From Malaciobacter halophilus (GTDB lineage: Bacteria; Campylobacterota; Campylobacteria; Campylobacterales; Arcobacteraceae), in the NCBI RefSeq assembly GCF_002837275.1, contig NZ_NXIF01000005.1, forward strand, positions 1-64,000: a DNA stretch of 64,000 nt. The letters run 5' to 3'. Each line of letters begins with the position of its first letter. Within the stretch, counting starts at the first letter, position 1. Below the pieces are notes generated by a model, which ran no database searches, had not been told where the DNA came from, and worked only from the letters and a program-made list of their open reading frames with translations. Positions 1 through 64,000 of the stretch are shown in pieces. Position numbers and translations under genes: made by a program.

Positions 1-1389
1 TATTACTCTTATGATAAACCTAAAAGAGCAGGTTTTAGATTTAAAATTATTAGTGAATTTGAGTATAAAAATATTTTTCCATTTGAGGGAATTTTATATG
101 GAGTAGCTTATGGAATAATTTTTTGTGCTTTTTTATACTATTTTATAATATATTTTTCAACTAGAAAAAATTACTTTTTATATTACTCTATAATGCAAAT
201 ATTTGTACTAGCATCTTTAATTGGTTTTGTCTATTTTAGCTTTAAAGCATATCCTACAAATAATGCTCAAGCAATTGTTGATATTTTTGAAAATATGAGT
301 TTTATTTTTACTCTATTATTTGCAAAAGAGATTTTAAAAACAGAAAAGAAGATGCCATATGCAAACTATTTATTATGTTTTTTTATAGGTATTAATATTA
401 TTGATATTTTTATAATCTTTTTTACTAAATATTCTATTTTATATGAATATATGCCTTTTTATATAATCTTTTTATTACCAACTATTTTAGGTATTGTTTC
501 AATAGTTAACAAAAATGAAAATACTATAATATATACAATTGGTTGGAGTTTTATGACTGTTTTTATATATTTGGCTGAAATGGAGTTAATTCCTTTAAGT
601 GGAATATATACAATACATATAGTTGCACCAATGGAGTCTTTAATTTTTAGTTTTGCATTAGCTTTTACTTTAAGAGCTATTGTAAATGAAAAGAATGAAA
701 AGGAAAAATTACTTATTCATAAAAGTAAATTAGCCTCTATGGGTGAGATGATAAATAATATTGCCCATCAATGGAGACAGCCTTTGACTCACTTAAGTTA
801 TATAAATATGAACCTACAAATGGCATTTTATGATAATCAACTAAATAAAGAATATCTAAATGAAAAAATAGAAGAATCAAATAATCAACTTGAGTTTATG
901 TCAAATACGATTGAGAGTTTAAGCGATTTTTATAAACCACAAAAACAAAAAGAGTATTTTTATATTTCAAGTGCTGTAAAACAAGCTATACAGATTATGA
1001 CTGTAGTTTTAAAAAAACATAAGATAAATCTTACATTAGAGGTTAAGAAAGATAGAAGAGTTTACTCTTATGAAAATGAGTATTCACAAGTAGTTTTAAA
1101 TCTAATAACAAATGCTAAAGATGTATTAGTTCAAAGAGAGATTAAACGTGCTAAAATAGAAATAGTTATTGATGTAAAAGCAAATTGTAGTATTACAACA
1201 GTTTGTGATAATGCAGGAGGAATTGATAGTAAAACTATTCAAAAGATATTTGAACCATATTTTACTACCAAAGAAAAAGGGAGTGGAATAGGGCTTTATA
1301 TGTCAAAAACAATAATCAACTCTCACTTTAAAGGAGATTTAAAAGTAACAAACACCAAAGAAGGTGCTTGTTTTTTTATTGAAGTTTAA
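1..1389 (+). CDS. Sensor histidine kinase, 7TM-type membrane sensor (5' end missing)
   Basis: The reading frame is open from base 1, so the true start lies outside the window and 462 codons are visible. About seven hydrophobic segments (bases 90-680) resemble the 7TMR-DISM sensor module. A short linker and a HisKA domain with the H-box IAHQWRQPL near base 760 follow, and then an HATPase domain with DNAGGID and the G2 box GSGIGLYMSK. It would autophosphorylate on the H-box histidine in response to an unknown signal. No response regulator is adjacent on the visible side. It is convergent with fecR, five bases away. The family is clear; ligand and partner are unknown. Confidence 0.9.
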   Translation, partial: YYSYDKPKRAGFRFKIISEFEYKNIFPFEGILYGVAYGIIFCAFLYYFIIYFSTRKNYFLYYSIMQIFVLASLIGFVYFSFKAYPTNNAQAIVDIFENMSFIFTLLFAKEILKTEKKMPYANYLLCFFIGINIIDIFIIFFTKYSILYEYMPFYIIFLLPTILGIVSIVNKNENTIIYTIGWSFMTVFIYLAEMELIPLSGIYTIHIVAPMESLIFSFALAFTLRAIVNEKNEKEKLLIHKSKLASMGEMINNIAHQWRQPLTHLSYINMNLQMAFYDNQLNKEYLNEKIEESNNQLEFMSNTIESLSDFYKPQKQKEYFYISSAVKQAIQIMTVVLKKHKINLTLEVKKDRRVYSYENEYSQVVLNLITNAKDVLVQREIKRAKIEIVIDVKANCSITTVCDNAGGIDSKTIQKIFEPYFTTKEKGSGIGLYMSKTIINSHFKGDLKVTNTKEGACFFIEV

Positions 1390-1394
1390 TTAAA

Positions 1395-2360
1395 CTATTT
1401 TGAAGAAATAGATATATTTTTTTTCTCTTTTTTTATCTTTATTGGGTAGATTTTTTCAAGTGCATATAAAAATTTATCAAACTCTTTAATTGGAAATTTA
1501 CCATCAATTTCATGTAAAGTATTTTCATATTTATCAAAAGTAGTCTTATAGTTATTGTATCTTGAAAATTCTTTAATTGCATCTATAATAGAAGTTTTAG
1601 AGAAGTATAAATATTCTTCTTTCCATGAAGCTATATATTTAGGTTGGATTTTTTTATTAACAAATATCTTGCCTTTTTGATTTACTTTTAAAGAATCTCC
1701 TTTTTCTAAAACAGCAATAATTTTTTCTTTATTGTAGTTATTTATATTTGAAATTTTAACAATACCTTCTTTTACTTTTATTTCAGTAAAATCACTTTCA
1801 GTACTTGATACTTCAAACATTGTTCCTATAACTTTTATTTGAGTATCTAAATTTTCTACAAAGAATGCTCTATTTTTATCTTTTTTAACATTAAAAAATG
1901 CTCTTCCTTTTAACAATTTAATTTTTCTAGAATCTTTGAAATAGGTTACTTTTAATTTAGTATTTACATCTAAGTTTACTATAGAGTTATCTGGTAAAAT
2001 GATATTTTTTAATATTTTATGTTTCGTACTATAATCTTTTGTATAAATAGGCATAAATTTTGTATATACACTAAAGTAAAGTATAATTAAAAGAGCTGCT
2101 GCTGCAAGTAAAGGCTTAAAACTTCTAAAAAGTTTCTCTCTTTTTATCTCTTTGTCTACTTCATCTGTCAATTTTTTTGTATAAGAAGATGGTATCTGCT
2201 TAAAACTATTTCTTAGAAATTTAATATTTTCATATTCTTTTTTATTTTCAAGCTCTTTTATCCATAAATTAAATCTTTGTTGTTCACTATTATTTAATCC
2301 TTCTTGTTCAAGGTTTAGCCAGTTTATAGCTTCTTCAATTATCTTTTCATTACTTTTCAA
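1395..2360 (-). CDS. FecR-type anti-sigma factor / sigma regulator
   Basis: This 321-residue protein has a cytoplasmic N-terminal segment of the FecR type (residues 8-45, including EEAINWLNLEQEG), one membrane helix at about residues 82-100 and a periplasmic FecR domain (about 105-210, with LLKGRAFFNVKKD). FecR proteins hold the cognate ECF sigma factor and release it when the periplasmic STN domain of a loaded TonB receptor signals. The start is TTG, overlapping the fecI stop as TTGA, which suggests translational coupling. The partner genes are the sigma factor directly upstream and the STN-containing receptor before that. The assignment is firm; the inducing substrate is unknown. Confidence 0.9.
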   Translation of the reverse strand: MKSNEKIIEEAINWLNLEQEGLNNSEQQRFNLWIKELENKKEYENIKFLRNSFKQIPSSYTKKLTDEVDKEIKREKLFRSFKPLLAAAALLIILYFSVYTKFMPIYTKDYSTKHKILKNIILPDNSIVNLDVNTKLKVTYFKDSRKIKLLKGRAFFNVKKDKNRAFFVENLDTQIKVIGTMFEVSSTESDFTEIKVKEGIVKISNINNYNKEKIIAVLEKGDSLKVNQKGKIFVNKKIQPKYIASWKEEYLYFSKTSIIDAIKEFSRYNNYKTTFDKYENTLHEIDGKFPIKEFDKFLYALEKIYPIKIKKEKKNISISSK

Positions 2361-2839
2361 GCTTTTTCTCCTTGGCCATTTTCAAGTCTATCTTTGATTT
2401 TAAGTGTTGCATTTGTAATGTGTTTTTCTACAGTACTAATATTTATATTCATTTTATGTGCAACTTCTTTTCTTGTAAAACCTTGAATTACATGAAGTGT
2501 AAAAGCTTGTTTACTTCTTTTAGGTAAGTTTTGAACTAAATCTAAAAGTTCAATATATTGAGTTTGTTTGTAAAAAAGTTCTTCAGGCTGTTGCTCTTTT
2601 GGAATTGTAAAATTTGCTTCTTCATAATCGATTTTAAAAAAATTTTTATTTTTTCTTGATTCATCTATTAAAAGATTTTTTGCCATTCTATAAAGATATG
2701 CTCGGTGATTTTTTATCTGATTTTTATCTTCTATCTCAATAATCCGTGCATATGATTCTTGTGTTATATCTTTTGCTTTTTCTTTATCTCCAGTAAGTTT
2801 TTGAACATAATTTAGAATTTCTTTATAATAGTCAATCAA
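2357..2839 (-). CDS. ECF RNA polymerase sigma factor, FecI-like
   Basis: The 160-residue protein has sigma region 2 (about residues 5-70, with DITQESYARI and HRAYLYRMAKNLLID) and region 4 (about 105-155, with LPKRSKQAFTLHVIQGFTRKEVA), the two-domain layout of extracytoplasmic-function sigma factors. The start is TTG behind an AAAAGG ribosome site. It overlaps fecR and lies 80 bases downstream of the TonB receptor, from which a hairpin terminator separates it. The context indicates iron-starvation signalling in which receptor, FecR and FecI form a surface-signalling cascade. A Fur-like sequence lies between the terminator and this gene, so iron may repress it separately. Confidence 0.9.
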   Translation of the reverse strand: MIDYYKEILNYVQKLTGDKEKAKDITQESYARIIEIEDKNQIKNHRAYLYRMAKNLLIDESRKNKNFFKIDYEEANFTIPKEQQPEELFYKQTQYIELLDLVQNLPKRSKQAFTLHVIQGFTRKEVAHKMNINISTVEKHITNATLKIKDRLENGQGEKA

Positions 2840-2866
2840 AAATATTTACCTTTTATTTTAATATAT

Positions 2867-2878
2867 ATTATCATAATC
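2867..2878 (-). promoter_or_regulatory. Possible Fur site upstream of fecI
   Basis: On the minus strand this reads GATTATGATAAT, two hexamers close to the GATAAT unit of a Fur box, 28 bases before the fecI start. The third hexamer of a full box is poorly conserved (ATATAT), so this is a weak match. It is supported mainly by the function of the gene behind it. Confidence 0.35.
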
Positions 2879-2883
2879 AATAT

Positions 2884-2918
2884 AAAATAGGGTTTAGTAC
2901 TATTTTAAACCCTATTTT
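2884..2918. terminator. Bidirectional terminator after the TonB receptor
   Basis: A perfect 13-base inverted repeat (AAAATAGGGTTTA / TAAACCCTATTTT) around a nine-base loop starts two bases after the receptor stop codon. Its arms supply T-runs on either strand. On the minus strand it should end the receptor transcript and uncouple it from fecIR. Confidence 0.75.
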
Positions 2919-2919
2919 T

Positions 2920-5265
2920 TTAGAATGTATATTTTAATTTAAAATTGAACCTTCTTGGTTCTCCATAGTTTACTCCAAAACTATGAACTGATGAATAATA
3001 TTTTTTGTCAAATAAGTTGTTGATATTTAATTGTCCTGATAAATTCTTTGTAAAGTTATACTCTCCAAATAAATTTGTAAGCATGTAAGCTTCTTGTCTT
3101 GCATCACCTTCAAAAGCAGCAGATTTCCAATTTACTCCACCACCTATACTAAATTTATCTTTGTAGTATTTAACATTTAATTTAAGTTGTTTATTTGGAT
3201 TACTTGTATTTATTTTATTATTTTGTGCATCTTCAAGTCTAAAATAAGAGTAGCCTAAAAGTAGTTGTATTGAATCTGTTAATTCCCCTGCAACTTCAAG
3301 TTCAACTCCTTTACTTGTTGAACCTTCAACTGCTTTATATGCTCTTTCTGCTGTACCTTGGATTACTCCATCTATTTGACCAATATTATCTTGTTCAATT
3401 CTAAATAAACTAATAGTAGTATTTAATTTATTATTTAAAAATGATGCTTTAGCTCCAATTTCATAATTTATTCCTTCAATAGGCTCAAGAAGTTTTGATT
3501 TTTGATTTCTTAAGTTTTGAACTTGAAATATTTTAGTATAGCTTCCATATAAAGAGTAAATATCATTAATATCATAAATAATACCTGCATACGGAATAAT
3601 CTCATTTTTATACTCTAAATCAATCTCACTTCTTCTTAATATTCCTTCTTCTTTATAATTAGCTAATCTTGCACCTAAAATAATTTTTAAGTTATCACTT
3701 AATGCTAACCTTGAAGCTGCATATAGTCCAGTTTGTGTAATTTTTGAGTCATCAAAGATATCAAAGTTATCCCAATCTGGTTCATCTGGTCTGTTATTAT
3801 TATAAATGTTTATAGATGGACCATCATAATTCCAAGCATATTTTGTGTAGTTTTTAGTTTTACTTATTGAGTATCCCATTAAAAATTCATGTTCTAAATT
3901 AAATAATTCAAAGGGTATTGAAGTATATATATCAAAACTGTCTGTTTTTGTTTCTCTTTTGGGATAATATGCTTGGACAAAATTTACAAGTCCTGCTCCA
4001 GTATTTTTATTTAATGCTTGATTTAGTGTCCCCCATACATCACCGTTTACTAAGGTGTTTTTTTCAGGCAAACTAAAATTTGTATGAGTATATGTGGCAT
4101 GAATTTTTATATCCTTCTTTAAATAGTGTTCTAATTCAATAAAATAAGACTTTTCAGTAGAATCCTTATATGTCCAATCACTTCCAAGCCAAGTTGATCT
4201 ATCTAAAGAAATTGTTTTTGAGCCATTACTAAAAGTAACTGGCAGTAATGACCTAATTGAATTATCTACTCGTGTATTAACATATGAACTTCCCAATGTA
4301 AGAAGTGTTTTGTCTGACAAATCAGCTTCGATTGTTCCAAATAGAACTTTTTTTTCTTCTTCTATTTCATCAATAAAAGAGTTTTCTTGTTCATATGAAG
4401 CAATGATTCTTCCTCTTAATGTTCCTTTATCGTTAAGTTTGGACATCAAATCAATTTGTGTTTTATATTTATCCCAACTTCCAGTTTCTAATGAAATAGA
4501 AGAATTAAAATTTTTGCTATAGGCTTTTTTTCTAACTAAGTTAATAGTTGCAGAAGGCTCTCCTGTACCAGAAAGAAGTCCTGTTGCACCTCTGACTATT
4601 TCAACTCTATCGTAGATTGATAAGTCTTGTGCTTTTGCAGTACCTCTATTTGGCATATATCTATTTATACCATTAACTTGAAAGTTTTTTATTTCAAAAC
4701 CCCTTGAGTAAAATGTTGGAGTTGAACCATTATTTTTATCATAAGATATTCCTGTGGCAATATCAGTAATATCTTCTAAATACTCAACCCCTAAATCATT
4801 TAATTGCTCATTTGTTAGAACAGAAATACTTTGAGGAGTATCTTTTATAGAAAGATTCATTTTAGTAGCACTATTCATATTTGCAATAGTATAAGAGTTA
4901 GATTTTTCAGTAACATTATAGATGTTTTCTACAATATTAACTTCGCCTAAACTACTCTTTTCATGTTTTGTAGTATTTTTTTCTTTTATGAAAATAGTAT
5001 CATTTTCGATTGTTGATTCAAGATTAGTTCCTTCAAGAAGTTTTTTAAGTGTCTTTTTTAAACCTTTAACATTTTCAATATTTTTTGCTTTTTTATTTTC
5101 AATTAGTCTACTATTAACAATATATGGAATATCTGCTTTTTTAGAGATAATTTCCATTGCTTCTTTAAGAGTTTTATTCTTAATCGTAAAAGTATTTGTT
5201 GCATGTAAATTTGTTAATAGCAATAATGCTAATCCTGGTGCAATAAAAGATTTTTTTATTGACAT
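2920..5265 (-). CDS. TonB-dependent siderophore receptor with N-terminal STN signalling domain
   Basis: The 781-residue protein has a signal peptide (about residues 1-22), an STN domain (about 24-98), a plug domain starting near KDTPQSISVLTNEQL with the typical RGFEI and VEIVRGATGLLSGTGEP motifs, and a long beta barrel ending in aromatic YTF, as expected for an outer-membrane barrel. It belongs to the FecA/FpvA-like ferric-siderophore transducer class: it imports the chelate using TonB energy and signals through the STN domain to FecR. A Fur-like box lies just upstream and fecIR downstream. The substrate cannot be read from the sequence. The ribosome site is AAGGAAATAGA before ATG. Confidence 0.93.
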   Translation of the reverse strand: MSIKKSFIAPGLALLLLTNLHATNTFTIKNKTLKEAMEIISKKADIPYIVNSRLIENKKAKNIENVKGLKKTLKKLLEGTNLESTIENDTIFIKEKNTTKHEKSSLGEVNIVENIYNVTEKSNSYTIANMNSATKMNLSIKDTPQSISVLTNEQLNDLGVEYLEDITDIATGISYDKNNGSTPTFYSRGFEIKNFQVNGINRYMPNRGTAKAQDLSIYDRVEIVRGATGLLSGTGEPSATINLVRKKAYSKNFNSSISLETGSWDKYKTQIDLMSKLNDKGTLRGRIIASYEQENSFIDEIEEEKKVLFGTIEADLSDKTLLTLGSSYVNTRVDNSIRSLLPVTFSNGSKTISLDRSTWLGSDWTYKDSTEKSYFIELEHYLKKDIKIHATYTHTNFSLPEKNTLVNGDVWGTLNQALNKNTGAGLVNFVQAYYPKRETKTDSFDIYTSIPFELFNLEHEFLMGYSISKTKNYTKYAWNYDGPSINIYNNNRPDEPDWDNFDIFDDSKITQTGLYAASRLALSDNLKIILGARLANYKEEGILRRSEIDLEYKNEIIPYAGIIYDINDIYSLYGSYTKIFQVQNLRNQKSKLLEPIEGINYEIGAKASFLNNKLNTTISLFRIEQDNIGQIDGVIQGTAERAYKAVEGSTSKGVELEVAGELTDSIQLLLGYSYFRLEDAQNNKINTSNPNKQLKLNVKYYKDKFSIGGGVNWKSAAFEGDARQEAYMLTNLFGEYNFTKNLSGQLNINNLFDKKYYSSVHSFGVNYGEPRRFNFKLKYTF

Positions 5266-5287
5266 TCTATTTCCTTGTATTTGATTT

Positions 5288-5302
5288 TGATAACCGTTAT
5301 CT
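5288..5302 (-). promoter_or_regulatory. Fur box in the leader of the TonB receptor gene
   Basis: TGATAACCGTTATCT matches the 7-1-7 form of the Fur consensus (TGATAAT N ATTATCA) at 12 of 14 positions and contains the perfect palindrome GATAACCGTTATC. It lies 23-37 bases before the receptor ATG, where a bound repressor would block transcription. The functional match with an iron receptor supports it. Confidence 0.65.
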
Positions 5303-5369
5303 AATATATTAAGACGATAATATTCAAAAAAACGGTAAAAAAATACAAAGAAATTTTGAAATTTATAGA

Positions 5370-6203
5370 TTAATACTCTCTTCCATAAAGTTCTGATGCT
5401 TCTTGGATTATTAAAAAAGCATCTTTGTCATATTTATTAATTATACTTTTTAAAAGTTGTAGTTTTGAAATATCAATAATAACTAAAATAAGAGTTTTAT
5501 TTTGTTGATGTTTCAAATTATATCCATAAAGTATAGTTCCATGTTCACCTAACTTTTCATCTATATGTTCAGATAATATCTTTACATTATTTGTTACTAT
5601 TGTTACTGATTTTTGAGCAGGTTTCCCTGAAAGTAAAATATCTATGATTCTTGAAGTAATATATACTCCAATAACACTAAATAGCGCTTTTTGTACATCA
5701 TTATAGACAAAAATAGAGCTAAACATTATTAGCGCATCAATGAAAAGAAGAATTTGAGAAGTTTTAAATCTACTATAATTTGCAAGAATTTCTGCAAGAA
5801 TTGTAGTTCCTCCTGTTGAAGATTTTCCAAGCATAATAAAGCCAACTCCTAAACCAACTAGTAAACCTCCAAAAATTGCAGCTAGTATAGTTTCATTTGT
5901 AACTGCATTTACATCTAAAAACTCTTTTAATATATCTGTAAAAAAAGAGATTAATGCAATACTTATTAAGGTTCTTATAACAAAACCTTTTCCAAAATAT
6001 TTCATTCCTATAAGTATAAGTGGTGCACTTACAATTGCAATCCAAAAGCCAAGAGTAATAGAAGGGAAAAGAGTATAAAAAAGTTGTGCTAAACCTACTC
6101 CTCCTCCTGTAATAATACTATTTGGACTTAAAAAAGCAACTGCTGAATAAGATATCATAAATGAACCAAAAGTAATAAAAAAAGCTTTTTTTATTAAATT
6201 CAT
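5370..6203 (-). CDS. YitT family membrane protein (DUF161 + DUF2179)
   Basis: The 277-residue protein starts with five or six membrane helices (residues 5-185) containing the glycine-rich NSIITGGGVGLAQLFY and GKSSTGGTTILAEI motifs typical of YitT proteins. It ends with a soluble DUF2179 domain (about 195-277). Members are conserved inner-membrane proteins of unknown transport role. It lies 105 bases upstream of the TonB receptor gene on the same strand and is divergent from the AraC-type gene. No iron-specific feature is visible, so a role in iron uptake would rest on position only. Confidence 0.85.
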   Translation of the reverse strand: MNLIKKAFFITFGSFMISYSAVAFLSPNSIITGGGVGLAQLFYTLFPSITLGFWIAIVSAPLILIGMKYFGKGFVIRTLISIALISFFTDILKEFLDVNAVTNETILAAIFGGLLVGLGVGFIMLGKSSTGGTTILAEILANYSRFKTSQILLFIDALIMFSSIFVYNDVQKALFSVIGVYITSRIIDILLSGKPAQKSVTIVTNNVKILSEHIDEKLGEHGTILYGYNLKHQQNKTLILVIIDISKLQLLKSIINKYDKDAFLIIQEASELYGREY

Positions 6204-6308
6204 AATACTCCTTAATTTTTTTGCAGATTATAGGTAAAAATAGATTTTTATTCTTCACTAAAATTGTCTATTTTATTATCTATTATTGCTTAAAATAATT
6301 TTATAAGA

Positions 6309-6314
6309 TATAAT
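6309..6314 (+). promoter_or_regulatory. -10 box placed for a leaderless transcript of the AraC-type gene
   Basis: TATAAT occupies -12 to -7 if transcription starts at base 6321, which is the A of the ATG. No Shine-Dalgarno sequence is visible in the 20 bases before that ATG. The mRNA may therefore be leaderless. Confidence 0.5.
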
Positions 6315-6320
6315 ATAAAA

Positions 6321-7160
6321 ATGAAAAAAGATACTCAAAAAAGACATAGTAAAATTGCAAATGATGTTATGCACTATATATATAAATATATAAACACTGA
6401 TATAAATTTAGATGAGTTAAGTATAAGTTTAAATATTAGTAAATTTCATATGCATAGAGTTTTTAAAGAAGAGTTTGAACAAAATATTTATCAAACAATA
6501 AAATCAATTAGATTACAAAAAGCAGTTAGCTTACTTCTTACAAATAAAAACTCAACATTAAGTGAAGTAGCAAGAGTTTGTGGTTATAGCTCGCAAGCAG
6601 CATTTATTAGAGTATTTAAAACTAAATATAATATGACACCTAAATATTATAGAAATGGTGGATATAAAGAGTTAATTAGTTTTAATTGCCTAAAAAAATT
6701 TAATCTAAAAGCAAAAATTGTAAAAATAGAGGAACAAAAAGCATACTATATAAGGCATAAAGGTGATAAAGAATCTTTTTGTAAGGCATGGGAAAAAATA
6801 GATACATGGCTTTTATTAAAAGGTTATAAAAAAGCTAAAAGAATTAATCTTTTTCATCATAATATTGCTATTGATTTACTTGATGATTCAAGATGTACAG
6901 CAGCAGTAATCTTAGATGAAAATATTAAAGATACAACTTTTGCTACTCTTACAATGCCAAGTGCAGTATTTGCAAAATTTACTTTCAATGGTAGTTATGA
7001 AGAGTTTAAAAGTTTTGTTATTTGGGTATATTTTGATTGGTTGATAAATAGTGGTTTTGAAGCTACAACTGAGCCTTCATTTGTAGTTTATAATAATACA
7101 AACTATTTAATAAATGAAGGCTGTTTAAATTTAGATTTTTATATATGTATTTGTATGTAA
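6321..7160 (+). CDS. AraC family transcriptional regulator with GyrI-like effector domain
   Basis: Residues 14-112 form a double helix-turn-helix AraC domain with LDELSISLNISKFHMHRVFK and the second-helix signature SEVARVCGYSSQAAFIRVFK. Residues about 125-279 resemble the GyrI/SbmC-like small-molecule-binding domain found in Rob- and BmrR-like regulators. The usual AraC order is reversed here, with DNA-binding first, as in Rob. It stands between YitT and the small exported protein and ends one base before the convergent gene. It may respond to a hydrophobic ligand; no target is evident. Confidence 0.88.
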   Translation: MKKDTQKRHSKIANDVMHYIYKYINTDINLDELSISLNISKFHMHRVFKEEFEQNIYQTIKSIRLQKAVSLLLTNKNSTLSEVARVCGYSSQAAFIRVFKTKYNMTPKYYRNGGYKELISFNCLKKFNLKAKIVKIEEQKAYYIRHKGDKESFCKAWEKIDTWLLLKGYKKAKRINLFHHNIAIDLLDDSRCTAAVILDENIKDTTFATLTMPSAVFAKFTFNGSYEEFKSFVIWVYFDWLINSGFEATTEPSFVVYNNTNYLINEGCLNLDFYICICM

Positions 7161-7646
7161 TTACTTTTTTAATTGTGCCATTAAGAGTTTTGTATTTTTT
7201 GCACTAAAATATAAAGCTAATGCAATAAATAAAAAACCAAGAGATAAAAGTATAATTAAAGGCATTCCTAACTCTTTACTTCTTTGTCTTGGTTGTGATA
7301 GTTTTTTACTAACTTCCTTAGAGGCTTTTACACTAAAGCCTTCAAGTGGGGCAATACCTGCTTTTACTATTTGGTGTCCTGGCCCTCCATCTAAAACTAC
7401 TTGATACTCTTCTTTTGGAATATCAAGAGTTATTTCACTCTCATCAGGAAGTCTTTTTTTAAATAAAATTTCTCCTGTTGCTAATGATTCAAGTCTTATC
7501 ATAGCACCTGCTGCTTTTTGGCCATTACTAAATTCACCTATAACTGTAATTGTATTATCTTCATTATCTAATACATTCATTAAAAGAGTATGTGCACTTA
7601 AGTTTGTTACTAAAAAAAGTGTTAAAAATATATATCTTAATTTCAT
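7161..7646 (-). CDS. Small exported protein with C-terminal membrane anchor, iron-linked operon
   Basis: I do not recognise a named family with certainty. The 161 residues comprise a signal peptide (1-18, cleavage predicted after LSA), a beta-rich periplasmic domain (about 19-105, with GEFSNGQKAAGAMIRLES) and one C-terminal helix (about 128-149). Cleavage would leave histidine (HTLLM) as the mature N terminus, a feature of NikM/DUF4198-like metal-uptake proteins and other histidine-brace proteins. It is the last gene of the Fur-box operon DUF3649-PepSY-this gene, ten bases after the PepSY gene. A metal-related role is plausible but inferred. Confidence 0.75.
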   Translation of the reverse strand: MKLRYIFLTLFLVTNLSAHTLLMNVLDNEDNTITVIGEFSNGQKAAGAMIRLESLATGEILFKKRLPDESEITLDIPKEEYQVVLDGGPGHQIVKAGIAPLEGFSVKASKEVSKKLSQPRQRSKELGMPLIILLSLGFLFIALALYFSAKNTKLLMAQLKK

Positions 7647-7655
7647 TGTTTTCCT

Positions 7656-9218
7656 TTATATTTTTGCTTTAAAAAATTTTTTTGCTTCAGTTCTATTATT
7701 TGGTAGTTTATAAGCTAATAGCATAAGTACTAACCCAAATAAAAACAAGGCTATATCAACATTTAAAATAGTATTCATTCCTAAAGTATATAAATCAAAA
7801 GGAGTGAAACCTACACTATAAAAATGCATGAATGGAGTAAATATAAAAAATAATGCTCCTATAAAAAGGAACTCTTTTGTTGCTTGATAAGAGCAAATTC
7901 TATAAAATGCCCAAGTAAGTGTTGCTAACCAAAATACAAAAAATAGTCCTTTTTGCCAAACAAGTCTATCTTGCATATCAAATGGCAAAATCCATTGAAG
8001 CAAGAAAATTAAACCAGTTGCTGGAATGACTCCAATCATTACTGCAAGAGAAAGTTTCCCAAACCAGTGATAAAAAGGGATTTTATGTTCATATCTTTTT
8101 GCTCTTTTTTCAAGCCAAAGCATCACACCAAAACCAATAGCAAGTCCACAAATAGCCATAAGAATTGCAATAAAAAAACGAGTAAAAACATCAACTCCAA
8201 AAAGTAAATGTAAAAAATACATACTATCTACAAATAGTTTTGACCAATGGGCATCTAAAACTTTAATATTTTCAATTAAACTTCCATCAACACCACTTAA
8301 AATAACAGTAGGGTCATTATATATTCCATTTAAAAATGGCATTTTAGGATTGTATCCTTCAAGTTCAACTTGTGCACTTGAATCTTTCCAGTTAATAAGT
8401 TTTATTTTATGGAAATTTACATCTGGATTAATTTGTTGTGCTTTTTTTATTAGTTCATTTATTGGAAGCATCTGTACTGTATCACCTTTTTTTTCAATTT
8501 TTTGTCTATCTGGATTTAGTACAGGTCTTATTAATCTACCTATTTGATGTGTTTCTCCTTGTGAACTAATATAAGCCATAGGTGCAGAGCCTGTATAACC
8601 AATATTCATAAGTGCACCTGTTAGTGTTACAATAATAAAAGGAGCAAATATCCAAGTGAAAATTTTTCTATGCCATTTTGAGAATTTACTTTGTTGATTT
8701 TTACCTTTGTTCTTATATTTGATAATATATACTTGTATTAAACCACCAATTGTTAAAAACATTACTCCAACAGCAACAAAACCAAAAAGTACATATCCAA
8801 AGGTTTTTAAAGGTCTTCCATAATGCATACTATTTAAAAACCAAGCAAGTTCAGAAATATCCTTTTCATCTTTTACTCTTTCCATAGTATTTGGATTAAA
8901 TACAACTGCTTGAGTAAATCTATGTCTAATTTTTAATGCAGGGTCACCTCTGTATCCTGGTAATTGAATAACTATATTATTTCTTGGAAATTCAGGGTCT
9001 GAAATAACTGGGTCAATCATAGCTGAATAGTTTATCTCTTTAATGTCAGCAGCTTGAAAATGTCGTGAAGGTTTTTCCCAAGTATTTATATATGGTAATA
9101 AAATTGCAAAAATCCCAAAAAATACAGCAACATACATAAATAATGAGAAACTAATCCCAACAGCTACATGAACTCTTTGTAATCTTTGTTTTAAAAGTTT
9201 TGAAGAATTATCACTCAT
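7656..9218 (-). CDS. PepSY-associated transmembrane protein, iron-uptake type
   Basis: The 520-residue protein has an N-terminal helix (about residues 20-42), a periplasmic PepSY region, further helices near residues 140-165 and 185-205, a second periplasmic segment and four to five C-terminal helices. This is the architecture of PepSY-TM proteins found with TonB receptors (PiuB-like), proposed to reduce or release siderophore-bound iron at the inner membrane. WHRKIFTWIFAPFIIVTLTGALMN is split here only for description; its WHRK and TGALMN parts are typical. It is two bases downstream of the DUF3649-like gene, under the same Fur box. Confidence 0.85.
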   Translation of the reverse strand: MSDNSSKLLKQRLQRVHVAVGISFSLFMYVAVFFGIFAILLPYINTWEKPSRHFQAADIKEINYSAMIDPVISDPEFPRNNIVIQLPGYRGDPALKIRHRFTQAVVFNPNTMERVKDEKDISELAWFLNSMHYGRPLKTFGYVLFGFVAVGVMFLTIGGLIQVYIIKYKNKGKNQQSKFSKWHRKIFTWIFAPFIIVTLTGALMNIGYTGSAPMAYISSQGETHQIGRLIRPVLNPDRQKIEKKGDTVQMLPINELIKKAQQINPDVNFHKIKLINWKDSSAQVELEGYNPKMPFLNGIYNDPTVILSGVDGSLIENIKVLDAHWSKLFVDSMYFLHLLFGVDVFTRFFIAILMAICGLAIGFGVMLWLEKRAKRYEHKIPFYHWFGKLSLAVMIGVIPATGLIFLLQWILPFDMQDRLVWQKGLFFVFWLATLTWAFYRICSYQATKEFLFIGALFFIFTPFMHFYSVGFTPFDLYTLGMNTILNVDIALFLFGLVLMLLAYKLPNNRTEAKKFFKAKI

Positions 9219-9219
9219 A

Positions 9220-9540
9220 TTAATTTCCTAAAATAAAAAATGCAATAGCTATTATAAAAATAATAGAAGGAATAAAAACTTTGTATAAAGCTATCATTTT
9301 AGTTGAAGATAAAGATATCCATAAAGCAGCAACTGCCCATGCTAGAGTATTAAACATCAATGGTATTATTATTGATTCTCCTGCAGTTCCTGGAAGTATG
9401 AATACAAGTAAGGTCATAGCTAGATAAGCAACTAGTAGACCACCAAATATCGAGCATATAGTCCTAAAAAGGCCAATTTTTTTTCCGCTTTTTTCAGGAG
9501 TGTTTAGTTTTTTAAGTATAGAAATTGATTTGTTATTCAA
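9220..9540 (-). CDS. Small membrane protein, DUF3649-like, first gene of the PepSY operon
   Basis: The 106-residue protein has a charged N-terminal 25 residues and three membrane helices (about 26-50, 55-77 and 84-104). Small three-helix proteins of the DUF3649/iron-uptake kind commonly accompany PepSY-TM genes, and this one is directly upstream of one. The start is TTG with AAAGGTG as ribosome site. The Fur box 23 bases upstream makes iron control likely. Family assignment rests on size, topology and context, not on a catalytic motif. Confidence 0.7.
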   Translation of the reverse strand: MNNKSISILKKLNTPEKSGKKIGLFRTICSIFGGLLVAYLAMTLLVFILPGTAGESIIIPLMFNTLAWAVAALWISLSSTKMIALYKVFIPSIIFIIAIAFFILGN

Positions 9541-9562
9541 AAACGCACCTTTATTTAATTTT

Positions 9563-9581
9563 GATAATTATAATCATTAAA
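9563..9581 (-). promoter_or_regulatory. Fur box covering the promoter of the PepSY operon
   Basis: GATAATTATAATCATTAAA matches the 19-base Fur consensus (GATAATGATAATCATTATC) at 16 positions. On the minus strand it contains TATAAT, a likely -10 box of the operon, so Fur binding would block RNA polymerase directly. It lies between the DUF3649-like start and serS. Confidence 0.72.
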
Positions 9582-9660
9582 CTATGAATAAAAACTTAAT
9601 AATATTTATAACATGATAAGAATAAGTAAATCGCAAAGCAATCACATAGAAAAAATTAGA

Positions 9661-9666
9661 TATAAT
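9661..9666 (+). promoter_or_regulatory. -10 box of serS
   Basis: TATAAT within GATATAATG predicts a start near base 9673 and a leader of about 22 bases before the serS ATG. The ribosome site is weak (GAAAG). Confidence 0.5.
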
Positions 9667-9694
9667 GGCAAAAATTTTATGATGAAAGATAGTT

Positions 9695-10939
9695 ATGATA
9701 GATATAAAGTTACTACAAAAAGATTATGAAACTACTGCAAATGCTCTAAAAAGAAAGGGTGTTGCTCAAGAATTACTTGATAGTTTAAAAACAATCTCAC
9801 AAGATGCTAAAGTAAAAAGACAAAGTATGGAAGAGGTTACTGCTGAACAAAATAGACTATCAAAAGAGTTTGGAAGATATAAAAAAGAGGGACTTGATAT
9901 AGCACCATTACAAAAAAATATTGGTGAGTTAAAATCAAAAAAACAAGATTTAGAAGATGAAGTAAGAGTTTTAGAAGAGAAATTAACTTCAATTGCTTTG
10001 GGTGTTCCAAACTTTCCAGATGAAAATGTTCCAAATGGTGAAAGTGAAGATGAAAATGTTGTTTTAGAAACTATTGGAGAAAAACCTTCTTTTGATTTTG
10101 AACCAAAGGAGCATTGGGATTTAGGTGAAAAAAATGGATGGTTAGATTTTGAAAGAGGAGTAAAGCTAGCTAAATCTAGATTTTCAGCTATGAAAGGAGT
10201 TGCTGCAAGATTAGAAAGAGCATTGATTAATTATATGCTTGATTTTAATAGACAAAGAGGTTTTGAAGAGTGGTATGTTCCTTTTATGGCAAACTCAAAT
10301 ACTTTGCAAGGTACGGGACAACTTCCTAAGTTTGAAGATGATTTATTTAAAATTGAGGGTGAGGACTTATATCTTATTCCTACAGCTGAGGTAAGTCTTA
10401 CGAATCTTTATAGTGATGAAATAATTGCAGTTGATGAACTACCTTTAATGTTAACTTCATATACTCCATGTTTTAGAAAAGAAGCAGGAAGTGCAGGGCG
10501 TGATACTAGAGGATTAATTAGACAACATCAATTTGACAAAGTTGAAATGGTAGCAATTACTAAACAAGAAGACTCAGAAGAAGTATTTGAAAAAATGGTT
10601 GCTTGTGCTAGTGATTTATTGACTTCTCTTGGACTTGCACATCAAAAAGTGATGCTTTGTACAGGTGATTTAGGATTTAGTGCTGCAAAAACAATTGACT
10701 TAGAAGTTTGGCTTCCAGGACAAAATAAATATAGAGAAATCTCTTCAATCTCAAATACTAAAGAGTTTCAAGCAAGACGTGCAAAAATTAGATATAAAGA
10801 GAATAAAAAGAATATTTTAGCACATACATTAAATGGTTCTTCTTTAGCAGTAGGAAGAACTTTAGTAGCTATTATGGAAAACTATCAACAAGAAGATGGT
10901 TCTATAAAAATACCTGAAGTACTTAAAAAGTATATGTAA
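9695..10939 (+). CDS. serS: Seryl-tRNA synthetase
   Basis: The 414-residue class II synthetase charges tRNA-Ser with serine. The N-terminal coiled-coil arm (about residues 25-105) binds tRNA. The catalytic core shows motif 2 ([20 protein letters not shown]) and motif 3 ([19 protein letters not shown]), and its length is normal. It is transcribed alone on the plus strand from a TATAAT promoter and ends at a strong hairpin 17 bases after the stop codon. Nothing unusual is seen. Confidence 0.97.
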
Positions 10940-10955
10940 TTTATCTTTACTATTT

Positions 10956-10985
10956 AGTAGGAAACTTTTAGTTTCCTACTCTTCT
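10956..10985 (+). terminator. serS terminator
   Basis: A perfect 11-base inverted repeat AGTAGGAAACT / AGTTTCCTACT with a TTT loop (10956-10980) is followed by CTTCT, a modest U-rich tail. Confidence 0.7.
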
Positions 10986-11053
10986 AAAAATTAAATTCGC
11001 AATTTTAATAATACATTCACATCTATTTATCAATAATTTAAGAAGTAAATTTT

Positions 11054-11105
11054 AATTCTCTCTTTAGTTCATAGTTAGGAATGAGAATGACTAAATGAGA
11101 GAATT
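11054..11105. repeat. Imperfect inverted repeat next to the candidate small RNA
   Basis: AATTCTCTCTTTAGT (11054-11068) faces ACTAAATGAGAGAATT (11090-11105), pairing along 15 bases with one bulged base and a 21-base loop. It lies directly beyond the T-run of the small RNA on the minus strand. It has no U-tract of its own, so it is not an obvious terminator. Confidence 0.6.
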
Positions 11106-11179
11106 AAAAAAAAGACAAAAGAAGTTTTGTAAGACTTATTATGTAGGGAAGGAGACATATATATAAGTAAAACTTCTTT
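11106..11179 (-). ncRNA. Candidate small RNA: single hairpin, U-tract, all-pyrimidine loop
   Basis: Starting at the A predicted by the promoter (base 11179), the minus strand reads AAAGAAGTTTT, which pairs with AAAACTTCTTT (11118-11128). Inside lie a second helix ACTTAT/ATAAGT and a short ATGT/ACAT stem closing the loop CTCCTTCCCT (11145-11154). The hairpin is followed by TTTGTC and nine T residues. The whole transcript would be about 74 bases. The loop is complementary to AGGGAAGGAG, a Shine-Dalgarno-like sequence. Helicobacter pylori RepG also acts through a C/U-rich terminator loop, but I see no sequence relation. Expression is untested. Confidence 0.6.
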
Positions 11180-11227
11180 GACCGTATTATATAACTTTAT
11201 AAAAATTATATACTTGATTTATATCAA
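11179..11227 (-). promoter_or_regulatory. Crp/Fnr-activated promoter of the candidate small RNA
   Basis: TTGATTTATATCAA (11214-11227) is a perfect TTGAT-N4-ATCAA box centred at 11220.5. On the minus strand TATAAT occupies 11191-11186 and predicts a start at 11179, exactly 41.5 bases from the box centre, which is the class II activator spacing. The same geometry is found at nrfH and napA. Confidence 0.75.
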
Positions 11228-11319
11228 ATAAAAGTAAACTTTTAGTAAATTTTTTAATAAAAAAGAGATTCTTGTAATAAAATTCTAAAATTTATAGATA
11301 AATTACTATAAAATAATAA

Positions 11320-14300
11320 TTATAGTAATTTTCTATTTCTAAATGCAAGTGCAATTATAAAGAGTATAATAAGTGCACTTACTGGAACAAAAGTAGGAAT
11401 AGGTACAGGGTCACCAGCTGCATAAGAATGTTTTCCACTTAAATAGTAGTTTACTCCAAAATAAGTCATGATAATTGAAGCATAACTTATAAGTGATAAT
11501 ACTGCATATAAAAACTCTGTTAAAATACCTTTTATATAGCGTAAATGAATAATCACAGCATAAATTAAAATAGATACTAATGTCCATGTCTCTTTTGGAT
11601 CCCAACCCCAATATCTACCCCAAGATTCATTTGCCCAAATACCTCCTAAAAAGTTACCTATTACTAATAAAACTAATCCTATTAAAAGTGACATCTCATT
11701 TATTCTATTGGCTTCTTTTATACTTAGAAGAATAGAAAAGAAGTTTTCATTTTCTTTATTTTTATTTATTAAAGCAAAAAGAGTTAAAGCTATAAAACCA
11801 AGTAAAGCACTTAATCCTAAAAAGCCATAACTTGCAGTAATAACACTAACATGAATAGTAAGCCAATATGATTTTAAAACAGGTGCTAAAGTCGTAATTT
11901 GTGGTTCCATCCAGCTTAAATGAGCAACAAATAGTGTAATTCCACTTAATATACCAGTTGTTGCTAATGCAAGATTTGATTGTCTTGAGAAAAACATCCC
12001 TGATAATACTATTGCCCAAGCAATATAAATCATTGATTCATAACCATTTGACCAAGGAGCATGACCTGCTACATACCATCTAAGTGCAAGTCCAAAAGTA
12101 TGAACAATAAATCCTAAAGTAAGTAATATAAGAGTGATTTGTGTAAACTTTTTTATATTAAGATTTTGTTTAAAAATATTTATAAAAACAGTTATTAAAA
12201 GAGTAAATCCTAAAATCAAATAATAAGGTGTTAATCTTTCAAAAATGTTATATTTATTAAACATTAATTCTGCTTGTATTTTCCATTTTGTTGGTATTAT
12301 ATGTGTTGCATATTTTTTTTGAAATAGTTTAATTTCATCTAATTTTTCATTAACTTCATCCCAAGAGCTACTATTTTCATTTGCTTGTTTTAAAGTAATA
12401 AAATAGTCTTGCATAAGTTGTTTTATATTAAGTGCTTGTTCTTTTGGCATACTAATATCAGAACTATCATCTAAAACTCTTAACGCAATAGAAGGAGCAA
12501 CCCATCTATTTTTTTCATCATAAGCTATTGGAAAAGCTTTAAAAAAATCTCCTATAAATAATGAATATGCAATATTTAATCTTTCATCAACTTTGATTAG
12601 TTCTTTGTCAAGTTTTGTTCTATTTATAGGTTTTTTTGTATTAGCTTTTTCTAAAAGATTTTGAAGTTTATATTTCCCATCTTTTGTATATATATCATTA
12701 AAACTTATAGCTTTTTTATTTTTATCAATTTTTAAAATCTCTTTTAATTTATCGTTTTTTATTTTTATAAATTCAACACTTTGCCAAACTTTTGGGTATA
12801 ACATCATACTTAAAAAGAATTGGTTTTCATCAAGATTAAAAATCTTATCTTTTCTTGCTATTTTATTTACAATTTCAATAGCTAGTGAGTTAACTGGTTT
12901 TATTCTTCCTTGATAATCTTGAATTAAAAAACTTCCAAAATAATCTGAATGTTCTTTATCAATATTTTTAATACTGCTAATTAACTCTTCATTAATTACA
13001 TTTTTTGCAAAAGATGGTGTATTTAGACCAAGTAGTAAAAAAAGTGTTAATAAAATTGAATTTGAAACATTTTTTAATTTGTAATCTCTTTTTATCTGTT
13101 CAATATTAAACTTTTTGTTACTTAGTTTTCTAAATCTTCCATTTTTACTAAAAAGATTTAAAAACAGACCTGTAAAAAGTAAGAAATATCCAATGTATGT
13201 AGGTATTTTTCCTGGGTCTTTATTTACTGATAATATTGTTGCAGTTTCATCTTGTTTATAAGAAGATTGAAAAAATCTATATCCTTTATAATCTAAAGTA
13301 TTATTCATATAGATTCTATAAAATTTATTCTCTTTTAAATTTTTATCAACTATTTCAATATCACTTAAATATGATGATGGAGAGTTAGAACCAGGGTATC
13401 TATCAAGTTGAAAATCTAATAATTTTATGCTAAAAGGAAGAGTTATAGGCTTAGAACCCCACTGTAATTTAAAATTTATTCCTTGAAAAGTTGTTTTAGA
13501 AATAAACCCTTTATTTGAGCCACCTTTTCCATATAAAGCAATTTTTTTACTTTTGTTATTAAAGATTAAATCAACTAAAATAGCATCTAGCTGATTTTCT
13601 TTTTTTATTTGATTGTTTTGTGCACTCACAACTTTTAAAGTACCTTTTACACTTGCTTGTTTAATCATAAATTGAGTTTGCCCCACTTTATATACTCTTG
13701 TTTTAGATAAAATTATCTCTTTATTTGCTGGAATTATTCCATCTTTTTTATTTTCAATTGAATACCACGCAGTAGAGATATTTGCTTTATATAAAATTTG
13801 TCCATTTTTTTTAGTTGTGATTGTTACAAGAGGTCTTTTATAATCTTTTAGTTGTTTATTTAATGCAAAATCTAAAAATTGTGTCTTTTTTAGTTGTGTA
13901 TCTTTTAAGTCTATACTTTTAACTCCACTAAATGTTGATACTACTATATTTGCCATTGGAATACCATTTTCATCATCAACTATTTGTTCAATAGCATTTG
14001 GTACAAATTTATCAAATTTAATTTTGATATTTTTATTTTTAAAATTAAAATTATGTTCAAAATTTGTTTGATTAAGTTTAGTCATTAAAACTTTTTGCTC
14101 ATATTTTAAATTTTCATTTTGTCTATTTGCTTCTATTTGAATATATTCATCAAGTGTATAAATGATATTTTGTTTTTTACCTTCATCAATTGTCATGGTT
14201 GCTTCATAACCTAAATATCTAGTAAGTGCTGAACCTATAAAAATAAAAATAAAAGAGATATGAATTAATAAAATAAAAAATTTCTTTTTTTGATACATTT

Positions 14301-14505
14301 TAAACCAATAGATGTTAAAAACTACACCTAAAGTTAGTATTAACATTATTAATTCAAACCAAGTTTGTCCATATATGAAAGATTTTGCGCCTAAGGGCCC
14401 AAAGTCATTCTCTACAAAAGTAGCAACTGCACATGCAAGAGCAAAAAATAGCATAAATACAGTCATGATTTCCATACTAAAAAGATTTCTTATTGTTTTT
14501 TTCAT
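11320..14505 (-). CDS. CcsBA-type cytochrome c synthase, probably NrfI-like
   Basis: The 1061-residue fusion joins a ResB/CcsB part (four helices within residues 1-480, with a long periplasmic segment about 100-420) to a periplasmic linker and a C-terminal CcsA part (about 750-1061, eight or so helices). The haem-handling WWD-type motif GGIWANESWGRYWGWDPKET is present. Such proteins export haem and attach it to CXXCH or CXXCK motifs. In Wolinella succinogenes the nrf-encoded homologue NrfI is needed for the CXXCK haem of NrfA, and here the gene follows nrfA, whose first haem site is CWTCK. Dedication to that site is inferred; it could be the general synthase. Confidence 0.92.
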   Translation of the reverse strand: MKKTIRNLFSMEIMTVFMLFFALACAVATFVENDFGPLGAKSFIYGQTWFELIMLILTLGVVFNIYWFKMYQKKKFFILLIHISFIFIFIGSALTRYLGYEATMTIDEGKKQNIIYTLDEYIQIEANRQNENLKYEQKVLMTKLNQTNFEHNFNFKNKNIKIKFDKFVPNAIEQIVDDENGIPMANIVVSTFSGVKSIDLKDTQLKKTQFLDFALNKQLKDYKRPLVTITTKKNGQILYKANISTAWYSIENKKDGIIPANKEIILSKTRVYKVGQTQFMIKQASVKGTLKVVSAQNNQIKKENQLDAILVDLIFNNKSKKIALYGKGGSNKGFISKTTFQGINFKLQWGSKPITLPFSIKLLDFQLDRYPGSNSPSSYLSDIEIVDKNLKENKFYRIYMNNTLDYKGYRFFQSSYKQDETATILSVNKDPGKIPTYIGYFLLFTGLFLNLFSKNGRFRKLSNKKFNIEQIKRDYKLKNVSNSILLTLFLLLGLNTPSFAKNVINEELISSIKNIDKEHSDYFGSFLIQDYQGRIKPVNSLAIEIVNKIARKDKIFNLDENQFFLSMMLYPKVWQSVEFIKIKNDKLKEILKIDKNKKAISFNDIYTKDGKYKLQNLLEKANTKKPINRTKLDKELIKVDERLNIAYSLFIGDFFKAFPIAYDEKNRWVAPSIALRVLDDSSDISMPKEQALNIKQLMQDYFITLKQANENSSSWDEVNEKLDEIKLFQKKYATHIIPTKWKIQAELMFNKYNIFERLTPYYLILGFTLLITVFINIFKQNLNIKKFTQITLILLTLGFIVHTFGLALRWYVAGHAPWSNGYESMIYIAWAIVLSGMFFSRQSNLALATTGILSGITLFVAHLSWMEPQITTLAPVLKSYWLTIHVSVITASYGFLGLSALLGFIALTLFALINKNKENENFFSILLSIKEANRINEMSLLIGLVLLVIGNFLGGIWANESWGRYWGWDPKETWTLVSILIYAVIIHLRYIKGILTEFLYAVLSLISYASIIMTYFGVNYYLSGKHSYAAGDPVPIPTFVPVSALIILFIIALAFRNRKLL

Positions 14506-14531
14506 AAATTAATCCATAAAATATTTAAATT

Positions 14532-14580
14532 TTATAAGTAACACAAGAAGTAAGGAAGATAGGGATTGTGTTACTTATAA
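14532..14580 (-). other. Long hairpin in the ccsBA leader
   Basis: A perfect 15-base inverted repeat TTATAAGTAACACAA / TTGTGTTACTTATAA encloses a 19-base loop that is almost all pyrimidine on the transcribed minus strand (TCCCTATCTTCCTTACTTC). It lies after the nrfA terminator and 27 bases before the ccsBA start. No U-tract follows, so it is better read as an mRNA leader structure than as a terminator. Confidence 0.65.
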
Positions 14581-14595
14581 AAGTTAGAGTATATA

Positions 14596-14623
14596 ATAAA
14601 AAGAGGGAAAATCCTCTTTTTAT
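14596..14623 (-). terminator. nrfA terminator
   Basis: ATAAAAAGAGG and CCTCTTTTTAT form an 11-base stem around a six-base loop, two bases after the nrfA stop codon. The minus-strand 3' arm ends in five T residues followed by ATTATAT. Read-through into ccsBA is likely if the two are co-expressed. Confidence 0.7.
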
Positions 14624-14625
14624 TT

Positions 14626-16119
14626 TTAGTTATAAGAAGTTTTATCTTCTATTCCTTTTGTAGATTCTGGATTATAAAGACCTTTTTTCTCAGCCTCTTT
14701 TTTCCATTGTGGTACTAAGTTTTTGTTGAATCTTTCTTTATCTTCAACAAGTTTTTTAAATGGAAGTCCAATAATTTTTTGAGCTTCTTCTTTAGTTTTA
14801 TACTCAGGTGCCTTATAATCAACAGCTCCATGTTTAGCTAAAATTTTAGCTAATTTGATTCTAGCTTGTCCAGCTTTATCAATAGCAGTTGCTAATACTC
14901 TTAGTGTTTCTTCTGGTGCATGGAAGAAAGCAGGGTGTGAAGCAACAGCATAATCCCATCTCCATTGTGCGTGTCTAATATCTTTTAATACAGGTGCCAT
15001 CTCTTCTTTAGTAGCTCCCACTTCCCAAGCTTTACCAGCTTCTAGGTGCGCAGCAGAGATTTGAACCATAGCTTTTTTATGAAGCTCATTTTTTCTTTCT
15101 CTTTTTTCATTGATATTAGCAAGTAACTCTTTTTCACTAACTCTGTGGCAATTCATACAAGTTTTACTCATATTCTCTAATGGATTACCAATATTGTGGT
15201 CAGTATATTTGATTCCACCCTCTTGTGTATATGGCATGTGACAATCTGCACAAGAAACATTATTTCTTCCATGTGCACCTGTTTTCCACATTTCATATCC
15301 TGGGTGCTGAGCTTTTAACATTGGAGTTTTTGAAATCTTATGTGTCCAATCAGAAAACTCAATTTCATCATAGTATTTTTCCATATCATCAACTGTAAAA
15401 CCATTTTTCCATGGTAATGTAACAACAGCTGCTTTTTTACCACTAGCAGTTTTTCTTTTGTCAAAATAGTACTCTACGTGACATTGAGCACAAACTAATG
15501 TTCTCATATCTTGTTGAGTAGCATCTTCCATTTTTAGTGTACCTTCTGTTGCTAATGCTCTATCAAGATACTTTCTATTTACTTGTAACTCCATTGTTTT
15601 AGGGTTGTGACAGTCCATACATCCAATTGGATTTATAACTTCTGAACCATATTTTGCCCATTTGCCTGTGAAGTACTCTTCTTCACCTTGTTCATCCATT
15701 AATCTTGGAACATCTGGTGATTTACAAGTCCAACATGCAGTTGGCATTGGTCCAGTTTTTTCATCAACTGGTGCTCCTGTTCTTAATGTATTTCTATTGT
15801 CTTCAATTGCATAAAAGTGCCCTCTTGGAGCATTATAATCTTTTGAAAACCCATATCCTGCCCATAACACAACAAGCTCAGGATACTCTTTTAACATATC
15901 ATGGATATCATCAGAGTTTTTAGTCTGTTTCCAAGAATCAAACTGTCTTGGATAGTACTTTCTAAACTCTTCATTTTTTGTTTCCCATCTTTTTTCCATT
16001 TGTGGAACACTGTTAATCTGTTTTTGTTCATCTTTTTTTTCATTAATTGACGCAACTAAAACAGACATTAGTCCAATTGCTATTAAAGAAATAGCAAGAA
16101 GAATTTTATATTTTTTCAT
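14626..16119 (-). CDS. nrfA: Ammonia-forming cytochrome c nitrite reductase, catalytic subunit
   Basis: The 497-residue periplasmic pentahaem enzyme reduces nitrite to ammonium with six electrons supplied through NrfH. After a signal anchor (residues 5-24) it has the lysine-ligated active-site haem motif CWTCK (129-133) and four CXXCH motifs: CMDCH (167), CAQCH (210), CADCH (290) and CMNCH (321). The length matches the family. It is twelve bases downstream of nrfH, in the same orientation, under a Crp/Fnr-type promoter, and is followed by an NrfI-like haem lyase gene. The assignment is firm. Confidence 0.97.
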   Translation of the reverse strand: MKKYKILLAISLIAIGLMSVLVASINEKKDEQKQINSVPQMEKRWETKNEEFRKYYPRQFDSWKQTKNSDDIHDMLKEYPELVVLWAGYGFSKDYNAPRGHFYAIEDNRNTLRTGAPVDEKTGPMPTACWTCKSPDVPRLMDEQGEEEYFTGKWAKYGSEVINPIGCMDCHNPKTMELQVNRKYLDRALATEGTLKMEDATQQDMRTLVCAQCHVEYYFDKRKTASGKKAAVVTLPWKNGFTVDDMEKYYDEIEFSDWTHKISKTPMLKAQHPGYEMWKTGAHGRNNVSCADCHMPYTQEGGIKYTDHNIGNPLENMSKTCMNCHRVSEKELLANINEKRERKNELHKKAMVQISAAHLEAGKAWEVGATKEEMAPVLKDIRHAQWRWDYAVASHPAFFHAPEETLRVLATAIDKAGQARIKLAKILAKHGAVDYKAPEYKTKEEAQKIIGLPFKKLVEDKERFNKNLVPQWKKEAEKKGLYNPESTKGIEDKTSYN

Positions 16120-16131
16120 GACAACTTACCT

Positions 16132-16671
16132 CTATTTCATTTTTTCTTTAACCCCAAGATTATATGGAGTTGATATTAAACTACGAACTTTACCGTGTGG
16201 CACATATTTGTGACACTCCCAGCACTTTCTACCAGTCTCAAGACTTCCGTCTTCACCGCTATGATATTTGTCAGCATTTAGCTTCAATGTCGCACTTTCA
16301 CTTGCATGACATCGAATACAGTTAGCTTGTACACGGCTTGCACCATCATCACTTATTTGAATATTGTTCTCATAAGTGTTTAATGTGAATGCAACTGAGT
16401 GATTCCACCCATCTATTGCTTTTGATTTGTATTTTGCTACAACATCTCCAACAGGTAGGTGACAATCAACACATCCTGCCACATTTTTATGTGAACTTTT
16501 TTCCCAAGTTGCATAGGCTGAATTCATTGTATGACAATTAATACAGGCCTTTGGGTCACTTGATAAATATGACAACATGTTAGATGCATATACTGTGTAA
16601 ACAAAAAGCGAAGCGGCAACAAGAATACTTAAAACTGTTCCATAAACAACAATTTTTTTGTTCTTTTCCAT
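16132..16671 (-). CDS. nrfH: NrfH, membrane tetrahaem quinol dehydrogenase of the nitrite reductase
   Basis: This 179-residue NapC/NirT-family protein has one N-terminal membrane helix (about residues 8-29) and four CXXCH motifs: CINCH (43), CVDCH, CIRCH and CWECH. It oxidises menaquinol and passes electrons to NrfA, with which it forms a membrane complex. It is the first gene of nrfHA. The leader is 19 bases with AAAGGA as ribosome site, and a Crp/Fnr box is centred 41.5 bases before the predicted start. Confidence 0.95.
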   Translation of the reverse strand: MEKNKKIVVYGTVLSILVAASLFVYTVYASNMLSYLSSDPKACINCHTMNSAYATWEKSSHKNVAGCVDCHLPVGDVVAKYKSKAIDGWNHSVAFTLNTYENNIQISDDGASRVQANCIRCHASESATLKLNADKYHSGEDGSLETGRKCWECHKYVPHGKVRSLISTPYNLGVKEKMK

Positions 16672-16689
16672 CCTAAATCCTTTAAGTTA

Positions 16690-16738
16690 CTCTGAAATTA
16701 TAAAATTAATTAAAGGTAACTCTCTTGACTTAAATCAA
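16690..16738 (-). promoter_or_regulatory. Crp/Fnr-activated promoter of nrfHA
   Basis: TTGACTTAAATCAA (16725-16738) is a TTGA-N6-TCAA palindrome centred at 16731.5. TATAAT on the minus strand at 16702-16697 predicts a start at 16690, giving a class II spacing of exactly 41.5 bases. Confidence 0.8.
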
Positions 16739-16949
16739 GAAATTACAATTGAAGTGAATATTCATTCATATTTAATAATTATTGTTTATGTAGTAATAGT
16801 AGTTCTAAAAATTAGTTTAAAAGAAGAAGTAGGCTATATATGGTGTTTTTGAAGCAAGAATCATAAATTAATCTTATACATAGTTTTATTGTTATATTGT
16901 AGTGTTAAATTTGTGTAAATTTATAAATTTCTTAAAAATAAAAATTAAA

Positions 16950-16979
16950 TTTAGCTTTAAGTAAAAAACAATAGCTAAA
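16950..16979 (-). terminator. Terminator at the end of the nap transcript
   Basis: TTTAGCT and AGCTAAA form a 7-base stem eight bases after the stop codon of the small exported protein. A T-rich stretch (TTTAATTTTTATTTTT) follows on the minus strand. There is no clear terminator between this gene and the nap genes upstream. Confidence 0.55.
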
Positions 16980-16986
16980 AAATTTA

Positions 16987-17376
16987 TTATTTTACATAAA
17001 CTTTAAAATCATATGTTTTATTATCAATCTTAACTTTAATATATCCTTTAGTTACTGTATAGTGTTTATAGGTTAATACTTCTGCTATTTTTATCTTTCT
17101 TTTATTAAATATAGATTCAGATTTTTGGAAATATCCTTTAGAATTTCCAATGTACACTTCTGGCTTAGTATGAAAATATTGTCCAAAAACAACAATTTTA
17201 GTGTAACAAGTACCATTATAATCAGCTTTTGTTCTTCTAGTATGTTGTACATTTTCACCATTTCCATGTTCATCAAAGATTCCAATGGCATGGGCACTTT
17301 TAATATTTGTTGAAGCACTATAAAGGTTTAAAGATAAAAAAAGTAAAACTACTTTAAAAAAAATCAATTTTTTCAT
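16987..17376 (-). CDS. Small exported protein of unknown function at the end of the nap operon
   Basis: I do not recognise a family. The 129 residues begin with a signal peptide (1-21, ending LYSAS), so the mature protein should be periplasmic. The rest is basic and tyrosine-rich with a single cysteine (NGTCYTK) and a lysine-rich C-terminal half with alternating hydrophobic and polar residues typical of beta strands (VKIDNKTYDFKVYVK). It starts 42 bases after the PAS gene on the same strand with no terminator between, so it is probably co-transcribed with nap. There is no haem or metal motif. Confidence 0.7.
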   Translation of the reverse strand: MKKLIFFKVVLLFLSLNLYSASTNIKSAHAIGIFDEHGNGENVQHTRRTKADYNGTCYTKIVVFGQYFHTKPEVYIGNSKGYFQKSESIFNKRKIKIAEVLTYKHYTVTKGYIKVKIDNKTYDFKVYVK

Positions 17377-17418
17377 AAGTAATTTTACTCTTTTAATGTG
17401 AAAGATTTGTGTAGTTTT

Positions 17419-17862
17419 TTAAATATATGAGATTACTCTTCTTTTTTCATTATTCTGTATTTTCATATCATCATATAGTTTTTGATATTTCATTTTATCT
17501 TCAAAAGATATTGGTGTTCTAACTGATTTATATTCAACTATTTGATTACTTTTTTTTACAACACTAATTTGTGCATAAACCCAATAAAAACCTTTATCTT
17601 TTCGTAAGTTTTTTATAACTCCACTCCATGATTGATTTTTTTGTAAACTATCCCATAATTCTTTAAAAACTTTTTTAGGCATATCAGGGTGTCTTACACA
17701 ATTATGAGGTTTTCCAATAAGCTCATCAATACTATAACCACTTATTTGTGCAAAAGTATCATTTGCGTAAGTGATATTTCCTTTTAAATCAGTTCTTGAA
17801 ACAATTAACTCATTTTTAGGAACAATAGTCTCTATTAGAAATTCACTTTGATTGTATTGCAT
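17419..17862 (-). CDS. Aer/CetB-like PAS domain protein, last signalling gene of the nap operon
   Basis: The 147-residue protein is essentially one PAS domain (about residues 15-125) with the Aer-type signature SRTDLKGNITYANDTFAQIS and the motif CVRHPDMPKKVFKELWDS seen in redox-sensing, FAD-binding PAS proteins. There is no HAMP, kinase or chemoreceptor signalling domain. In Campylobacter jejuni the similar free PAS protein CetB works with the membrane protein CetA in energy taxis. It begins one base after napD stops, so it is translated with the nap genes. A redox-taxis role is inferred. Confidence 0.85.
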   Translation of the reverse strand: MQYNQSEFLIETIVPKNELIVSRTDLKGNITYANDTFAQISGYSIDELIGKPHNCVRHPDMPKKVFKELWDSLQKNQSWSGVIKNLRKDKGFYWVYAQISVVKKSNQIVEYKSVRTPISFEDKMKYQKLYDDMKIQNNEKRRVISYI

Positions 17863-17863
17863 T

Positions 17864-18250
17864 TTATTTTCCTATTTTATCAAAATGTTTAGCAAAACCT
17901 TGTACATTTTTCTTTTTCAAGTCACCACTATAAACTATATCATCTGGGTTTATATTATCATCATTTAGCATACTTGGAACAACATCAGAGTTTTCTAATA
18001 CTTGCATATGCTCATTTAACTCCTCTTCACTGTAAGCCATTTGCATATCTGCACTAATTATATGAGGAAGGCTTTCTATAACTCTTAATTTTTCAAGCTC
18101 TTCTTCTACATTTTTCCCTTCAATAGTAATAATTACTCTTCCTATTTCATCATGCATGTGATAATCACATGCTTCACACTCTTTTAGATTTTGTACTACT
18201 TCATCTAAGTGTTTAGGTAAAGTTTGTACAACAATACTTGAAATATTCAT
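17864..18250 (-). CDS. napD: NapD, chaperone for nitrate reductase maturation
   Basis: The 128-residue protein has the NapD ferredoxin-like fold region in residues 1-85 (MNISSIVVQTLPKHLDEVV, then VIITIEGKNVEEELEKLR). NapD proteins bind the NapA Tat signal peptide and hold it back until cofactor insertion. The C-terminal 40 residues are acidic and extend beyond the usual family length of about 90. It is ten bases downstream of napL and one base upstream of the PAS gene. Confidence 0.88.
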   Translation of the reverse strand: MNISSIVVQTLPKHLDEVVQNLKECEACDYHMHDEIGRVIITIEGKNVEEELEKLRVIESLPHIISADMQMAYSEEELNEHMQVLENSDVVPSMLNDDNINPDDIVYSGDLKKKNVQGFAKHFDKIGK

Positions 18251-18260
18251 CTAAAATCCT

Positions 18261-19226
18261 TTAGTTTTTTAGTTTATAATAGTTAATGTTTTTATCATCA
18301 CTAGAAACAAATACCTCTTTTTCATTTAAAAAAACAATATTTGTAATAATCATTTTATTTCCTACTAGTTTATAAAGTTCTGTTTTAGTTAATGTATTAA
18401 AAATTGTTACATTATTTAATTCATCACTTGCAAAAGCTCCTAAACTTGAGCTAGGACTTAAGGCACAACTATAAATTAGAAAAGCAACCTCTTTGTAATA
18501 TGCATTTTTATTTATTGCATTGTAAACTACACTTCTTCTATCTTGACCTGCTGTTATTATTTTATTCTTTTTCCAATCAACTTGATAAACATTATCTAAG
18601 TTTTGATACTTATAATCTTTTACAAATTTTCCATTTGATGTTTTATATTCGTGTAGTACACCACTTTCATCTGCTATTATTATTTTTGATTTATCATCAT
18701 TTAATGAAAAGTCTGAAAATCTTGATTGAGAAGCTTGTCTTTCATAGATAATTTTTTTGTTTTTTAAATCATATAAAAATAGTTGATTACTTAAAAGTGT
18801 ATATAAAATCCTATTTTTAGAAAGAAATTTAGCTTTTGCTATAAAAAGTCTTTTTTCATCACTAATAATAGTATGAAGTTTTTCATTCTCATAAATAAAA
18901 ATATTTCTTCCACCTTTATTTCCTTGGGAAAGAATTAGTATTTTATCTTTAAATACATCAACACTATATACTTTAGCATTAATTGTATCTCCCATGAAAT
19001 CTTTTATTTTAGGAATAGATATCTGTTTTAATCTTTTTTTTGTGTTTATATCAAAAATATCGATGCTACTATTAGTAGTAGCTACATAAAGTTTTTGATT
19101 ATTTATAACCATATCTGTAACCCCACCATTTGCTTTTAATGAGTCAATTGGTTTAAGAGTTTTTATACTTGCGTTTAAATAAAGTGTTGATAAAAGGATT
19201 ATAAAAACAACTTTAATTATTCTCAT
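18261..19226 (-). CDS. napL: NapL-like periplasmic beta-propeller protein
   Basis: The 321-residue protein has a signal peptide (1-19) and repeated strands with W/Y-D and IFDINTKK-type blades, consistent with a WD40-like propeller. NapL is a Campylobacterota-specific nap gene product of uncertain function, and both position (between napF and napD) and size fit. There are no catalytic motifs. It is one base downstream of napF. Confidence 0.82.
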   Translation of the reverse strand: MRIIKVVFIILLSTLYLNASIKTLKPIDSLKANGGVTDMVINNQKLYVATTNSSIDIFDINTKKRLKQISIPKIKDFMGDTINAKVYSVDVFKDKILILSQGNKGGRNIFIYENEKLHTIISDEKRLFIAKAKFLSKNRILYTLLSNQLFLYDLKNKKIIYERQASQSRFSDFSLNDDKSKIIIADESGVLHEYKTSNGKFVKDYKYQNLDNVYQVDWKKNKIITAGQDRRSVVYNAINKNAYYKEVAFLIYSCALSPSSSLGAFASDELNNVTIFNTLTKTELYKLVGNKMIITNIVFLNEKEVFVSSDDKNINYYKLKN

Positions 19227-19227
19227 T

Positions 19228-19704
19228 TTATGCTCCTATTTCAATTGCATCTGCAGGACAGTATTTTATACAAAATCCACATGAGGTGCAGTTACTATTT
19301 ATTTCTGGTCTAAACATAGCTACAAAATCAATTGCATCATCTAAACATGGGTCTTTACATGAAAAACACATAGTTTGGTTCCACGCAAGACATTTTAAGA
19401 TATTAATTGAAATTTTTACATCAATACTCTTTTTATTTTCTACTTTTAAAACATCAGTAGGACAAGCAATTGCACACTTATCACAATAAGTACAACCACC
19501 TTTTGAAAAATCAATAATAGGAGTTTTATCTTCACAAATTGAAATAATTTTTTCCTCACAAGCAATTGCACAAGCTCCATCACATTTTATACAACTTTCA
19601 AAAAAAAGCTCTTTATTATCATAATAAGGAGGCCTTACTATTTCTAATACTTCTTCATTTGTAAGTTTAGATTTTATCGAGCTAAAAAGTTCTCTTCTTT
19701 TCAT
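19228..19704 (-). CDS. napF: NapF-type ferredoxin
   Basis: The 158-residue cytoplasmic iron-sulfur protein has cysteine clusters CIKCDGACAIAC (37-48), CTYCDKCAIACP (71-82) and CTSCGFCIKYCP (139-150), plus a variant CFSCKDPC (117-124). NapF proteins assist NapA maturation or electron supply on the cytoplasmic side. It lies in the nap operon between napB and napL. A hairpin separates it from napB, so it may be expressed at a lower level. Confidence 0.88.
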   Translation of the reverse strand: MKRRELFSSIKSKLTNEEVLEIVRPPYYDNKELFFESCIKCDGACAIACEEKIISICEDKTPIIDFSKGGCTYCDKCAIACPTDVLKVENKKSIDVKISINILKCLAWNQTMCFSCKDPCLDDAIDFVAMFRPEINSNCTSCGFCIKYCPADAIEIGA

Positions 19705-19716
19705 AGGCTACCTTTT

Positions 19717-19743
19717 AAAATAGAAGAGGGTATCTTCTATTTT
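19717..19743 (-). other. Hairpin between napB and napF
   Basis: AAAATAGAAGA and TCTTCTATTTT form a perfect 11-base stem with a five-base loop, ending 12 bases before the napF start. The T-run is short (TTTT), so it may act as a partial terminator or as a 3' protective structure for the upstream message. Confidence 0.65.
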
Positions 19744-19748
19744 AATAT

Positions 19749-20354
19749 CTATTTAACACCTTCATTCATAGTGTCAATTAAATTTGATGCATTTTTTGCA
19801 TCTTTTGATTTAAAATCAGGTTGAAAAGTATTTTCAACTAATTGACCTTTTGATTGAGGCGCATGACATTGACTACAATTAAATCTTGCACCAGCTAATG
19901 TATTTAATTTTTTATAATCTGCTAATACTAAATCACTTGTGTTTGTTACTATTTTTCCATCTTTAACTATTTTACCATCTTCTAAAAGTTTTGTCACTGG
20001 TCTAAAATCAGTAAAGTGTGATTTTGGAATTGGTGTTGCATTCATTGTTTCTGCAACCCCTGGAGTGTGACAACTTGTACAAGAATTGTTATTTATTGTA
20101 ATTGGTAACATACCTTCTACATCATGTGGAATCATTGGAGGAGCATTCTCAAATGATCTTTGGTAAGTAATACCTGTTCCTGCTGGAGTACTTGTATATT
20201 GTGTTTTATCTGCAACAGTTGAACTTTCAGAGTAAAGGTCAGTTTTTCTTAATCCTAAAGACTCTTCACTAACAGTTTTTTGGCTTGTAGCACATCCAGC
20301 AACAAATAACGTAGCTGCTGTTGCAATACCTAAAGCTATATTAGTTAACTTCAT
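19749..20354 (-). CDS. napB: NapB, dihaem electron-transfer subunit of periplasmic nitrate reductase
   Basis: The 201-residue protein has two haem sites, CTSCH (97-101) and CSQCH (158-162), as expected for NapB, which passes electrons to NapA. Its N terminus carries a lipobox (LFVAGC, Cys20) instead of a plain signal peptide, so it is predicted to be membrane-anchored by lipid. Many NapB proteins are soluble. It overlaps the end of napH by 14 bases and is followed by a hairpin. Confidence 0.92.
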   Translation of the reverse strand: MKLTNIALGIATAATLFVAGCATSQKTVSEESLGLRKTDLYSESSTVADKTQYTSTPAGTGITYQRSFENAPPMIPHDVEGMLPITINNNSCTSCHTPGVAETMNATPIPKSHFTDFRPVTKLLEDGKIVKDGKIVTNTSDLVLADYKKLNTLAGARFNCSQCHAPQSKGQLVENTFQPDFKSKDAKNASNLIDTMNEGVK

Positions 20355-21168
20355 TTTGTTTCCTTTTTAAATTTTTTATTGAAAAGTTAAGAGCTTCATC
20401 ATCGCATACTTCAATACATCTACCACAGTTTGTACACTCACCTGAAGTAACAGGTATAGAGTCTTTTGTTACCATAAATAGTACTTGTGACTCTGGACAA
20501 ACCTCTTTACACTTCATGCACGCTGTACAATTTTCGTGATTGTGATGAACTCTTATTAAACTAAATTTTCCAATAAGTGAATAAAAACCACCAATTGGAC
20601 ATATATGACCGCACCAGCCATTTTTTAATACAAAAAGATCAAATAAAAATATAATTACCATAGCAGCCCAACCAAAGCCTAATCCAAAGATTAAACCTCT
20701 GTGTATCATAGATACAGGTGAAACAAACTCAAATGCTGCATATCCCATGAAAAAAGAGATAAATAGACTTAAAATTAGTACGTAATATCTTATATTTCTT
20801 GTTGCAGGTTGTCTTTTTTGAATTTTATTAAATCCAAATTTTCTTCTAATATAATTACTTAAATCAGTAATCATATTAACAGGACAAACCCAAGAACAAA
20901 AGGCTCTTCCACCAATAAACATATAAAATATAAATATGATAATAGCTCCTATTAAAACATCACTTGCTATTACTGCACCAGCTACAAACATTTGTAAGAC
21001 TGCATAAGGGTCACTTAAAGGAACCGTATCTAAAAGTTTTGAAGAACTAAGATTTCCCATAAGAAATTTAAAACCCCAAATATTAGCAGCAATATATAAA
21101 AACATAATTGTTACTTGTGTTACTCTTCTTGCAATTAAGAATTTACTTTTTTTGATTAAGTTAATCAT
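20341..21168 (-). CDS. napH: NapH, membrane iron-sulfur quinol dehydrogenase subunit
   Basis: The 275-residue protein has four membrane helices with the cytoplasmic CX3CP motifs CSWVCP and CGHICP, and two [4Fe-4S] clusters near the C terminus (CTACMKCKEVC and CTNCGRCIEVC). NapH takes electrons from menaquinol and passes them to NapG. Campylobacterota lack NapC and rely on NapGH, and no napC is present here. It overlaps napG by eight bases. Confidence 0.95.
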   Translation of the reverse strand: MINLIKKSKFLIARRVTQVTIMFLYIAANIWGFKFLMGNLSSSKLLDTVPLSDPYAVLQMFVAGAVIASDVLIGAIIIFIFYMFIGGRAFCSWVCPVNMITDLSNYIRRKFGFNKIQKRQPATRNIRYYVLILSLFISFFMGYAAFEFVSPVSMIHRGLIFGLGFGWAAMVIIFLFDLFVLKNGWCGHICPIGGFYSLIGKFSLIRVHHNHENCTACMKCKEVCPESQVLFMVTKDSIPVTSGECTNCGRCIEVCDDEALNFSIKNLKRKQNEVN

Positions 21169-21970
21169 CTAAAAGTCCTCCTAAATCGTTTAAAGAGTCA
21201 ACAGCTTTTCTTTCACTAATTTTTGTTTTAGTTGTTTTGCTAGTTGCTTTTTCTAATCTCTTTTCGTCATTTTTATCCCAGCCTTTGATATAATAATCTC
21301 CAGCTTTTCCTTTAGCAACTTCATTTGGTAATACAAAAATAGCTGCTTTTTGAGTTACACATGCTTTTTCACATAAACCACAACCTGTACATACATCTGC
21401 ATGAACAACTGGTTTTAAAAAGGCATGTTTTCCTGTTCTTTCATTTTTTGTATATTCAATAGTAATTGCTTCACCTAAAAGTGGGCATGCTCTATAACAC
21501 GCATCACATTGAATACCCCAAAATGCAATACAACTATTCTCATCTATTACAGCAACACCCATAGAAGCTTTATTAATATCAAGCTTTTTATTAGTTGTTA
21601 CTTTTGTCTCATCAAGTGCATCTGTTGGACATACAGGTACACATGGTATATCAGGACACATATAACATGGAATCTCTCTAGGAATAAAATATGGTGTTCC
21701 TAAAGGCATGTTATCTCCTGGCTTTGCTAATTTTAATGTATCATAAGGACATGCTTCAACGCACATCCCACACTTAATACATGTCTTAAGAAAATCATTT
21801 TCATCTAGTGCTGCTGGTGGTCTTAATAGAAGTGTTGATGCTGTTACTTCATCAACATATGCACTCCATATTAAACCTCCAAGTGCTGTAAGCCCTAAAG
21901 CTCTTGCACCATTTAAAAAAAACTCTCTTCTATTCATTTTTTGATCTTTTTTTGGAATGTTATTGCTCAA
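21161..21970 (-). CDS. napG: NapG, periplasmic iron-sulfur protein
   Basis: The 269-residue ferredoxin-type protein carries a twin-arginine signal (MNRREFFLNGARALGL) and four [4Fe-4S] binding groups, among them CIKCGMCVEACP, CYMCPDIPCVPVC and CTGCGLCEKAC. It accepts electrons from NapH and feeds NapB. The start used is TTG behind GGGAG; an alternative ATG twelve codons in begins directly at the Tat motif. Its leader contains the alternative stem-loops listed separately. Confidence 0.94.
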   Translation of the reverse strand: MSNNIPKKDQKMNRREFFLNGARALGLTALGGLIWSAYVDEVTASTLLLRPPAALDENDFLKTCIKCGMCVEACPYDTLKLAKPGDNMPLGTPYFIPREIPCYMCPDIPCVPVCPTDALDETKVTTNKKLDINKASMGVAVIDENSCIAFWGIQCDACYRACPLLGEAITIEYTKNERTGKHAFLKPVVHADVCTGCGLCEKACVTQKAAIFVLPNEVAKGKAGDYYIKGWDKNDEKRLEKATSKTTKTKISERKAVDSLNDLGGLLDD

Positions 21971-21986
21971 GACAATACTCCCTTTT

Positions 21987-22076
21987 TTGAATTGATAATT
22001 TTAATTGATAATGAATTTCCATGATACAAGTAAAGATTGCTCATTAGATTTGCATTTGATGTCATTATCAATTCAA
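21987..22076 (-). other. Competing stem-loops between napA and napG
   Basis: On the transcript, arm A (TTGAATTGATAATG, 22076-22063) can pair perfectly with arm B (CATTATCAATT, 22013-22003; 11 pairs) or with arm C (ATTATCAATTCAA, 21999-21987; 13 pairs). B and C are separated by three bases. The A-C stem ends about five bases before the napG ribosome site AAGGGAG. A-B and A-C cannot form together. Confidence 0.7.
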
Positions 22077-22085
22077 TTTTATTTA

Positions 22086-24890
22086 TTAAGCTTTATAAAC
22101 TTTTACTGCACACTTTTTAAAGTCTGTTTGTTTAGACATTGGACAAGTGTAATCAGCACAAACTTTGTTAATAAATACTTTTTCATCAAACCATGGTACG
22201 AATACTAGTCCTCTTGAAGGTCTGTTTCTTCCTCTAGTTTCAACTCTTGCTTTTACTTTTCCTCTTCTACTTTCTACCCAACATAATTCACCTTGTTTTA
22301 CACCATATTTTTTAGCGTCTTCTGGGTGAATATAACAAAGTGCTTCAGGAACTGCTCTATAAAGTTCAGGAACTCTCATTGTCATAGTTCCAGAGTGCCA
22401 ATGTTCAAGTACTCTACCTGTACTTAACCATACTGGATATTGTTCATCTGGCATTTCAGGTGAATCCATATAAGGTCTTGCGAAGATTTTTGCTTTATTT
22501 AATAAAGGTTTTTTATTTTTGTCTTTAATTCCTTGTAAATCACCTTGTGGTAAAGCTTTTGCAAGTTTTCCATAAAATGCAAAATCTGTTCCAGCTTTTC
22601 CATATTTTTTAGCATAAGGGTCATATTTAGTATTAAATCTCCATTGTGTCTCTTTTCCATCTACAACTGGCCATTTTAATCCTCTAACTCTGTGATAAGT
22701 ATCAAAGTCTGCTAAGTCGTGTGCATGTCCTCTACCAAAGTCTGCATACTCTTCGAATAGATATTTTTGAATAAAGAAACCATAACCTTTAAATACTTCT
22801 CCATCACTTCCTTTTACATTTCTACTATCACCTAATGCCTCAGAGTTATCAAAACCTGCTTGTATAGGATCATTTGCATCTAATTTATAAGATTTTGCCT
22901 TTTCATTTGCAAATAAAATCTCATACATAGATGTATTTTCATCATATCCCATAGCTTTTGCTTTAGAGATTACATCTGGTAATTTTTTACCATTTCTTAA
23001 AGTATATTCACCCCATACATCTTTAATAGTAAATCTTTTTGATAATTCAACCCATTGCCAAGTATCACTCATAGAGTCACCAACAGGTAGTACTTGTTGT
23101 CTCCAATGTTGTGTTCTTCTTTCTGCATTACCATATGCTCCCCATTTTTCATAAATCATAGCAGTTGGTAAAATTAAATCTGATACTTTTGCAGAAATAC
23201 CAGGATATCCATCTGAACAAACAATAAAATTATCCATTTGTCTTGCAGCCTTAATCCAATGACTAGCACTTGCAGTATCTTGATATGGATTACATACATT
23301 TACCCATGCAAATTTTATAATACCATCTTCAATATCTCTATGGATTTTCATAATATGCTGATTTCCTACTGGATTTAGTGTTCCATTTGGAATATTCCAA
23401 GCTTTTTCACAAATATCTCTATGTTTTTTTACTTTAACCATCATATCAGCAGGTAATCTATGACAAAAAGTTCCAACTTCTCTTGCTGTACCACAAGCAC
23501 TTGGTTGACCAGTAAGTGAGAAAGCTCCTGAACCTGGTTTTGCTTGTTTATTTAATAAAAAGTGAACATTATAAGCTAATGTATTTACCCACGTACCTCT
23601 TGTATGTTGGTTCATTCCCATAGTCCAGAATGATACTACTTTTCTATTTTTTTGAATATATAAATTTGCTAATTCTTTAATTTTTTTCTTAAAAGTTTCA
23701 TCTGATTCATCAGGATTTCCTTTTGAAACTTTAGTAACATAATCAGCATCATATGGCTCTAAGAATTTTTTATACTCTTCAAAAGAGATTTCCCAGTGTT
23801 TTAATCCAGCTGGTTTATTTATCATCTTATCACCTGCTTTATATCCATATGGAGCTAAGGCAGGAGCTTCGTCTTCTGAAACGATTTTTGACATCTCTTT
23901 AGAGATTGTTTCCATTTCTTTATCAGTATATTTACCTTCTTTGATAGACTTTTCATCAGATCTTCTCATTCCATAACCCATATTTACTGGACTTGCAGCA
24001 AATACAATATGTTCTTTTACAAAATCCCAGTCAATTGATTCAGGATGGTTATAAACAATCTCTCTTGCAATATAGTTCCATAAAGCTAAATCAGAATTTG
24101 GTTTAAAGATGATTTCGATGTCTGCTAAATCAGAAGTTCTGTGTCTATAAGTTGATAAGTTAATTACTTTTACATTATTAGGGTCAGATAGTTTTCTATC
24201 AGTTACTCTTGACCATAAAATTGGGTGCATCTCTGCCATATTAGAACCCCAAGATACAATAGTATCAGTAAGTTCAATATCATCATAACATCCAGATGGT
24301 TCATCAATACCAAATGTTTGATAAAAACCTACAACAGCAGAAGCCATACAGTGTCTTGCATTTGGGTCTATTGCATTACTTCTAAAACCAGCTTTCATCA
24401 TTTTTTGAGCTGCATAACCTTCCATAACAGTATATTGTCCAGAAGCAAATACACCAACTCCTTCAGGCCCAGAAGCTTTAAGTGCTTTTTTAATATGAAA
24501 TTCCATTTCATCAAAAGCTCTTTTCCAAGAAACAGGAGCAAACTTACCATTTTTGTCAAATTCACCTTTTGCATTAACCCTTAATAAAGGTTGCTTTAAT
24601 CTATCAGCACCATACATGATTTTAGCATTGAAATAACCTTTAATACAGTTAAGACCTCTATTAACTGGTGCTGCTGGGTCACCTTTTACGGCAACAATTT
24701 TACCATTTTTTGTAGCAAGCATAATTCCACAACCAGTACCACAGAAACGACAAGCTGCTTTATCCCATCTCCAGTCACCCTCTAGCTTATTTGCTGCTGC
24801 TTGAACTTCTGTTGGCATATTCATACCAACTGCAGCTGCTGCAGAAGCCGCGGCTGAACTTTTAAGAAAATCTCTTCTTGAAAGCGACAT
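22086..24890 (-). CDS. napA: Periplasmic nitrate reductase catalytic subunit
   Basis: The 934-residue molybdoenzyme reduces nitrate to nitrite. It has a twin-arginine signal ([19 protein letters not shown]), an N-terminal [4Fe-4S] site (Cys47, Cys50, Cys54, Cys82) and the molybdenum-coordinating cysteine in [15 protein letters not shown], and it ends in the MGD-binding domain of the DMSO reductase family. The length matches the Campylobacterota form, which is longer than the E. coli one. It is the first gene of the nap operon; the ribosome site is AAAGGAG and the leader is about 27 bases. Confidence 0.97.
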
Positions 24891-24916
24891 CTTATCTCCT
24901 TTAAAATTTTTTGTTT

Positions 24917-24965
24917 CATAAGAATTGTATCACTTATTTTAAATATAATAATTGACCTTAGTCAA
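24917..24965 (-). promoter_or_regulatory. Crp/Fnr-activated promoter of the nap operon
   Basis: TTGACCTTAGTCAA (24952-24965) is a TTGA-N6-TCAA palindrome centred at 24958.5. TACAAT on the minus strand (24929-24924) predicts a start at 24917, 41.5 bases from the centre. The box also faces the divergent precorrin-2 dehydrogenase gene, with a possible GATAAT at 24986-24991 on that side. Confidence 0.78.
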
Positions 24966-25070
24966 ATTATCTAAGTTTAAATTAAGATAATTCTTGTCGG
25001 ATTTAATCCTTTAAATCTACTTTTTAAACTAAACAAAGTAAAATTAAAAGAAAAACTTAAGGCAAATAAA

Positions 25071-25637
25071 GTGAGTTACTTACCAATTTTTCTAAATTTA
25101 AAAGATAAAAAAATAGTAGTAATAGGAGGAGGGGAAGTTGCTCATAGAAAAATCCTTTCTTTAGTAAAGTTTTCTAAAGAGATTTTGATTGTTGCACCAC
25201 AAATCAAACCTGAGCTTAAAAACACTATTAATAAATATAACTTAACATATTTGCAAGATGGTTACAATAAAAAATATATATTAAAAACTGATATTTTAAT
25301 TGTTGCAGTTGATGATTTACAATTACAAGAAACAATTTATAAAGAAACAAAAGATAAAAATATTATGTGTAATTTCTCAGATTTTGAAGAGTATTGTGAT
25401 TTTATTTTACCTTCATATATAAAAAGAGATGATTTAGTGGTATGTGTTTCTACAATGGGTAGTGCTCCAGCTTTTGCAAAAGAGTTTAAATCATATATTC
25501 AAAAACTAATTCCAAATGATATTGATTATTTTTTAAAACAGATGAAAGAATTAAGAAGTAGTTTGCCAAAAGGAAAAAAAAGAATGGACCTTTTAAGAAA
25601 AAAGGCCCAAAATTATATCTCAAACTTAAAAAACTAA
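25071..25637 (+). CDS. Precorrin-2 dehydrogenase / sirohydrochlorin ferrochelatase-type protein (CysG N-terminal family)
   Basis: The 188-residue protein begins with the NAD-binding motif VVIGGGEVAHRKIL and contains the family segment CVSTMGSAPAFAKEFKSYIQ. This corresponds to the CysG N-terminal half or Met8p, which oxidises precorrin-2 and may insert iron to give sirohaem. The methylase half is absent. The start is GTG. It is divergent from napA, sharing the region with the Crp/Fnr box, so it may supply a tetrapyrrole under nitrate conditions. Confidence 0.9.
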   Translation: MSYLPIFLNLKDKKIVVIGGGEVAHRKILSLVKFSKEILIVAPQIKPELKNTINKYNLTYLQDGYNKKYILKTDILIVAVDDLQLQETIYKETKDKNIMCNFSDFEEYCDFILPSYIKRDDLVVCVSTMGSAPAFAKEFKSYIQKLIPNDIDYFLKQMKELRSSLPKGKKRMDLLRKKAQNYISNLKN

Positions 25638-25638
25638 A

Positions 25639-26619
25639 CTACTTAGATTTACAATTTAGTGCAAGAGAGTTTAACTCTTTTTTTAACTCTTCAAGTTTAT
25701 GTGTGAAATTAAGTAAATTTTCTTGAGACTCAATTACCATATCTTCACTTTTATTTAATTGGCTAGATAAATCCCTTGAATCTTTTAACTCTTCTAATAT
25801 TTCATCAAATTCATCTGTTAAATCTTCTAATTTTTTTGAAGCATTATTTGAGTAATCCATAGCAGAGTTTATTTTATTTATAAAGCAGTTTAAAGTATCA
25901 GTTGCTTCTACAATCTCTTTTTCTGCTTCAAACTCTATTAAATCTATTGGTTCATTTAAAGTTCCTTCTTTTATCTGTTTTGATAAATCAAGAAATTTTT
26001 TTACATTCTCTTCCATAGCTTTTAACTGAATAAAACTATATATAATAAGAAGGATTATTATAAAAGCAAAAAGATATTGAAAATATTTAATATAGTTTGT
26101 TTTTCTTTCTGCATAAGTAGTATATAAACTAACAATCTTATCAACTTCATTTAGAAGATTATTATTAGTTGCATATACTGTATCAACTAAGATTTTTAGT
26201 GTTTTTTCATTTTTTGGTGTTCTGTTTTGAAGTAGTTTTTTTATATCTTGTACATTTTTATAAAAGTTTGTCCATAAAATCTCTACTTTTGAGATTTGAT
26301 TTGAAATATCAGCTGTTGGAGCAGGGTCTATTCCAATTAAATGATTTCCATCTTTTAATGAGTTTAGATTATAAATAAACTCTTGTGTAGCATTATCTAG
26401 TTCTGAAAAGCTATGTTGATTATTGTGATAAAGATAGAATACATTTTTTGATATTCTTTGCGTAAGCATTCTTTGTTTACCTGCAATATTTATAATTAAA
26501 GCATCTTTTTCATTTTTTGCGTTTAGGTATATTGTTGTTCCTATAACACTTGACATTAAAATGATAAATAGCAAACCTATTGTTTTTATTTTATTACTTA
26601 TAGTTTTTGTTTTTCTCAT
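25639..26619 (-). CDS. NarX-like PilJ-domain sensor without kinase or chemoreceptor output
   Basis: The 326-residue protein has a helix at 11-30, a periplasmic four-helix PilJ/NarX-type domain (31-180) containing a P-box-like stretch INIAGKQRMLTQRISKN that in NarX binds nitrate, a second helix (181-200), a HAMP-like region (about 200-255) and a cytoplasmic coiled coil to the end. It has no HisKA, HATPase, GGDEF or chemoreceptor hairpin motif. It overlaps the stop codon of the Crp/Fnr gene as ATGA, so the two are translationally coupled. A nitrate or nitrite sensing role is inferred from the P-box and neighbours. Confidence 0.82.
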   Translation of the reverse strand: MRKTKTISNKIKTIGLLFIILMSSVIGTTIYLNAKNEKDALIINIAGKQRMLTQRISKNVFYLYHNNQHSFSELDNATQEFIYNLNSLKDGNHLIGIDPAPTADISNQISKVEILWTNFYKNVQDIKKLLQNRTPKNEKTLKILVDTVYATNNNLLNEVDKIVSLYTTYAERKTNYIKYFQYLFAFIIILLIIYSFIQLKAMEENVKKFLDLSKQIKEGTLNEPIDLIEFEAEKEIVEATDTLNCFINKINSAMDYSNNASKKLEDLTDEFDEILEELKDSRDLSSQLNKSEDMVIESQENLLNFTHKLEELKKELNSLALNCKSK

Positions 26620-27281
26620 ACCCCAACTCCTTTGAACATAGATACGAGCTCCTCTTTATTTAATATTGTCACTTTGCTACTTTGAATAGATATAGTACCA
26701 CTTCTACTTAATCTTTTTAAAACTCTTGATAGTGTTTCTGGTTGAATATGTAGCATAAAAGAGACTTCTTGTCTTTTTAATTTGTTAAACATATCTAAAT
26801 CTTGAGCTAACATGAAAGCAACTTTTGCAGTTGCATCAAATACTAATTCTCTGTTTATAATACATTGAAACTGTTGACTCTTATTTAATAATACTTCTAT
26901 TAGCTTTGATGTGAGTATATTTTTGTCTAAAAAATGCTCTTTAAATTTTTCAAAATCAATAGATAAAACAGTAGAATCTTCTGTAAATTCTGCATTTGAA
27001 AAACAGTGTATTTCACTACTATTTAAAGATGAAAGTTCAGAAATCATACTATTTTTATAAATGTGATATAAAAAAATTTCATTTCCAAATTTATCTACTT
27101 TATATATTTTAATTAAACCCTTAACTAAAAAAAGTAGTTTGTTATTTATATCACTTTCATAATATAAAATAGACTTTTCTGGATAGGTCGATACATTTGA
27201 AAATTCTGAAAGAGTTTGTATTTGTTCTTCGGTTAACTCTTCAAAAAAATCAATGTTTTTTATGGTATCTTTTAGCAGCAA
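26616..27281 (-). CDS. Crp/Fnr family transcriptional regulator (nap-nrf island, first copy)
   Basis: The 221-residue protein has a cyclic-nucleotide-type beta-roll sensor domain (about 15-125), a dimer helix and a winged helix with recognition segment PETLSRVLKRL. The E..SR pattern is that of FNR, which reads TTGA half-sites, matching the boxes at napA, nrfH and the small RNA. It lacks the FNR iron-sulfur cysteine cluster (only two scattered cysteines), so it is more like Dnr/NssR-type regulators, which answer to nitrogen oxides. The start is TTG behind GAGGG. It is followed by the coupled PilJ sensor gene. Confidence 0.9.
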   Translation of the reverse strand: MLLKDTIKNIDFFEELTEEQIQTLSEFSNVSTYPEKSILYYESDINNKLLFLVKGLIKIYKVDKFGNEIFLYHIYKNSMISELSSLNSSEIHCFSNAEFTEDSTVLSIDFEKFKEHFLDKNILTSKLIEVLLNKSQQFQCIINRELVFDATAKVAFMLAQDLDMFNKLKRQEVSFMLHIQPETLSRVLKRLSRSGTISIQSSKVTILNKEELVSMFKGVGV

Positions 27282-27380
27282 TAATTTCCCTCAGTAGTTT
27301 TTTTATTTAAGTAATTCTATATTATCCTGTTGTAAAATTTGATTAAATGAAAAAATAAATCTATTTATAAGGTAAAAAAA

Positions 27381-28295
27381 TTGAGTTTCAAAAATTATAT
27401 AAAAGCCGTAGGTACAGGCTTTAAAGGGAATAGAGATTTAGAAGAAAATGAAGTTATTGATGCTATAACAAAAATTTTAAATAAAGAAGTAACTCCTGCT
27501 CAAGTTGGTGCTTTTTTAATAGGATTTAGAGTAAAATTAGAATCAGATGAAGAGTTAAAAGCTTGCGTTAAAGCATTAAAAAGTTTTATAACTTTTCATG
27601 AAGTAAAAGATTCACTTGAACTTGGCTACTCTTTTGATGGAAGGATTAGGAATCCTTTTTTATTTCCTCTTTTTAAAGATATATTAAGTAACTTTCATAA
27701 AAAAAACTCAGATATTAAACCTTTGAATTTAGTTATTTCTACAGATAAACTTCAACCCGCAAAAGTAGGTATGTGTGTTAAGGATTTAGTACAATGTTTT
27801 GATTTAGGTAAAAATATACATATTTTTGATAGAAGTGAATATTTAAAACCACTAAGTCAGTTAACAACTTTAAGACATGAGTTAGGTCTAAGAACAGTAT
27901 TTAATACTGTTGAAAAACTTCTAGGTGTTGGAAAAAGTGAATATGCAGTAACAACAGCTTTTCATAAACCTTATGTCAAAAAGTACATAGAAGTTTTTGA
28001 AGATTATTATAAACAAATTACTATTGTTAAAGCACCAGAAGGAAGTCCTGAAGTTTTTACAGATGGTAAATATTGGCAAAAAGATGAAAAAATAGTTGAA
28101 AAAAGTTTTAAATTAAAAGATTATGGTATAAATTATGATAGAAAATATGAACATATAACTTTAGAAGAGACTAAAAAAATAATTAGTAATCCAGATGAAG
28201 ATATTATAAAGCTAAGTAAGTTTAATATTGCACTATATTTACTATTTTCTAAAAGAGTAAACTCTTTAGATGAAGCTTGGCAACGATTGAATTAA
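27381..28295 (+). CDS. TrpD2/YbiB-like protein of the anthranilate phosphoribosyltransferase fold
   Basis: The 304-residue protein has the N-terminal helical domain of the family (VTPAQVGAFLIGFRVK) but lacks the GTGGD phosphate-binding loop of true TrpD, showing SFDGRIRNPF instead. This places it with TrpD2/YbiB proteins, whose E. coli member binds nucleic acid. It is unlikely to act in tryptophan synthesis. The start is TTG with AAGG upstream. It is nine bases before the second Crp/Fnr gene and divergent from the first. Confidence 0.8.
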   Translation: MSFKNYIKAVGTGFKGNRDLEENEVIDAITKILNKEVTPAQVGAFLIGFRVKLESDEELKACVKALKSFITFHEVKDSLELGYSFDGRIRNPFLFPLFKDILSNFHKKNSDIKPLNLVISTDKLQPAKVGMCVKDLVQCFDLGKNIHIFDRSEYLKPLSQLTTLRHELGLRTVFNTVEKLLGVGKSEYAVTTAFHKPYVKKYIEVFEDYYKQITIVKAPEGSPEVFTDGKYWQKDEKIVEKSFKLKDYGINYDRKYEHITLEETKKIISNPDEDIIKLSKFNIALYLLFSKRVNSLDEAWQRLN

Positions 28296-28304
28296 GGATA
28301 ATAT

Positions 28305-28931
28305 ATGAATTTAAAAGAGCTTTATTTATTTAAAGATTTAGACGATAGTACTATAAAGCAAATAGAACACATTAGTGTTAAAAGTAAGTTTTCAAAGGAT
28401 AATATTATCTTTTATGAAGGTGAAGATTCTAAATATTTACATCTTCTAATAAAAGGAATAGTAAAACTTTATAAAAGTACAAGTAGTAATAAGGAGATTG
28501 TAATGAAATACTTCTATGACAATGAACTTATTGCTGAGTTAAGTAATTTTGAAAATATTCCTTATCCTGCAAGTGCAGTTGCTTATAGTGATTGTGAAGT
28601 ATTAAGAGTTGATTTTGAGAAGTTTAGAAAAATAATATATTCAAATGAAGATTTAATTTTAAAAATTCAATCTTCATTGATAAAAAAGATAAAAAATTTA
28701 GAAAGAATTATATCTTCTCAATTGGTTTTAGATACTCATCAAAGAGTTGCAAAGTATATAGTTGAGCATCAAGAAGATTTTTTTAAAACAAAAAATATTT
28801 TGATTGCTCAAATGCTTAATATTACGCCTGAAACTTTATCAAGAGTTCTTCGAAATTATAAAGATAAAGGTTATATTGATATGAAAAATAAAACTATAAA
28901 TCAAGAAGAGTTGATTAGTATATATAGTTAA
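28305..28931 (+). CDS. Crp/Fnr family transcriptional regulator (second copy)
   Basis: The 208-residue protein has the same layout as the divergent regulator: a beta-roll domain (about 8-115), a long dimer helix and a winged helix with TPETLSRVLRNYKDKGYI, again with the E..SR pattern expected to read TTGA. There is a single cysteine, so no FNR-type cluster. It follows the TrpD2-like gene in one operon and lies 67 bases before moaA. The two regulators may share or compete for the same boxes. Confidence 0.9.
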   Translation: MNLKELYLFKDLDDSTIKQIEHISVKSKFSKDNIIFYEGEDSKYLHLLIKGIVKLYKSTSSNKEIVMKYFYDNELIAELSNFENIPYPASAVAYSDCEVLRVDFEKFRKIIYSNEDLILKIQSSLIKKIKNLERIISSQLVLDTHQRVAKYIVEHQEDFFKTKNILIAQMLNITPETLSRVLRNYKDKGYIDMKNKTINQEELISIYS

Positions 28932-28998
28932 ATTTTTTCTAGAATTAAGGTTTTTTATATTAAGCTTTTAAAATTTTTTAAAAAAAAGTGAGAAAGTT

Positions 28999-29967
28999 AT
29001 GTTAATAGATGGACATAATAGAGTTGTTGATTATTTAAGAGTATCTGTTACTGAAAGATGTAATTTTAGATGCCAATACTGTATGCCAGAAAAACCTTTT
29101 TCTTGGGTTCCAAAAGAGAATCTACTTTCATATGAAGATTTATTTAAATTTATAAAAGTTTCAATTGATGAAGGTATAAAAAAAGTTAGAATTACAGGTG
29201 GAGAACCTCTTTTAAGAGAGGGATTAGACAACTTTATAAAAATGATTTATGATTATAAAAGTGATATTGATTTAGCTCTTACTACTAATGGCTATTTATT
29301 GCCTAGAGTTGCCCAAAAACTCAAGGATGCTGGATTAAAAAGAATAAATGTTTCTCTTGATACATTAAAGCCAGATGTTGCAGCAAAAATAGCACAAAAA
29401 GATGTTTTAGGTAAAGTATTAGAAGGTATTTCTAAAGCAGATGAAGTAGGGCTAAAAATAAAAGTTAATTGTGTTCCTATGAAAGGAATAAACGACAATG
29501 AAATTATTGATATTTTAGAGTTTTGTAAACAAAAAGGTTATGTTGTTAGATTTATTGAGTTTATGGAAAACCATCATGCAAAAGATGGTGCAAAAGGTTT
29601 AAGCTCAGAAGAGATACAAAACATAATTTCTAAAAAATATAATTTTAAAATGGTACCAAGAGATACAAGTTCACCAGCACAATATTTTGAACTTGAAGAT
29701 GGATATAAGTTTGGAGTTATTGAACCTCATAAAGATGATTTTTGTGCTGCATGCAATAGAATTAGATTAACAGCTGAGGGATACTTAATTCCTTGTTTAT
29801 ACTTTGAAGATGCTATGAGTATAAAAGATGCAGTTCAAAATAATGAAATTGATAAAGCAGTAGAAATTTTAAAAGAGGTTTTACGAACAAAGCCAGAAAA
29901 AAATAAATGGTCAGAAGAAGATAGTTCTGAAACTTCTACTAGAGCATTTTATGAAACAGGTGGGTAA
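28999..29967 (+). CDS. moaA: GTP 3',8-cyclase, molybdenum cofactor biosynthesis
   Basis: The 322-residue radical SAM enzyme carries out the first step of molybdopterin synthesis. It shows the N-terminal cluster CNFRCQYC, the GGEPLLR motif, the C-terminal cluster [18 protein letters not shown] and the required terminal Gly-Gly (YETGG). The product is needed by NapA, and the location at the end of the nitrate island fits. A palindromic terminator follows. Confidence 0.96.
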
Positions 29968-29974
29968 AAATATA

Positions 29975-30004
29975 AAATAGTAAAAGTTTAAACTTTTACT
30001 ATTT
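29975..30004. terminator. Bidirectional terminator between moaA and the convergent gene
   Basis: A 30-base uninterrupted palindrome built on TAGTAAAAGTTTAAACTTTT lies 8 bases after the moaA stop and covers the stop codon of the convergent gene. T-rich sequence is present on both sides. Confidence 0.7.
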
Positions 30005-30838
30005 CCCTTTTACTATATTTGCAAGCTTATTTTTTATTGTTGCACCTTTAAACTCTTTTAGCATTTTTAACTCACACTTTTTATTTACATTATAAAACTC
30101 AACCATGTATCCAATAGGATTTGAACGAATAGATATATAACTATCTTTTAAATTAGGATTTTTTACTAAGTATTGATTATTTGTATTTTTTTGTACATCA
30201 TTATAATCACTAAATAAAGACTCTACTTGTAGTCTTAATGCTAAAAACTCTTTTTTATTTTTTGATATAACACCAATAACATAAGATTTACCATCTTTTT
30301 TTGTAAACTTTTGCTCTTTTTTTATATCAATATTTAATTGTTCAACAAGGTTTGAAAATCTTATATCAGCTTCATCTCCTAAATTATGTTTTAATAAAAA
30401 AGTTGCAATCTCTTCTGACTTTTCAAGGCCAAAATCGTATAAAATTCCATCAGTTAACTCAACTTTAGTATCATCTTTTAAAATAAAAGTTGCAGTAAAA
30501 CTTGAATAGATATTTCCTGTAAGATAATTTATCTCTGTTGTAGTTTGTTTTATATCATCTATATTAATACTATTTTTTTTATATACTCTTTTATTATCAA
30601 ATATAGTCCATGATAAAGTGTTATTTTCAACTTTTAACTCTAATGTTCTTTTAACTAATAAAACATAAATTATTGAAGCTACTTGAAATGCCATAAGAAA
30701 AAAAGCCAAAAAAAGGAGTAAAGTATAAACTCCACCTTTTTGCAGGTATCCTTGATACATTACAAGTGCAAACATTGCAAATGCTACAAGCATATATAGT
30801 TTGTAAATAATCTCTTTTTTATAGGTGATATTTAACAT
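29999..30838 (-). CDS. Membrane protein of unknown function with two N-terminal helices
   Basis: I do not recognise it. The 279 residues have two membrane helices (about 12-32 and 37-62) and then a soluble, presumably cytoplasmic, beta-rich part (LKVENNTLSWTIFDNKRVY) resembling PH-like membrane-associated domains, with a lysine-rich C-terminal end. It is a single gene, convergent with moaA and divergent from rpsO. No cofactor motifs are visible. Confidence 0.7.
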   Translation of the reverse strand: MLNITYKKEIIYKLYMLVAFAMFALVMYQGYLQKGGVYTLLLFLAFFLMAFQVASIIYVLLVKRTLELKVENNTLSWTIFDNKRVYKKNSINIDDIKQTTTEINYLTGNIYSSFTATFILKDDTKVELTDGILYDFGLEKSEEIATFLLKHNLGDEADIRFSNLVEQLNIDIKKEQKFTKKDGKSYVIGVISKNKKEFLALRLQVESLFSDYNDVQKNTNNQYLVKNPNLKDSYISIRSNPIGYMVEFYNVNKKCELKMLKEFKGATIKNKLANIVKGK

Positions 30839-30920
30839 TAAGTACCTTTAATTTATTATAGTTTTTGATTTTTACAGTAGATTAGATTATAACTTAAACT
30901 TGCTTTAATAGTAATTTTAA

Positions 30921-30976
30921 TATAATTCGCGACCGCTTAATTTTGTTTAAGTGAGATTATATACCTATTAGGAGGT
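30921..30976 (+). promoter_or_regulatory. rpsO promoter and structured leader
   Basis: TATAAT (30921-30926) predicts a start near 30933. The leader can form CGCTTAA/TTAAGTG (30934-30953), and ACCT (30963-30966) can pair with AGGT inside the ribosome site AGGAGGT. Ribosomal protein S15 represses its own leader in several bacteria, so this may be an autoregulatory site. Confidence 0.4.
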
Positions 30977-30981
30977 CAATT

Positions 30982-31254
30982 ATGGCTTTAGATCAGGACG
31001 TAAAAGCAAGTATAATTGCAAAGTTCAAAAGAAATGATAACGATACAGGTTCTTCAGAAGTACAAATTGCACTATTAACAGAGCAAATTAGAGTATTAAC
31101 TGAGCATTTAAAAACAAATAAACAAGACCACTCTTCAAGATTAGGTCTTTTAAAAATGGTTGGTAAAAGAAAAAGACTTTTACAATATTTAAAGAAAACA
31201 GACTATGCAAGATTCAATGCATTAGTTGCTGAATTAGGTATTAGAGCTAAGTAA
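30982..31254 (+). CDS. rpsO: 30S ribosomal protein S15
   Basis: The 90-residue protein has the normal S15 length and signature ([20 protein letters not shown], then [19 protein letters not shown]). It binds the central domain of 16S rRNA early in 30S assembly. It stands alone with its own promoter, a strong AGGAGGT ribosome site and a strong terminator. Confidence 0.98.
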
Positions 31255-31281
31255 TTTTTTAATAAATTATTGAGATGTTTT

Positions 31282-31315
31282 AAAGGTTGCAAGTTTTCTT
31301 GCAACCTTTTTTTTT
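31282..31315 (+). terminator. rpsO terminator
   Basis: AAAGGTTGCAAG and CTTGCAACCTTT form a perfect 12-base stem with a TTTT loop and are followed by a run of T residues. It is the strongest intrinsic terminator in the window. Confidence 0.9.
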
Positions 31316-31411
31316 AAAATTTTTATAAAAAGATAATTTAGTTTTTAAAAAAAATTAATATTAATTTTACTTCTAGTAGAATATGTTTATTAAAATTTAG
31401 TTAGGAATAGT

Positions 31412-31813
31412 ATGTTATTAACAAAGAAAAGCGAATATGCATTACTCTCTTTGATTTCTATTGCAAGAAGTGATAAACCAAAGAATGTAGATGTTTTATC
31501 AAAAGAGCTTAATATTTCAAAATCTTTTTTAGCGAAGATTATGCAGAATCTAGCAAAGCATGATATTGTAGTATCTCATAGAGGTGTAAATGGTGGATTT
31601 GCTTTAAAAAAAGCATACGATAAACTTACAATATTAGAAATAACAACAGCAGCAGAAGAGAGAGTTCCTTCGGTCTTTGAGTGTTCTCCTTCAGTAAACT
31701 CTTGTCCTTCAGATATTGCTAATACTTGTACAATTTGGCCTTTACTAAATAATTTACAAAATAAAATAAACGTGTTCTTAGAGGATTTAACTCTAAAGGA
31801 CATCGCTTCATGA
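31412..31813 (+). CDS. Rrf2 family transcriptional regulator with three conserved cysteines
   Basis: The 133-residue protein has a winged helix (LLTKKSEYALLSLISIA, then ISKSFLAKIMQNLAKHDIV) and the cysteine group CSPSVNSCPSDIANTC, similar to the cluster-binding cysteines of IscR, NsrR and RsrR. It probably senses iron-sulfur status, nitric oxide or redox. The spacing (six and seven residues) does not fix which. It overlaps the DHH gene by four bases, so the two are coupled. Confidence 0.88.
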   Translation: MLLTKKSEYALLSLISIARSDKPKNVDVLSKELNISKSFLAKIMQNLAKHDIVVSHRGVNGGFALKKAYDKLTILEITTAAEERVPSVFECSPSVNSCPSDIANTCTIWPLLNNLQNKINVFLEDLTLKDIAS

Positions 31814-32859
31814 GATTATTCCATATTTCACATACGGATTTAGATGGTTTCTCTTGCCATTTACTAACAAAAGAACTTTTTAAAAGTGGAGTTTTTCTAA
31901 ATGCAAACTATGGGCTTGAAGTAAAGCTTAGCATAAAAAAAGTTTTAGAACTAATTAGTAAGCTTGATAAAAGTGAAGAGATACTTTTTTTAATTACAGA
32001 TTTAAATTTGACTTATCAAGAATCAAAAGATTTAAATAAAGATATAAACAGATTAAAAGATGAAGGTTTTAATATAAAACTTCAACTATTAGACCACCAT
32101 GCAACAGGACAGAAAAGTGCAGACTCTTATGAGTGGTATTATTTAGATTTAAATAGATGTGCTGCAAAAATTACTTATGATTATCTAACACAAGAGTATG
32201 GTGGATTTAAAGATGATGATAAGTGGATTAAGCCTTTAATAAATAGTGTAAATGCTATTGATATTTGGTTAGATGAAGAGACTTTTAATTTTGAATTTGG
32301 AAAAGTTCTTTTAAGCATGATAAGTCGTGTAAGAGAGATTAATAATATTTTATTTGCTGATTTAAATAGAGAATTTAGACTTTTTTTATTAAAAAAAGCA
32401 GCTACATATATTACAAAAAAGAATGCAAATATTCAGCTTGACAATGATATTCATAAACTTAAAAAAGAGTTTTTAAATACAACAGGAGTGGATGATACAA
32501 TAGATAATTTAAGTGCTAAATTTTTGGTTCACTCTTTAGAAGGTATAAAAGAGAATTTAACTGTTTACTACAAAGGGCACAAAGGAATTTTAACTTATAC
32601 TTTAGGTTCTATTTCTATTCCTGCAAATGCTTTTTTAAAAGCTAATCCTGATTATGACTTTTTTATTGATGTTGGAAGAAAAGGTAATGCTAGTTTTAGA
32701 GCAGATGGAAAAGTAGATGTTTCATATATTGCTCAAAAACTTGCAAATGGTGGTGGCCATGTAAATGCAAGTGGAGCAAAGTTTGAAGATTTTAAAGAAA
32801 CAATTGATTATGAACAAGTAAAAACTTATGTTCAAGAAAAACTAAAAAGTATAGAGTAA
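31810..32859 (+). CDS. DHH family phosphoesterase
   Basis: The 349-residue protein has the DHH-family metal motifs DLDG (near residue 9) and DHH (near 96) and the DHHA1 signature GGGHVNASGAKF at the C terminus, as in NrnA-type oligoribonucleases and cyclic-dinucleotide phosphodiesterases. The substrate is probably short RNA or pAp/pApA-type nucleotides, but that cannot be decided here. Its start overlaps the Rrf2 stop as ATGA. Confidence 0.88.
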   Translation: MRLFHISHTDLDGFSCHLLTKELFKSGVFLNANYGLEVKLSIKKVLELISKLDKSEEILFLITDLNLTYQESKDLNKDINRLKDEGFNIKLQLLDHHATGQKSADSYEWYYLDLNRCAAKITYDYLTQEYGGFKDDDKWIKPLINSVNAIDIWLDEETFNFEFGKVLLSMISRVREINNILFADLNREFRLFLLKKAATYITKKNANIQLDNDIHKLKKEFLNTTGVDDTIDNLSAKFLVHSLEGIKENLTVYYKGHKGILTYTLGSISIPANAFLKANPDYDFFIDVGRKGNASFRADGKVDVSYIAQKLANGGGHVNASGAKFEDFKETIDYEQVKTYVQEKLKSIE

Positions 32860-32873
32860 AACTACTCTATACT
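32848..32873. terminator. Hairpin overlapping the convergent gene ends
   Basis: AGTATAGAGTA and TACTCTATACT form a perfect 11-base stem with an AAAC loop, spanning both stop codons of the convergent pair. There is no long T-run on either side. Confidence 0.5.
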
Positions 32874-33217
32874 CCTGCACATGAATTATTATTAAAATCT
32901 ACTTCTGCTAATGACTCTTTTTTGTAGGTAAAAGTAATAAGAACATTATTTTGTTCTTCTAATCTTTCTATTTCAAAATCAAAAACTTTATCAATTCTTG
33001 GAAATAATCCTGAAGGTATTTGATGATTTAGCATAATTAGTTTATCATTTGTATCATTTATTATTTTTAATCCTGCCATTGCATTTATCATAGGCTCTGG
33101 AGCTGCACAAATTGATGTATCAAAATAGTAATATTTTGTTCCATCTTTTATAAATGTATAAAAATCAACAGTGCTATTATCTATTTTGATTTTTTTTGCA
33201 TCTTTTGGTAGATTCAT
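32867..33217 (-). CDS. Conserved protein of unknown function
   Basis: I do not recognise a domain. The 116-residue soluble protein has no signal peptide or membrane helix. It has two cysteines, one in DTSICAAPEPMINAMAG and one near the C terminus (NNNSCAGV); the spacing does not resemble a known cluster site. It lies nine bases downstream of the sensor kinase gene and may be co-transcribed with it. Confidence 0.7.
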   Translation of the reverse strand: MNLPKDAKKIKIDNSTVDFYTFIKDGTKYYYFDTSICAAPEPMINAMAGLKIINDTNDKLIMLNHQIPSGLFPRIDKVFDFEIERLEEQNNVLITFTYKKESLAEVDFNNNSCAGV

Positions 33218-33226
33218 TTTTTATCC

Positions 33227-35038
33227 TTATTTAAATGGAATTTTTACTATAAATTTTGTACCCATATTACAACTTTGAACTTCAATTGTACCATTTAATT
33301 TATTTGTAACAATTTTTCTACATATGTGAAGTCCAAGTCCAACACCTTGTCCTTGATGTTTAGTAGTAAAATATGGTTCAAATATTTTATTTATTATATC
33401 TTTTTTAATTCCTTTTGCATTATCTTGAAATAAGATTTTAAAATAGTCTTTATAAATTTCTAAAGATATTTTTATATGTGGATTTTCAATACTATTTTTT
33501 ATTAAAGCATCTTTAGAGTTATTTACTATATTAATAACAATTTGTGAAATATCATTTGGTACTAGATATTTGTAAATTGCACGAGATTCACTTAGGCTTG
33601 TCTCTAATTTAATATGATTTGTTTCTAAAGAAGGTTTTATCATATGTAAACTATCTTTTATACAATCTTGAATTAAACAATATTTTATTTTTGAATTTTG
33701 TGTTGTAAAATCTCTAAAAGTATCAATAGTATTTGATAATTGCTTAGTATTTTTAATAATACTATTTGTATGTTCTTTTATATCATTACTATTAAGAATT
33801 TTTAATTCATCAGCTAATTTAAGCCCAGATGCAGCAACTGAAATTGCACTAAGTGGCTGTCTCCACTGATGTGCAATATTTCCAATTAGTTCACCCATTT
33901 GTGCTAGTTTTTCATACTCATATAGCTGTTCTTGTGCTTTTTTACTCTTTTTAACCTCTTCTTTTATCTTTTTTTCTAAGGAGTTATTTAATATTTTTAA
34001 CTCTTTAGTTTTTTCTTTTACTTTTTTTTCTAAAATTAGTTTAGTTGATAGCTCTTTATATATATAGAAAAATAAAAGTATATGAATTATTGAAAATAGT
34101 AAAATATTTTCATAAAATTCCTCTTCAATCTCTTTTAACTCTTTATTATCTTGGTAAATAACAAAATATCCAATATTTCTATTTTGAATATTTTTTAGAT
34201 TTAAAAAAGTCACAATTTTATGGCTATTTTTAAATGCAGATGAGTTAAGTTTTATTTCAAAACTAAAAGTACCTTTTTTATTTATATTATCTTTTAAAAA
34301 ATTTTTTAGATTTTTTTGATAAAACTCTTTTATATATTTCTCTTTTTTTTCACCTTTATGGTAAATGGCTCTTTTCAAAAGTATAAAATCATTTGATTCA
34401 ATACTAGAAGAGTAATATTGTTTATACTTTTGAAAAACTTTATCATTGTAGATATTTTTATTGAGTAAAAAATGAACATGAACATTATATACTTTTTCTA
34501 GTTTTTTTATAAAAGCTTTTATAGAAAAAGATGTTTCTACACTTCCTATATAGTTGTTGTTATTATATAAAGGATAAACAAATCTAAAGCCAGGCAAAAC
34601 TCTTCCCATTTCTAAACCAGAAATTGCTTTTTTGTTTTTATTTACATATTTTACACTATATCTTATATTACTTAAATCATCTCCGTATCTATTTGGTTTA
34701 TGCATTCTTAAAAAGGATTTATTATTTGGTAGATGAAAATGTACTTGTTCAAAATCAATTAGCCTTAAATATTTATAATCACTATGTAAAAGTTTAAATA
34801 ATCTATCTCTGTTTTTTACTTCAAAGCTATTTAATATCTCTTTTGAATTAATGTAACCTTTAAATACAGTATTAGCTAAAGTTTGAAAAGAGTCATTTAT
34901 AGTTTTAAATTGTGATTTAACTAGTTTATTAGTTGAGTTTAAAATAGTTTGCTTTTTAGAATTGTAATTTATATAAAATATTGAAAATATAGTAATTTCT
35001 ATAAAAATAAAAATAATAAAAAAGTATCTTTTTGTCAT
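33227..35038 (-). CDS. Sensor histidine kinase with periplasmic Cache-like domain
   Basis: The 603-residue kinase has a first membrane helix (4-24), a periplasmic Cache-like sensor (about 30-305, with LPNNKSFLRMHKPNRYGDDL), a second helix (about 311-331), a long charged coiled coil (335-375), an H-box IAHQWRQPLSA near residue 387 and an HATPase domain with DNAKGI and GQGVGLGLHI. It belongs to the same HQWRQPL class as two other kinases in the window. There is no response regulator beside it, and the ligand is unknown. Confidence 0.9.
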   Translation of the reverse strand: MTKRYFFIIFIFIEITIFSIFYINYNSKKQTILNSTNKLVKSQFKTINDSFQTLANTVFKGYINSKEILNSFEVKNRDRLFKLLHSDYKYLRLIDFEQVHFHLPNNKSFLRMHKPNRYGDDLSNIRYSVKYVNKNKKAISGLEMGRVLPGFRFVYPLYNNNNYIGSVETSFSIKAFIKKLEKVYNVHVHFLLNKNIYNDKVFQKYKQYYSSSIESNDFILLKRAIYHKGEKKEKYIKEFYQKNLKNFLKDNINKKGTFSFEIKLNSSAFKNSHKIVTFLNLKNIQNRNIGYFVIYQDNKELKEIEEEFYENILLFSIIHILLFFYIYKELSTKLILEKKVKEKTKELKILNNSLEKKIKEEVKKSKKAQEQLYEYEKLAQMGELIGNIAHQWRQPLSAISVAASGLKLADELKILNSNDIKEHTNSIIKNTKQLSNTIDTFRDFTTQNSKIKYCLIQDCIKDSLHMIKPSLETNHIKLETSLSESRAIYKYLVPNDISQIVINIVNNSKDALIKNSIENPHIKISLEIYKDYFKILFQDNAKGIKKDIINKIFEPYFTTKHQGQGVGLGLHICRKIVTNKLNGTIEVQSCNMGTKFIVKIPFK

Positions 35039-35210
35039 TGGTTCTCTTTATAATCTTAAATATTTATTGAAAATTATTATATCAAGAATATAATTAAATT
35101 AAGTATTTTGACACTTTATAGCTCTTTTGTAAAATTATTAATTTTTTTGTTTATAATTAATTTTATAAAATTTGTTATAATATTAGATTATTTTATACAA
35201 AGGATACCCA

Positions 35211-35639
35211 ATGGAATGCGAATTTGCAACTATTAATTCAAATAAACAAGAGATTAAAGAAATCTTTGAAACTACAAAAACAATTGCTATTATTGGTTGT
35301 TCTCCAGACACTTCAAAGGCTAGTAATAAGGTTGCAGCATATTTAAAAGATGCTGGATTTAAAATCGTTCCTGTTTATCCAAAAGAGGATGAAATTTTAG
35401 GTGAAAAAGTGTATAGAAGTTTAAGTGATATTCCATTTAAAATTGATATGGTGGATATTTTTAGAAAACCAGAAGTTATAGAAAAAGTTGTAGATGAAGC
35501 AATAAAAAGAGGTGATATAAATACCATCTGGACGCAATTGGGGTTAGTAAATAATGATGCTGCAAAAAAAGCAAAGCAAGCAGGAATGAAAGTAGTGCAA
35601 AATAATTGCACTAAAATCGAGCATGCTGCTTTATTTTAA
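35211..35639 (+). CDS. CoA-binding domain protein, YccU family
   Basis: The 142-residue protein has the Rossmann-like CoA-binding motif IAIIGCSPDTSKASNKVAAY and the C-terminal VVQNNCTKIEH typical of the YccU/CoA-binding family. Its cellular role is not established in this family. It overlaps the convergent sensor kinase gene by four bases. Ribosome site AAGGATA. Confidence 0.88.
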   Translation: MECEFATINSNKQEIKEIFETTKTIAIIGCSPDTSKASNKVAAYLKDAGFKIVPVYPKEDEILGEKVYRSLSDIPFKIDMVDIFRKPEVIEKVVDEAIKRGDINTIWTQLGLVNNDAAKKAKQAGMKVVQNNCTKIEHAALF

Positions 35640-36928
35640 GATAGTTTACAAACTAGGTTGTTGTAAAGCATAAGCTTTGCAACACATCCAGATTTTCCAT
35701 CTTTTCTATTTTCAAGATATAGCTTAGCTCCCATAGCATCTGCTGCATTTTTTGCTAAGAATAATCCAAGTCCTGCACCACTTTCATTTCCTACTCTTTT
35801 AAATGGAGCAAAAAGATCAATACTTTCATCAATTCCAATACCTTCATCTGTTACTGTAATAGTTGTAACATCTTTTTGTTTTTCAAGTCTTATTGCAATT
35901 GTGTGTTCTTCAGGTGTAAATTTTATTGCATTTTGAACAAAGTTTTGAATAATCTGATTTAGTAAAGTTACTTGAAGTAAAGTATTATAGTAGTTTACAT
36001 TTGCATAAAATGTTATAGTAATTTTTTTCTGTGCACTTAGCATTCTATAATCATTTGTTTTTCTTTGCATATATTGTACTAAATCAATCTCTGTTGGTTT
36101 TTCAAATTGTGCACCTTCTGCCCTACCAATATCAAGTATAGAACCAATCATTTTATTCATATCATCAATTTGTTTGATTGTTAGTTTTAAAGTATCTTGA
36201 TATTTTTCTGGTTCTCTTTTTTTCATTAATGTTACTTCGTTTTTTAACTTCATAACTGCTAAAGGAGTCTTTAGTTCATGCGCGGCACCAACAAAAAGCT
36301 CTTTTTTAAACTTTACATAAGTCTCAATTCTATTTGTTAATGAATTAATTGAGTCTGCTAATGGATGAAACTCTATTGGCAAAGTATCTTTTTGTATTTG
36401 TGTAAGATAATTTTCATTCATATTTGATAGTTTTTTGTTGATTTGTAAAATTGGTCTAAGAAGAGTTTTTGATACAGTAAAAGCGTATAGTATAATTAAA
36501 ATTAGTCCACCAAGAGATAAAAATAATAGATTATTAAAAATTTTAGTAAGCATTTCTCTTGATGAGTTTATATTTTTTACTATTTTAATAAATTTTTTAC
36601 TTTTTATATCAAATGGATAAAGAAGTTCAACATAGTGGTCTTCTCCATTTTTAAAAGTTTCAAAACTAATTTCTGATAAGTTATCAATAGTTACTAAATC
36701 AACAGTAATTCCTGTATGAGTAATAATATTGAAATTAGTTTTATTCGCATCTTTACTTTTACTGATTTTATAAATTAATTGTGCGTCTGAAACAAGACTC
36801 TCTTTTAACTCTTCGTAAATTGTAGCTTTTGTATAGCCATAAAATATAAACGAAAGAGTAGTTATGAACAACGAAGTTGCAAGTATTAGTTTTTGATAAA
36901 ACTGTTTATAAATGCTTTTCGTGTTCAT
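35636..36928 (-). CDS. Two-component sensor histidine kinase
   Basis: The 430-residue protein has two membrane helices (about 14-32 and 133-153) around a short periplasmic domain, a HAMP-like linker, a classical HisKA box (GAAHELKTPLAVM) and an HATPase domain (NFVQNAIKFT, DEGIGID, GAGLGLFL). It is the partner of the response regulator encoded 17 bases upstream. The signal is unknown. Unlike the other three kinases here it is of the EnvZ/PhoR class with a genetic partner. Confidence 0.93.
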   Translation of the reverse strand: MNTKSIYKQFYQKLILATSLFITTLSFIFYGYTKATIYEELKESLVSDAQLIYKISKSKDANKTNFNIITHTGITVDLVTIDNLSEISFETFKNGEDHYVELLYPFDIKSKKFIKIVKNINSSREMLTKIFNNLLFLSLGGLILIILYAFTVSKTLLRPILQINKKLSNMNENYLTQIQKDTLPIEFHPLADSINSLTNRIETYVKFKKELFVGAAHELKTPLAVMKLKNEVTLMKKREPEKYQDTLKLTIKQIDDMNKMIGSILDIGRAEGAQFEKPTEIDLVQYMQRKTNDYRMLSAQKKITITFYANVNYYNTLLQVTLLNQIIQNFVQNAIKFTPEEHTIAIRLEKQKDVTTITVTDEGIGIDESIDLFAPFKRVGNESGAGLGLFLAKNAADAMGAKLYLENRKDGKSGCVAKLMLYNNLVCKLS

Positions 36929-36945
36929 ATATAATCCCTTAAAAA

Positions 36946-37629
36946 TTATTCAGTATCTTCGTGTGCTTCAGGGTAGCAGAATCTATAACCTCTTCTTCTA
37001 ATAGTTTCAATTGTTGAAATATTTAATGGTTTATCCATTTTTTGTCTAATTTGATTTATAGCAACTTCAATAACGTTTGGAGTAACTAATTCTGGCTCTT
37101 CCCAAATAGCATCTAATAATTGCTCTTTTGAAACAATTTGATCTCTATGTCTAGCAAGATGAGTTAATACTTCAAAAGGTTTACCTTTTAGCTCTATTTC
37201 TTCATCATTGTAAATAATTTTTTCTTCATCTGGATTGATGATTAAATCTTCAATCTCAATTACATTTGTTCCACCAAATCTTAATCTTGCTTCAATTCTT
37301 GCAAGTAAAATATCAAAATCAAAAGGTTTTTTGATATAGTCATCTGCACCAGATTTTAAAGCTTCGATTTCACTCTCTTTATCATCTCTTGCAGAGATAA
37401 TAACAACAGCTGTTCTTGAGCTTCTATTTTTAACGATTTTACATAATTCAATACCATCACCATCTGGTAACATCCAGTCAGTTAATACTAAATCATAATT
37501 TCTAATATCGATAAAATATTCAGCATCTTTATAGTTTTCTGCAGCGTCTACTTGATAACCAAAATCAGTTAGACCTTCTTGCAAAGTTCTATTTAATGTT
37601 ATTTCATCTTCAATAATTAAAATTCTCAT
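36946..37629 (-). CDS. OmpR/PhoB family response regulator
   Basis: The 227-residue protein has a receiver domain (1-115; phosphoacceptor in LVLTDWMLPDGDG, conserved Lys in KSGADDYIKKPF) and an OmpR-type winged helix (about 130-222, ending RRRGYRFCYPE). It is transcribed ahead of its kinase. The leader holds a palindrome CTTAAATTTAAG (37641-37652) between a TACAAT -10 box and the ribosome site, a possible autoregulatory site. Confidence 0.94.
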   Translation of the reverse strand: MRILIIEDEITLNRTLQEGLTDFGYQVDAAENYKDAEYFIDIRNYDLVLTDWMLPDGDGIELCKIVKNRSSRTAVVIISARDDKESEIEALKSGADDYIKKPFDFDILLARIEARLRFGGTNVIEIEDLIINPDEEKIIYNDEEIELKGKPFEVLTHLARHRDQIVSKEQLLDAIWEEPELVTPNVIEVAINQIRQKMDKPLNISTIETIRRRGYRFCYPEAHEDTE

Positions 37630-37869
37630 GTCATAATTCCCTTAAATTTAAGTAAAGTTTAAATTTTGTGCGAATTGTACCATAAAAATTTAAAAATTTA
37701 AAGGCTTTTTAAGTTAAATCTTGAAATTTTATTAGTAAAGGGATTTTTATAATCTTATTTTAGGTATAATGTATCCTTTATTTTGAAAAAAAATTTACAT
37801 TATTTTCAAATTAACTAATTGTTAATAAAATATAGATAGAATAACTCCATACTAAACAAAAGGAATATT

Positions 37870-38679
37870 ATGAGAAAGATTGTTACAAGTGTAATTGCTA
37901 CACTAGCTTTAAGTACAGCTACTTTAAGTGCAGCAGATAGTTATGCTACTGTAAATGGTGAAAAAATCACTAAAAATGACTTAGAAGTAGTATTAAGAAA
38001 TCCAAATATAGACTTTGACTTACTACCAAAAGATAGAAAAGACAAAGCAATTCAGCAAGCTATTGAAAAGAAACTTTTAACAAGCGAAGCAATTAAAAGT
38101 GGTGTTCAAAAGGATAAAGCATTTAAAGATGCTTTAGAAAGAATTAAAAAAGATTTAGCATTAGAAATTTGGATGCAAAATCAGTTTAAAAAGATTAAAG
38201 TTACTGAAAAAGAGCAAAAAGATTACTACAACACTAATAAAAGTAGATTTAAAACACCTGCTACTTTAGAAGCAAGACATATTTTATTAAAAACAGAAGC
38301 TGATGCTAAAAAAGCTATTGAAAAATTAAATAAAGCAAAAAATAAAAAAGAGACTTTTGTTAAATTAGCTGGTGAGATGTCAAAAGGTCCTACTGCTTCA
38401 AAAGGTGGGTATTTAGGTAAATTCCCTGAAAATAGAATGGTTCCAGAGTTTAGTGCTGGTGCAAAAGCTTTAAATGTTGGTGAATATTCAAAAAAACCAG
38501 TTAAAACTCAATTTGGTTATCATGTAATTTTCTTAGAGTCAAAAGAGCCTGCAAAAACTTTAGAGTATGCTAAAGTTCAAAAGAAAATTGAAGAGTTTTT
38601 ACTTCAAGATAAATTTAGAAAATCTATTAGTGATACAGCTAAAAGATTAAAAAAACAAGCAAAAATAGTTATTAAATAA
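37870..38679 (+). CDS. Periplasmic peptidyl-prolyl isomerase, PEB4/Cbf2-like
   Basis: The 269-residue protein has a signal peptide (1-21), a SurA-like N-terminal chaperone part and a parvulin domain (about 132-235; LEARHILLKTEADAKKAIEK, then GGYLGKFPENRMVPEF). Campylobacter PEB4 and H. pylori HP0175 are secreted or periplasmic foldases for outer-membrane proteins. The neighbour is fba, as in those genomes. Ribosome site AAAAGGAATATT. Confidence 0.92.
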   Translation: MRKIVTSVIATLALSTATLSAADSYATVNGEKITKNDLEVVLRNPNIDFDLLPKDRKDKAIQQAIEKKLLTSEAIKSGVQKDKAFKDALERIKKDLALEIWMQNQFKKIKVTEKEQKDYYNTNKSRFKTPATLEARHILLKTEADAKKAIEKLNKAKNKKETFVKLAGEMSKGPTASKGGYLGKFPENRMVPEFSAGAKALNVGEYSKKPVKTQFGYHVIFLESKEPAKTLEYAKVQKKIEEFLLQDKFRKSISDTAKRLKKQAKIVIK

Positions 38680-38689
38680 GGAGAGTTAA

Positions 38690-39757
38690 GTGGGTGTACT
38701 AGATGTGGTAAAGCCTGGAGTATTAAGTGGTAGCGAAGCAAAAAAACTTTTTGCTTATGCTAAGAAAAATAGTTTTGCAATTCCTGCTGTTAATGTAGTA
38801 GGAACTGACTCTGTAAATGCAGTTTTAGAGGCTGCTGCTAAAGTTAATTCACCTATTATTATTCAGTTTTCAAATGGTGGAGCACAATACTTTGCAGGTA
38901 AAGGGTTAAAAACTTCTAATGCAGCAATTTTAGGTGGAATTTCAGGTGCTAAGCATGTTCACCAAATGGCTGAAGCTTATGGTATTCCAGTGATTTTACA
39001 TACAGACCATGCTGCAAGAAAACTTCTACCTTGGATTGATGGTTTATTAGAGGCTGGAAAAGAGCACTTTAAAGCAACAGGTAAACCATTATATACATCT
39101 CACATGCTTGACTTAAGTGAAGAGAGTTTAGAAGAGAATATCTCTACTTGTGTAGATTATTTTAAAGTAATGAATGAACTTGATATGATGATTGAGATTG
39201 AACTTGGTATAACAGGTGGTGAAGAAGATGGAGTTGATAATACAGATATTGACAATGCTTTACTTTACACACAACCAGAAGAGGTATGTTATGCTTATGA
39301 AGAGTTAGGAAAAGTTGGAGAGAACTTTACAATAGCAGCTTCATTTGGTAATGTACATGGTGTTTATAAACCAGGAAATGTTGTATTAAGTCCAAAAATC
39401 TTAGATAACTCTCAAAAATTCATTGAGCAAAAACATAATACTGATAAAAAACCAGTTGATTTTGTATTTCATGGTGGTTCTGGTTCTGCACTTAGTGAAA
39501 TCACAGAAGCTATTGAGTATGGTGTAATTAAGATGAATATAGATACTGATACACAATGGGCATTTTGGGATGGTGTAAGAAAGTATGAATCTGAAAAAAG
39601 AGATTACTTACAAGGTCAAATTGGAAATCCAGAAGGTGAAGACAAACCAAATAAATCATATTATGATCCAAGAAAATGGTTAAGAGCTGGTCAAGAGTCT
39701 ATGATAGCTAGACTTAAAGTTGCATTTTCTGACCTTCAAGCATTAAATAAAAACTAA
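38690..39757 (+). CDS. fba: Class II fructose-bisphosphate aldolase
   Basis: The 355-residue zinc enzyme interconverts fructose 1,6-bisphosphate with glyceraldehyde 3-phosphate and dihydroxyacetone phosphate. It has the zinc-binding LHTDHAA segment, the family motif GVYKPGNVVLSP and the phosphate-binding VFHGGSGS. The start is GTG with GGAG eight bases upstream. It lies ten bases after the PEB4-like gene; a shared terminator overlaps its stop codon. Confidence 0.96.
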   Translation: MGVLDVVKPGVLSGSEAKKLFAYAKKNSFAIPAVNVVGTDSVNAVLEAAAKVNSPIIIQFSNGGAQYFAGKGLKTSNAAILGGISGAKHVHQMAEAYGIPVILHTDHAARKLLPWIDGLLEAGKEHFKATGKPLYTSHMLDLSEESLEENISTCVDYFKVMNELDMMIEIELGITGGEEDGVDNTDIDNALLYTQPEEVCYAYEELGKVGENFTIAASFGNVHGVYKPGNVVLSPKILDNSQKFIEQKHNTDKKPVDFVFHGGSGSALSEITEAIEYGVIKMNIDTDTQWAFWDGVRKYESEKRDYLQGQIGNPEGEDKPNKSYYDPRKWLRAGQESMIARLKVAFSDLQALNKN

Positions 39758-39775
39758 GCAGTAAGCTTAGTTTTT
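39749..39775. terminator. Bidirectional terminator between fba and exbD
   Basis: AAAAACTAAG and CTTAGTTTTT form a perfect 10-base stem with a seven-base loop. The hairpin includes the fba stop codon and touches the exbD stop codon. T-runs are present on both strands. Confidence 0.8.
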
Positions 39776-40157
39776 ATTGTTCTTGCGTAATTAAAGCAAG
39801 ATTAGTTAAATCATATTTTTGAAGTAAATCAAGAACTTTTACAACTCTTTCATATTTTACATTTTTATCAATTCTTACTACTATTGGTTTGGTTTTATTC
39901 TTTACTTCTTTTAAGTTATCTTCTAAAGATATAAAAGATACTTCTATTCCTTTGATTGCTAGTTTATCTTCACTTAACTCAATAAATATTTGCTCTTTAT
40001 TTACCTCTAACTCTTTTGCTTGAGAACTAGGTAGGTCAAGCATTAAAGCTAATTCATCTTTTTTAAATACAGATGTAACAATAAAAAATATAAGAAGTAT
40101 AAACACCACATCAATTATGGGTGTCAAATCTGCACCTAAGGGTTCTCTTCGTTTCAT
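39774..40157 (-). CDS. exbD: ExbD/TolR family biopolymer transport protein
   Basis: The 127-residue protein has one membrane helix (about 14-34; DLTPIIDVVFILLIFFIVTS with the functional aspartate) and a periplasmic domain. With ExbB it uses the proton gradient to energise TonB or TolA. It overlaps exbB by four bases. No tonB is adjacent, so pairing with the iron receptor or with a Tol system is open. Confidence 0.92.
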   Translation of the reverse strand: MKRREPLGADLTPIIDVVFILLIFFIVTSVFKKDELALMLDLPSSQAKELEVNKEQIFIELSEDKLAIKGIEVSFISLEDNLKEVKNKTKPIVVRIDKNVKYERVVKVLDLLQKYDLTNLALITQEQ

Positions 40158-40621
40158 TTAATAAGCTCTTTTTTTGCTTTTAGTTCAATTGCATCAATTT
40201 GTGATATAAAATGATTATATGCAATATGATGGGGAATTGCAACTATTAATCCTGCAATAGTTGTAATAAGTGCTATTGATATACCATTTGAGAATAAAGT
40301 AGGGTCACCTAATCCTTGTGCTGTAATTGTTTCAAAAGCTTTAAAAACTCCATAAACTGTTCCTAAAAGACCTAAAAGTGGAGCAACTGAAGCAATATTT
40401 TTTATGTATGTTAAGCCTATTTCTAGTTTTTGAACTTCATACTCAATTTGTGTTTTTAAATCACTATTCTCATCAAGTCTTAATTTGATTTTATTAATCA
40501 TTGCATTTTTTCTTGGAAGAGTAAAGAATTTCCAGATAATAATAGTAAATCCAATCACATTTAAAAAGATTAAAATATAAACTATTATTCCACCTTTATC
40601 TATATATTCCATTAAATTCAT
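40154..40621 (-). CDS. exbB: ExbB/TolQ family proton channel protein
   Basis: The 155-residue protein has three membrane helices (about 10-29, 75-98 and 112-135) with the MotA/TolQ/ExbB motif APLLGLLGTVYGVFKAFETI. The ATG at 40621 is chosen because AAAAAGG stands eight bases upstream. A longer frame from 40684 would run through the promoter and past the divergent gene start. It is coupled to exbD by overlap. Confidence 0.92.
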   Translation of the reverse strand: MNLMEYIDKGGIIVYILIFLNVIGFTIIIWKFFTLPRKNAMINKIKLRLDENSDLKTQIEYEVQKLEIGLTYIKNIASVAPLLGLLGTVYGVFKAFETITAQGLGDPTLFSNGISIALITTIAGLIVAIPHHIAYNHFISQIDAIELKAKKELIK

Positions 40622-40648
40622 AAAATACCTTTTTCTATTTTTTTGATA

Positions 40649-40681
40649 TTGTACAGAATTTTTATTAATAAATGGTACAAT
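40649..40681. promoter_or_regulatory. Divergent promoter pair between exbB and the ACC-deaminase-like gene
   Basis: ATTGTAC and GTACAAT form an inverted repeat (40649-40655 and 40675-40681). Each arm is a TACAAT -10 box for the gene it faces. The minus-strand start would be near 40642; the plus-strand start near 40688, at the ATG of the next gene. Confidence 0.5.
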
Positions 40682-40686
40682 CACAT

Positions 40687-41574
40687 ATGAAATTTACAGA
40701 CTCACCCATACATAAAGTAAAATTTAAAAAACAAAATATCTATATTAAAAGAGATGATTTACTTCATACTGATTTTTCTGGAAATAAAGCAAGAAAGTTT
40801 TACTATTTTTTAAAGCATGATTTTAAAAAAGTTAAAAAAATAGTTTCTTATGGTTCTGCACAAGCAAACTCACTCTATTCTATGTCTGTTTTAGCAAAAT
40901 TAAAAGGTTGGAAATTAGAGTTTTACGTAAAGCATATATCAAATTATTTAAAAAATAATCCACAAGGAAATTATAAGGCTGCTTTAGAGAATAATGCACA
41001 AATAATTGAAAAAGATGAAGATTGTTTGCATGAATATATAACAAATAATTGTTTAGATGATACAAGTTTGTATATTCAAGAAGGTGGAAGGGTAAAAGAG
41101 GCTGCATTTGGAGTTGAAGTTTTAGCTTTAGAAATTAAAAAGTGGCAAGAGAGTAACTCAATTAAAAATTTAGTTGTTGCTTTACCAAGTGGAACAGGAA
41201 CAACAGCTCTTTTTTTACAAAAATTTTTAGATTGTAAAGTTATAACTTGTGCTTGTGTAGGGAAAAAAGAGTATTTAAAGAAGCAATTTTTCTCTTTAGA
41301 AGAAGATGAAAAGTATCATCCTATTATCTTAGAAACAAAAAAGAATTATCATTTTGGTAAGCTTTATAAAGAGTTTTATGAAATTTGGGAAGAGCTTAAA
41401 AGTAGCACAAATATTGAATTTGATTTACTTTATGACCCTTTAGGATTTATATCTCTTATAAACTCTAAATATTTTAATTCTAATTATAGTTTGTTATATA
41501 TCCATCAAGGAGGAGTTTTAGGAAACGAATCTATGAAGCAAAGATATATGAGAAAGTTAAGTTTTAATAATTAA
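40687..41574 (+). CDS. PLP-dependent enzyme, ACC deaminase / D-cysteine desulfhydrase family
   Basis: The 295-residue protein shows the family lysine motif DFSGNKARKFYYF and the phosphate loop LPSGTGTTALFL. Such enzymes cleave D-cysteine or 1-aminocyclopropane-1-carboxylate to ammonia and a keto acid. It is somewhat shorter than typical members (about 330). The ATG at 40687 is preferred because a TACAAT -10 box puts the transcript start there. The upstream ATG at 40672 has no ribosome site. The substrate is unproven. Confidence 0.8.
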   Translation: MKFTDSPIHKVKFKKQNIYIKRDDLLHTDFSGNKARKFYYFLKHDFKKVKKIVSYGSAQANSLYSMSVLAKLKGWKLEFYVKHISNYLKNNPQGNYKAALENNAQIIEKDEDCLHEYITNNCLDDTSLYIQEGGRVKEAAFGVEVLALEIKKWQESNSIKNLVVALPSGTGTTALFLQKFLDCKVITCACVGKKEYLKKQFFSLEEDEKYHPIILETKKNYHFGKLYKEFYEIWEELKSSTNIEFDLLYDPLGFISLINSKYFNSNYSLLYIHQGGVLGNESMKQRYMRKLSFNN

Positions 41575-41609
41575 TGGTATAATTTTGTAACACTTTTAAA
41601 AGGTTTGAA

Positions 41610-44522
41610 TTGAGTATATTTAGGTGTTTGTTTTTTATATATTTAATATTTTTTAATTACTCTTTTGCAAATGAAACAAAAAAAGTTTCCATACAATTAA
41701 ATTGGAAGTATCAGTTTGAATTTGCAGGTTATATTGCCGCTATTGAAAAAGGTTTTTATAAAGATGTAGGTTTTGATGTAACTTTAAAAGAGTTAAAAAA
41801 AGATACAAATGTAATAGAAGAAGTAAAAAATAATAAAGCAACCTTTGGAATATATGACTCATCAATTTTATCAAATTATGATAAAAAAAAACCAATAATT
41901 CTTTTAGCAAACTATTTAAAAAAATCTCCTTTAGTTTTAATAACAAAACAGTCTATTTTTTCCCCTAAAGATTTAATAAATAAAAAAATATATATGAGTG
42001 AGTTTGAATTTGAAAACTCATCTTTATCAAAACTTTTTAGAAAATTTAATATTAAAAAATCAGATATTAATCTTATTAGTTCTATTGATTCTTTGGACTC
42101 ATTTATCTTAAATGAAGCAGATGCAATCTCTGCATATATTACTAATCAAACATATATTTTAGATAAACAAAGAGTTCCTTATAATTTAATTACTCCTTCA
42201 AATTATGAAATAGATAGTTTTGGAGGAAATCTTTTTGCTTCTTTAAAATATGTACAAGAAAATCCTGAAAAAATAAAAGAGTTTATAAAAGCAACAAACA
42301 AAGGATGGAAGTATGCACTTGACAATAAAGAAGAGTTAGTAGATATAATTTATGAAAAGTACTCTAAATATAAAACTAAACAGGCTCTTTTATATGAGGC
42401 TAATAAAATAGAAAAAGTGATGCTTTTAGATGTTTATAAATTAGGAGAGATTAGAAAAACTATCATTGAAGAAGAGTTGAAAAGTGCAAAAAATAGAAAT
42501 ATTGTAGATAGGTCATTAAGTATTAATGATATAGTATTTTCTTTTAGTAAATACTCAAAAACATACAGCTTTACAAATGAAGAAATAGAGTATTTAAATA
42601 GAAAAAAAAGAATTAAAATGTGTACAGATCCTTCTTGGATGCCTTATGAAAAGATACAAAATGGTAAACATATAGGAATTGTAAGTGACTATATAAAGTT
42701 TTTTCAAAAACAATTAAAAGTGCCAATTGTTTTATATGAAACTAAATCTTGGAAAGAGAGTTTACGTTCAATAAAGGATAAAAAATGTGATATTTTATCT
42801 GTTGTTGTAAAAGATAAACAACGTGAAAAGATAATGAATATTACAAAACCTTATTTAGAATTTCCTTTAGTAATAGCAACAAAAATTGAAGCAAGATTTA
42901 TAAATAGTTTAGATGATTTATTAGCAGATAAAAAAATTGGAGTTGTTAAATCATATGCTTATACTTCTATTTTAGAGAAAAAGTATCCTAATAAAAAATT
43001 TGTTAATGTCTCTTCTGTTGATGAAGGTTTACAGTTAGTTGCTCAAGGAAAACTTTTTGGACTTATTGATAGTATAACAACAATAGGTTATAAACTTCAA
43101 AATAGTTACTTCTCAGAGCTTAAAATTGCAGGTAAATTTGATGAAAAATATAGCTTAGGAATTGGTATTCGAAATGACGATGCTGTACTTTATTCTATTT
43201 TTGATAAATTAGTTCAGAAATTAGATGTACAAACAAAAAATGATATTTTAAAAAAATGGATAAGTTTTAATTATGATGCAGGTTTTGATTACTCATTTTT
43301 TTGGAAAATATTTTTAATTTTTGCAGTAATAGTATTAATAATAACATATAGATATAAAGAACTTGCAAGCAATAAAGAGAAGATTCAAAAACAAAGAGAA
43401 AAGCTAGAACAAAAAAATAAAGAGTTAAAAGCTACACAAAATGCTTTAAAAGAGTCAGTTCGTAATTTTGAAATTCTACTTGATTCTACAATGGAGGCTG
43501 TTTTAGTATTTAAAGACCATGATTGTATTGATATTAATAAAGTAGGTTATAAACTTCTTGGATATAGTAGCAAATCAGAAGTACTTGGTCAAAATCTTTA
43601 CCACCATGTTCATGATGATTTTATTGTTACTTTAAAAGAGTCTTTAAATAAAAACCTTGATTCATATGAAATTGAGTTTGTAAGAACAGATGGAACAACT
43701 TTTCCTGCACTTGTAAAAGATAGATATATTAATCTTAATAATGAAAGAGTTAAGTTATTTACAATTGTTGACTTAACTGAATTAAAAAATAAAGAAAGAT
43801 TACTATTTAAACAATCAAAACTTGCTTCTATGGGAGAAATGATAGGAAATATTGCCCATCAATGGAGACAACCTTTAAGTCTAATTTCAACAATTTCAAC
43901 AGGTTTAAAATTGAAAATAGAGACACAAACAGATAATAAAGAAGAGTCAATTGAGTTTTTAGAAAAACTTAATACAACCTCTCAGCATCTATCTTCAACA
44001 ATAGATGATTTTAGAAACTTTTTTAAACCAGATAAGAAAAAAGAGAGATTTTTTGTAAGTTCATTAATTGAACAAAATTTAGTTCTTTTAGATAGTATTT
44101 TTAAAACAAATTTTATAAATATAAAACTTAATGTAGATGAGAATTTAGAGTTAAATACATATAAAAATGAGTTAACTCAAGCACTTTTAAATATTTTAAA
44201 TAATGCAAATGATGCATTTAAACAAAAAAACTTAGAAGAGAAGTTGATTTTTATAGACGCTATTAAAAAACCACAAGGTGTTGTAATTAGTATAAAAGAT
44301 AATGCAGGAGGTATTCCAGAAGAGATAATAGAGAATATCTTTGAACCATATTTTACAACAAAACATAAAAGCGATGGAACAGGAATAGGTTTATATATGG
44401 CTTATCAAATTGTACATGAACATATTCATGGAAGAATTGAAGCTGTCAATTCAAAATTTATTTACAATAGAAACTCTTACAAAGGTGCAAAGTTTATAAT
44501 AACTATACCTTCTCATTTATAA
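41610..44522 (+). CDS. Large sensor histidine kinase with two periplasmic substrate-binding domains and PAS
   Basis: The 970-residue protein carries a signal peptide (1-20), an NMT1/ThiY-like binding domain (about 23-260; VSIQLNWKYQFEFAGYIAA), a family 3 solute-binding domain (about 325-555; KRIKMCTDPSWMPYEKIQNG), a membrane helix (562-582), a coiled coil, a PAS domain (about 620-735), an H-box IAHQWRQPLSLI near residue 750 and an HATPase domain (NAGGIPEEII, GTGIGLYMAY). It probably senses a pyrimidine-like or amino-acid-like solute. The start is TTG behind AAAAGG. No response regulator is adjacent. Confidence 0.92.
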   Translation: MSIFRCLFFIYLIFFNYSFANETKKVSIQLNWKYQFEFAGYIAAIEKGFYKDVGFDVTLKELKKDTNVIEEVKNNKATFGIYDSSILSNYDKKKPIILLANYLKKSPLVLITKQSIFSPKDLINKKIYMSEFEFENSSLSKLFRKFNIKKSDINLISSIDSLDSFILNEADAISAYITNQTYILDKQRVPYNLITPSNYEIDSFGGNLFASLKYVQENPEKIKEFIKATNKGWKYALDNKEELVDIIYEKYSKYKTKQALLYEANKIEKVMLLDVYKLGEIRKTIIEEELKSAKNRNIVDRSLSINDIVFSFSKYSKTYSFTNEEIEYLNRKKRIKMCTDPSWMPYEKIQNGKHIGIVSDYIKFFQKQLKVPIVLYETKSWKESLRSIKDKKCDILSVVVKDKQREKIMNITKPYLEFPLVIATKIEARFINSLDDLLADKKIGVVKSYAYTSILEKKYPNKKFVNVSSVDEGLQLVAQGKLFGLIDSITTIGYKLQNSYFSELKIAGKFDEKYSLGIGIRNDDAVLYSIFDKLVQKLDVQTKNDILKKWISFNYDAGFDYSFFWKIFLIFAVIVLIITYRYKELASNKEKIQKQREKLEQKNKELKATQNALKESVRNFEILLDSTMEAVLVFKDHDCIDINKVGYKLLGYSSKSEVLGQNLYHHVHDDFIVTLKESLNKNLDSYEIEFVRTDGTTFPALVKDRYINLNNERVKLFTIVDLTELKNKERLLFKQSKLASMGEMIGNIAHQWRQPLSLISTISTGLKLKIETQTDNKEESIEFLEKLNTTSQHLSSTIDDFRNFFKPDKKKERFFVSSLIEQNLVLLDSIFKTNFINIKLNVDENLELNTYKNELTQALLNILNNANDAFKQKNLEEKLIFIDAIKKPQGVVISIKDNAGGIPEEIIENIFEPYFTTKHKSDGTGIGLYMAYQIVHEHIHGRIEAVNSKFIYNRNSYKGAKFIITIPSHL

Positions 44523-44528
44523 AACAAG

Positions 44529-44542
44529 TTGATTTAAATCAT
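44529..44542 (+). promoter_or_regulatory. Possible Crp/Fnr box upstream of aroK
   Basis: TTGATTTAAATCAT matches TTGAT-N4-ATCAA at nine of ten fixed positions. TATAAT at 44566-44571 predicts a start at 44578, 42.5 bases from the box centre. It overlaps no coding sequence, lying between the kinase stop and aroK. A housekeeping target makes a functional site less certain. Confidence 0.4.
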
Positions 44543-44601
44543 TTTGAGTTTTACCTAATTTTGGATATAATATTGTCTTGTTATAAATCATAAGGAAAGT
44601 T

Positions 44602-45117
44602 TTGTTGAATAAGAGTAATATTATACTTATAGGTTTTATGGGAGTAGGTAAAGGTACAGTTGCAAGAAGTCTTGTAAAAAACTCTTCAATGTTCGCAATA
44701 GACACTGATGACTTAATACAAAGTGTTGAGAACAGAAAAATCAAAAAAATTTTTGACACAGATGGGGAAGCTTATTTTAGAGCCTTAGAAAAAAGATGTG
44801 CATTATGGCTTGAAGAAAATGTAAAAGCTAATACTATTATTTCAACTGGTGGAGGCTTTTATAAACAAGAAAATATCAAAAAAATTGGTAAAGTAATATA
44901 TTTGCAATCAAGTTTTGATGGTATTTTAAATAGGATAAATGCCTCAGAAAATGCTCAAAAAAAGTTAAGAAAAAGACCACTTCTACAAAATTTAGATGAA
45001 GCGAAAAAACTTTTTAATTTAAGAGTTAAACAGTATGAAGCAGTTGCAGATATTACTGTTAGTGTAGAGAATAGAGATATTATAGATATAACAAATGAGA
45101 TACTTAAAAACATATAG
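44602..45117 (+). CDS. aroK: Shikimate kinase
   Basis: The 171-residue enzyme phosphorylates shikimate in the chorismate pathway. It has the Walker A variant GFMGVGKGTVAR, the DTDD motif, the STGGGF substrate motif and the lid arginines (KLRKRPLL). The start is TTG, with a second TTG directly after it (44605); AAGGAAAG lies upstream. It leads a run of plus-strand biosynthetic genes. Confidence 0.95.
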   Translation: MLNKSNIILIGFMGVGKGTVARSLVKNSSMFAIDTDDLIQSVENRKIKKIFDTDGEAYFRALEKRCALWLEENVKANTIISTGGGFYKQENIKKIGKVIYLQSSFDGILNRINASENAQKKLRKRPLLQNLDEAKKLFNLRVKQYEAVADITVSVENRDIIDITNEILKNI

Positions 45118-45125
45118 AGGGAAAT

Positions 45126-46424
45126 ATGAAAATTATTAGTACACAAAGTGATAGTTTTAAAAAAGAGTTTGATGAAATTTTAGCAAGAGCTAAAACTGAT
45201 ATAAAAGGTGTTTCATCAATAGTTACACAAATTATAACTGAAATAATAGAAGAGAAAAATAGCGCTTTAAAAAGACATATTCAAAAGTTTGATAAGTGGG
45301 AAGTAAAAAGTGATGAAGAACTTTTAATATCAAAAGAGGATATGAAAAAAGCCTATGAAAACATAGATGAAAACTTAAAATCTGCACTACATACTGCTTA
45401 TGATAGAATTAAAGCTTACCATGAAAAACAGCTACCAAAGTCTTGGATTGATTTTGAAAAAAATGGAACAATTTTAGGACAAAAAGTAACTGCTGTTGAT
45501 AAAGCAGGTCTTTATATCCCAGGAGGAAAAGCTGCATATCCAAGTAGTTTACTTATGAATGCAATTCCTGCAATTGTTGCAGGAGTTGAAGAGATTGTAG
45601 TTTGTACTCCTACACCAAACAATGAAGTAAATGAGTTATTGCTTGCTGCTTGTCATATTTGTAATATTTCAAAAGCTTTTAAAGTAGGGGGAGCAAGTGC
45701 AATTGCAGCTATGGCATATGGAACACAAACTATTCCAAAAGTAGATGTAATAACTGGACCTGGAAATATTTTTGTTGCAACTGCTAAAAAGTTAGTTTTT
45801 GGTGAGGTTAATATTGATATGATTGCAGGTCCAAGTGAAATTGGAATTTTAAGTGATAGTACGGCAAAACCAAAATATTTAGCAATTGACTTGCTGTCTC
45901 AAGCGGAACACGATGAAATGGCAAGTTCTATTATGATTACAATAGATGAGAATATTGCAAAGCAAACATCAATTGAAGTTGAGAACTATTTAAAAACTTT
46001 AAGTAGAAGTGAAATTGCAAGAAAATCTATTGATGAAAGAGGTGCAATTATTGTAGCAAGCTCTATGGATGAAGCATGTGAGTTGATGAATGAAATAGCT
46101 CCTGAACACTTAGAGGTTATGACTACAAATCCTTTTGACCTTCTTTCAAAAATAAAACATGCTGGTGCAATATTTTTAGGAGAAAATACTCCTGAACCAA
46201 TTGGTGATTATATAGCTGGGCCAAATCATACACTTCCTACTGGAAGTACAGCAAAATTTTATAGTCCATTAAATGTAGAAAATTTTATGAAAAAGTCTTC
46301 TATTATTAACTTCTCATCTCAAGCAATTGACGAATTAGGAGAAGCTTGTGCTATATTAGCAGATACTGAAGGGTTAACAGCTCACGCAGAGTCTGTAAGA
46401 GTAAGGTTAAAAAAGGACAATTGA
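45126..46424 (+). CDS. hisD: Histidinol dehydrogenase
   Basis: The 432-residue NAD-dependent zinc enzyme makes histidine from histidinol. It shows GLYIPGGKAAYPSS, the IDMIAGPSEI segment and the zinc and catalytic region EHDEMASS and EIAPEHLEVM. It is eight bases after aroK and overlaps the DUF2018 gene by one base. No other his genes are in the window. Confidence 0.96.
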   Translation: MKIISTQSDSFKKEFDEILARAKTDIKGVSSIVTQIITEIIEEKNSALKRHIQKFDKWEVKSDEELLISKEDMKKAYENIDENLKSALHTAYDRIKAYHEKQLPKSWIDFEKNGTILGQKVTAVDKAGLYIPGGKAAYPSSLLMNAIPAIVAGVEEIVVCTPTPNNEVNELLLAACHICNISKAFKVGGASAIAAMAYGTQTIPKVDVITGPGNIFVATAKKLVFGEVNIDMIAGPSEIGILSDSTAKPKYLAIDLLSQAEHDEMASSIMITIDENIAKQTSIEVENYLKTLSRSEIARKSIDERGAIIVASSMDEACELMNEIAPEHLEVMTTNPFDLLSKIKHAGAIFLGENTPEPIGDYIAGPNHTLPTGSTAKFYSPLNVENFMKKSSIINFSSQAIDELGEACAILADTEGLTAHAESVRVRLKKDN

Positions 46425-46723
46425 TGTCAAAATATGATGCGTTATTTGAAGATGAGGATGATATTTTTACAGGTACTCCTCAATCTAAGTTTTTAGATGC
46501 AATGAGAAATGCTAATACACAAATAGTGGACGATGAATTAGATAAAATAATAGAAAAGTATGCAATTATGGAGTTAATTCTTAGTGAAAATAAAGATGAA
46601 AGCTTTGATATAAATAAAATATTAGATGAGTATGCTTTAAAAAATAGTGATAAAGTCCATGAAATGAAAAAAAGTCTATATATAGAGTTTACTGGTGAAG
46701 TAATACAAAGATTAGACTCATAA
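46424..46723 (+). CDS. DUF2018 family protein (HP0242-like)
   Basis: The 99-residue, mostly helical acidic protein corresponds to the Campylobacterota DUF2018 family, whose H. pylori member HP0242 is known as an intertwined knotted dimer of unknown function. The ATG at 46424 overlaps the last base of the hisD stop codon. It is followed by ispB, as HP0242 is near the prenyl synthase gene in H. pylori. The family call rests on size, composition and order. Confidence 0.75.
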   Translation: MSKYDALFEDEDDIFTGTPQSKFLDAMRNANTQIVDDELDKIIEKYAIMELILSENKDESFDINKILDEYALKNSDKVHEMKKSLYIEFTGEVIQRLDS

Positions 46724-46733
46724 GGTATTAAAA

Positions 46734-47630
46734 TTGATTGAATTAGAAAAAGTAAAAGCACAAATACACACTTTTGTGCAAGAGTGTAATGATAAAAAAT
46801 GTTTAGAGTTATTAGATAAACTATCAACAGGAAAAATGTTAAGAAGTAAACTTGTGTTAAAAATAGCAGGAGTTAGTGAAGAATCAATAAAGCTTTGTGC
46901 TGTTATTGAGATGATACATGCAGCTTCTCTTTTGCATGATGATGTAATTGATGAATCAGATACAAGAAGAGGAAAACCTTCTGTAAATGCTTTGTATGAT
47001 AATAAAACAGCTATTATGTTTGGAGATGTTTTATATTCAAAAGCTTTTACTGAGTTAGCAAAAATGCCAACACAAGTTGCCACTACTGTTTCTAGTGCTG
47101 TTACTCTATTAAGTATTGGAGAGATGTTAGATGTTGATTTAACAGAAGAGTTTAATACTTCATATGAAAAATATCTAGATATGATTTATAAAAAAACTGC
47201 CTCTTTAATTGAAGCTAGTGCAAAAGCTGCAGCTCTTTTAGTAAATAAAGATGCACAAAAGTTTGCACTTTATGGGAAAAATCTAGGATTGGCTTTTCAG
47301 ATGATTGATGATATTTTGGATATTACACAAGATTCACAAACTCTTGGTAAACCTGCACTTTTAGATTTTGTAGAAGGAAAGGTTACTATTCCATATTTAC
47401 TTTTACATGAAAGAGTTGAAGATAAAGAAAAATTAGAACAGCTTTATAAAAAAGAGTTAACTATTGAACAAAGCTCTTGGATTAAAGAGCAAATGAAAGC
47501 TACAAAAGCTTTAGATGATAGTATAAAGCAAGCAAAAACTTTAGGTTTAGAGGCTATTAAAGCAGTTGAAAATGAAAAAGATGACTCTTTGGTTCAAATA
47601 ATGAAAGCTATGATTGAAAGAGAGTTTTAG
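46734..47630 (+). CDS. ispB: Polyprenyl diphosphate synthase (octaprenyl type likely)
   Basis: The 298-residue protein has the first aspartate-rich motif LLHDDVIDESDTRRG and the second DDILDITQD, characteristic of long-chain prenyl synthases. It supplies the side chain of menaquinone, which feeds NapGH and NrfH. The start is TTG behind AAGG. It is followed two bases later by hemA, the order known from H. pylori. Chain length cannot be read directly. Confidence 0.9.
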   Translation: MIELEKVKAQIHTFVQECNDKKCLELLDKLSTGKMLRSKLVLKIAGVSEESIKLCAVIEMIHAASLLHDDVIDESDTRRGKPSVNALYDNKTAIMFGDVLYSKAFTELAKMPTQVATTVSSAVTLLSIGEMLDVDLTEEFNTSYEKYLDMIYKKTASLIEASAKAAALLVNKDAQKFALYGKNLGLAFQMIDDILDITQDSQTLGKPALLDFVEGKVTIPYLLLHERVEDKEKLEQLYKKELTIEQSSWIKEQMKATKALDDSIKQAKTLGLEAIKAVENEKDDSLVQIMKAMIEREF

Positions 47631-47632
47631 TA

Positions 47633-48940
47633 ATGAGTTATTTAGTAATAAGCTTTTCACATAAAAATACTGATATACAAACAAGAGAAAAACTTGCTTT
47701 TCCAAATGAAGAGAATAAAGATAGATTTTTAAAACAGTTACATGCAGAAGCTGTTATAAAAGAGGCTATTTTATTATCTACATGTAATAGAGTTGAAATT
47801 GTTATTTCAACTTCAAATGTATCTTATGCATCGTCACTAATTATTAAAAGATTAGCTCAATATTCACAATTAGATTATGATGATTTATTTGAAAGAGCAG
47901 ATATTTATGATAACGAAGGAGCAATCCATCACTTGTTTTCTGTTGCTTCAGCTTTAGACTCCTTAGTAATTGGAGAAACGCAAATAGTAGGACAATTAAA
48001 AGATGCCTTTAGATTCTCTCTTTCAAAAGGCTACTGTCAACAAAATCTACCAAGAGCTCTTCATTATGCATTTAAATGTGCTGCTGCAGTTAGAACGGCA
48101 ACAAGTTTAGGAACAGGTTCTGTTTCTGTTGCTAGTACAGCAGTTTTAAAAGCAAAAGAAGTAGTTGAAAATCAAGACGGAATTAAAGCTTTAGTAATTG
48201 GAGCAGGGGAGATGAGTGAACTTACTGTTAAGCACTTAATCTCAAAAGGCTTTAAAGTAACTTTAATTAGTAGGGATATTAAAAAAGCTAAGATTTTAGC
48301 TGAAAGTTTTGAAGAGCACATAGAAGTTGAAGAGTACAGTAATTTAAAGCAATTGTTAAATCATATTCCAGTTATGCTTACAGCAACAGCTGCACCTTAT
48401 CCTATTATTACACAAGAGATGGTAAGTGAATGTGAATTTGATAGGTATTGGTTTGATATTGCAGTACCAAGAGATATTGATGAGATTGAATCGCCTAACT
48501 TAACAATTTACTCCGTAGATGATTTACAGTTTATTGTAAATTCAAATATGGAATTAAAAGCAAAACAAGCAAAAACTGCATATGGAATAGTAGGTAAGAT
48601 GTCAGTTGAGTTTTTTGATTGGCTAAAGACTTTAGAAGTAGAACCTGTAATTAAGCATCTATATATAAAAGGTGATGAGGTTATTGATAAAAAAGTTAAT
48701 AATGCTATAAAAAAAGGTTTTATAAAAAAAGAAGATGAAGCAAATATTAGAAAACTTTGCAAAACAGTTTTAACAGAGTATTTACATCATCCTTCTAAAA
48801 AAATGAAACATTTATCAAAAAATATGGAGTGTGATATTGTTTTAGGAGCAGTTCAATCAATGTTTGATTTAAATACTGACTCAAATATGTTAAATAAATA
48901 TAAATGTGAACACGCATTGAAAATAAATGAAAGAGGATAA
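47633..48940 (+). CDS. hemA: Glutamyl-tRNA reductase
   Basis: The 435-residue enzyme reduces glutamyl-tRNA to glutamate-1-semialdehyde, the first step of tetrapyrrole synthesis needed for the many haems of Nrf and Nap. It has the catalytic cysteine in LLSTCNRVEIV, the HLFSVASALDSLVIGETQIVG motif (in parts) and the NADP-binding VIGAGEMSEL. It is ordered ispB-hemA-proS. Confidence 0.96.
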   Translation: MSYLVISFSHKNTDIQTREKLAFPNEENKDRFLKQLHAEAVIKEAILLSTCNRVEIVISTSNVSYASSLIIKRLAQYSQLDYDDLFERADIYDNEGAIHHLFSVASALDSLVIGETQIVGQLKDAFRFSLSKGYCQQNLPRALHYAFKCAAAVRTATSLGTGSVSVASTAVLKAKEVVENQDGIKALVIGAGEMSELTVKHLISKGFKVTLISRDIKKAKILAESFEEHIEVEEYSNLKQLLNHIPVMLTATAAPYPIITQEMVSECEFDRYWFDIAVPRDIDEIESPNLTIYSVDDLQFIVNSNMELKAKQAKTAYGIVGKMSVEFFDWLKTLEVEPVIKHLYIKGDEVIDKKVNNAIKKGFIKKEDEANIRKLCKTVLTEYLHHPSKKMKHLSKNMECDIVLGAVQSMFDLNTDSNMLNKYKCEHALKINERG

Positions 48941-48946
48941 TAGTTA

Positions 48947-50650
48947 ATGAAATTTTCAAATATGTTTATACCAACTACTAAAGAAGCACCAAAAGATGCA
49001 ACTTTAGCATCCCACCAATATTTAGTAAGAGGTGGTTTTGTAAACCAAGTAGGTGCAGGTATTTATAACTTTATGCCACTTGGAAAAATTGTATTAGAGA
49101 AAATTAGAGCCATTGTAAAAGAAGAAATGGATAATTCAGGTGCAAATGAAGTACAAATGGGATTTGTTACTCCTACATCTTTATGGGAAGAATCAGGTAG
49201 AGCAAATACAATGGGGCCTGAACTTCTAAAATTTAAAGATAGAAAAAATGCAAGTTTTGTGCTTTCTCCTACAAATGAAGAAGCTTTAGTTGATATGGTA
49301 AATAATAGAATTACTTCATACAAAGACTTACCAATTAATCTTTACCAAATAAATACTAAGTTTAGAGATGAAGCAAGACCAAGATTTGGTCTAATGAGAG
49401 GTAGAGAGTTTCTTATGAAAGATGCTTACTCTTTTCACGATTCACAAGAGGATTTAGTAAGAGAGTTTAATCTTATGGAAGAAACTTATAAAAAAGTTTA
49501 TGAAAGATTAGGATTAGAGTTTAGAGTAGTTGAAGCTGATAGTGGAGCTATTGGTGGTAGTGGTTCAAAAGAGTTTATGATTTTGGCAAACTCAGGAGAG
49601 GATACAATTGTAGTTTGTGATTCATGCGATTATGGAGCAAATATTGAAGCAGCTACTAGAAAAGTATTAAAAAAAGAGCCTTTACAAACAACAGAAATAA
49701 AAAAAGTACATACACCAAATCTAAAATCAATTGAAGAAGTGACAAATTTCTTAGAAGTTGACCCATATTACTCTATTAAAGCAGTGATAAAAAAAGCTAT
49801 TTTTGAAGATAAAACTCAAACAGTTGTATTTTTTGTAAGAGGAACAGACGAACTTGAAGAGACAAAAGCTTGTGGTGCAGTGGGTGCTATTGAGCTTGAA
49901 GATGCAACAGAACAAGACCTTAAAGATGCTAATTTATTAGCTGGCTTTTGTGGAATAGTAAATTTTCCTAAAGATATTAAAGTAGTTTTTGATAAAGAAT
50001 TAAAAGATGAAAATAGTGTTGTTTGCGGAGCAAATGAGGTTGATTATCACTTAACTGGTGTTGACTTAACTAAGTTTGATTTAGAGTTTGCTGATTTAAT
50101 AGCTGTAAAACATGGAGATACTTGTGCTTGTTGTGGGGGAATTTTATCTCATACTAAAGGAATAGAAGCAGGACATATCTTTCAACTTGGAACAAAATAT
50201 TCAAGTGCTATGAATGCAACATTTTTAGATGCAAATGGAAAAGCACAACCATTTATCATGGGATGTTATGGGATTGGAGTAAGTAGGCTTGTTGCAGCAG
50301 TAATTGAACAAAACCATGATGAAAAAGGTTGTATTTGGACAAAAGCTACTGCTCCATTTATGGTTGATATAATTGTTTCAAATGCAAAAAAAGATGAAGA
50401 GTTAGAAGTTGGAGTTGATATTTATAATCAATTAAAACAAGCAGGAATTGAAACAATTTTAGATGATAGAAAAAATGCTAGATTTGGTTTTAAAATGGGT
50501 GATTTCGAACTTATTGGTTTTCCTTTTGCAGTTGTAGTTGGAAAGAAGCTAAAAGATGGTATGGTTGAAATTGTAAATAGAAAAACGTTGGAGAAAACTG
50601 AAGTTTTAATCACTGAAGTTGTATCTAAATTAGAAGAGCTAATAAAATAA
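48947..50650 (+). CDS. proS: Prolyl-tRNA synthetase
   Basis: The 567-residue class II synthetase is of the bacterial type. It has motif 1 to 2 ([20 protein letters not shown]), an inserted editing domain (about residues 225-380), motif 3 ([17 protein letters not shown]) and an anticodon-binding C-terminal domain. The length is normal. It is six bases after hemA. Confidence 0.97.
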
Positions 50651-50659
50651 GGATATAAA

Positions 50660-51475
50660 ATGCAAGGAAGTGTACAATCAGTATCTGATTTAATCGGAAC
50701 TTATGCTTTTAATATAGCTATTGCTATTGTTATTTTTGTTATTGGTAAGTGGCTTGCAACAAAGTTAACAGATACTTCAATGAAACTTTTGACAAAAAGT
50801 AATAGAGTTGATGAAACATTAGTAAAGTTTTTAAAAAATATTATTTATTATGTTTTAATGGTAATAGTTGCTTTAACGGCATTAAAACAATTAGGAATTG
50901 ATACTACATCATTTTTTGCAATTTTAGGTGCTGCTGGTCTTGCAATTGGTTTAGCACTTAAAGATTCACTAGGAAACTTTGCTTCTGGTGTTATGATTAT
51001 TATGTTTAGACCTTTTAAAGTAGGAGATTATGTAACAGCTGGTGGTTCTAGTGGTACAGTTGAAGAGATTTCTATTTTTAATACAATTTTAAAAACACCA
51101 GATAACCAAAGATTAATTGTTCCAAACGGAGCTATTACAAGTAATACAATTACAAATGTTAATGCAAATGAAAAAAGAAGAGTTGATTTAGTTGTTGGCA
51201 TTGGCTATGATGATGATATAAAAAAAGCAAAAACAATTCTTCAAGATATTCTTAAATCAAATGATAAAATATTACAAGAAGAAGCAAATACTGTTGCTGT
51301 TTCAGAATTGGCAGATTCATCAGTTAATTTTGTTGTTAGAGCTTGGGTTAATACCCCTGATTATTGGGCTGTTAAATTTGATTTAACAGAAAAAGTTAAA
51401 ACAAGATTTGATGAAGAAGGAGTTTCTATTCCTTATCCACAAACAGATGTACATGTATATAAACATAAAAGCTAA
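50660..51475 (+). CDS. Small-conductance mechanosensitive channel, MscS family
   Basis: The 271-residue protein has three membrane helices (about 15-35, 57-77 and 82-110) with the glycine/alanine-rich pore helix AILGAAGLAIGLALKDSLGN, then the cytoplasmic beta domain (VGDYVTAGGSSGTVEEISIF) and C-terminal vestibule. It would open under membrane tension to release solutes during osmotic downshock. Its size is close to E. coli MscS (286). Confidence 0.93.
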   Translation: MQGSVQSVSDLIGTYAFNIAIAIVIFVIGKWLATKLTDTSMKLLTKSNRVDETLVKFLKNIIYYVLMVIVALTALKQLGIDTTSFFAILGAAGLAIGLALKDSLGNFASGVMIIMFRPFKVGDYVTAGGSSGTVEEISIFNTILKTPDNQRLIVPNGAITSNTITNVNANEKRRVDLVVGIGYDDDIKKAKTILQDILKSNDKILQEEANTVAVSELADSSVNFVVRAWVNTPDYWAVKFDLTEKVKTRFDEEGVSIPYPQTDVHVYKHKS

Positions 51476-52850
51476 ACTTCCTCAAATACTAAAAAATATA
51501 CTAAAAGCTTTACAAGAAGTAGGTGCAAAGCCTATTCTTGTAGGTGGCTGCATTCGAGATAATTTACTAAAAATTCCTTGTAAAGATTATGATATTGAAC
51601 TATTTAATATAGAAAAACTTGAAGATATTCAAGAAGTTTTATTCTCTTTTGGAAGTGTAAAACTTGTGGGGAAATCATTTGGAGTTTTAACTTTAAATGT
51701 TGATGGCTACGATTTTGATTTTGCACTTGCAAGACAAGAGAAAAAAGTAGGTTTAGGACATAAAGGTTTTGAAGTTTTAACTAATAAAGATATGAGTTTT
51801 AAACAAGCTAGTTTAAGACGGGATTTTACAATAAACTCTATTGGATATGACTATTTTGAGGATAAGTTACTAGACCCTAATAATGGAATACAAGACTTAA
51901 AAAATGGTATTTTAAGACATGTAAATGATAAAACATTTATTGAAGATCCTTTAAGAGTATATAGAGCAGTACAGTTTTGTGCTAGGTTTGAATTAAAAAT
52001 GAGTGAATCTACTTTTAATTTATGTAAAAGTATGGTTGATAATAATGAGTTAACACAACTTCCTAAAGAGAGAGTTTTTGAAGAGTTTAAAAAACTATTT
52101 TTAAAATCAAATAGACCTTCAATAGGGTTTGAACTTATGAAGAGTTTAGAAATTTTAAAACACTTTGAAGAGTTGCAAGCATTAGTTGGGTGTGTACAAG
52201 ATAAACAGTATCATCCAGAAGGAGATGTATGGGTTCATACTCTAATGACTATTGATGAATTAGCAAAAATATTAAAAAAAGAACAAATTGAAGATGAGAG
52301 TAGAAAACTATATCTATTTTATGCGATACTTTGTCATGATTTAGGTAAACCATACTGTACAAAATTAATTGATGGAAAAATTACTTCACACAAACATGAA
52401 ACCTTAGGTGAAAAGCCAACAACTAGCTTTCTTTCAAAACTTACAAATGAAAAAAAATTAATAGAAAAAGTAATACCACTTGTAAAGACTCACTTAGCTC
52501 CTTTTCAACTCTATTTAGCAAATTCATCACTAAAAGCAGTTAAAAGATTATCTTTAAAAGTTAATATTGAAGATTTGTGTTTAGTATGCCTTGCAGACTG
52601 TTTAGGAAGAGATATAAAAGATAAAGAAAAATGCCCAAAAGCTATAAATTGGTTACTAAATAAAGCAAAAGAGTTAAATATTGAAAATAGTGCTTTAAAA
52701 CCTTTAGTTTTAGGAAGAGATTTGATTGATTTGGGATATAAACCATCAAAACAATTCAAAGAAATACTAGATTATGCTTTAGATTTACAAATAGATGAAA
52801 ATCTGGATAAAGAAACTATTTTAAAACAAATAAAAATTAAGTATCATTAA
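51447..52850 (+). CDS. CCA tRNA nucleotidyltransferase / poly(A) polymerase family protein with HD domain
   Basis: The protein has the nucleotidyltransferase motif ILVGGCIRDNLL and the DYDIELF metal pair, the RRDFTINSIGYD motif, the tRNA-binding helical region and an HD domain (HPEGDVWVHTLMTIDEL and CHDLGKPY). It adds or repairs the CCA end of tRNA. The start is uncertain because the frame overlaps mscS. ATG at 51447 or 51453 is chosen, since an upstream TTG at 51408 adds 13 residues that simply read through mscS. Confidence 0.88.
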   Translation: MYMYINIKAKLPQILKNILKALQEVGAKPILVGGCIRDNLLKIPCKDYDIELFNIEKLEDIQEVLFSFGSVKLVGKSFGVLTLNVDGYDFDFALARQEKKVGLGHKGFEVLTNKDMSFKQASLRRDFTINSIGYDYFEDKLLDPNNGIQDLKNGILRHVNDKTFIEDPLRVYRAVQFCARFELKMSESTFNLCKSMVDNNELTQLPKERVFEEFKKLFLKSNRPSIGFELMKSLEILKHFEELQALVGCVQDKQYHPEGDVWVHTLMTIDELAKILKKEQIEDESRKLYLFYAILCHDLGKPYCTKLIDGKITSHKHETLGEKPTTSFLSKLTNEKKLIEKVIPLVKTHLAPFQLYLANSSLKAVKRLSLKVNIEDLCLVCLADCLGRDIKDKEKCPKAINWLLNKAKELNIENSALKPLVLGRDLIDLGYKPSKQFKEILDYALDLQIDENLDKETILKQIKIKYH

Positions 52851-54079
52851 GGTTTTATTATAAAATTATCACTTTTATTTACAATATGATAAATTATTAC
52901 ACCATACTTTTTAGCATAATATTTCATTAGAAGTTTTTGTATTGTTGGTTCAATTGATGGCACAAACCATGCGTTATTTGATATTGCAATAATATATTTT
53001 GTTTTATTTAGATTTTGAAAAATCTCATCTGTTGTTGCTTCATAACAAATTGCATTTCTAAAACTATAGCCATTTATATCAAAGTTGGTAGGAAGTGTCG
53101 CTTTTGAGTAATCTTGTGCTCCATCAAAGAAAATTTTATTTATAAAATTTGTTAAAATTTTTGGAAGAGGTATCTCTTCTCCAAAAGGAACTAAAACTAC
53201 TTTATTTGCAATTTTTACTTTTGTATTTGAAAAATGAAAAGTTGAATTATAATAACCATTTTTATCAGATGACATGGCACCTGTGATTATGTCAATTTTT
53301 ATAGATTTTTTCTTTAAAAACTCCATAAGAAATTGATTTTTGTTTAGAATTAATGGGAAAGCTGTTTCTGGTAATATAACTAAATCATAGCCTTTATCAA
53401 TAGCATTATTTATTTCATCTATATTTCTATCAATTATATTTAATCTATTTTTATTACTCCATTTCAAACTTTGTGAAATATTTAGTTTTGACATATATAT
53501 TTTCAGTTTAGGCTCTTTTATCTCTATTGGTTTTGAGTAATCAATTGCAAAAAGTAAAAAAACAATTGCAAGAGGTTTATATTTTAATTTTCTAGTAAGA
53601 AAAAACATACTTATAATTATTAATGCAAAAGCTAGTTTTGATGTATTGAAATAAGAATCAATAAAAAGTAATTCTAGTTTAAACCAGTTAAATGAAAAAG
53701 GTTCAATATAAGTTAATGCAAAAATGGCAAATGCTCTAAATATAGGCTTTTTTATAAAATCTATTAAGAAAAATAATAAAGCCATAACAAGACCAAAACT
53801 TATTGTGATAAAAGGAATTAAATAGCTTAGTTCATAATAAACAAAGCTAAAAGCAATCCAATAAAACCATAAAATTCCTGTAAAAAAACCAGCAATTACT
53901 AATGATAATCTAGGAATTGTAAGTAGCATATAAATAGAGGCTAGACCTAAAATAGAGTTAAGAAGTTTTATTTCTATTTTAAAATGTGATAAGTAAATAA
54001 AACAGCTAAGTAAAATAGCAGTTAACAAGCCTTTTATTATAATAGTTTTGTTAAAATTAACCTGTTTTACTAAAAACAT
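52847..54079 (-). CDS. lnt: Apolipoprotein N-acyltransferase
   Basis: The 410-residue protein has about six membrane helices (residues 10-180) followed by a nitrilase-like domain with the catalytic glutamate in LVILPETAFPL, lysine in KVVLVPFGEEIPLP and cysteine in FRNAICYEAT. It attaches the third acyl chain to lipoproteins such as LptE and the predicted lipoprotein NapB. It is shorter than the E. coli protein (512), as is usual in Campylobacterota. It is divergent from yajC, whose leader it overlaps. Confidence 0.92.
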   Translation of the reverse strand: MFLVKQVNFNKTIIIKGLLTAILLSCFIYLSHFKIEIKLLNSILGLASIYMLLTIPRLSLVIAGFFTGILWFYWIAFSFVYYELSYLIPFITISFGLVMALLFFLIDFIKKPIFRAFAIFALTYIEPFSFNWFKLELLFIDSYFNTSKLAFALIIISMFFLTRKLKYKPLAIVFLLFAIDYSKPIEIKEPKLKIYMSKLNISQSLKWSNKNRLNIIDRNIDEINNAIDKGYDLVILPETAFPLILNKNQFLMEFLKKKSIKIDIITGAMSSDKNGYYNSTFHFSNTKVKIANKVVLVPFGEEIPLPKILTNFINKIFFDGAQDYSKATLPTNFDINGYSFRNAICYEATTDEIFQNLNKTKYIIAISNNAWFVPSIEPTIQKLLMKYYAKKYGVIIYHIVNKSDNFIIKP

Positions 54080-54107
54080 AGAAAATACTTTACTAAAAGG
54101 AAATTTA

Positions 54108-54380
54108 ATGGAAGGTCAAAGTGCTGATTTAATAAGCTCATTACTACCTCTAGTTGCATTATTTGCAATTTTTTATTTTTTAATTATCAGACCACAGCAG
54201 AAGCAAGCTAAAGCTCATAAGCAAATGATAACTGAATTAAAAAAAGGTGATAAGATTGTAACAAATGGTGGCTTAATGGTAGAAATTACAAAAGTTGAAG
54301 AAGACTTTTTAATTGTTAAAAATCATGATAACACTGAAATGAAGTTAAAAAAAGAGTTTGTTGCAAAACTTTTAGACTAA
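54108..54380 (+). CDS. yajC: YajC, Sec translocon accessory membrane protein
   Basis: The 90-residue protein has one membrane helix (about 9-30) with the family motif FYFLIIRPQQKQ and a small soluble domain (KGDKIVTNGGLMVEI). It associates with SecDF. The ATG at 54108 is selected by the ribosome site AAAAGGAA. It is followed by a hairpin, then secD. Confidence 0.95.
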   Translation: MEGQSADLISSLLPLVALFAIFYFLIIRPQQKQAKAHKQMITELKKGDKIVTNGGLMVEITKVEEDFLIVKNHDNTEMKLKKEFVAKLLD

Positions 54381-54390
54381 TATACCTATT

Positions 54391-54420
54391 TTAAAACATA
54401 CAACTTTTTGTATGTTTTAA
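54391..54420 (+). terminator. Perfect hairpin between yajC and secD
   Basis: TTAAAACATACAA and TTGTATGTTTTAA form a perfect 13-base stem around a CTTT loop, ten bases after the yajC stop and 32 bases before secD. ATTTTC follows, a weak U-tract, so it could attenuate secDF relative to yajC. Confidence 0.6.
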
Positions 54421-54452
54421 ATTTTCTATGTACTACAAGCTAAGGAAAATGA

Positions 54453-56018
54453 TTGAAAATCTTTAATTATAGACTAATAATTTTTATATTAAGTATCATA
54501 TTTGGAGTTGTTTTTTCAATGCCTTCATTTATGCAGACAGATACTGGTAAAAAAATTGCACTAGGACTTGATTTACAAGGTGGGTTACATATGCTTTTAG
54601 GAGTTCAGACTGATGAAGCTGTAACTTCAAAAATTAAAAGTATTGCTTCATCAATTAAATATTTTGCTGAAGATGAAGACCTACTAATTGAAGAATTAAG
54701 TATAAATGAAAATAGTGTAAGTTTTACAGTATTAGATGGTGATGAAATTCCAAAAATAGAGAAAATGTTAGAGAAAATCGATGGTTTAAATATTGCTATT
54801 GATGGACTTAATATTGATGTGAGTTTAACTGAAGAAGAAGCAATAAGAACAAAAGATTTATCTGTATCTCAAGCAGTTGAAACTATTAGAAATAGACTTG
54901 ACCAATTTGGTTTAGCTGAACCTACTGTTATTAGACAAGGTGAAACAGATATTGTTGTTCAACTACCAGGGATAAAGTCTCAAGATGAAGAGAAATCTGC
55001 AAGGGAACTTATTTCAAAACCTGCAAATTTAGAGTTAATGGCTGTTGATGAAGAGAGAGCCGACCAAGTATATACAATGAGTGATGCCCAAGCAGCAGAG
55101 TATGGGGATATTATTTTAGAAGATACAAATAATCCAAATATTTTATATCTAGTAAAAGAGATTCCTATTTTAAGTGGAGATCAAGTAATTGATGCAAAAG
55201 TAGCATTTGACCAATCAAATCAACCTATCATTAATTTTACTTTAAACTCAGCTGGTGCAAGAATCTTTGGTGATTTTACTGCAAAAAGTGTAGGAAAAAG
55301 ACTTGCAGTTGTATTAGATGGGAAAGTATATTCAGCTCCTTCAATTAGAGAAAGAATAGGTGGAGGAAGTGGTCAGATTTCTGGTGGATTTACTATTGCT
55401 GAAGCTGGAAATGTTGCTATTGCTTTAAGAAGTGGTGCATTACCTGCTTCTGTAAAACTACTTGAAAAAAGAAGTGTTGGTCCAAGCCTTGGTGCAGACT
55501 CAATTGAAGCTTCAATGATTGCACTTATTTTGGGTTTTGTTTTAGTAGTTGTATTCATGGTAGTTTATTATAGACTTGCAGGAATTGTTGCAAATATTGC
55601 ACTTATTACTAATATTTTTATTATTGTATCTGTTATGGCAATGTTTGGAGCTACTTTAACCTTACCTGGTATGGCAGGTATTGTTTTAACCGTGGGTATG
55701 GCAGTTGATGCCAATGTTATTATTACAGAAAGAATTAGAGAGTTACTTAAAAAAGGTATGTCAATTCCAAAAGCAATTGAAGATGGATATGCAAATGCAA
55801 TGAGAGCAATTCTTGATGCGAATATTACTACTCTTTTAGTTGCAGTAATTTTATATGCATATGGAACAGGTCCTATTAAAGGTTTTGCTGTAACTATTTC
55901 TATTGGTATTTTAGCATCTATGTTAACAGCAATATTAGGAACACATGGTATTTACGAAGCATTATTACCAAAAATCTCAAAAGATAAAAATGCTAAAAAA
56001 TGGTTTGGAGTTAGTTAA
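54453..56018 (+). CDS. secD: Protein translocase subunit SecD
   Basis: The 521-residue protein has an N-terminal helix, the LGLDLQGGLHMLLGVQ motif, a periplasmic P1 domain and five C-terminal helices with the conserved GMAVDANVII segment. SecDF uses the proton gradient to complete protein export. The start is TTG behind AAGGAAAA. The stop codon overlaps the secF start by one base. Confidence 0.96.
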   Translation: MKIFNYRLIIFILSIIFGVVFSMPSFMQTDTGKKIALGLDLQGGLHMLLGVQTDEAVTSKIKSIASSIKYFAEDEDLLIEELSINENSVSFTVLDGDEIPKIEKMLEKIDGLNIAIDGLNIDVSLTEEEAIRTKDLSVSQAVETIRNRLDQFGLAEPTVIRQGETDIVVQLPGIKSQDEEKSARELISKPANLELMAVDEERADQVYTMSDAQAAEYGDIILEDTNNPNILYLVKEIPILSGDQVIDAKVAFDQSNQPIINFTLNSAGARIFGDFTAKSVGKRLAVVLDGKVYSAPSIRERIGGGSGQISGGFTIAEAGNVAIALRSGALPASVKLLEKRSVGPSLGADSIEASMIALILGFVLVVVFMVVYYRLAGIVANIALITNIFIIVSVMAMFGATLTLPGMAGIVLTVGMAVDANVIITERIRELLKKGMSIPKAIEDGYANAMRAILDANITTLLVAVILYAYGTGPIKGFAVTISIGILASMLTAILGTHGIYEALLPKISKDKNAKKWFGVS

Positions 56019-56989
56019 TGGAAATTTTTAAATCAAATAAAGTATATAACTTCATGGGAAGAAGAATCCCTTTTTTAGGATTATCTTCTATTTTATTTAT
56101 TGCTTCAATAGTTTTACTTTTAGTTAAAGGATTAAACTTTGGTATTGATTTTGCTGGAGGAACTATTGTTCAAGTTAAGTATGAAAAAGCTGCTCCAATA
56201 CCTGATATTAGAGATGTTTTAAAAACAAAACCAGAGTATGCTAATGCTATAATTTCTAAATTTGGTAGTGACAAAGAAGTTGTTATTAGACTTTCTGGTT
56301 CTTCTTCTGATTTATCAACTGATATTAGTGATAGAATTCATAAAGTATTAGACCCAACAGGAAACTTTGAGATTAGAAGGGTTGATATTGTTGGACCTAA
56401 AGTTGGTGGAGAGTTAAGAGAGAAAGGTTTGATGGCATTAAGCTTATCAATTTTTATTATTTTAATTTATGTATCATATAGATTTGAATGGAGATTTGCC
56501 GTTGCTTCTATTTTAGCACTTATTCATGATATTACTATTGCTTTAGGAGCTATTTCACTATTTTCTGTTGAAGTAAATCTTGATATCCTTGCAGCAATTT
56601 TGACTATTCTTGGATATTCATTAAATGATACAATTATTGTTTTTGATAGAATTAGAGAGGGTGTGCAAACTTCTAAAGAGACAGCTTTAAAACTAATTGT
56701 AAATGAGTCAGTAAGTAGAACATTATCAAGAACTACACTTACTTCATTAACAACATTCTTTGTTGTTGCTACACTATTTGCATTTGGTGGAGAGATTATT
56801 CATGGATTTGCATTTACTCTACTTGTGGGTATTATTGTAGGTACTTACTCTTCTATTTTTATTGCTGCATCATTTTTAGTTCAATTAAAGTTCTCTATTG
56901 CAGACTTTAGAGCTAAAGAGGCTGACAAATTAAAAAGACAAAAAGAGAAAGAGAAGTTAAGAGCTATGTATGAGAAAGGAACAGTCTAA
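56018..56989 (+). CDS. secF: Protein translocase subunit SecF
   Basis: The 323-residue protein has six membrane helices, the [16 protein letters not shown] motif and the [16 protein letters not shown] segment that pairs with SecD. It is translationally coupled to secD (TTAATGG). It is convergent with the acetyltransferase gene, overlapping it by four bases. Confidence 0.96.
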
Positions 56990-57630
56990 TTAGACTGTTC
57001 CTTTTTTACTTTTTTTAAATAATAGTTATGAAGTTTTGAAATATCTTCACTACATAAAATTTCAATAGCATTTTTAAGATATTTTTTATCCCAATCCCAC
57101 CATTTTATCTCTAAAAGTATATTTATATCTTCTTTACTAAATCTTTTTTTTATCTCTTTTGCAGGATTTCCTCCTACAACACTATATGGTTCTACATCTT
57201 TTGTAACTAAAGCTTTACTTCCTACAATTGCCCCATGACCTATATTAACTCCTGGCATAATCATAGCTTCACTTCCTATCCATACATCATTGCCTATTAC
57301 TGTATCTCCAGCTTTAGTAAAAGCATCTTTTGCTTTTAAAAATAGCTCATTATCTTGATAAAAGAAAGGAAATGTACTTATCCATTTTGCGTTGTGACCT
57401 TGATTTCCAGCCATAATAAAGCTTGCACCACTTCCAATAGAACAAAATTTACCAATTCTTAGTTTATCAACATCATCTCTATTTGGCATTAGATATCTTG
57501 CACACTCATCAAAACTATGACCATGATAGTATCCAGAATAGTAACTATAATCTTCACAAATAATATTTGGATTGCTAATTTGCTCTTTAATTGGCTTACC
57601 TATAAAAGGTGATTCAAAAAAATTATCCAT
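56986..57630 (-). CDS. CatB-like xenobiotic O-acetyltransferase (left-handed beta helix)
   Basis: The 214-residue protein has hexapeptide repeats (about residues 78-165) and the signatures [40 protein letters not shown] (with the expected catalytic histidine) and [14 protein letters not shown]. From memory these are strikingly close to type B chloramphenicol acetyltransferases, which O-acetylate chloramphenicol using acetyl-CoA. The chromosomal setting without mobile genes suggests an intrinsic family member; its true substrate may differ. It is convergent with secF. Confidence 0.9.
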
Positions 57631-57726
57631 ATTTAAGCCTTTTTGATTTACTTTATCATATAAAACAATTATTTTACTTTAATAATATTTTAAATAAAAT
57701 AGATAAACATAAATTTGGAGAAAAAA

Positions 57727-58218
57727 ATGGAACAAACAATAAGTGAAAGAAAGGGGTTTTTGCATAGCTTCGATAAATACACTTCAAAAAATGGAACAGA
57801 TTGGTATTTAGCTTTAACTTGGATATTTATTTTAGAGTTAATATCTTCAATAATTGAATTTTATTACTTAGACGTGGCAAGAGACTATGTGATTCACATA
57901 GAAAAAGGGATGTTTAGAGAGTTGTTAATTGCAGGTTTTATAAGTTTTTTTGTTTGGCACTTTGTTTATAGTGTTGTTCAAATGAGAAGACAGCAGTTTT
58001 TATTTTTATTAATGTATTTATTATTGGGATTATATTTTTATATAACAGATGATGTAACATTTAATTTACTATTTCACAATATTATAAATCCATTTGAATT
58101 TGAATTTAACGGATTTAATTTATATACAATTGTACAAGTATTTATTAAACTTGTAATGCTTTATTTAATCATTAAATTTTTCCAATCATTAAAAAATAGA
58201 GATAAGCTCAAACAGTAG
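57727..58218 (+). CDS. Four-helix membrane protein of unknown function
   Basis: I do not recognise it. The 163-residue protein has a short polar N terminus (MEQTISERKGFLHSFDKYTS) and four membrane helices (about 26-46, 67-87, 93-115 and 133-152). The ATG at 57727 is preferred because GGAG lies seven bases before it; the TTG at 57715 would include that ribosome site. It is divergent from the CatB-like gene. A weak hairpin without U-tract follows (58224-58245). Confidence 0.7.
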   Translation: MEQTISERKGFLHSFDKYTSKNGTDWYLALTWIFILELISSIIEFYYLDVARDYVIHIEKGMFRELLIAGFISFFVWHFVYSVVQMRRQQFLFLLMYLLLGLYFYITDDVTFNLLFHNIINPFEFEFNGFNLYTIVQVFIKLVMLYLIIKFFQSLKNRDKLKQ

Positions 58219-58318
58219 CTTTTCTCTAAAGCCTTTAGTTTAGAGTATCAAAGCCTTATTTTATCCTTTTTTAGATATTATAATTGCTTCAATTAAAATG
58301 GAAAACTAAAGGATTAAT

Positions 58319-58663
58319 ATGGATTGGGGTAAGGTTACTTATATATTTTTCTCACTCATGTCACTCACAACGACAGCAGGTTTTATCTATGAACCAAATG
58401 CAGTAGCACTATTTTTAGCTGCAGGTGTAAATGTAATATCAACTATTTTAAAAATTGGTGTAAAAAATCTTCTAGCAGCAGAACTCTTAGCAAGTTCATT
58501 AGTTGCAGATTTACACTTAATTCCTGCGTTTATGGTACTAACATTTATGGGTGATGAAAGACTAGCAATTGCATTAGCAATTGGTGCAATTGTAGCAAAT
58601 CTTTTCTCAATAGCATTAGCACTAATAGAGAGTGCAAAAAGTCAAGATAAGGATGTTTATTAA
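58319..58663 (+). CDS. Small membrane protein, DUF6394-like (HP1548-like position)
   Basis: The 114-residue protein has three to four hydrophobic segments rich in alanine and leucine (about 5-22, 28-47, 62-78 and 82-104). It corresponds in size and position to a conserved Campylobacterota membrane protein placed before leuS. The function is unknown. Its stop codon overlaps the leuS start by one base, so the two are coupled. Confidence 0.75.
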
Positions 58664-61128
58664 TGGAATATAATCCACAAGAAATAGAGAAAAAATGGCA
58701 AAACTATTGGAGTGAAAATAGTAGTTTTGAACCAAGTGAAGATACAAAAAAAGATAAAAAATATATTTTAAGTATGTTTCCATATCCAAGTGGAAGAATT
58801 CATATGGGACATGTTAGAAACTACTGTTTAGGAGATGCTTTTGCTAGATATTTTAGAAAAGCAAACTATAATGTACTTCACCCAATTGGATGGGATAGTT
58901 TTGGTATGCCAGCAGAAAATGCAGCAATTAAGCACAAACTTCATCCTAAAAAATGGACTTATGAAAATATTGATTATATGAGAGATGAATTAAAAGCTTT
59001 AGGATTATCTTTTTCTGAAAATCAAGAGTTTGCAACATCAGATGAACTTTATACAAAATGGGAACAAGAGTTTATCATCAAAATGTATGAAGAGGGACTT
59101 TTATATAGAAAATCAACAACTGTAAATTGGTGTGAACCTTGTCATACTGTACTTGCTAATGAACAAGTAGAAGAGGGATGTTGTTGGAGATGTGATACTC
59201 CTGTTGAACAAAAAGAGATGCCAGGATATTATGTTGCTATTACAAAATATGCTCAAGAGTTGCTTGATGATTTAAAAACTTTAGAAGGTTCTTGGCCAAG
59301 TCAAGTTCTTACTATGCAAGAAAATTGGATAGGAAGAAGTGAAGGTTTAGAGTTTAATTTAGAGCTTTGTAAAGATTCAAGATTTAAACTTGATAAACAG
59401 TTTAGCTCATTTGAAGTTTTTACTACAAGACCTGATACTATTTATGGAGTTTCTTATTCAGCATTAGCTCCAGAACATCCTATTGTTAAATATATAGTAG
59501 AAAATAAACTACTTCCTGATAATAAAATCAAAGCTATAAAAGCTATGCAAAAAGTAAGTGAAAGAGATAGAGCTACTCAAGATAAGCAAGGTGTATCTTT
59601 AGAAATTGATGTAATTCATCCATTAACAGGTGAGCTAATACCTGTTTGGGTTGCAAATTTTGTACTTGCTTCTTATGGTGGTGGTGCTGTAATGGCAGTT
59701 CCTGCCCATGACCAAAGAGATTTTGAGTTTGCAAAACAGTATGATTTACCAATTAAACAAGTAATAGTAGGCCCTGATGGTATTATTGAAAACCCAAAAG
59801 AAGCTTATACTTTAGAAGGTGAGTTAATAAACTCTGAAAGCTTTAGTGGACTTAAAAATAATAAAGCTAAAAAAGCAATAATCTATCATTTTGAACAAAA
59901 TTCAATTGGTAAAAAGCAAATAAACTATAAATTAAGAGATTGGGGAGTATCAAGACAAAGATATTGGGGAGCTCCAATCCCTTTTGTTCATTGTGATGAT
60001 TGTGGATTAGTACCTGAAAAAGTAGAAAATTTACCAATTTCTTTACCTGAAGATGTAGAGATTACAGGAAAGGGAAATCCTTTAGATACTCATGAATCTT
60101 GGAAAAAATGTAGTTGTCCTAAATGTGGTAAAGAAGCAACAAGAGAGACAGATACACTAGATACTTTTGTTCAATCTTCTTGGTATTTTTTAAGATATGC
60201 AACAAACCATAAAAAATGGCAAAAAGAGGGTATTTCTAAAAAAGATAGTGATTATTGGATGGATGTTGACCAGTATATTGGTGGAATTGAACATGCAATT
60301 TTACACTTACTTTATGCAAGATTTTTTACAAAAGTGCTAAATGATTTGGGTTATACAAATTCAAGAGAACCATTTAAACAGTTACTTACACAAGGTATGG
60401 TTCTTAAAGATGGTGCAAAAATGTCTAAATCAAAAGGAAATGTAGTTGACCCAGATTCAATTGTAGAACAGTATGGTGCTGATACTGCAAGACTATTTAT
60501 CCTTTTTGCTGCACCTCCAACAAAAGAGTTAGAGTGGAATGATAGTGCAGTTGATGGAGCATTTAAATTTATTAAAAAATTTGTTCAAAGAAGTTCTCAT
60601 GTTACAAAACAAGCAGCTGAAAACTTTTCAAGTATTGAACATAGCTCTTTAAACAAAGTAGAAAAAGAAGCTAGAAGAAAAGTTTATGAAGCTTTAAAAA
60701 GAGCAAATGATGTATTTACTAAAACATATACTTTTAATACTTTAATTGCAGGTGCAATGGAAGCTTTAAATGCACTTCAATCACAAGAAAATGAACTTAT
60801 TTGGGCAGAAGGTTATTATATTTTAACTAATATTTTAGAACCAATTATTCCTCATACTTGTTGGGAATTATCAGATAAACTATTTGATAAAAAGAATTTT
60901 AATAATAAAATTGAAGTAAAAGAGGAAGTTTTTGCACTAGACTCAGTTGTTCTAGCAGTTACAATTAATGGTAAAAAAAGATGTGAAATTGAAATCTCAC
61001 CTGATGCACAAAAGGATGAAATTTTACTTGAAGCTAAAAAAATAGCTCAAAAGTGGATTGAAAATAAAGAGATAATCAAAGAGATTGTAGTACCAAATAA
61101 GTTAGTGAATTTAGTAGTTAAAGGTTAG
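58663..61128 (+). CDS. leuS: Leucyl-tRNA synthetase
   Basis: The 821-residue class I synthetase has the HIGH-type motif [13 protein letters not shown], the inserted CP1 editing domain (about 225-410), zinc-type cysteine pairs ([12 protein letters not shown] and CCWRCD) and the KMSKS motif ([14 protein letters not shown]). It ends with the C-terminal domain ending KLVNLVVKG. The length is normal. It is in an operon with the DUF6394-like gene and lptE. Confidence 0.97.
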
Positions 61129-61130
61129 TA

Positions 61131-61643
61131 ATGAAAAAAAGTCTATTAGTACTAGTTACATTTCTTGCAATATTTATTTTAGCAGGGTGTGGATATAAAC
61201 CTTCAAGCTATTATGCAAAAAAACAAATACAAGGAAATGTGTTTGTTGATCTTTTTGTAAATATTAAAGATCCAAAAAACTCAGTTTTAATCAAAGATGC
61301 AATGAATGAAATTTTAGTGCATAGACTAGATGCAAAGCTAGTTACAAATAGAAATGAAGCTGATACTATTGTTTATGTAAGTTTAGGAAATGTATCAATG
61401 ACTGAACTTGATTATGATGAACAAGGATACACAAAACTTTACAGAGCAGTTGTAAGTGTAAATGTAAGATATGAAAATAGTGAGTATAAAAACTCATTTA
61501 GTGTAACTGGAAGACATGAGTTTGCTCTTGATGGGGGTTCAACTATAACAGATACAAAAAGATTTGAAGCTATTAAAAGCGCGGCTTCAAAAGCCTTAGA
61601 AGAGGTTATCTCAAAAATTGCAGTTTACTCTTTTAAAAAGTAG
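61131..61643 (+). CDS. lptE: LptE-like outer-membrane lipoprotein (LPS assembly)
   Basis: The 170-residue protein has a lipoprotein signal (FILAGCGYKPS, lipidated Cys at about 20) and the GYKP start typical of LptE mature proteins, followed by an alternating beta-helix pattern. LptE plugs the LptD barrel during LPS insertion. It is two bases after leuS, the position known from H. pylori. The assignment rests on N-terminal signature, size and order, as LptE is poorly conserved. Confidence 0.82.
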   Translation: MKKSLLVLVTFLAIFILAGCGYKPSSYYAKKQIQGNVFVDLFVNIKDPKNSVLIKDAMNEILVHRLDAKLVTNRNEADTIVYVSLGNVSMTELDYDEQGYTKLYRAVVSVNVRYENSEYKNSFSVTGRHEFALDGGSTITDTKRFEAIKSAASKALEEVISKIAVYSFKK

Positions 61644-61651
61644 TTAAAATA

Positions 61652-62821
61652 ATGCAAAAGAGTTTAAAAGAAATAGATTTAAAAGGTTTTTTAGAGTTTA
61701 AGACTCTTTACTATGACAAAATAGACTTCTCAACAGTTGAAAACTCTTGGGAATGTCTAAAAAGTCATATAAAATTACCATATGTTATTCATATAGTAGG
61801 AACAAATGGTAAGGGAAGTACAGGAAGATGTCTAGCTCACTATTTATATAAAAAAGATTTTAAAGTAGTTCATTATAGTTCTCCTCATATTAAAAAATTT
61901 AATGAAAGAGTTTGGTTAAACGGAGATAATGTAAGTGATGAACTACTTGAAAATACCCACAAAAAAATACAAAAAATACTTAATATACAATTATTAGAAA
62001 AGCTTACTTATTTTGAATATACAACTTTGCTTGCACTATATATTAGTTCAGAATGTGATTATATTATTTTAGAAGCAGGACTTGGAGGTGAATTTGATGC
62101 TACAAATGTAGTAGAAAATAGTCTTAGTTTAATTACAACAATTGATTTTGACCATCAATCTTTTTTAGGTAATAGCATAGAAGAGATTGCACAAACAAAA
62201 ATGCGTGCATGTGATAAACAGATGATAGTTGGCTATCAAATACATGAAAATGTAAAAAAGACTGCTTTTAAAGTTCAAGAACAGCTTAATAAAGAGTTTA
62301 ATAAACAAATAAAAGTTGATTTTGTTGAAGAGTTTAATAAATATAGTTTTAATGTGGATTTTCCTAGATATTTAATAAAAAATTTACATTTAGTAGTTTC
62401 ATGCTTGAAGTTTTTAAATATTGATATTGATTTAAAATTATTTGATGATGTACAACTAAAAGGAAGATGTGAAAAAATTGCTTCAAATATTACTATTGAT
62501 GTGGGACACAATCCTTTAGCTGCAAGAGCTTTAAAAGAGCATTTTAAAAATAAGAAAATTACACTAATTTACAACTCTTATAAAGATAAAGATTATAAAG
62601 AGGTTTTAAAAATATTAAAGCCAATTATAAATGAAATAATTATAATTGAACTTGATGATAAAAGGATTGTAGATAAAAACAATTTATTAGAAATTTGTAA
62701 AGATTACAATATAATGACAAGTTTTAATCTTGAACTAAAAAAAAGCAAAGAGTATTTAGTTTTTGGCTCTTTTTTAGTTGTTGAAAAATTTTTAGATTTT
62801 ATAGGTATTGATGAAAAATAG
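61652..62821 (+). CDS. folC: Folylpolyglutamate synthase / dihydrofolate synthase
   Basis: The 389-residue Mur-ligase-like enzyme has the P-loop IVGTNGKGSTGRCLA, the LEAGLGGEFDATNVV segment and the DVGHNPLAARAL motif. It adds glutamate to dihydropteroate and folates. It is slightly shorter than E. coli FolC (422). It is eight bases after lptE and overlaps the next gene by eleven bases. Confidence 0.93.
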   Translation: MQKSLKEIDLKGFLEFKTLYYDKIDFSTVENSWECLKSHIKLPYVIHIVGTNGKGSTGRCLAHYLYKKDFKVVHYSSPHIKKFNERVWLNGDNVSDELLENTHKKIQKILNIQLLEKLTYFEYTTLLALYISSECDYIILEAGLGGEFDATNVVENSLSLITTIDFDHQSFLGNSIEEIAQTKMRACDKQMIVGYQIHENVKKTAFKVQEQLNKEFNKQIKVDFVEEFNKYSFNVDFPRYLIKNLHLVVSCLKFLNIDIDLKLFDDVQLKGRCEKIASNITIDVGHNPLAARALKEHFKNKKITLIYNSYKDKDYKEVLKILKPIINEIIIIELDDKRIVDKNNLLEICKDYNIMTSFNLELKKSKEYLVFGSFLVVEKFLDFIGIDEK

Positions 62822-63716
62822 ATTAATAATAACAGTATCAGATGTAAATGGAACAAAATCATATAATATACACCAGCTAGTAAGAAAATTTTTTGTAATA
62901 TTTTTAGTTGTTGCACTACTAGTTTTAGGAATGAGTTTTTGGTTGATTTCATATTTAAATGAAGAGATTACTGAAGTAAAACAGACAAAAGAGCAACAAA
63001 TAGCCACATTAGAACAAAAAGAGAAAGAGCTTTTAGCACAAAATAGTTTTTACTCTAAGCAGATAAAAGGTAAAGTTGATGATATAGAAGAGTTAAGCTC
63101 AAAACTTGACCATCTTGAAGAGATAATAGGAATAAAAAAAGATGATGATACAGGTTTAATTAAAAGAGCAACTTTGGCTACTATGACAACTGTAAAAAAA
63201 GTTTTTATGTTAAAAACTATTCCAAATGGTAGCCCTTTAAAAGAGACTACAATTACATCAAGTTATGGATATAGAGTTCATCCTATTACAAAAAAAAGAA
63301 AATTTCACAGAGGAATTGACTTTAGAGCAAGAATGAGAACTAAAGTTTATGCCACTGCTGATGGAATTGTAAGCTATGTTCAATCAAGAGATAGAGGAGG
63401 CTTTGGCCGTGTTGTTAAGATTATGCATGGATATGGATTTCAAACAGTTTATGCACACTTAAATAAAACAGAAGTTAAACTTGGTCAAGTAGTTAGAAAA
63501 GGTGACTTATTAGGGCTTAGTGGAAATAGTGGTAGAAGCTCAGGGCCTCATTTGCATTATGAAATTAGATATGGAGTTAAGATAATAAACCCTTACTATT
63601 TCGTAAAATGGAATATGAAAAACTATGAGATGATTTTTAAAAAACAAAGGAGAATTCCGTGGGAATCTTTGGTAAAACTAATAAACGAACACAACAAAAT
63701 AGTGGAGCAACAGTAA
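62811..63716 (+). CDS. M23 (LytM) family peptidoglycan endopeptidase, Csd1/Csd2-like
   Basis: The 301-residue protein has an N-terminal membrane helix (about 28-48), a coiled coil (50-110) and a LytM domain (about 145-270) with the zinc ligands in HRGIDFRA and HLHYEIR, so it should be catalytically active. In H. pylori two such proteins, Csd2 and Csd1, lie between folC and the bactofilin gene ccmA and trim crosslinks to give helical shape. Here one gene fills that place. ATG 62811 is preferred over TTG 62808. Confidence 0.9.
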   Translation: MKNRLIITVSDVNGTKSYNIHQLVRKFFVIFLVVALLVLGMSFWLISYLNEEITEVKQTKEQQIATLEQKEKELLAQNSFYSKQIKGKVDDIEELSSKLDHLEEIIGIKKDDDTGLIKRATLATMTTVKKVFMLKTIPNGSPLKETTITSSYGYRVHPITKKRKFHRGIDFRARMRTKVYATADGIVSYVQSRDRGGFGRVVKIMHGYGFQTVYAHLNKTEVKLGQVVRKGDLLGLSGNSGRSSGPHLHYEIRYGVKIINPYYFVKWNMKNYEMIFKKQRRIPWESLVKLINEHNKIVEQQ

Positions 63717-64000
63717 TTGCTGCTGGTACTTGTATCATTGGAGGTATAAGTACTGAAGGAACTGTTCATATTGATGGAAAATTTGAAGGTGTTATTTTAG
63801 AAGCAGATGTAATTACTATTGGACAAACAGGAGAAGTAATTGGAGATATAAAAGCTAATAATTTAATTGTAAGTGGATTGTTTGATGGTAAGATTGATTG
63901 CAATGAAGTTCATGTATTATCTTCAGGAAAAGTTATAGGTGAAATAAAATATAACGAATTAGTAATTGAAGAAGATGGAAAGTTTGAGGGGCAAGGTATT
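63659..64000 (+). CDS. ccmA: Bactofilin, CcmA-like (3' end missing)
   Basis: A GTG start at 63659 behind AAAGGAG opens a frame that continues to the window end (114 codons). The translation starts MGIFGKTNKR and continues with the bactofilin repeat pattern (TVIAAGTCIIGGISTEGTVH, then VITIGQTGEVIGDIKANNLI). Bactofilins polymerise without nucleotide into scaffolds that localise wall enzymes. It overlaps the M23 gene by 58 bases in another frame, so the two are tightly coupled, as csd1-ccmA in H. pylori. Confidence 0.9.
   Translation, partial: MGIFGKTNKRTQQNSGATVIAAGTCIIGGISTEGTVHIDGKFEGVILEADVITIGQTGEVIGDIKANNLIVSGLFDGKIDCNEVHVLSSGKVIGEIKYNELVIEEDGKFEGQGI

Follow-up and report, generated by a model that had tools for sequence, protein, structure and literature searches.

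The intergenic region between serS and ccsBA of Malaciobacter halophilus appears to contain a conserved RNA gene under a class II Crp/Fnr-type promoter of its own, a reading that is well supported by sequence comparison. We consider it moderately probable that the gene stands by itself and yields a regulatory RNA that acts in trans, is activated by a Crp/Fnr-family protein and base-pairs with several mRNAs via two loops. The comparison covers six genomes of one genus, in which a conserved DNA element, its promoter geometry, covariation in the second hairpin (H2) and invariant loops were seen directly. Throughout, the window is the whole 64-kb stretch of DNA that was analysed.

From these observations we infer that the element is transcribed and that its RNA base-pairs, and we likewise infer its activator, its signal and its targets. 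In this reading the nitrate/nitrite/NO regulon has a Crp/Fnr-family activator, probably one of two encoded near nap, which would bind at -41.5 and switch on an RNA of about 130 nt consisting of two stem-loops. The C/U-rich loops UCUCCUUCCCU and CAUUCUCAUUCCUAA would base-pair with ribosome-binding regions rich in purines on several mRNAs, lowering translation of these targets on a shift to nitrate respiration or an encounter with NO. In the best candidate targets, loop 2 would cover the mRNA of a dksA/traR-type regulator from the Shine-Dalgarno sequence to the GUG start, and loop 1 the Shine-Dalgarno sequence of ackA (acetate kinase). By analogy with RoxS/RsaE, RepG and FnrS, base pairing appears to be the likeliest mode of action.

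Promoter geometry and candidate regulon

The element lies where serS (plus strand, stop at 10939) and ccsBA (minus strand, stop at 11320) converge. On the minus strand, a Crp/Fnr-type box TTGAT-N4-ATCAA (TTGATATAAATCAA, 11214–11227, centre 11220.5) is identical in all six genus genomes, and the last base of a -10 box TATAAT (11186–11191) is 34.5 from the box centre in each of them. The predicted RNA start is 11179 on the same strand, where hairpin 1 (H1) begins, placing the box centre at -41.5, the class II distance. The position between convergent genes, the perfect box, the TATAAT and the 41.5-base distance to the start had all been described in an initial annotation of this DNA and are borne out by the sequence. 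Its broader claim, of a so far undescribed RNA gene with a class II Crp/Fnr-type promoter of its own, is supported, the element being kept in six genomes. A direct repeat, ATTCGCA-N13-ATTCACA (10995–11021, plus strand), lies between serS and the RNA; it occupies the same position in G001, G003 and G005, and by eye also in G002 and G004, and four samples, about 1.26 Mb altogether, contain no other repeat of this kind.

Taken alone, the palindromic box carries little weight as evidence, because 0.8 exact chance occurrences are expected per 64 kb on both strands. The looser signature of box, 21–23 nt and TANNAT is expected 0.07 times in the window and was observed at exactly three sites, before napA, nrfH and the RNA. 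Across the six genomes the exact signature TTGAT-N4-ATCAA-N22-TATAAT is found at one to four places in each genome, with no control matches (n = 0), and precedes the RNA in all six, a hybrid-cluster-protein (hcp) gene assigned by its Prismane family in four, and nrfH in G001. The class II promoter before nrfH in the window (TTGATTTAAGTCAA-N22-TATAAT, 16697–16738, minus strand; nrfH by NCBIfam TIGR03153) likely belongs to a shared regulon, and this architecture is also found before nrfH in G003 and G001. That before napA (TTGACTAAGGTCAA-N22-TACAAT, 24924–24965, minus strand; napA by NCBIfam) is conserved in six genomes. The hcp, nap and nrf genes are classical members of FNR-, DNR-, HcpR- or Nss-controlled regulons. 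Because the same promoter geometry stands before napA, nrfH and hcp, the RNA probably belongs to a Crp/Fnr nitrate/nitrite/NO regulon and is probably induced by low oxygen or nitrate. Such induction had been suggested from this locus alone; the matching geometry at the three respiratory loci strengthens the suggestion, the induction itself being a prediction.

Two Crp/Fnr-family regulators near nap are candidate activators of the RNA, one at 26616–27281 (minus strand) and one at 28305–28931 (plus strand). Each has Pfam domains PF13545 and PF00027 and an E-x-x-S-R recognition helix (PETLSR in both), and no FNR-type cysteine cluster was seen near the N-terminus of either, so that the signal might be oxygen, nitrate or NO. 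The DNR binding motif resembles TTGATnnnnATCAA (PMC1274295), and Wolinella has three proteins, NssA, NssB and NssC, with responses to nitrate, NO and N2O (PMC6682613). A third Crp-like gene (G000:C31:22303-22524) shares its contig with additional genes of the molybdopterin oxidoreductase type. Loop 1 of the present genome finds a complement in the start region of this gene, AAAGGGAAGGGAAAAAAGTG; the complementarity is nearly complete in G003 and lacking in G005 and G002.

Conservation and structure of the RNA element

A covariance model recovered the element from all six genus genomes (E of 1.7e-19 or better), always adjoining serS and convergent with it. The box, the -10, their spacing, a 23-nt H1 loop region and CAUUCCUAA in H2 are identical in the six, while the flanks diverge. 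On the other side the neighbour is ccsBA in the present genome, G003 and G001, whereas G002, G004 and G005 have an unrelated small gene there; in G001 the element lies about 280 bases further from serS. The initial annotation had proposed looking for relatives that have the neighbouring genes but no longer the box, stem and loop; all six genomes retain the element, including those in which one neighbour has changed. The nrfHA-ccsBA block (11320–16671, minus strand) separates the RNA from a small gene at 16987–17376 in this genome. This block was gained or lost here, because a homologue of the small gene directly adjoins the RNA in G002, G004 and G005, where the block is missing from this position; neither nrfA nor ccsBA was found in a 400-kb sample of G005.

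Among 104 genomes of the family, the covariance model gave no convincing match in the other 98. Weak matches in other genera (E 0.015–0.8) were rejected as simple terminators or coding-like sequence without a box, and a scan downstream of serS in other genera, covering all but the last three loci, found no exact box. An exact search of genome contigs for the loops returned one Arcobacter record (sp. CECT 8985, Arcobacteraceae) and two unrelated genomes resembling chance. Within the 64-kb window, searches for tRNA and tmRNA and for Rfam families at curated cut-offs, FnrS included, gave no match. Our literature search found no description of the RNA; the accessible part of a survey of Arcobacter sp. 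L reports rare intergenic motifs confined to the genus, which it leaves unnamed (PMC6429828).

The RNA is predicted to fold into two hairpins, which together have a z of -7.0 against shuffled sequence. In H1 (11118–11179, minus strand; z = -4.0 against shuffled sequence), the outer stem is 11 bp long and the loop includes the C/U-rich UCUCCUUCCCU. The loop and closing stem of H1 (AUGUCUCCUUCCCUACAUAAUAA, 11136–11158), 23 nt identical in all six genomes, form the presumed recognition loop 1. H2 (about 11048–11108, minus strand; z = -6.7) probably forms the 3' end of the complete RNA and acts as its weak intrinsic terminator. Its loop (UCAUUCUCAUUCCUAAC, 11074–11090), the presumed recognition loop 2, has an invariant core CAUUCCUAA in the six genomes and is likewise C- and U-rich (CAUUCUCAUUCCUAAC). 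Six base pairs of H2 are changed on both sides, compared with 1.3 in shuffles (0 of 500 shuffles as high), and this covariation signal is lost when the pairing partners are slid as a shift control. The outer 9 bp of H1 are invariant, and with no variation in its outer stem across the six genomes covariation gives no test of that outer stem. A search of related genomes for stem compensation and an invariant loop, as proposed earlier, has been answered by two invariant loops and compensatory changes in H2, the H1 outer stem being unvaried.

The initial annotation described a single hairpin and an RNA of about 74 bases ending at a T-run. Its stable H1, 11-bp stem, C/U loop and T-run are all present; the second hairpin, however, had been missed, and the short RNA is probably not the common form. 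The U8 run after H1 (11106–11113, minus strand) is found in the alignment only in this genome among the six, where it may act as an early terminator. Because the run exists only here, the RNA in its common form probably ends after H2 at a length of about 130 nt rather than 74 nt.

Candidate targets and alternative explanations

Two targets proposed earlier for the RNA fared poorly. The napA pairing covers 7 bp, no more than the Shine-Dalgarno sequence, and comes fifth among the 62 window genes; the first Crp/Fnr gene, whose start is preceded by AGGGAA, is outside the eight strongest loop-1 pairings of window genes. Loop 1 did not pair significantly better with ribosome sites than permuted C/U loops did (17 of 200 permutations as good), and matches to the full loop-1 complement in the six genomes were not enriched over backward controls. 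Targets were sought as loop complements in the six genomes and then set against a background of three 400-kb samples with 227 ortholog triples; this sample is about a seventh (~14%) of each genome, to which the statistics, uncorrected genome-wide, refer.

Better candidate targets, to be taken as leads, are a dksA/traR-type gene for loop 2 and ackA for loop 1. The start region AAGGGAUGAGAGUGGCU of the dksA/traR-type gene (zinc finger, Pfam PF01258) is predicted to pair with H2 at -20.3 kcal/mol in the present genome, -24.0 in G003 (with 15 contiguous pairs to loop 2), -20.4 in G004, -20.1 in G005, -15.4 in G002 and -13.1 in G001. This gene is the best of the 227 triples (z = -4.9), with 4 of 120 permuted loops as good; the present genome, G004 and G002 were outside its selection, yet the pairing was seen there too. 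For ackA, the start region is predicted to pair with loop 1 at -24.5, -24.5, -22.9, -20.4, -14.7 and -12.5 kcal/mol in the six genomes. This gene is again the best of the 227 triples, with 13 of 120 permuted loops as good, and a reversed-loop control gave a top match as extreme as ackA (z = -3.9). Where a pairing at a ribosome site is conserved, the cause may be that the site itself is conserved or shared by descent. The start TAAGGAGTGAGAATG of a membrane-transporter-like gene matches H2 in G004 and G005, and the identical string occurs also in G002. A PilJ-domain sensor gene (25639–26619, minus strand), which overlaps the end of the first Crp/Fnr gene, was rejected as an H2 target (its start region pairs strongly here, at -19.7 kcal/mol, but not in the five relatives), as were conserved loop-complement matches inside long reading frames, which are coding-sequence coincidences.

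The RNA could be made and activated as proposed while its invariant loops bind a protein, as a sponge or scaffold, and not mRNAs. Complete invariance of the 23-nt H1 loop and closing stem would fit this, as would a general complementarity to ribosome sites no higher than that of permuted loops; however, the loops of the transcribed strand have no GGA motif for CsrA, and the two conserved ribosome-site pairings are stronger than those of most permuted loops, and we judge this reading unlikely. GGA is found in the loops of the opposite strand (AGGGAAGGAGA and AGGAATGAGAA), which folds equally well and might act as a CsrA-type sponge. The conserved -10 at class II distance is nevertheless on the minus strand only and no conserved plus-strand promoter was seen, so that a functional plus-strand RNA seems very improbable.

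A bidirectional terminator or 3'-UTR element of serS/ccsBA, with no independent gene, might also be expected between convergent genes, and terminator-like hairpins are present on both strands. Yet serS already has a hairpin of its own directly after its stop, from which the element is further removed in G001, and the box, -10 and loops are identical whether the upstream neighbour is ccsBA (three genomes) or the unrelated gene (three genomes); we regard this explanation as improbable. An mRNA for a small peptide, read from an AUG in the H1 closing stem (MSPSLHNKS...), has hardly any credibility. An ORF of 26–28 codons does follow that AUG in four of the six genomes, but the frame is only 10 codons long in G001 and 16 in G003 and is unconserved past codon 9, third codon positions are as invariant as the remaining ones, and no Shine-Dalgarno sequence precedes the AUG. 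The peptide was rejected on the unconserved frame and the absent ribosome-binding site.

Comparison with known regulatory RNAs

FnrS acts together with Hfq. It resembles the proposed base-pairing RNA in being a stand-alone small RNA with FNR-type activation, as described in Escherichia coli and Salmonella (PMC8139620); the corresponding feature here, an FNR-type box (TTGAT-N4-ATCAA) at -41.5 of the RNA's own promoter, is present in six genomes. There is no detectable sequence relation to FnrS, because the window gave no Rfam match at the curated cut-off, and H. pylori and C. jejuni are without Hfq (PMC8322730, PMC3847290). RoxS/RsaE of Bacillus and Staphylococcus are induced by NO, and their C-rich regions pair with the Shine-Dalgarno sequences of mRNAs for central metabolism (PMC8216469, PMC8139620). 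Acetate metabolism is a further parallel, with acsA predicted as a RoxS/RsaE target and ackA proposed here. RoxS/RsaE are, however, controlled by ResD and Rex rather than Crp/Fnr, and no sequence relation was found.

RepG of Helicobacter pylori, from the same phylum, is an RNA that acts in trans and has a C/U-rich loop within a stem-loop (PMC8295292). Such a loop and stem are seen here in the sequence and predicted fold, and trans action would be shared by the proposed base-pairing RNA. The RepG locus is flanked by hp1043 and hp1044, and the targets with which RepG pairs are homopolymeric G repeats, whereas the present RNA has mixed-sequence loops, the complement of which is a mixed purine sequence and not a G run, a locus beside serS in six genomes and a promoter with a Crp/Fnr box. 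We do not assign it to the FnrS, RoxS/RsaE or RepG family. NarS, PaiI and DenR are likewise small RNAs tied to nitrate respiration (PMC8139620); NarS is processed from the narK 3' UTR and PaiI is NarL-dependent, descriptions that set both apart from the RNA here.

On sequence grounds, the RNA looks like a new family of an FnrS- or RoxS-like kind. Most of what is known about small RNAs in Campylobacterota comes from Helicobacter and Campylobacter, and our literature search found no report of a Crp/Fnr-activated small RNA in the phylum. If the reading is true, free-living Arcobacteraceae have a small RNA in their nitrate/NO regulon, and the reading makes clear predictions: one activator, one start site, two loops and two candidate targets. 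Only tentatively do we suggest that a new RNA family with two independent C/U-rich loops may connect growth control (the DksA-type regulator) and acetate metabolism (ackA) in Campylobacterota with the sensing of nitrate and NO by Nss/DNR-like Crp/Fnr proteins. The setting of the proposed family is a phylum whose studied members have no Hfq, and it would test an independent origin of FnrS/RoxS-type riboregulation of respiration in bacteria thought to lack that protein.
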